Below, in pieces: positions 1-22,208 of a stretch of DNA of 22,208 nucleotides. Numbering within the stretch: position 1 is the first letter of the stretch; each line of letters starts with the position of its first letter. The notes beneath the pieces were generated by a model. The model made no database searches. It was not told the origin of the DNA and saw only the letters and a list, made by a program, of their open reading frames with translations. The translations under genes and the position numbers were made by a program. This DNA comes from a virus: IMG/VR virus record IMGVR_UViG_3300030450_003808, positions 1 through 22,208 of that record; one strand, 5' to 3'.

Positions 1-369
1 AGCCCGGTCTAATTCTTTGATTTGATCCCGAACTAAACCTACAATTTGCGTGTTACCGATGACGGGAATTATATGATTATTGATAGAGTTTTCTTTTGAC
101 AAAATAGTACCTCGCTTATACTCCAAATTGGAAACCCATTCTAAAGCGTAATCTTTAAATAAAACTCTATCGGATTTAATATCTTTAAAACCGTTGGCTG
201 CAATTTCTTTTGCTTTTTGTCGGCAAAATTCAAACGCTAAGGATTGTGTTTTTACCTTGGTAGATATACGTATACGTTTTATCAGTACTTCGTTATCATC
301 GTACAGGCGAAATACTCCCATATAAAACGGGGAATCTTTTCTTTTTTCTAAAGTGTGTTGGATTTTCAT
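1..369 (-). CDS. int: Tyrosine-type phage integrase, N-terminal part (cut by window edge)
   Basis: The first 123 residues are present; the catalytic domain lies beyond the left edge. Residues about 12-55 look like an arm-type DNA-binding region (short strands, then LAFEFCRQKAKEIA). Residues about 66-123 look like the SAM-like core-binding domain of tyrosine recombinases (FKDYALEWVSNLEYKRG, then NHIIPVIGNTQI). Family members recombine phage attP with host attB. The start follows AAGGAGAGAAT and, further upstream, a CCACCAAGC leader element. It is the last gene of the leftward operon that carries the Xis-like and Rad52-like genes. The catalytic R-H-R-Y residues cannot be seen here, so activity is not shown. 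Confidence 0.85.
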   Translation of the reverse strand, partial: MKIQHTLEKRKDSPFYMGVFRLYDDNEVLIKRIRISTKVKTQSLAFEFCRQKAKEIAANGFKDIKSDRVLFKDYALEWVSNLEYKRGTILSKENSINNHIIPVIGNTQIVGLVRDQIKELDRA

Positions 370-386
370 ATTCTCTCCTTGATAGG

Positions 387-396
387 TGCTTGGTGG
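387..396 (-). repeat. CCACCAAGC leader element, copy 1 (integrase)
   Basis: On the minus strand this reads CCACCAAGCA, followed by ACCTATC, AAGGAGAGAAT and the integrase ATG. It is one of six copies in the window, all on the minus strand. It sits directly downstream of the stop codon of the preceding gene (399-401). Confidence 0.8.
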
Positions 397-398
397 AT

Positions 399-881
399 TT
401 AATCGTTCTTTTTAATACTTAAATTCGGTTTTCCTTTTTCAACGTGTACATGTTCCAGGGCAGGACCATCTTTTTTGATTAACTTTTTCACTTCGGATTT
501 TAACACTTTTTGCGAGGTTTTGATACATTTTTCACCTAATTTGCCAAGACCTTTTAATTCTTGTAAAGCAGCTTCTTCATCTTCGATTACTATTTTGTCA
601 GGAGACTTCTTTAAAAAGAACGTGTATGGTCCAATCCGGGTACTCTGGTTTGGCAGTCTTTTAATTCCTTCTTCTAACTGTTCTTTTAAATACAAAATAT
701 GTTCTTCTACTTTTCTTCTGGCATTTTGCATATACACGATATACGCATCTTCTTCTAGTTTACGGTTATGCATCTCATCTTCTAGTTCACAAATTTTCTG
801 GAAAACATCAATAACCATTTGACGAATATCAATATCTTCTTTTGGTCTGGTACTTTTAATTTCGTACGTAGTAGTCTCCAT
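399..881 (-). CDS. Siphovirus Gp157-like protein
   Basis: 160 residues. The first half (about 20-80) is a long charged helix that probably forms a coiled coil. The second half has the pattern I associate with the phage Gp157 family: a short beta segment (GPYTFFLKKSPDKIVIEDE), then a helix, then a Lys-rich stretch ending in PNLSIKK. Gp157 was named from a phage linked to resistance against phage infection in Streptococcus thermophilus, and members usually sit beside recombination or single-strand-binding genes, as here. GAGGAGGAGACAG lies upstream of the ATG inside the preceding gene, which it overlaps by 26 bp. An alternative is a Gam-like or other coiled-coil protein; the assignment rests on overall shape. 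Confidence 0.55.
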   Translation of the reverse strand: METTTYEIKSTRPKEDIDIRQMVIDVFQKICELEDEMHNRKLEEDAYIVYMQNARRKVEEHILYLKEQLEEGIKRLPNQSTRIGPYTFFLKKSPDKIVIEDEEAALQELKGLGKLGEKCIKTSQKVLKSEVKKLIKKDGPALEHVHVEKGKPNLSIKKND

Positions 882-1062
882 TTTTTTCTGTCTCCTCCTC
901 TTGTGAGTCCAACCATTGCCGGACTTTTTCAGGTCTAAAATAATATCTGCTATCGATTACGTGGCAGGGTAGCCCTCTTGATTCTATCCATTTTTTTACC
1001 GTATTTCTGGTTACTCCCAAATCTGACGCCATATCTTTCAGTTTAATTAACTGCACTTTCAT
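856..1062 (-). CDS. Excisionase-like small HTH protein (MerR/AlpA type)
   Basis: 68 residues with a winged-helix or MerR-type HTH of the HTH_17 kind: KLKDMASDLGVTRNTVKKWI at about 8-27, then a short wing (RYYFRPEKVRQWLDSQ). Such proteins are phage excisionases (Xis) or small activators that bend att-site DNA. The short length, lack of any other domain and position two genes upstream of the integrase in the same operon favour excisionase. The start follows GGAGC with an 8-nt spacer and overlaps the end of the preceding gene by 20 bp. A role as a transcriptional regulator is the main alternative. Confidence 0.7.
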   Translation of the reverse strand: MKVQLIKLKDMASDLGVTRNTVKKWIESRGLPCHVIDSRYYFRPEKVRQWLDSQEEETEKNGDYYVRN

Positions 1063-1549
1063 GTTGAATAGCTCCTATTCGCTTAGCCCATGGCGGCAGA
1101 CGTTTAAGGGCTTCGTTATAAATGAAGGTCATCTCCCATGCCTTTTTTCCAATCGTATCTTTTTCATCTTTTCCAGAAGCTTCCCAAGCTCTAGCCCTTG
1201 AATAACGATGCAAGGCCTTGCTTGGCACTTCGAGAAATTCCATACAGACTTCCAGAGTGCCAGAACATCGAATTGTAGGATCTTCTTCCATCGCAAACTT
1301 TTGATTCTCTGCTTTCTTCTTTTTACCAATGTCTCTGCCACATTTTTGTCCAGAAAAATTAATGTCGGCTTTATGTTTAAATCCGCATCGATTACATATA
1401 AGATTTTGCTCATCGTTTGCCATCCACCAAAATGAAGTTTTACCGTCTAATTCTTTTTGCCCAACCAGTCGGGCTGATTCTAAAATTCTAGGCGGAAGGT
1501 TACGAATGTGATGTTCATACGCATCTAGAATGGATCTATCGATATCCAT
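1043..1549 (-). CDS. Uncharacterised zinc-finger-like phage protein
   Basis: 168 residues, not recognised as a named family. Cys52 and Cys55 form a CNRC knuckle (LICNRCGFKHK), followed by Cys70 in QKCGRDIG and by Cys95 and Cys102. Three or four of these could bind zinc. The C-terminal half is helical and rich in aromatic and charged residues (AWEASGKDEK, WEMTFIYNEALKRLPPWAKR). The start codon overlaps the preceding stop (TGATG), indicating translational coupling; no strong ribosome site precedes it. Its position between the Xis-like and recombination genes suggests DNA work, but no function can be assigned. Confidence 0.7.
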   Translation of the reverse strand: MDIDRSILDAYEHHIRNLPPRILESARLVGQKELDGKTSFWWMANDEQNLICNRCGFKHKADINFSGQKCGRDIGKKKKAENQKFAMEEDPTIRCSGTLEVCMEFLEVPSKALHRYSRARAWEASGKDEKDTIGKKAWEMTFIYNEALKRLPPWAKRIGAIQHESAVN

Positions 1550-1992
1550 CAGTTTATTTGTTGCAGAATTTCAATGTATCTTTTCTGCAACCCTTTTTCA
1601 TTTGCATTTTGTACTTCTTTTAAAACCTGTATGTAAGGAATACAACCTAAGAAAGCAGCGATAGACCTCGTTTTCATATTGCTGTTGACTTTGAATGTTT
1701 CCCCACTTTTTTCAAACCAAACTTCTATATACATTAATGTAGTCGGTAAACCGTAATCTTCAATAACATCATCAAATTTATGCTGGTGTTTTTTCATTTC
1801 CATAGAAGGTGATTTAACGCCGATTGCATCTAGGTATTGTTGATTAAAAAAATTGATTGCAGCAGTTCTTTTTTTTAATTTTATAATATCATCGTAAGTT
1901 AGTTGTTGTTTAATATCTATCTCCTTATCAGCGAGTAGCTGCCAGCTTTCGGGAGAGTTTGCAAAAGCTGACATTACCAATCCACCGCCCAT
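1549..1992 (-). CDS. Hypothetical protein of the recombination operon
   Basis: 147 residues from the first ATG, or 141 if the second ATG at 1974 (MSAFANS...) is used. Neither start has a strong ribosome site; GGTGG lies about 9 nt before the second one, so I slightly prefer it. The protein is soluble and mixed helix/strand, with no signal peptide, membrane segment or motif I recognise. It lies just downstream of the Rad52-like annealase, with a 26-bp gap, and overlaps the next gene by TGATG. Phage recombination operons often hold an accessory factor here, but that is context only. Confidence 0.7.
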   Translation of the reverse strand: MGGGLVMSAFANSPESWQLLADKEIDIKQQLTYDDIIKLKKRTAAINFFNQQYLDAIGVKSPSMEMKKHQHKFDDVIEDYGLPTTLMYIEVWFEKSGETFKVNSNMKTRSIAAFLGCIPYIQVLKEVQNANEKGLQKRYIEILQQIN

Positions 1993-2018
1993 GAATTGTC
2001 TACTCGCCTTGGATAAAA

Positions 2019-2861
2019 TTAAAATGGAATATCTTCTTGCTCTTTCTGAGCAGCAATAAGTTCTGAGTTTTTATATTCTTCCCAATCTGGTTCCGTTTCA
2101 CTATCCTGGGCAATCGATTTCATGCCCCAGAAACAAATCCAAGTACATATTGGTTCGTAACAAGTCTTAGGAATTTGTGCATGATCCCTCTGACCGGTAA
2201 CTTCTTCAACGTAATTCGTAATGCCATCGAATGTAAGACCTCTTTCTTCCGGGGATTTACCATCGGCATAAGGCACTTCTCTTGTTGCAGATTTAGTATC
2301 TTCTGGATCAATTTTTTCCCTATACGTGTTGCTTTTCCAAAGAGCGATCATCCGTTTTACTTGTGCCATCGAAATGGTATCTATTTGCGTTAAAAGATCC
2401 TCTTTTTTTGCGACCACCGATTTTACAAATTCATCTTTGAGTATCGGTTCTTTATGGGCTACCTGCGGAACTACCGATGGAGTAGAAGCAGGAGTAACCG
2501 CATCGGATTCTGAATCATAGAGGTGCAGTCCGATGCCAAACATCGATGCTGCTTTTTTTAGGGCATCGGTTGATGCACTCTTTAATGCATCTCCCACCGA
2601 TTTTCCTTTTCGCAAAGAAGAACCAAATGCTTCTTTGCAAATATCTTTTGCAGCAATCATAACGACCACATACACTTCATCATTTCCTACATGATGCTGC
2701 GTAATAGAAAAAGACCAGTCATGTTCAAACGCTTCGTTAAATCGTTTGATATAGTGGTGGGCCTCGACATAGCTTAAATATCCTCCACCAAATCCCGGTC
2801 TTTGCTTTATTAAATGCGGTGCAAATTCCTTTTCTAATATTTGTGTATGTTTGGTTTCCAT
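2019..2861 (-). CDS. Rad52/Sak-like single-strand DNA annealing protein
   Basis: 280 residues. The N-terminal 120 residues match the phage Rad52-family (Sak-like) annealase pattern: GGYLSYVEAHHYIKRFNEAF, then a strand-rich stretch (WSFSITQHHV, EVYVVVMIAAK), then the hallmark helix DALKSASTDALKKAASMFGIGLHLYD. Such proteins anneal single strands during phage recombination and replication. Residues 130-270 are less conserved. The last residues are QKEQEDIPF, nearly the same as the C-terminal tip of bacterial SSB (DDDIPF), which recruits host repair enzymes. The start has GGAGGATG at good distance and overlaps the upstream stop (TAATG). Confidence 0.85.
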   Translation of the reverse strand: METKHTQILEKEFAPHLIKQRPGFGGGYLSYVEAHHYIKRFNEAFEHDWSFSITQHHVGNDEVYVVVMIAAKDICKEAFGSSLRKGKSVGDALKSASTDALKKAASMFGIGLHLYDSESDAVTPASTPSVVPQVAHKEPILKDEFVKSVVAKKEDLLTQIDTISMAQVKRMIALWKSNTYREKIDPEDTKSATREVPYADGKSPEERGLTFDGITNYVEEVTGQRDHAQIPKTCYEPICTWICFWGMKSIAQDSETEPDWEEYKNSELIAAQKEQEDIPF

Positions 2862-3178
2862 TAAAAGTCATCCTCCGGTTTATAGGTGCGTATGGAATGG
2901 TAGGATTTATGGTGTCCGTTAGAGCTGCCTACAGACTCAAACTCTTTTTGGAAGGTTTCCGCAGGCCCTGTAAAGTCATCATTGTCCATAGGCAGGGTGA
3001 TTTCATATTTTACAATGGGATTGGATTTGAATGATTCTGGCAAAACTTGTGCGGAGTTGTAATCGATAAAATCCGGTGAAAGCGTTCTGGCCATATTTTT
3101 TGCTTCAATTTCATCGGTTGCTTCTAAATTCCAGCTAGCCCTTAATAAAATAAAACCTCTTACTTGATATCTATTCAT
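2861..3178 (-). CDS. Hypothetical first gene of the early leftward operon
   Basis: 105 residues, not recognised. It is short and soluble, with an N-terminal strand-helix unit (RYQVRGFILLRASWNLEATD, then EAKNMARTL) and a polar, probably disordered C-terminal part. It ends in YKPEDDF, an acidic tail with a terminal Phe that recalls SSB C-terminal tips. It is coupled to the annealase gene by a TAATG overlap. The start follows GAGGAGATATA, which directly follows a CCACCAAGC leader element. Being the promoter-proximal gene, it should be among the first made after induction or infection. Confidence 0.7.
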   Translation of the reverse strand: MNRYQVRGFILLRASWNLEATDEIEAKNMARTLSPDFIDYNSAQVLPESFKSNPIVKYEITLPMDNDDFTGPAETFQKEFESVGSSNGHHKSYHSIRTYKPEDDF

Positions 3179-3189
3179 TATATCTCCTC

Positions 3190-3198
3190 GCTTGGTGG
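3190..3198 (-). repeat. CCACCAAGC leader element, copy 2 (first early gene)
   Basis: On the minus strand CCACCAAGC runs directly into GAGGAGATATA and the ATG at 3178. This is the tightest spacing among the copies. Confidence 0.8.
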
Positions 3199-3238
3199 TG
3201 TTTAAAATAAATTAATTAACTTGAATTGTGGTACATGG

Positions 3239-3278
3239 TGTCATTAACGTCAATTAAGTATCATTTAGTGTCATAAAG
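3239..3278. repeat. Four phased TGTCAttaa-type repeats in the switch region
   Basis: Four short repeats lie in the same direction at near 10-bp spacing: TGTCATTAA (3239), CGTCAATTAA (3248), TATCATTTA (3259) and TGTCATAAA (3269). The spacing is close to one helical turn, so all copies face one side of the DNA, as expected for cooperative binding by a repressor or Cro-like protein. They lie between the early start codon and the repressor promoter. A separate TTTGT-TT-ACAAA palindrome is at 3285-3296. Confidence 0.5.
3254..3274 (-). CDS. Possible six-residue leader peptide in the early mRNA
   Basis: On the minus strand AAAAGGAGACTTT is followed by ATG and five sense codons, then TAA (MTLNDT). 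The ribosome site is as good as those of real genes nearby, and it falls within the leader expected from the early promoter at 3328-3356. It may only load ribosomes or influence the leader. It overlaps the phased repeats, so the ATGs might instead be a by-product of ATGACA repeats. Confidence 0.3.
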   Translation of the reverse strand: MTLNDT

Positions 3279-3300
3279 TCTCCTTTTGTTTACAAATGTG

Positions 3301-3330
3301 TTGTTTTTTATTCAAAAATATGACTACAAT
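3301..3330 (+). promoter_or_regulatory. Putative repressor promoter
   Basis: TTGTTT (3301-3306) and TACAAT (3325-3330) are separated by 18 bp and point towards the repressor, giving a leader of about 50 nt. The -10 overlaps the -10 of the opposing early promoter, as is common in lysogeny switches. Confidence 0.45.
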
Positions 3331-3356
3331 CTAAAACATTATTTAATTTATGTCAA
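3328..3356 (-). promoter_or_regulatory. Putative early leftward promoter
   Basis: On the minus strand, TTGACA (3356-3351), a 17-bp spacer and TAGATT (3333-3328) drive the recombination operon with a leader of about 145 nt. The -35 is inside a TTTATGTCAA box that recurs in the same role at 6477-6486, suggesting shared control. Confidence 0.5.
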
Positions 3357-3386
3357 ATTTATTTTGAAAATGCAAAGGGAGAAGAT

Positions 3387-4214
3387 ATGAAAACAGTGGA
3401 AAGAGATAGATCAAGTAAAGAAAGAAAGATAAGAAATTATAAAAGAGATGCGATAAGTAGGATTAAATCTGCTTCGCCGCCGATAACCATTGAACAGTAT
3501 GACGAAGCCAATGGTGAATTATTATTTCGCATCGTATCTGCCAGGAATCGATCAAGACTTTTGCAAAAAGAAGTTGCAGAGAAGATGGGCATTAGCACGC
3601 TAACGTATTCCCGTATGGAAAATGGCACAAGCAAAATGTCGCCAGCCCAAATGTTAATCTTTGCTGAAATAACCGAAGTATCTCTGGATTATCTTTACGG
3701 AAGAACTTCAAGCATGGACGTTACAAAAGAAGGAATCGAAGAATATGTACATGTACCTTTGTTTACTAACCGAATGAATCTCCCGGATCTATCTTTAGGC
3801 TACAACTGGGATGAAGTTTTAGAAAGAGCCGACAAGGTGCAGCGTTTTTTAAAAAACAATGCTTTAGGAAAAATGATATCGGATAGAACGATAATGCTTT
3901 TATCGAATACGAATACGTTATGGCCATTTATTCATAAAGGCAATTATTACATGGTAGATTTGGCTCAAAAAGTATTAAATATCTATGATTTAATTTCAGT
4001 ACAAACCGAAGGGATTTTAGATAGGCCTATTTTTACTGGCAAATTAGGTGCGGTTTCTACCATTGGCGAGGGTAAAAAACAATGTCTGGTGCAACAGCCG
4101 ACACCAATCGGACAGTCCAGGCATGAATCTTTAATTCTTTCCCATGATGAACTTAAAAAAAGATTAATCGGTAAAGTGATTTGGCGTGCTGGGGAAATGG
4201 AATTTAGAGTCTAA
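3387..4214 (+). CDS. XRE-family phage repressor with LexA/S24-like C-terminal region
   Basis: 275 residues. A basic N-terminal extension (1-46) precedes an XRE helix-turn-helix at about 47-106 (LLQKEVAEKMGISTLTYSRM, ending SLDYLYGR). The C-terminal region resembles the LexA/CI S24 fold: TLWPFIHKGNYYMVD at 177-191 aligns with the usual SMxPxIxxGDxVxVD. The expected catalytic serine is Thr177 and the Gly-Asp before it is missing, so self-cleavage may be lost. It is transcribed away from the early operon across a repeat-filled switch, which fits the lysogeny repressor. AAGGGAGAAGAT precedes the ATG. A Cro-like or host-derived regulator is less likely. Confidence 0.85.
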   Translation: MKTVERDRSSKERKIRNYKRDAISRIKSASPPITIEQYDEANGELLFRIVSARNRSRLLQKEVAEKMGISTLTYSRMENGTSKMSPAQMLIFAEITEVSLDYLYGRTSSMDVTKEGIEEYVHVPLFTNRMNLPDLSLGYNWDEVLERADKVQRFLKNNALGKMISDRTIMLLSNTNTLWPFIHKGNYYMVDLAQKVLNIYDLISVQTEGILDRPIFTGKLGAVSTIGEGKKQCLVQQPTPIGQSRHESLILSHDELKKRLIGKVIWRAGEMEFRV

Positions 4215-4273
4215 AAAAATACGAAATAAATAAAAATTAAATAATGAAAAAATACCCCGGACTTTGCACTTTT

Positions 4274-4291
4274 TGGCCCGTTTTTAGGCCA
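4274..4291 (+). terminator. Weak hairpin downstream of the repressor
   Basis: TGGCC and GGCCA pair across an 8-nt loop, about 60 bp after the repressor stop. Only three T follow on this strand, so it is at best a weak terminator. Confidence 0.3.
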
Positions 4292-4369
4292 TTTAAAAAA
4301 AAATAAAAAAAAGTTTTTCGTTAATTGCACTTAATGTACATATTTGACAACGCACTTTTCAGATTCGAC

Positions 4370-4398
4370 TTGACACGGTGTTTTAGGCATATTATTTT
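4370..4398 (+). promoter_or_regulatory. Sigma70-like promoter for a small RNA or the zinc-ribbon gene
   Basis: A perfect TTGACA (4370-4375) is followed by a 17-bp spacer and TATTTT (4393-4398). A second TTGACA lies at 4344-4349 without a good -10. Transcription would begin near 4405, with no protein gene for about 175 bp. Confidence 0.5.
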
Positions 4399-4404
4399 GT
4401 TTAT

Positions 4405-4540
4405 GCATTTCTAAAGGAAGTTCAAGAGCTTTTTCTGGTTTTTAAAAACCCTTGTAAATTCAAAAGATATATATTGAACATGCGTAGCATGTTCGTGGCC
4501 TTCGGCCACAAGTTAGCTTTTGCTTTTTTCTTTTTTTTTC
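4405..4540 (+). ncRNA. Candidate small RNA with tandem hairpins and T-tract end
   Basis: A transcript from the 4370-4398 promoter would hold the palindrome GGTTTTTAAAAACC, then GAACATGC-GTA-GCATGTTC (4476-4494, 8-bp stem), then directly GTGGCC-TTC-GGCCAC (4495-4509, 6-bp stem). T6 (4524-4529) and T9 (4531-4539) follow. Promoter, compact structure and T-rich end are what an independent small RNA gene looks like. Its location beside the repressor recalls regulatory RNAs of lysogeny regions. It could instead be a structured leader of the zinc-ribbon gene at 4582. I do not recognise an RNA family. Confidence 0.45.
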
Positions 4541-4581
4541 GGTTTTTTTCTTTTTAGCCCCTATCTCTAGGAACTACCCAT

Positions 4582-4737
4582 ATGCAGATATGTAAGGATT
4601 GCCATCGACCGTTTTCTGATCCCCTAACCAAATGTCCTTACTGTAGTAGCTCGCATTATCAGGTGAAAAAGGAAGCTTTAGGGAGGGTGCAACGATTACC
4701 AAAAGAACTTGCAAAGCAGCTTCAATGTACATCGTGA
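4582..4737 (+). CDS. 51-residue zinc-ribbon microprotein
   Basis: The 51-residue frame has two CxxC knuckles, CKDC (4-7) and CPYC (18-21), spaced as in a rubredoxin-like zinc ribbon. A basic helix follows (YQVKKEALGRVQRLPKELAK) and a last Cys at 49. AGGA lies about 10 nt before the ATG and the stop is immediately before a terminator. Small zinc ribbons in phages often bind nucleic acid or RNA polymerase, but no specific function can be assigned. It is the only protein gene between the repressor and the second minus operon, and it reads towards that operon. Confidence 0.6.
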   Translation: MQICKDCHRPFSDPLTKCPYCSSSHYQVKKEALGRVQRLPKELAKQLQCTS

Positions 4738-4744
4738 GCAGATT

Positions 4745-4771
4745 AAAAAAAATGGCTCCCGGGCAGGAGCC
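4745..4771 (-). terminator. Rho-independent terminator of the second early operon
   Basis: On the minus strand GGCTCC and GGAGCC form a 6-7 bp stem with a TGCCCG loop, followed by ATTTTTTTTAATC. It lies about 30 bp after the last stop of the 6406-to-4804 operon and would keep that transcript from running into the small-RNA region. On the plus strand the T-run is too short to be a strong terminator. Confidence 0.8.
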
Positions 4772-4803
4772 AAATTTCATATTGAATATTTTATAAATAT
4801 CAT

Positions 4804-5133
4804 TTAGACTTGCATAGTCTCTCCAACGCTTGGTGGTGTTTTTGGGACATAAGGGCCAGGTGCTTCGGTATCTGGCTCTAACTTTTTCAAAGCATCTTTC
4901 AAAATATCCGAATCGAATAATCGCAGTACACTTTCTACTTCGCCAAGTTGACCGCCTGTCATATCCGTATATCTAAAGTAAATTTCAGATTTGATATTAC
5001 GGATCTTCTTATCCAGACCATGTAAATATTTTTCATAGCGTGCCTGGTGCTGCTTTTTTACTTTATGCAACTTATCCAGCTCTTTCAGCATCCCTCTCAC
5101 TTTCCTGGACTTGCCTGTATATTGTTCTATCAT
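4804..5133 (-). CDS. Hypothetical coiled-coil protein, last gene of the four-gene operon
   Basis: 109 residues. Residues about 5-55 are a highly charged, Lys-rich helix likely to form a coiled coil (MLKELDKLHKVKKQHQARYE), followed by a short acidic middle and a Pro-rich tail (APGPYVPKTPPSVGETMQV). The start has TTGGAGGTAAATTAAA, an excellent ribosome site, one base after the preceding stop. The codons for TPPS and GETM coincide with a CCACCAAGC element plus GGAGAG and an in-frame ATG, so the last residues look like a read-through of a former gene leader. No family recognised. Confidence 0.65.
   Translation of the reverse strand: MIEQYTGKSRKVRGMLKELDKLHKVKKQHQARYEKYLHGLDKKIRNIKSEIYFRYTDMTGGQLGEVESVLRLFDSDILKDALKKLEPDTEAPGPYVPKTPPSVGETMQV
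4828..4836 (-). repeat. CCACCAAGC leader element, copy 3 (inside a gene end)
   Basis: The minus strand reads CCACCAAGCG, TTGGAGAGACT, ATG, then two codons and TAA. This is the same arrangement as the other leaders, but it lies within the coding end of the 4804-5133 gene and leads to only a three-codon frame. Confidence 0.75.
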
Positions 5134-5134
5134 T

Positions 5135-5551
5135 TTAATTTACCTCCAAGTATTCGGGTAAAGAAGTAACAATCGAATCTGCTATTTTATTTTTGATACG
5201 TACAATCTGCTTAAAATCTTCTCTTTTAAATACATCACCTTCCGAACATTGATAGATCAATGAGCAGATTTTCTTGTACGTTTTCACCAGGGAACCATCA
5301 TGGACCGGAGTAAATTCGTAATTATCAAGAATGTCGGATTTATCTATAGGACCGGGAAGTCCTTCTAAGGATTCATCTGGATATCGCTGCGTAACTGCAT
5401 CCAAATTTGTAGCGTAAAATTTTCTGCCCATTTCATTTGATTTTGGTATTACAGATCCATAAAACAGATGTGTTCTTTCTCGGTGCGGAATACGGTTAAT
5501 GCCATCGACTATATAATCCATACTTTTTTTACTAATAATAAATGCACTCAT
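5135..5551 (-). CDS. Hypothetical protein (starts MSAFIISKK)
   Basis: 138 residues, third gene of the four-gene operon. It is soluble, alpha/beta in look, with no signal peptide or membrane segment. The N-terminus MSAFIISKKSMDYIVDGIN resembles uncharacterised proteins I have seen in phages and plasmids, but I cannot name a family. Residues about 95-135 are a charged helical segment. It is preceded by CCACCAAGCA and AGGAGAGAGAA, and by the 45-bp hairpin spacer at 5566-5610. The stop is one base from the next start. Its job is unknown; the operon position suggests early host takeover or phage control. Confidence 0.65.
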   Translation of the reverse strand: MSAFIISKKSMDYIVDGINRIPHRERTHLFYGSVIPKSNEMGRKFYATNLDAVTQRYPDESLEGLPGPIDKSDILDNYEFTPVHDGSLVKTYKKICSLIYQCSEGDVFKREDFKQIVRIKNKIADSIVTSLPEYLEVN

Positions 5552-5565
5552 TTCTCTCTCCTATG

Positions 5566-5610
5566 TGCTTGGTGGTTTTGGGGAGCCGAAGCTCCCCGGG
5601 TTAAAAGTTA
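5566..5610 (-). repeat. 45-bp spacer module with UUCG hairpin, copy A
   Basis: Identical to 6116-6160. Read on the minus strand it starts with the stop codon of the upstream gene, then CTTTTAACCC, the hairpin GGGGAGC-TTCG-GCTCCCC (5597-5580), AAAA and CCACCAAGCA. The C(UUCG)G tetraloop appears only on the minus RNA. No T-run follows the stem, so it is not a classical terminator. Leader element copy 4 is at 5566-5575. Confidence 0.85.
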
Positions 5611-6099
5611 GTTTATTTTTACTAAAGTTCTGTGGTGGATACATTGGATATTATGACCGCCAGCAATAATTGTATTAATGCTAATTGCTTTTCTACCTTG
5701 TTTTGTTTCAACAGTATAAAGTCCATCAAAAGCATTGTTGTCAGAATAAATTACTTCTGAATCGGAAATCTCTGTAACACCAGCTTTTTCTAATTTTTTT
5801 GCTAACATCAAATTTCTGTTTTTCAATTTACGGTCTGCATCTTTTAAAGCTAATTCTCTTACTTGTTTGATGCTTGCAAATTTCAACTTCTCATACATTC
5901 CTTTTCCACCAGCAACTTCACACTGTCTCATGAACCAATGGTATCTGTCGGAATCAAATTTTTCTTCACCACGTTTCATGTTGTTTAAAGCATCAAATCT
6001 ATACTCATACCAATCAACCATTTTTCTTTTATAGCTATTATCATGTTGCTCTAAATCTTTTTCTAAGTTCGCTACCATTTCTTTAATTTCTGTTTTCAT
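5608..6099 (-). CDS. Hypothetical protein, second gene of the four-gene operon
   Basis: 163 residues, not recognised. The first 110 residues are mostly charged helices rich in Lys and Glu with several aromatic residues (KMVDWYEYRFDALNN, RYHWFMRQCEVAGGKGMYEK) and a repeat-like RKLKNRNLMLAKKLEKAG helix. The last 50 residues look strand-rich (GLYTVETKQGRKAISI) and could form a small beta domain. No membrane or signal segment. The ribosome site is AGGAGAG, preceded by CCACCAAGCA. Both flanking spacers are copies of the same 45-bp module, which makes this gene look like an inserted cassette. Confidence 0.65.
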   Translation of the reverse strand: MKTEIKEMVANLEKDLEQHDNSYKRKMVDWYEYRFDALNNMKRGEEKFDSDRYHWFMRQCEVAGGKGMYEKLKFASIKQVRELALKDADRKLKNRNLMLAKKLEKAGVTEISDSEVIYSDNNAFDGLYTVETKQGRKAISINTIIAGGHNIQCIHHRTLVKIN

Positions 6100-6115
6100 C
6101 TTTTTTTCTCTCCTA

Positions 6116-6160
6116 TGCTTGGTGGTTTTGGGGAGCCGAAGCTCCCCGGGTTAAAAGTTA
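6116..6160 (-). repeat. 45-bp spacer module with UUCG hairpin, copy B
   Basis: Identical over 45 bp to 5566-5610, again starting with the TAA of the upstream gene (6160-6158), then the C(UUCG)G hairpin (6147-6130), then leader element copy 5 (6116-6125) ahead of AGGAGAG and the ATG at 6099. Confidence 0.85.
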
Positions 6161-6406
6161 TTTCTTTTTTATTAATTTAATTTCGTACCTATGGTTAGGT
6201 TTACAATCCATCGCAGTCTCAAGACTACCATAACCGCCTACTACATAACCGTCTGCATCATATGCCGAAACGTATATTTCATAGTCTGAATTTTCTGGAC
6301 TAGAATGAAGAATAGCAAGCTTCTCTCCAAGATAGCGTTTTAATTCAATAACATCTGCATGAATCGTAACTGTGTTTGCTTGTTGATTTAAATTTTTCTT
6401 ACTCAT
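6158..6406 (-). CDS. Hypothetical protein, first gene of the four-gene operon
   Basis: 82 residues, not recognised. It is mixed alpha/beta with strands at about 10-18 and 42-56 (YEIYVSAYDADGYVVGGYGS) and a basic C-terminus (YEIKLIKKK). No motif or membrane segment is seen. The start follows CCACCAAGCA and AAGGAGAGAAAA. It is the promoter-proximal gene of the operon started by the promoter at 6458-6486, with a leader of about 45 nt, so it should be made early. Function unknown. Confidence 0.65.
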   Translation of the reverse strand: MSKKNLNQQANTVTIHADVIELKRYLGEKLAILHSSPENSDYEIYVSAYDADGYVVGGYGSLETAMDCKPNHRYEIKLIKKK

Positions 6407-6418
6407 TTTTCTCTCCTT

Positions 6419-6428
6419 TGCTTGGTGG
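6419..6428 (-). repeat. CCACCAAGC leader element, copy 6 (first gene of the operon)
   Basis: The minus strand reads CCACCAAGCA, then AAGGAGAGAAAA and ATG. This copy lacks the upstream UUCG hairpin because the promoter lies just before it. Confidence 0.8.
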
Positions 6429-6457
6429 TTGATAAATACTAATCATTTAATATACTT

Positions 6458-6486
6458 ATGTTACCAAAATAAGTGCTTTATGTCAA
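6458..6486 (-). promoter_or_regulatory. Promoter of the four-gene minus operon
   Basis: TTGACA (6486-6481), a 17-bp spacer and TAACAT (6463-6458) read leftward. The -35 is part of TTTATGTCAA (6477-6486), the same 10 bp used by the early promoter near 3350. Confidence 0.6.
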
Positions 6487-6558
6487 CTAAATAATGCACA
6501 TAATCGACTATTAATTATCATAATCGCATGTTTATGGCTCTTGACAAATTGACATAAG
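6477..6558. promoter_or_regulatory. Inverted TTTATGTCAA boxes and CATAATCG repeats (possible operators)
   Basis: TTTATGTCAA (6477-6486) and its inverse TTGACATAAG (6549-6558, 9 of 10) flank two direct CATAATCG copies (6499-6506 and 6519-6526, 20 bp apart, two helical turns). The boxes overlap both divergent promoters, so a bound protein could shut both. Confidence 0.4.
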
Positions 6559-6568
6559 GTTCTATTTT
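6541..6568 (+). promoter_or_regulatory. Putative late-operon promoter
   Basis: TTGACA (6541-6546), a 16-bp spacer and TATTTT (6563-6568) point to the structural operon, about 35 nt ahead of its first gene. The -10 and following GT match the promoter at 4393-4400. Confidence 0.45.
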
Positions 6569-6608
6569 GTAGATTGGAGTTTTTACGTCTATAAAAAAAA
6601 GGAACTAG

Positions 6609-6833
6609 GTGCGAACTAGGATCCATGTGAATCAGCACATTATTCGGCGTAACCAAAAAACCGGGGAACGAAAACCGGTACTTACTTGCAAGACGTATCG
6701 CAGCAACGAGTATGCTTCTCAAGTAGAAATTCTAGGACCATCCAAAGTTGTCTATGCTCCAGACAAACCATTAAGCTGCGGTGCCAGAGTCTGGATAGAA
6801 ACCGATAGCGAGGTCGTTCATCATGACCAATAA
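6609..6833 (+). CDS. Conserved small protein ahead of the terminase genes
   Basis: 74 residues with a GTG start after AAAAGGAACTAG. The pattern (RIHVNQHIIRRNQKTGERKP, then VEILGPSKVVYAPDKPLSCGARVWIE) looks like a small, strand-rich protein I have seen next to terminase genes in environmental phages, but I know no function. A downstream in-frame GTG exists; the first is favoured by the ribosome site and by the conserved-looking IHVNQH segment. It overlaps the small terminase by 11 bp and is the first gene of the late operon. Confidence 0.65.
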   Translation: MRTRIHVNQHIIRRNQKTGERKPVLTCKTYRSNEYASQVEILGPSKVVYAPDKPLSCGARVWIETDSEVVHHDQ

Positions 6834-7206
6834 GAAAACAAATAGGGGAACGCTGTATCAACCCAGTGAAAAAGAAAGACACGATGTCTTAATGTTAAGT
6901 GCTACAGGTGTTCCCCATGAAAATATTGCAAAGGTCTTAGGTATTACCAGACCGACACTCAACAAACATTTCAAAGACGAACTGGAGCTGGGTAAGGAGA
7001 AAGCAAATCTAAGCGTAACGAAAGCTCTGTTTCATCAAGCGACCAATCTCAATAACGTCACTGCTCAAATCTTTTGGGCAAAGACAAGAATGAAATGGAG
7101 TGAACCACCAAGAGAAATATCAGGGCCAGAGGGTAAGGCTTTAAACTTGTTTGTCGAAACCGGCATAAGAAGAAAAGAAGATGATAGCGAAAACAAAGAG
7201 AGTTAG
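6823..7206 (+). CDS. terS: Terminase small subunit
   Basis: 127 residues. An N-terminal HTH (about 18-56, MLSATGVPHENIAKVLGITR and TLNKHFKDEL) is followed by a helical segment ending in NVTAQIFWAKTRMKW, typical of phage small terminase subunits and related DNA-recognition proteins. TerS binds the packaging site and hands DNA to the large subunit. It is encoded just before TerL and overlaps it by 26 bp, the usual arrangement. The acidic C-terminus (RRKEDDSENKES) may contact TerL. The call rests on the pattern and on position. Confidence 0.8.
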   Translation: MTNKKTNRGTLYQPSEKERHDVLMLSATGVPHENIAKVLGITRPTLNKHFKDELELGKEKANLSVTKALFHQATNLNNVTAQIFWAKTRMKWSEPPREISGPEGKALNLFVETGIRRKEDDSENKES

Positions 7207-8512
7207 TACAGGCTATGTGCCAAGACCGTTGCAGCAGGAGATTCACCAGAATCTAAAACGGTTTAATGTCCTGGTATGCCACCGAAGGTTTGGCAAGACG
7301 GTGTTGTGTTTGAATGAACTGGTCGATAGAGCATGCAGGACCAAAAAGAAAGATGCCCGGTTTGCTTTTATCTCTCCTCTGTATCGACAAAGTAAAGATG
7401 TAGCCTGGACCTATCTAAAAAATTATACACGCAATATCCCGGGAGTTTCATTTAATGAAGTAGAACTTCGGTGCGATTTCCCGAATGGATCCAGAATCAG
7501 GCTTTATGGCGGCGAGCCGGATCATCTACGGGGACTGTACTTTGATTGTGCGGTCATCGATGAGTTTGCCGGAACGCATCCATCGTTATGGCCAGAAGTG
7601 GTAAGACCGGCACTCTCCGATAGAAAAGGCGATGCAATTATTATTGGCACACCGCAAGGACACAACGCTTTTTACGATATTTATAATTATGCCTTAGAAG
7701 ATACCTCCGGCGAATGGTATGCATCCATGTTCAAGGCCAGCGAATCAGGAGTGATTGATGAGTCCGAACTGCACGCTGCCAGATCGATGATGAGTGAAGA
7801 TGAGTTTGAGCAAGAGTTTGAGTGCAGCTTTGCGGCGGCAATTCGTGGTGCATACTACGGTAGAGAAATGAGCAGAGCATCGGATGAAGGCAGAATTACC
7901 AAGATACCGCATCAATCAGAACTCCCGGTACATGCAGCATTTGATTTGGGAGTATCGGATGCTACTGCAATTTGGTTCTACCAGATTGTAGGCAGGTTTA
8001 TTCATTTAATTCATTACTATGAAAATTCTGGAGAAGGCATACCGCATTATGTGAACTATCTACAGAAACTGCAGTCGCAAGGATACAAGTTAGGAGAGAT
8101 GCACGCTCCGCATGATATTCGTGTCAGAGAATGGGGAACCGGGAAGTCCAGAGCAGAGATAGCTCGATCCCTGGGGCTGGAGTTTCAGATAGTGCCGAAC
8201 CTATCGTTAACCGATGGAATCGAAGCAGGCAGAATTATGCTGCGTAGATGTTGTTTTGATGCAGAAGGATGCAAAGACGGTATCGAAGCTCTGCATCAGT
8301 ACCAGAAAGTATATGACGAGGAAAAGAAAATATTTAGAAACACGCCTTTGCATAACTGGGCGAGTCATGGAGCCGATGCATTTCGGTATTTGTCTTTAGT
8401 GACGCACGATCATTTTGAAGATCCTAAACCCGTGTTTGAACGAACCTTTGAACAGATCCTTGCAGAAAACGATGCTCTAATTGAGCAAGGGATGCAAGGC
8501 AGGAGAATTTAA
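7181..8512 (+). CDS. terL: Terminase large subunit (packaging ATPase and nuclease)
   Basis: 443 residues. Walker A is the terminase-type CHRRFGKT (33-40), Walker B is CAVIDE with Asp127 and Glu128, and the coupling motif is IIIGTPQG (153-160). The C-terminal RNase H-like nuclease has Asp255 (AAFDLGVSDATA) and Asp399 (SHGADAFRYL). This is the motor that pumps DNA into the procapsid through the portal and cuts the concatemer. It is slightly shorter than P22 gp2 (499) but has all the expected motifs. The start ATG lies inside terS and the stop is 3 bp before the portal start. Packaging mode (headful or cos) cannot be told from this. Confidence 0.95.
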   Translation: MIAKTKRVSTGYVPRPLQQEIHQNLKRFNVLVCHRRFGKTVLCLNELVDRACRTKKKDARFAFISPLYRQSKDVAWTYLKNYTRNIPGVSFNEVELRCDFPNGSRIRLYGGEPDHLRGLYFDCAVIDEFAGTHPSLWPEVVRPALSDRKGDAIIIGTPQGHNAFYDIYNYALEDTSGEWYASMFKASESGVIDESELHAARSMMSEDEFEQEFECSFAAAIRGAYYGREMSRASDEGRITKIPHQSELPVHAAFDLGVSDATAIWFYQIVGRFIHLIHYYENSGEGIPHYVNYLQKLQSQGYKLGEMHAPHDIRVREWGTGKSRAEIARSLGLEFQIVPNLSLTDGIEAGRIMLRRCCFDAEGCKDGIEALHQYQKVYDEEKKIFRNTPLHNWASHGADAFRYLSLVTHDHFEDPKPVFERTFEQILAENDALIEQGMQGRRI

Positions 8513-8515
8513 TTA

Positions 8516-10579
8516 ATGGCAGGAACCGTAGAAACAATTCAAGATAGTTATGGAAGAAAACCGGCTGATATTCATAGAAGATGGATGAGAGAGTTAGAGC
8601 TGGCGACCGGAGAAGAAGCAAAGTGGAGGGAACGTGCCAGTAAGATAGAATCGATTTATCGAGATGACCAGGAGAGATACGGACATCGATTCAATATTCT
8701 TTATGCCAATACTTCGATACTGGCTCCTGCCATATTTCAAGGCAATCCCAAACCATCGGTAGAACGCAGATTTAGAGACAACGATCCCGTGGCAAGGCAG
8801 GCATCAGAAATCATAGAACGTGGACTGGAGTTCATGGTAGATCAATATGATTTTAGAAGCGTAGTGGAAAGAGCGGTAGTCGATATGCTCCTGGTAGGTA
8901 GAGGAGTAATAAGAGTACGTTACGAGCCACACACCGGAATGAGTGAAGGTGAAAGAGTACCTTTGCAAGAAGATGGCACGGGTGGATTTATAGATGCAGA
9001 GCAGAATCCAATCTATGAAGGCGATGTCGTGATGGAAGAAGATTCTTTTTATCTGCAAAAAGAAGGCGAGGAAGAAGTAGTCTATGAAGAAGTCATGTGT
9101 GAATACGTTCCCTGGGATGACTTTAGAATATCACCAGCAAAAAAATGGGAAGATGTTAGATGGGTGGCGTTTAAGAAAAGACTGACTAGAGATGAACTTA
9201 TAGAACAGTTCCCGGAAAAGGGTAAGAAAGTACATCTAGTCCATGAAACCGATACGTATGACTCAAATGAAGAAGAAGAACAGTTTTATCTTAGAGCCGA
9301 TGTATGGGAGATTTGGGATAAAGAAACTCGAAGAATGTATATTGTTACAGAAGGTTTGGATGAACCTTTATTGGATGTAGAAGATCCCTTAAACCTGGAA
9401 AACTTTTTTCCGATGTCCAAACCGCTCTATTCCATGTTCAGCAACCGCAGCATGATTCCAATCCCGGAGTATACACTGTATCAGGATCAGGCAGATGAAC
9501 TGAACAGACTCACCGATAGAATCGATAGACTTATCGGGGCGTTAAAAGTGCGTGGCGTATATCCAGCAGATTTAAAAGCGGAAATGAGCAACCTGCTGGC
9601 AGGCGATGATAATCAACTCATTCCAACGGACAATTATCAGGTATTGATTGAACGGGGCGGTATGGGCGGTGCGATAAGCTGGATTCCGATTGAACAGATA
9701 GCTTCTGTGTTAAGCGGACTGTATCAGCAGCGTACTGCATTGATTCAGTCTATATACGAGTTAACCGGGATATCCGATATCTTCCGGGGCGTAACCGATC
9801 CCAGAGAAACATTAGGTTCGCAAAGATTAAAAGGATCCTATGGCAATTTAAGGTTGTCTCCAAGACAGGATTTGGTAGCGAGATTCATTCGAGACAATTT
9901 TAGGCTCAAAGCAGAGATTATGGCAGAGCAGTATGACGCTCAAACTCTAGTCGATATGGCTGGACCGGGCATGGATGTACGTCTAGCCGGATCCATTTTA
10001 GAACTGCTGCGGAATGAAAAACAAAGAGGATTTCGTATTGATGTGGAAGCAGAGTCTACCGTAGCGATTGATAAACAAGAAGAAAAACAAGATGCAGTCG
10101 AGTATGCCAACGCAATAGCCGGATTTCTGCAGACCACGGTTCCGCTAGTGCAAACAGGAGCCATACCGCCAGAAGCTTTAGTTGAACTGTTAAAACCGGT
10201 TATCAGGCCATTTAAACTAGGAAAGAACTTAGAAGATATTTTAGATAGAATTTCCCAGCAACCGGTAGCCAGTCAAGAAGGCAATCAGGAAGCAGCGAAT
10301 AATCAGGCACAAATGCAACAGCAACAAGAGCAAGATGCCCAGAACGCTGAACTAGCCAACCAACAAAACCAGCTAAAAGCACAAGAGCTACAAATGCAGC
10401 AGCTTGGCAAAACACAAGAGTTTGAACTGAGAAAACAGCAAGAAGCTCTAAAAGATGAGAGAGAGAAAGCAAAACTGCAGATCGATCAGTTTAGAGCAGA
10501 GAATGATGCTAGCGTGGATGCAGCAAGATTACGTATGGATAGAGAGAGACTAGACAGGGAAGCGTATCAAGATGCCTAA
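8516..10579 (+). CDS. Portal protein
   Basis: 687 residues, close to the P22 portal (725). It has the hallmarks of large podoviral portals: an N-terminal segment with SILAPAIFQGNPKPSVERRF and RDNDPVARQASEIIERGL, a strand-rich clip/stem region (WDDFRISPAKKWEDVRWVAF), DELNRLTDRIDRL, then ELTGISDIFRGVTDPRETLG. The last 100 residues are rich in Gln, Ala and Lys and likely form a long coiled coil, like the barrel at the C-terminus of P22 portal. The dodecamer sits at the capsid vertex. It directly follows terL and overlaps the next gene by 8 bp. Confidence 0.93.
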   Translation: MAGTVETIQDSYGRKPADIHRRWMRELELATGEEAKWRERASKIESIYRDDQERYGHRFNILYANTSILAPAIFQGNPKPSVERRFRDNDPVARQASEIIERGLEFMVDQYDFRSVVERAVVDMLLVGRGVIRVRYEPHTGMSEGERVPLQEDGTGGFIDAEQNPIYEGDVVMEEDSFYLQKEGEEEVVYEEVMCEYVPWDDFRISPAKKWEDVRWVAFKKRLTRDELIEQFPEKGKKVHLVHETDTYDSNEEEEQFYLRADVWEIWDKETRRMYIVTEGLDEPLLDVEDPLNLENFFPMSKPLYSMFSNRSMIPIPEYTLYQDQADELNRLTDRIDRLIGALKVRGVYPADLKAEMSNLLAGDDNQLIPTDNYQVLIERGGMGGAISWIPIEQIASVLSGLYQQRTALIQSIYELTGISDIFRGVTDPRETLGSQRLKGSYGNLRLSPRQDLVARFIRDNFRLKAEIMAEQYDAQTLVDMAGPGMDVRLAGSILELLRNEKQRGFRIDVEAESTVAIDKQEEKQDAVEYANAIAGFLQTTVPLVQTGAIPPEALVELLKPVIRPFKLGKNLEDILDRISQQPVASQEGNQEAANNQAQMQQQQEQDAQNAELANQQNQLKAQELQMQQLGKTQEFELRKQQEALKDEREKAKLQIDQFRAENDASVDAARLRMDRERLDREAYQDA

Positions 10580-10874
10580 AAGAACGTATGTATGGCGAGA
10601 TGGAAAGATAGTAGAGCTGGTCAGAGAAGAACCCAAAGCCAGGATGCAGATTATCGAAGATATCAAACCGTATAGAAATATGTACGATTTTACGATGATA
10701 AACAGCAGGCGTGAACATAGAGAATTTTTAAAAAGAGGGGACGGAAAACAGTCTTTTATCGAGGTAGGAAGCGATACGTCAAGGATACGGGAGTCTAATC
10801 AAAGAAAAGAAAGTCAAATACAAGCTCAGCCAGATCCTCATGTACGTTTTTCCTGGATCGATCCAGAGAGATAA
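10572..10874 (+). CDS. Conserved small phage protein downstream of the portal
   Basis: 100 residues, basic. The start MPKRTYVWRDGKIVEL and the PYRNMYDFTMINSRREHREF segment look like a small protein often found right after podoviral portal genes; I know no function. It overlaps the portal end by 8 bp and so is translationally coupled. The C-terminal half is polar and probably disordered. Confidence 0.7.
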   Translation: MPKRTYVWRDGKIVELVREEPKARMQIIEDIKPYRNMYDFTMINSRREHREFLKRGDGKQSFIEVGSDTSRIRESNQRKESQIQAQPDPHVRFSWIDPER

Positions 10875-10884
10875 GGAGATAGAT

Positions 10885-10974
10885 ATGCCAGTAGTAAAGG
10901 GAAAGAAATATCCATACACCGCAAAAGGAAAGAAAGCGGCAGCCAAAGCAAAAAAGAAACGTGGCAAAAAATAG
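10885..10974 (+). CDS. 29-residue Lys/Ala-rich microprotein
   Basis: Only 29 residues, starting MPVVKGKKYPYTAKGKKA and then Lys/Ala to the end, very basic. AAGGAGATAGAT precedes the ATG, a strong site, and the stop TAG shares its last base with the GTG start of the next gene. The composition fits a DNA- or RNA-binding peptide or a minor virion part; small proteins of this look are common between portal and scaffold genes in environmental phages. Confidence 0.6.
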   Translation: MPVVKGKKYPYTAKGKKAAAKAKKKRGKK

Positions 10975-11264
10975 TGGACACAAAGTTTATCATCTCTCTG
11001 GCTATTGGACTTGCCTTACAAGCAGCAGCAGGGGTGTGGTGGCTGGCTACGATGTCCGCAAAAGTGCAGCACAACGACTTTCAAATCCAGATGATAGCGA
11101 AAGACGTGAACAAGAACTCCTCTTTTGTAGAACTCTGGCCTGCCGGTAAATGGGGTAGCGGATCTTTACCTTCTGATGTTAGGCAGGATTTGAAAATTGG
11201 TCAGCTAGAAATGCAAGTACAAAAGTTATCCGAAAAAATTTATAACGGGCAACATCACAAATAA
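10974..11264 (+). CDS. Small membrane-anchored protein
   Basis: 96 residues with a GTG start. One membrane segment is clear (about 5-25, FIISLAIGLALQAAAGVWWL), followed by a soluble part ending in a short coiled coil (IGQLEMQVQKLSEKIYN). The layout suits a signal-anchor protein exposed outside the inner membrane. It might help lysis (holin- or spanin-like) or be a virion-associated membrane protein, but there is no lysis gene beside it. The position inside the head genes leaves both open. Confidence 0.6.
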   Translation: MDTKFIISLAIGLALQAAAGVWWLATMSAKVQHNDFQIQMIAKDVNKNSSFVELWPAGKWGSGSLPSDVRQDLKIGQLEMQVQKLSEKIYNGQHHK

Positions 11265-11277
11265 AAAGGAAAAGAAG

Positions 11278-11667
11278 ATGGCAGGAATGATGGATTATGC
11301 AGGGGGTGGTATGGGCGGAAATGGCGGACCGATGCCGCCAATGAACGGAGATATGGCAGGAGCAGCTCCTCCTCCTGGAATGGGTATGGAAGGCGGTATG
11401 CCTGCTGGTGGTCCACCTATGGGCGGAGAAGATGCAGAACTAGTGCAGCTTTATATTCAGCTTACCGGGGATCCCGAAGGAAAAGGGCAGTTTTATATGC
11501 AACTGGTTTCGCAAGGACAACCTCTGCCAGAACAGGTGAAACAAATGCTTTTCTCTGAAATTCAAATGGCTGGTCAGGGACAAGGAGCCAACATGGCACA
11601 ACCGGGAGCAGTAGATCCTATGATGGGCGGACAAGGCGGCGGTATGCCGATGATGGGTATGGCATAA
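11278..11667 (+). CDS. Gly/Met/Pro-rich low-complexity protein
   Basis: 129 residues. Residues 1-50 and 100-129 are almost all Gly, Met, Pro and Ala in short repeats (GGMPAGGPPMGG), around a folded-looking helical core (AELVQLYIQLTGDPEGKGQF, QVKQMLFSEIQM). Low-complexity proteins of this kind occur among head genes in environmental phages. No function is known to me. GGAAAAGAAG precedes the ATG. Confidence 0.65.
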   Translation: MAGMMDYAGGGMGGNGGPMPPMNGDMAGAAPPPGMGMEGGMPAGGPPMGGEDAELVQLYIQLTGDPEGKGQFYMQLVSQGQPLPEQVKQMLFSEIQMAGQGQGANMAQPGAVDPMMGGQGGGMPMMGMA

Positions 11668-11677
11668 GGAATTATAC

Positions 11678-14600
11678 ATGGCAAACGGGTTATTTACTGC
11701 AGGACAATATAGAGCAACATCGAGTCCTTGGAAAAGAGATATTTTAAAAAGACCGGAATCAGTAGAGGAAACTCCCTGGTCTTTTGATGAATATTTTGAT
11801 CTTATCAAAAAGAGTTACGGTGGCTATCAAGGACTGGATAAACTCTCTCCGGCAGATTATAACCGAAGAATCTTAGAAAATCTGTTTTTGAATATGCACG
11901 GTGTCGATAGAAGAAATTTAGACAAATATTCAGATGCAGATTTGCAAAGAAGAACCATGGTTCCGTCAATACTTGGACTTGGCGGTAGTTTGGTTAATCT
12001 CTATAATTTATTTCCTTCCCCATTAGATGTAGCGACCACCAATCAAAGATTATTAATTCATCCTTTAAAACTGGCTATGCAGTTGCGTAGCTTAAATATA
12101 CCGGGAGCAGGAAAAACCGCACAAAACATGTGGCAAGATATTCGTAAATCTCCCGGGAAAGCAGGGAGAGGACTGTTTCCCGTACCTCAACTCGTTCCTA
12201 GAGGGGCTGGACTGGTAAGGGCAGGCGGGGCTAGTGGTTTGTTTGGCGGATTCGGCAGCCCTGCACATTTACCAGTCGTCAATCCTTTTTCTGCAGGCAG
12301 AGATATAGAGGAGAGAAGAAATATATATACAGGAGCATTAGAAAAACCAGACCATCTTTTAACACCACGTGGCAAAAGAACTGGTATGAAAGATTTGGTC
12401 GCTAACTGGTCTGGGATGCTAAAATTTGTAGATAGAGAATTAGTCCATAATTTCTTTCCTAGAGTAAAAAGAGATTGGAATTACTCTGTTCCAAACATCG
12501 TATCCTTGGAAAAGGAATATTTTAAAAAGACCGGAATCAATTTACACGGTTCCGAAATAAAAAAGTCTCTTTTAGAAAAAGCGTTTGGGCATAGTCGAAC
12601 TGAACGAGGTAGAGGAGATATCGATGTAAAAGAGTTTTGGAAAAATTATACATCCAGTATTTACCAAGATAATCCTAACGAAAGAAAAGGTTTTGAAGCA
12701 AACCTCAAGATGATGTTAGAAAAGTATCCAAAAGTATCTCCGGCTCATGTAGCAGCGTTAGAACATGTTATGTGGGGAAGGGCTATCAAGGGAGATATGA
12801 GAGTAAAAGGTTCTGAAAATTTGCATTTATCAGAAATCGTATCTGCAATATATCAACTTGCTTTAGGAAAAAGACCGGCCCGTGAAGGAAGTAAAACAAA
12901 TAGATTGGCACAACTAGTGTTTGGATCCGCACCGCAGTATAAGTATGATAAACAATCAAGACAAGAACTGGCTTCCAAATTGTATGTGGGAAAGTTGGAT
13001 ATAGATCACCTTAAAGAATATGAATACGATGAATCAAGAAATAATTACCTTCCATCAAAAGAATGGGTAGACGCAGCCAAAGTGGTTGTAGAAAAACTGC
13101 AAAATCTTACAAAACAGACACTGCGAAAAAAACTAGGAATAACGCAAAGTCCAACCCTTCCAGAAACAATTACATTTTTTAGAGGTGCAGAAAAAAGTAC
13201 AAGAACAGGAAGAATAGGAGATTTAACGCCAACCGCTTTAACTCAGTCAGGTTCGTTTCGAGGAAGGTGGATAGGCGGATTTGATGTACGTACCAAAGAA
13301 CTGGATAAAAAATATAAAGGAGTCAGTAAATTTCCAATCGACATATCTATGATGCGTTGGATGGTAGCCCACGATGAAAGCGAAGATATACGAGGGTTAT
13401 ACCTTCATCCACAAGATTCGCATGCGTGGATATCAGAAGAAGAATTTTTAATCCATAAAACTGCGTTAAAAAAAAGTGAACAGTACAAAATTGTAGAATC
13501 TACTCTTGCAGAAAAGAGTGTAAGACCGGGACTGCTTACTTACTTAAAAATGCAAAAAGGCGGTGTAAACGAGATATTGCGTATTGGAAAAATGGTGAAA
13601 GAAACAACTCTAACAAATCCTAAAACGGATATCGATGTAAAAGAAATTAATTTTGATACATTGGATGAATCGGAAAAACATCTTTTAGATACATTAGGAA
13701 CAAGCAGCTTTATTTTAGATATTAAAGGATGGGAAACACCTACAGAAATAGCACCGCAAAACATACAACTAGCCTTGTTAAAAGAAAAAGTTCTTACGCT
13801 GAGTGATGCAGGTAAAACAGAAGAATTAGTAAAACAAGTACTGGATGTGCCAGGAGGTCTTACCGGTTCTAGATGGAATAGCTTCATTGGACAAGTAGCT
13901 AAAGGAATCAATTCAGGTTCCAGTTATTTTATCAATCCGTTTAATTATTCTGAAACAAAATTAAATAGGATGCTGAATTTACAATCTCCATTTTCTACAT
14001 TCCCTGGTATACAACAGATAACGAAAGAAAATGAAGCAATCCAATCTCAAACAGATCCAGAACTACGTAAATTGCCTATCCTTTTTCGGTCAGCGATTAC
14101 AGGCTACGATCCTAGTAACGATATTACACGGGAACTGTTTGAAAATTTCAATTTAATGCAAAATCAGACGCAGTTTTTTTCTGATGCCTTACGTACTTCC
14201 GGTCTATCTAAATTTTTACAAACCGATGGATCTGGAAAGTATTCCATTTTAACAAGAGCAATACAAAGTATTGTGAAAGAAGCTAAAGGAATCAATACGA
14301 TAGCAGAACGTATGGAATTTTATGATATTACCGAGGAAAGAAACTGGCTGCAAAAAAATACAGGTATGGTAAAAAAACTCTCCTCATTTGAAGAACGATC
14401 CGGTAGCCCGGAACTAATACGTAAAATGCAGTACATCATAAATGATAAATTTTTTAGGTTACTAGCCGATAGTGGATCGGACAAATTTCATTATACGATA
14501 AAATATCCTAATTCTAATTTGATAAATAAATTGTTTGGGGATTTAGAACCAAGAAAAGAAGGGGAAAAGGATTTTGTAAGTAAGGATGTATATCCTCCAG

Positions 14601-15442
14601 AGAAAAAAAGACAGCAAGAAATAGCTACATCTATTCAGCTATGGAAATCGATTACAGAAACTCCCGAAGCAAAGAAAATTATTTCAATGTATCAACAAGG
14701 ACTGAAAAATTATAAAGCCAATATAGAACACCATAATATTACAGGAACTTCACAACATAAATTAGAGAGTTGGTTACATCTTAAAAATAAAGATATAGGA
14801 TATCGTAAAAGAAACTTAACAGAAGAAACTTTAAAAAATCTGTTGAGCGTAAAAGAGAGGATTACCAATTTTTCAAATATGTATTCACTAACAAAAGTAC
14901 AAAAGAATATTTTAGATAAAGCAGTCATTTTATATACCTGGACACAGCCAGAACATTTTTTTGCCGATCCAGAAAACGTAAAGTCTTTTGTAAAACAATA
15001 TTCTGGAACAATACTTACCTCGCCAGATAAAATGGGCGGTGCGATTTTTCCTCCTCAAGAAATGAGTAATATTTCAATTCTTGCAAGACCTTTAATACAA
15101 CATGCGATGAAAACAAAGGTGATGGAAGTAAACTATTACCAAAGAGACAGAGAAGAAGCGACTTTAAAGAATCTATACCAGTATTTTACTACCGGCGACC
15201 ATCACTTAGATAACGAAACAAAGAAAATCGCTGCAGAAAAAATGTACCGCATCTTGGTAAAACACTTCTTACAAAAAAGACAGTCTGTATCAAAATCAGA
15301 CGAAACCGGTAGGTATAAAGATATCGCAACAGAAAGAGGAAGTATTCCTTTATACAATTTAAAATTAGGACTGCAGCATGTAGGCGGCAGGTCTGTGAAA
15401 GAAACGCTGAAATCGATGCGAGAGAAATTAAGGAAAGATTAA
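11678..15442 (+). CDS. Giant protein of unknown function, possible ADP-ribosyltransferase-like segment
   Basis: 1254 residues, Lys-rich and helical, between head genes where podoviruses can carry internal (ejected) or polyvalent proteins. Residues about 495-600 look like an ART fold: ITFFRGAEKST with Arg502, then a Ser motif (QSGSFRGRW, Ser524 and Ser526), then AWISEEEFLI with Glu587 and Glu589, the R-S-ExE order of mono-ADP-ribosyltransferases. This is a visual match and the S motif is loose. The rest shows no domain I know. No signal peptide. By eye the gene is more AT-rich than portal or scaffold, which could mean later acquisition. A 37-bp repeat occurs within it in two frames. Confidence 0.6.
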   Translation: MANGLFTAGQYRATSSPWKRDILKRPESVEETPWSFDEYFDLIKKSYGGYQGLDKLSPADYNRRILENLFLNMHGVDRRNLDKYSDADLQRRTMVPSILGLGGSLVNLYNLFPSPLDVATTNQRLLIHPLKLAMQLRSLNIPGAGKTAQNMWQDIRKSPGKAGRGLFPVPQLVPRGAGLVRAGGASGLFGGFGSPAHLPVVNPFSAGRDIEERRNIYTGALEKPDHLLTPRGKRTGMKDLVANWSGMLKFVDRELVHNFFPRVKRDWNYSVPNIVSLEKEYFKKTGINLHGSEIKKSLLEKAFGHSRTERGRGDIDVKEFWKNYTSSIYQDNPNERKGFEANLKMMLEKYPKVSPAHVAALEHVMWGRAIKGDMRVKGSENLHLSEIVSAIYQLALGKRPAREGSKTNRLAQLVFGSAPQYKYDKQSRQELASKLYVGKLDIDHLKEYEYDESRNNYLPSKEWVDAAKVVVEKLQNLTKQTLRKKLGITQSPTLPETITFFRGAEKSTRTGRIGDLTPTALTQSGSFRGRWIGGFDVRTKELDKKYKGVSKFPIDISMMRWMVAHDESEDIRGLYLHPQDSHAWISEEEFLIHKTALKKSEQYKIVESTLAEKSVRPGLLTYLKMQKGGVNEILRIGKMVKETTLTNPKTDIDVKEINFDTLDESEKHLLDTLGTSSFILDIKGWETPTEIAPQNIQLALLKEKVLTLSDAGKTEELVKQVLDVPGGLTGSRWNSFIGQVAKGINSGSSYFINPFNYSETKLNRMLNLQSPFSTFPGIQQITKENEAIQSQTDPELRKLPILFRSAITGYDPSNDITRELFENFNLMQNQTQFFSDALRTSGLSKFLQTDGSGKYSILTRAIQSIVKEAKGINTIAERMEFYDITEERNWLQKNTGMVKKLSSFEERSGSPELIRKMQYIINDKFFRLLADSGSDKFHYTIKYPNSNLINKLFGDLEPRKEGEKDFVSKDVYPPEKKRQQEIATSIQLWKSITETPEAKKIISMYQQGLKNYKANIEHHNITGTSQHKLESWLHLKNKDIGYRKRNLTEETLKNLLSVKERITNFSNMYSLTKVQKNILDKAVILYTWTQPEHFFADPENVKSFVKQYSGTILTSPDKMGGAIFPPQEMSNISILARPLIQHAMKTKVMEVNYYQRDREEATLKNLYQYFTTGDHHLDNETKKIAAEKMYRILVKHFLQKRQSVSKSDETGRYKDIATERGSIPLYNLKLGLQHVGGRSVKETLKSMREKLRKD
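11725..11761 (+). repeat. 37-bp repeat, copy 1
   Basis: Starts TCCTTGGAAAAGAGATA and ends AAAAAGACCGGAATCA; 35 of 37 bases equal 12503-12539. Here the bases are read as SPWKRDILKRPES (outer codons partial). Confidence 0.85.
12503..12539 (+). repeat. 37-bp repeat, copy 2
   Basis: Same as 11725-11761 except two adjacent bases (GA for AG). It lies 778 bp downstream, so it is in another codon phase and is read as SLEKEYFKKTGI. Confidence 0.85.
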
Positions 15443-15462
15443 CTCTATAAAAGGAAAAGAAT

Positions 15463-16536
15463 ATGGCAGATGAAGGTACTGGTGTAGAGACACAAGAGCA
15501 ACCAGCCAGCCCAACTCTCAATGAAAGTTTATCTGAAGTATGGGAAGAAATGGGAGAAGATGATGTCCAGGCAGAAGATGCCAGCAGCGTACTTCCAGAC
15601 ACTCATATCGAAGGAACCGAGGAAAAGCAGGATCAGTCCGAACCAGAACCGGAAGTAGCAGAAGAAGCAGCAGAAGAATCCGGTGAAGAAGATGACACCC
15701 TGGAAGCTCCTCAACACTGGTCGCAGGTGGACCGGGAAACATTCCATTCTCTAGATTCAGAAGGACAGGATTTCCTTCTCAGAAGGCATAGAGAAATGGA
15801 AGCGGATTATACTCGCAAAACGCAGGACATTTCTGAAATCAGAAAAGCAGTAGATGAGTACAAAGGGGATATTGATTTAGCAGGATTAACTCCTGGTCAA
15901 GCCATCCGCAATCTACTGGCAGTCAACAAGTATCTGCGTGAGAGTCCGCAAGAAGCAGTACAATGGATAGCCCAGAGCAACGGGGTGAACGTGCAGAACC
16001 AGAATACACAAGATTTTCCAGAAATGGGAGAGGACTATGAAGATTATTCCTCCACCGATCCGGAAGTCGATACGCTTCGGCAAGAAATCAATATGATGAA
16101 GCAGCAACAGCTTCAACAGTCTACCTCACAAGCGAATCAAGAAAAGATGAGAGTAGAAGCGGTTATTGAAGCGTTTAAATCGCAAAAGGATACGGAAGGC
16201 AATCTCAGACATCCTTATTTTCAGGATCTGGAAAAGGAGATGGCAGTTCTGGCCAATGCAGACCGGATGGTAGGAAAAAATCCGGATATTCACGACCTGT
16301 ATGAACGTGCGGTTTGGAGCAATTCAGATGTACGCAAAAAGAAGCTATCGGAAGTGCAGAAAAATGAATCTGTAAATACCAAGGCTTCTAAAAAAGCAAA
16401 GCTAGATAGAGCTAGAAAAGCATCCTCTGGTGTTCGTGGCGGAACCAGTACAACGGAAGATGCAGGTAATAATCTCAAAACTCTTTCTATCAAAGACGAA
16501 CTAGCAGCCGCATGGGATGACCAATCGACTGCGTAA
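15463..16536 (+). CDS. Capsid scaffolding protein
   Basis: 357 residues, just upstream of the major capsid gene. Residues 1-85 are very acidic and disordered (EEKQDQSEPEPEVAEEAAEE), the middle is helical (about 100-180, REMEADYTRKTQDISEIRKA), with a Gln-rich helix near 205-225, and the C-terminus is basic (KASKKAKLDRARKA) before a short tail. A basic helical C-terminus that binds coat protein is typical for scaffolds such as P22 gp8 (303 residues). AAAAGGAAAAGAAT precedes the ATG. No protease motif seen. Confidence 0.82.
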   Translation: MADEGTGVETQEQPASPTLNESLSEVWEEMGEDDVQAEDASSVLPDTHIEGTEEKQDQSEPEPEVAEEAAEESGEEDDTLEAPQHWSQVDRETFHSLDSEGQDFLLRRHREMEADYTRKTQDISEIRKAVDEYKGDIDLAGLTPGQAIRNLLAVNKYLRESPQEAVQWIAQSNGVNVQNQNTQDFPEMGEDYEDYSSTDPEVDTLRQEINMMKQQQLQQSTSQANQEKMRVEAVIEAFKSQKDTEGNLRHPYFQDLEKEMAVLANADRMVGKNPDIHDLYERAVWSNSDVRKKKLSEVQKNESVNTKASKKAKLDRARKASSGVRGGTSTTEDAGNNLKTLSIKDELAAAWDDQSTA

Positions 16537-16553
16537 AATGAAAGGAAACAAAA

Positions 16554-17516
16554 TTGGCTTCACCAAATTTAACAGAACTCGTTACAACGACTTTAAGAAA
16601 CCGGTCCAAGGATCTTGCGGATTCCGTTTCTAAAAGTAATGCTCTTTTGGATCGTTTGAACTCCAAAGGCAACGTAAAACCTGCTGATGGCGGTAGAACA
16701 ATAGTCCAGGAATTAGAGTATGCAGAAAACAGTACTTTCAAGTATTATTCCGGATACGAAACACTCAATATCAGCCCCTCAGATGTACTCAGTGCGGCTG
16801 AATATAACTGGAAACAGGCGGCTTGCGTAGTCTCCGCTTCCGGTCTTGAAACCGAAGTACAAAACTCCGGCAAAGAAAGAGTCATCAATCTTTTAGAAGC
16901 AAGAATTAAAAATGCAGAAAAGACAATGGCAAACAATCTTTCTACAGGCGTGTATTCAGATGGTACTGGAACAAGCGGTAAACAAGTAACCGGTCTGCAG
17001 TCGCAAGTAGCAGACAATCCAACATCCGGAACTGTTGGATCTATCAACAGAGCTACGTATTCTTTCTGGAGAAACCAGTACTATGATTTTTCTGGAGAAT
17101 CCGTAACTGCAAGTAAGACAACAATTCAAGCAGCGATGCAGACACTATGGTTAAATTGTGTACGGGGTAATGATGTACCCGATTTAATTGTAGGCGGTAC
17201 AACCTACTTTCAGTATTTCTGGGAATCCTTAACAGATATTCAGAGAATCACAACACCGGGAGAAGGACACGCTGGATATGCAGCATTGAAATTCCACAAT
17301 TCTGACGTTATTTATGACGGAGATTCCGGAATCGCTGCAACACGTATGTATTTCTTAAACACCGATTACATCTTTTTAAGACCGCATCCAAACAGAAACA
17401 TGGTACCTCTATCCACAAGAGAAAGTGTGAATCAGGATGCCATCGTAGTTCCTCTCGTTTGGGCAGGAAATATGACAATGAGTAATGCAGATGTGCAAGG
17501 CGTTATTTGTGCGTAA
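16554..17516 (+). CDS. Major capsid protein
   Basis: 320 residues, directly after the scaffold gene. The start is TTG, preceded by AAAGGAAACAAAA; no ATG is in frame near it, and the peptide after it (MASPNLTELVTTTLRNRSKD) has the usual look of this coat family. Other recognisable parts are NALLDRLNSKGNVKPADGG, FKYYSGYETLNISPSDVLSA and the C-terminal RPHPNRNMVPLSTR. I place it with HK97-fold coats of marine-type podoviruses by these patterns and its context. The coat is present in hundreds of copies, so a TTG start is unusual but the ribosome site is good. Confidence 0.85.
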   Translation: MASPNLTELVTTTLRNRSKDLADSVSKSNALLDRLNSKGNVKPADGGRTIVQELEYAENSTFKYYSGYETLNISPSDVLSAAEYNWKQAACVVSASGLETEVQNSGKERVINLLEARIKNAEKTMANNLSTGVYSDGTGTSGKQVTGLQSQVADNPTSGTVGSINRATYSFWRNQYYDFSGESVTASKTTIQAAMQTLWLNCVRGNDVPDLIVGGTTYFQYFWESLTDIQRITTPGEGHAGYAALKFHNSDVIYDGDSGIAATRMYFLNTDYIFLRPHPNRNMVPLSTRESVNQDAIVVPLVWAGNMTMSNADVQGVICA

Positions 17517-17552
17517 TCGTGTTTAATTTACTTTTGAAAGGAGTAACAAGAA

Positions 17553-18047
17553 ATGGCAGAAGTTTTATCCCCAATCGGGGCGAAATTAGATGAACGAGTT
17601 GCCGGAACCGGAACTAGCAGCGATGAAGGCAATCAATTCAAGGTAGGACAAAAAGCAATATTAGACGATGGCGGAGAAGCAGTATATGTACATGCATCCG
17701 CAGCGATAGTAGCAAGTGATGTCGTAGGAATTGATGAAAACTTTGAAGCAGCTCCTATTACCAAGGCCATGGCTGATGACGGTTGGTTTGTCGGATTTGC
17801 ACCAGACGCAGCTTTCTCAGACAATGATTTTGGCTGGGTGCGTACCCACGGAACCAATTTCACGATCAATGTTTTAGCTTCTTGTGCGGCAGATGCGGCG
17901 TTATACACATCGGGTACAGCCGGAAAGCTGGATGATGCAAGTTCATCACAAACTAAGATCGATGGAGTCGTTATTGTAAGTGCCGATGGCGGAAGTGGAA
18001 GTGCAATAGAGTGCATCGCCACACATCCGAAATCGACTACGTTCTAA
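17553..18047 (+). CDS. Probable capsid decoration or head-associated protein
   Basis: 164 residues immediately after the major capsid gene, preceded by GAAAGGAGTAACAAGAA, one of the strongest ribosome sites in the window. It is strand-rich with small residues (GEAVYVHASAAIVASDVVGI, GWFVGFAPDAAF, GWVRTHGTNFTINVL) and looks like the small beta-rich proteins that decorate capsids. Neither signal nor membrane segment. Position and high-expression signals fit a decoration protein; a head-closure role cannot be excluded. Confidence 0.6.
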   Translation: MAEVLSPIGAKLDERVAGTGTSSDEGNQFKVGQKAILDDGGEAVYVHASAAIVASDVVGIDENFEAAPITKAMADDGWFVGFAPDAAFSDNDFGWVRTHGTNFTINVLASCAADAALYTSGTAGKLDDASSSQTKIDGVVIVSADGGSGSAIECIATHPKSTTF

Positions 18048-18056
18048 GTTTCTTTT

Positions 18057-18130
18057 TGAAGCAGGGGTGTGGGTGGTATTTATTTCTATCCTCTCCTCAG
18101 ACATCCATGCCCTTTGCTTCATCACTTTTT
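18057..18130 (+). terminator. Long imperfect stem-loop between capsid and tail modules (leaky terminator or processing site)
   Basis: TGAAGCAGGGGTGTGGGTG (18057-18075) pairs with 18102-18121 over 19 pairs, one bulged T and several G-T pairs that only hold in RNA. The 26-nt loop is pyrimidine-rich. T5 (18126-18130) follows 4 nt after the stem. It may end part of the transcription after the abundant coat and decoration genes, or mark an mRNA cut. Transcription must partly pass it, since the tail genes have no other clear promoter here. Confidence 0.55.
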
Positions 18131-18145
18131 ATTTAAGGAGAAGGT

Positions 18146-18748
18146 ATGCCAGGTATCAGCGAAATGACGTATGACACTATAGCCCAAGGAGACAATACAC
18201 AAGGCGGAGTGATCGCACAATTTTATTTGCATCCAGTGTACATGCGGAGAAAATCCGAAGAAGAAGGCAGACCTATCTACGAAGATTTTGTATATATCCG
18301 AAAAATCATTCCCGGAAACGATAAAGAAATTGTAGAAAGAAAAGCAACCGAAGAAGATCATAGGGAATGGCCTAGACAATGGACGGCGTTTCAAGAATCC
18401 AAAGAACAACCTATTTCCGGAACGCCTATCAATCAGGCATCTTTTTTAACGCCAAGCTGGATATCTACTTGCAAACATCTCAACATCATGACAGTCGAAG
18501 CGTTAGCCAATCTTCCCGATCCAGCTATCAATAAATTGGGTATGGGCGGCAGAGAAATTATTAATCAGGCACAAACGTATCTAAAGAGTGCGGAAGGATC
18601 GGCTAGATTTTTAGAACTGGAAAATGAAAATAAAGAATTGAAAACGCAAGTTGAAAAGCTACAAGAAACGCTGCAAGAAATTATGGAACCTGTAAAAAAG
18701 AAAACAGCTCCTAAAAAAAGAGCCAAGGAAAAGGAAGTGGATGAATGA
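18146..18748 (+). CDS. Conserved virion-module protein with HhH-like segment and basic coiled-coil tail
   Basis: 200 residues. The N-terminal part (AQFYLHPVYMRRKSEEEGRP, YEDFVYIRKIIPG) is strand-rich. About 110-148 resembles a helix-hairpin-helix (TVEALANLPDPAINKLGMGG, then REIINQAQTYL). From 150 on there is a coiled coil, ending in a Lys-rich tail (VKKKTAPKKRAKEKEVDE). This arrangement is common in a protein found between head and tail genes of many podoviruses; its role is not known to me. TTTAAGGAGAAGGT precedes the ATG and the stop overlaps the next gene (ATGA). Confidence 0.7.
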   Translation: MPGISEMTYDTIAQGDNTQGGVIAQFYLHPVYMRRKSEEEGRPIYEDFVYIRKIIPGNDKEIVERKATEEDHREWPRQWTAFQESKEQPISGTPINQASFLTPSWISTCKHLNIMTVEALANLPDPAINKLGMGGREIINQAQTYLKSAEGSARFLELENENKELKTQVEKLQETLQEIMEPVKKKTAPKKRAKEKEVDE

Positions 18749-19458
18749 GTGTACTTGATGTAGCCCAAAACATAGCAAGAGAATTAGGACTGAATAAACC
18801 GGGATCTTTAGTAGGATCTACCGATGAAACCAATGTACGTATGTTAGCGTTAATTAAGCGTGCTGGGGTCATGTTATCGAAAAGGCATGATTGGAGTGTT
18901 CTAACTAGCGAAACTACCATTACCACAAGCGATGGGACTGCGTATTACGCTTTAGCAAGTGATTTTGACCGCTTTATCAATCAAACACACTGGGATAGGA
19001 CAAACGATGTTATTTTACGAGGGCCTATCAATCCGCAAAGGTGGCAAGAGATTAAATCCGGTGTACTGCAGACTGCCCCAATTAAAAAAGGATTTAGGGT
19101 CAAAGCGTTGGCAGGAGTAAAAAAGATATACATTGATCCTACGCCTTCTGCAACAGAAACTTTAGCGTATGAATACATTACAAATAAATGGCTGCTCAAC
19201 TCGGATGCATCTTCTGAACTAGCCGATATCGCAGCAGATACCGATTACTCTAAGTTTGACGAATATCTTTTAGAACTGGAAGTGAAATGGAGATTATTAG
19301 AGTCATTAGGACTCAATTATTTAGAAGCAAGAGATGAAGCGGATGTAGAAATTAGGCGAGCTATCGGTAGAGACGGAGCAGCTCCTAAACTCGATATGGG
19401 CGAATCTGCATCGGTAATTCTATTAGCGAATACGCAAGAAACAGGATTTGGAGATTAA
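18745..19458 (+). CDS. Head-tail adaptor (P22 gp4 / T7 gp11-like)
   Basis: 237 residues, alpha-helical at both ends with a strand-rich centre: MLALIKRAGVMLSKRHDWSV, then LASDFDRFINQTHWDR, then a C-terminal helix pair (LLELEVKWRLLESLGLNY, EARDEADVEIRRAIGRDG). This layout matches podoviral adaptor proteins that form a ring beneath the portal and connect it to the nozzle. It is longer than P22 gp4 (166) and T7 gp11 (196). It overlaps the previous stop by 4 bp and lies directly ahead of the nozzle gene. Confidence 0.75.
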   Translation: MSVLDVAQNIARELGLNKPGSLVGSTDETNVRMLALIKRAGVMLSKRHDWSVLTSETTITTSDGTAYYALASDFDRFINQTHWDRTNDVILRGPINPQRWQEIKSGVLQTAPIKKGFRVKALAGVKKIYIDPTPSATETLAYEYITNKWLLNSDASSELADIAADTDYSKFDEYLLELEVKWRLLESLGLNYLEARDEADVEIRRAIGRDGAAPKLDMGESASVILLANTQETGFGD

Positions 19459-19461
19459 TAC

Positions 19462-21018
19462 ATGGTAAACGCTACTGCATACCAGAATTATCAAAGAAAA
19501 CAGGATCAGATAAGACAAGTTCGCAGAGGAAAAACCAAGATTGTATCTATTCCAGCTCCTATCGGCGGACTGAATACCAGGGATAGATACGGGGAAATGC
19601 CCGATACCGATGCTCCTACATTAATCAATATGTTTCCAACATCAGGCGATCTAAAATTAAGAAATGGATATACCTCTCATTCCTCTGGAGTAGGATCCGG
19701 GAATGTAACGATGATCGCTGAATTTAAAAACGGAACTACCCAGAAACTGATAGCCGCATCAGCGACAAACTTATATGACGCAACTTCTGATGAAGATGCC
19801 GCTACTTCTATTAAAGCATCGCTTACCGGTGATGGAAGATGGTCCTGGGTAATGATGGTAGGCAAAATGGGACTGGTCAACGGAACCGATACGCCATTAA
19901 CCTATGACGGATCTTCTATAGCCAATATGACGGTATCCGGTACAGGATTAACCGTTACAAACTTAAAACACGTAAATGTCTTTAAGAACCGTTCTTATTT
20001 TATTGAAAAAAATACACAAAATTGCTGGTACTCTGCTGCCGGAGCATTAGGCGGCAGTTTAACGAAGTTTGATATGTCTGGCGTTGCGAATTTTGGCGGA
20101 AATTTAGTCAGTAGCCATACCTGGACAATCGATGGCGGAGCAGGTCCAGATGATTTTATGGTGTTTATTTTTGAGCTTGGTCAGGTAGCGATTTATAAAG
20201 GAACCGATGCAGGAGCTTCGGATTGGACTTTGGTAGGTGTCTACGATATGGGTAGCCCGGTAGATTCTCATTCGGTAGTGAAACTTGGCGGTGATCTGGT
20301 TATTTTAACAAGAGAAGATTACGTACATTTAACGCAGGAAACCCTCCGGGCTGGTCAAGGACTCCGTAAACGAACAAAAATGTCTGGACTGGTGCAAAGT
20401 GATGTAGCGACATACGCAGCAAATGCAGGATGGGAAGGACATTTATATCCGGCTGGATCTATGCTTCTGTTCAATGTACCGATATCTACCACGCAGTTTA
20501 AACAACATGTTATGAATACCACTACAGGAGCTTGGACCACGTTTGAAGATATTCCTAGTAGTACGTGGGGAATGTACAACAACAACCTGTATTTTGGCGA
20601 TACTAGCGGCAAGATATTCAAATTTGATACCGGAAGTAAAGACGATGAAGCGGCAATCAATTTTGAAGCTCAAACTGCATGGAACGCTTTAGATTATGGT
20701 GCGATGAAACGAATCACCGCTATTAGACCATATTTTATACACGAATCTACGCTTACGTTAGATGTAGGACTTGGATTTGATTTTGAAGATATCACTACGA
20801 GCTTAACTGCAGAAAGCGAAGCTCAAATAGGTGGATCTTGGGATACTGCCGAATGGGATGACGCTTACTGGCCCGATGAACAGAAAGTAAACAGAGTCTT
20901 TTTGATGGTGCGAGGATTTGGAGCTACCGTTTCCGTAAAACTTTCAGCTCAGGTAAAAAATCAAAATGTAAGCTGGCATAGACTCGATTATCTATACGAA
21001 CCAGGGGGTGCGATGTAA
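19462..21018 (+). CDS. Tail nozzle / P22 gp10-like tail accessory protein
   Basis: 518 residues. The opening IPAPIGGLNTRDRYGEMPDT and APTLINMFPTSGDLKLRNGY is the hallmark of the podoviral P22 gp10-like nozzle family (packaged-DNA stabilisation; P22 gp10 is 472 residues). The rest is almost all strands, fitting a beta-propeller. It would form the tube below the adaptor and plug the tail. It is spaced 3 bp from the preceding stop and ends next to the following start. Confidence 0.8.
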   Translation: MVNATAYQNYQRKQDQIRQVRRGKTKIVSIPAPIGGLNTRDRYGEMPDTDAPTLINMFPTSGDLKLRNGYTSHSSGVGSGNVTMIAEFKNGTTQKLIAASATNLYDATSDEDAATSIKASLTGDGRWSWVMMVGKMGLVNGTDTPLTYDGSSIANMTVSGTGLTVTNLKHVNVFKNRSYFIEKNTQNCWYSAAGALGGSLTKFDMSGVANFGGNLVSSHTWTIDGGAGPDDFMVFIFELGQVAIYKGTDAGASDWTLVGVYDMGSPVDSHSVVKLGGDLVILTREDYVHLTQETLRAGQGLRKRTKMSGLVQSDVATYAANAGWEGHLYPAGSMLLFNVPISTTQFKQHVMNTTTGAWTTFEDIPSSTWGMYNNNLYFGDTSGKIFKFDTGSKDDEAAINFEAQTAWNALDYGAMKRITAIRPYFIHESTLTLDVGLGFDFEDITTSLTAESEAQIGGSWDTAEWDDAYWPDEQKVNRVFLMVRGFGATVSVKLSAQVKNQNVSWHRLDYLYEPGGAM

Positions 21019-22208
21019 ATGGCAATACAAAGTGTAACAACACCAAGCAGCGTGCAAAGAGCAGAAAGACCTACTCTTGAAAGTGCATTAAATCCGCAAA
21101 ACACGATGGCGGACTTTGATCTGAATATACCGCCAGGACTAGATCCGGCAAATGCTGGGCAAAGTCTGTTTTTGCAAAGTGCGTTAAATCGGTTAAATCA
21201 AGTTACGCCTAGAGGAAGCATACAATATTCTGGACCGGGAAGAAGTGCTGCAGAACTGACACTTTCCCCGGAAGAACAGAACTTGTTTGCACAAAGACAG
21301 GGAGTACAGTCGCAAGCTCTTACCTCGGCTCTATCGAACTTAACCGGAGTTGGCGATAGAACTAGAGCAGAAGAAGCGATGTTTGAGAGAATGACCAATT
21401 TGTATGATTCTCCAAAACAAAGAGCCATAGACGATTTTAATAGAGAAATGGCAAACCGAGGTATTCCGGTAGGATCAGAAGCATACCGAAATGCGTATGC
21501 TCAAAGAGTATCCGAGCCATGGGAAAAAATTTATAGAACAGCCAACCTTGCCGCAATTCAAGAAGGAAGAAAAGAACAAGATGCAGCAGTCAACAGGGCA
21601 AAACTTTTAGCTGGTCTATATGGCGGTCCAGCGACTACAAAAGACTTTTATGCACCAGGACAAGTTGATGCTTTAGCCGCTACAAACGCTTTGATGCAGA
21701 AACAGATAGCAGAAAATCAGGCACAAGCAGCAAAAGATGCATCGAGACTTTCTGGAATTTCACAAGTAGGTAGTGCTTTACTTGGAGCCATCCCAAATAT
21801 TCTTACAATGTCTACATCAAAAGATACGGTATTGAGTGCAATCTGGAAATGGGCTAAAGGTGATGCTGCTAAAGTTAAAGATGCTACTGATGTTATTACA
21901 AAGGCAGGAGTACCTCTTAATGCTTCGGTATCAACATTAAATAATTCAGCAACACGAAATGCTATTTCTCAATCTGCAAAAAATCCATTTTGGAGTCAAG
22001 ATGAAATCAGTAGAGAAATAGCAAATCAAAATTTAGGACAAAATTTAGTTACTAAACCACCAGGTGGAGGTCCTACTGGGGGTTTAGGGGAAAGTTTATC
22101 TCCTCCGTTTGAACCTTTTGATCCTTATTATGTACCAAATCAAGTAAAACCTAGTTTATATCAGCCACCAGTACCCGGAGAAGTGCCGTTAGATAGTTCT
22201 ATGGTTAT
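21019..22208 (+). CDS. Structural protein, probably virion-associated, cut by window edge
   Basis: 396 codons plus two bases are present without a stop. It starts one base after the preceding stop. Residues 60-215 show a pattern common in podoviral virion proteins downstream of the nozzle gene: LTPRG-like VTPRGSIQYSGPG, LSPEEQNLFAQRQ, and REMANRGIPVGSEAYRNAYA. It may be a tail-needle, ejection or minor structural protein; I cannot say which. From about residue 270 the sequence becomes rich in Ala, Asn and Pro with A/T-ending codons, unlike the first part, which suggests an exchanged C-terminus. Confidence 0.6.
   Translation, partial: MAIQSVTTPSSVQRAERPTLESALNPQNTMADFDLNIPPGLDPANAGQSLFLQSALNRLNQVTPRGSIQYSGPGRSAAELTLSPEEQNLFAQRQGVQSQALTSALSNLTGVGDRTRAEEAMFERMTNLYDSPKQRAIDDFNREMANRGIPVGSEAYRNAYAQRVSEPWEKIYRTANLAAIQEGRKEQDAAVNRAKLLAGLYGGPATTKDFYAPGQVDALAATNALMQKQIAENQAQAAKDASRLSGISQVGSALLGAIPNILTMSTSKDTVLSAIWKWAKGDAAKVKDATDVITKAGVPLNASVSTLNNSATRNAISQSAKNPFWSQDEISREIANQNLGQNLVTKPPGGGPTGGLGESLSPPFEPFDPYYVPNQVKPSLYQPPVPGEVPLDSSMV

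Follow-up and report, generated by a model that had tools for sequence, protein, structure and literature searches.

Cluster K mycobacteriophages were shown in 2011 to carry short repeats linked to translation starts, and the cases described come mainly from actinobacterial viruses, without an established function in the literature found. The Start Associated Sequences (SAS) of Cluster K (5'-GGGATAGGAGCCC) are present, nearly all in one orientation, in the non-structural half of the genome, mostly before genes with large upstream gaps (>50 bp) and ATG starts, and their function is unknown (PMC3203893). An SAS has also been reported for Microbacterium Cluster EF (GGGAAAGGACCCC), while the Cluster EC motif is 18 bp long and occurs in 12 variable copies 22–30 bp upstream of starts, and that of Cluster EG is an inverted repeat (palindromic) found 14–21 bp upstream of leftward genes only (PMC7302621). 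Two other kinds of site are relevant for comparison. In Cluster A mycobacteriophages the repressor binds stoperators, 13-bp sites in the DNA that number up to ∼30 per genome (PMC6550527, PMC9283540). In phage T4, RegB cuts GGAG in the Shine-Dalgarno (SD) sequences of early mRNAs and, through RegB and RegA, early mRNAs are controlled together at their translation initiation regions (PMC3014915).

The DNA stretch analysed here (the window) is a whole virus record of 22,208 bases and seems to be part of the genome of a temperate podovirus-like phage. Early genes on the minus strand occupy positions 1–6406, and plus-strand late genes follow from about position 6609; the leftward block probably does correspond to early genes, the term 'early' being based on gene content only. 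Portal, tail, small terminase and terminase large subunit (TerL) genes were recognised in the late region, and a Rad52-type protein, a Gam/Gp157-like protein, an HTH_3 repressor and an excisionase-like HTH protein were also recognised. The nearest TerL sequences were those of Pelagibacter phages (47% identity at most) and of uncultured contigs (50% at most). Family searches with the small early proteins gave no family matches, and searches for related loci with the early proteins P0006, P0008 and P0009 found no relatives. The nonamer CCACCAAGC, which is C/A-rich, occurs in the window as six exact copies, all on the minus strand, and no exact copy was found on the plus strand. The copies are as follows:

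388–396, minus strand: copy 1, in the leader of the integrase gene that runs off the left end
3190–3198, minus strand: copy 2, in the leader of the first gene of operon B (2861–3178), adjoining the divergent repressor gene
4828–4836, minus strand: copy 3, an orphan, in frame within the 3'-end of the open reading frame (ORF) 4804–5133
5567–5575, minus strand: copy 4, between P0002 and P0001, inside a 75-bp duplication
6117–6125, minus strand: copy 5, between P0003 and P0002, inside the 75-bp duplication
6420–6428, minus strand: copy 6, in the 5'-UTR of the first gene of operon A, 3 nt before GGAGAGA

The genes led by these copies, and the other features of the region, are:

1–369, minus strand: N-terminal part of a tyrosine integrase (Phage_int_SAM_3 above the Pfam cut-off), cut by the left edge of the window; led by copy 1
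2861–3178, minus strand: P0004, 105 aa, no assigned function, first gene of leftward operon B; led by copy 2
5135–5551, minus strand: P0001, 138 aa, no assigned function; led by copy 4
5608–6099, minus strand: P0002, 163 aa, phage family of unknown function with a C-terminal NTI-AGG[YH]NIQC motif; led by copy 5
6158–6406, minus strand: P0003, 82 aa, no assigned function, first gene of leftward operon A; led by copy 6
3387–4214, plus strand: HTH_3 repressor-like regulator, divergent from operon B, a candidate DNA-binding protein
6458–6486, minus strand: predicted sigma-70-type promoter of operon A, TTGACA-17-TAACAT (consensus match only)
3328–3356, minus strand: predicted promoter of operon B, TTGACA-17-TAGATT (consensus match only)
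4753–4772, minus strand: predicted intrinsic terminator of operon A, just past orphan copy 3
5551–5625, minus strand: 75-bp intergenic duplicate A, in which the element is closely preceded by a GGGGAGC-UUCG-GCUCCCC hairpin lacking a T-run after it
6101–6175, minus strand: 75-bp intergenic duplicate B, 87% identical to A without gaps

A sequence-only reading of this DNA had pointed to six minus-strand copies close to a GGAG and an ATG, and the exact 9-mer was confirmed at all six sites. It had placed them 0–8 nt upstream of the ribosome site; the placement 5' of the GGAG was correct, but the range was not, the distance from the end of the 9-mer to the GGAG being 9, 2, 3, 5, 3 and 3 nt for copies 1 to 6, respectively (18, 11, 12, 15, 17 and 13 nt to the ATG). 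The spacer between the 9-mer and the GGAG thus varies in length (2–9 nt), and it varies in sequence as well. In all six leaders the GGAG has a purine-rich 3' side. No copy was found in the leaders of late genes, in agreement with that reading, and the one-base variant it had noticed in a coding region near 7110 is CCACCAAGA, at 7105–7113, within the small-terminase ORF. Orphan copy 3 is followed by GGAGAGA and ATGCAAGTCTAA, and its ATG opens the series ATG CAA GTC TAA; the predicted terminator then closes operon A with no gene in between. This copy resembles the remnant of a lost cassette, a leader whose gene has gone.

The six copies contrast with a mean of 0.12 expected, and a maximum of one, in 200 third-order Markov copies of the window. 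When leaders were shuffled, none of 3000 sets had a non-repetitive 9-mer in five or more leaders. The nine bases had been described as invariant and external to the ribosome site, and they proved to be conserved far beyond their flanks: with five sites anchored on the 9-mer (one of the duplicated pair was left out), mean pairwise identity was 1.00 in the nine columns but fell to 0.30 in the 25 bases on the upstream side and to 0.32 on the downstream side, against a background of 0.26. Conservation thus takes the form of a sharp block, not of a fading copy, and the element is a real, specific feature. From these copies, all within one genome, we infer that CCACCAAGC has probably been under selection.

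The distribution of the element among genes was equally sharp. It was present on five of the six uncoupled minus-strand genes (those neither overlapping nor abutting an upstream gene) and on none of the five coupled ones (Fisher p = 0.015), and it was absent from all ten uncoupled plus-strand genes (p = 0.0014), although these p-values are descriptive, since the groups were set after seeing the data and derive from a simple gene caller. The five element-led genes have upstream gaps of 29, 56, 58, 202 and 208 bp and belong to different gene families within the genome. The exception, the uncoupled minus-strand gene at 1549–1992, has a 26-bp gap, no clear Shine-Dalgarno sequence and no element. 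The element therefore marks minus-strand genes of the early block that start translation independently of the upstream gene. The broader proposal that it marks early minus-strand genes holds for the five copies that lead genes, but not for the copy at 4828, which leads none, nor for the coupled genes, which have no copy.

The resemblance to the Cluster K SAS, suggested earlier together with a difference in sequence, was found on both counts. Like the SAS, CCACCAAGC is a short asymmetric repeat, far above chance, located a few nucleotides before starts in one orientation; it is confined to non-structural genes (the ten uncoupled plus-strand genes lack it), prefers large upstream gaps (29–208 bp here) and ATG starts, and was not found as a leader element in the relatives examined. 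It differs in sequence and in having only six copies. Moreover, the Cluster K SAS contains AGGAG and so overlaps the SD, 3–7 bp from the start codon (PMC3203893), whereas here the conserved block lies outside the SD, 2–9 nt further 5'. Inverted repeats of 17 bp (ESAS) precede about half of the SAS sites, while here an upstream hairpin is present only at the two duplicated copies. The EC and EG motifs are also start-linked repeats upstream of the SD position, and EG likewise precedes leftward genes only; the EF, EC and EG sequences are, however, unrelated to CCACCAAGC, and they occur in phages of Actinobacteria, while the terminase found here is closest to those of Pelagibacter phages. The element is a variant of a known, unexplained start-associated kind and does not belong to the Cluster K family.

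Chances are roughly even that CCACCAAGC is a start-associated leader element of the leftward early genes that would act at the RNA level and coordinate early translation. It would lie in the 5' untranslated part of the transcript, immediately before the Shine-Dalgarno sequence of independently translated genes, and would act in the RNA at translation initiation or on mRNA stability. An RNA-binding protein, a nuclease or a small RNA, of phage or host origin, would recognise this common site and set the output of the early genes together. Three features suggest a site in the mRNA: the position beside the SD at genes within operons, a spacer that varies, and the bias towards one strand. The copies at 5567, 6117 and 388 are internal to operons and no predicted promoter ends just upstream of them, so the context that the copies share is the ribosome site, not a promoter. 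The main predicted promoters are overlapped by no CCACCAAGC copy, copies 2 and 6 being downstream of them; weaker 10-of-12 promoter matches (3206–3177 and 3204–3177) span copy 2. The orphan copy, which leads no gene, counts against the leader-element reading.

As to how the element might be read, its modelled probability of being unpaired was 0.71–0.91 in three of the leaders, the remaining three giving values of about 0.5. Pairing of CCACCAAGC with 16S rRNA was no better than that of shuffled 9-mers (one alphaproteobacterial 16S locus was used), and the search for pairing with nearby mRNA gave no signal and no hairpin partner nearby. These two results make a separate recognising factor the likelier route, and a rigid contact with the 30S subunit is hard to reconcile with the variable SD spacing. 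Family searches identified no candidate factor among the early proteins. We tentatively consider that a phage-encoded trans-acting factor might read CCACCAAGC as a short RNA operator beside the Shine-Dalgarno sequence, switching the set of early genes, including the integrase, on or off at translation. The six leaders resemble RegB targets in having a GGAG followed by a purine-rich stretch; RegB, however, needs only the GGAG and an A-rich 3' side, and the T4 system does not involve a 9-mer upstream of it. Among the proteins searched by family, no homologue of RegB or RegA was detected, several early proteins matching nothing.

The sequence-only reading had also expected enrichment upstream of genes in related phages, and none was seen in the distant relatives found. 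The TerL, portal and P0002-family loci inspected (1.88 Mb from IMG/VR, phages and genomes) contained the 9-mer at 18 scattered positions, none of them convincing as a leader copy; the sole leader-like one (locus L362) was set aside as lying in a high-GC sequence that looks coding. The whole records of 20 relatives and three host genomes showed no CCACCAAGC with a GGAG nearby. Pattern scans of IMG/VR gave single scattered matches and, among the matches listed, no contig had two leader copies; across 398 bacterial genomes matches were also single, except for one genome with two on different contigs. In other phages, the leaders of P0002 homologues differ from CCACCAAGC at no fewer than three of the nine positions; since these homologues do not have the element, it is not carried along with this gene family. 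The other leader 9-mers that recur in TerL relatives did not exceed the shuffled range. Rfam gave nothing at curated thresholds, BLAST of the duplicated leader returned weak partial matches only, and a literature search found no paper naming CCACCAAGC together with a phage. The relatives compared are distant (TerL at most 50% identical) and near-identical records may lie outside the set searched, and for these reasons the absence of the element from them does not refute the leader-element reading.

Among the alternatives, the most likely one, though clearly short of even chances, is that the 9-mer and its SD form a leader cassette spread by duplication and short-homology recombination, aided by the Rad52-type annealing protein of the phage, the nonamer being a mere homology patch or a passive hitchhiker at gene boundaries. 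The phage does encode a Rad52-family protein, two copies lie in the 75-bp intergenic duplication, copies 2 and 3 have 15 identical nucleotides in common, copies 5 and 6 show 96% identity along a stretch of 25 nt, and the orphan resembles a leader that lost its gene. Copies 4 (5567) and 5 (6117) are not independent, since both are within the duplicated segment; this duplication and the longer shared stretches indicate that copying has contributed, leaving some four to five independent sites instead of six. Passive copies, however, would be expected to decay evenly, while outside the duplicate pair the flanks and spacer are near background and the nine bases remain invariant. This sharp block of conservation argues against plain copying as the whole explanation, and copying does not predict the strict avoidance of coupled genes.

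It is unlikely that CCACCAAGC is instead a DNA operator or stoperator, an asymmetric site at which the divergent HTH repressor (3387–4214) would block elongation through the early operons during lysogeny, in the manner of Cluster A mycobacteriophages. As in that system, the sites are asymmetric and have one orientation relative to transcription; they lie in gaps near gene starts, and the phage encodes both a repressor and an integrase. Most stoperators of Cluster A are not associated with promoters, and they have one orientation (PMC6550527). Every copy here, unlike those stoperators, is tied to an SD at 2–9 nt, an association that a transcription roadblock would not need. HTH_3 repressors, moreover, usually bind palindromes as dimers. 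The promoter gaps contain a different exact motif, TTGACATAA, in three copies (0 of 300 simulations), which is a better operator candidate; two of its three copies lie at the -35 regions predicted for the leftward operons. A single-sequence structure model of the repressor had a pLDDT of 32 and was unusable.

It is very unlikely that the element works without a factor, as an intrinsic translation enhancer or spacer holding the sequence 5' of the SD free of pairing. The element is C/A-rich and was modelled as largely unpaired in three leaders, but only about 50% unpaired in the other three; generic enhancers tolerate variation, for which nine invariant bases are too specific, and late genes with similar SDs lack the element. 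A Chi-like recombination hotspot is extremely improbable: the plus-strand sequence (GCTTGGTGG) resembles E. coli Chi (GCTGGTGG) with one base more, and the copies have one orientation close to gene boundaries, but such a hotspot would not predict the fixed position beside the SD, each strand of the window has a single copy of Chi itself, and the Gam/Gp157-like protein would be expected to oppose RecBCD.

The element described here is a case, in a phage whose terminase is closest to those of Pelagibacter phages, in which only nine invariant bases stand cleanly apart from the ribosome site, and the coupled genes without the element, together with the orphan copy, provide built-in internal controls. 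Such a case would allow 'part of the ribosome site' to be separated from 'site for a separate factor'. If the reading that invokes a trans-acting factor were true, this phage would have a sequence-specific early translational regulon outside the actinobacteriophages.

The extended -35 sequence TTGACATAA was found as three exact copies in the window, confined to the two divergent promoter gaps:

3348-3356 (-), exact match
6478-6486 (-), exact match
6549-6557 (+), exact match

The simulated mean was 0.18 copies, and none of 300 simulations yielded three or more. TTGACATAA is a possible operator, common to both gaps, for the HTH_3 repressor-like regulator P0006.

Further features of the window included the following:

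4804-4836 (-), orphan leader: the invariant 9-mer, a Shine-Dalgarno sequence and an ATG, then a stop after three codons
5551-5625 and 6101-6175, 75-bp intergenic duplicate pair containing a hairpin
4582-4737 (+), 51-aa ORF with two CxxC pairs, zinc-ribbon-like

The orphan leader, which lies shortly before a predicted terminator, appears to be what is left of a gene cassette that was deleted, and its sequence is now read as the C-terminal end of ORF 4804-5133. The 51-aa ORF, with weak matches only, sits between the two early operons. The hairpin in the duplicate (perfect 7-bp stem, UUCG tetraloop, no T-run after it) perhaps has a role in mRNA stability or processing.

The family of P0002 (5608-6099, -), with the conserved C-terminal motif AGG[YH]NIQC-H-R-L-K, is widespread among phages, its members occurring in T4-like Serratia, Vibrio, Shewanella and Pseudomonas phages, and also in Rhodobacter and Sphingomonas phages. 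At two loci of other phages with P0002 relatives, L319 and L323, each phage had its own 9-mer common to four leaders (TTTCGTATT/TTGCATAAT and GTGATACAA, respectively); these 9-mers are perhaps promoters.
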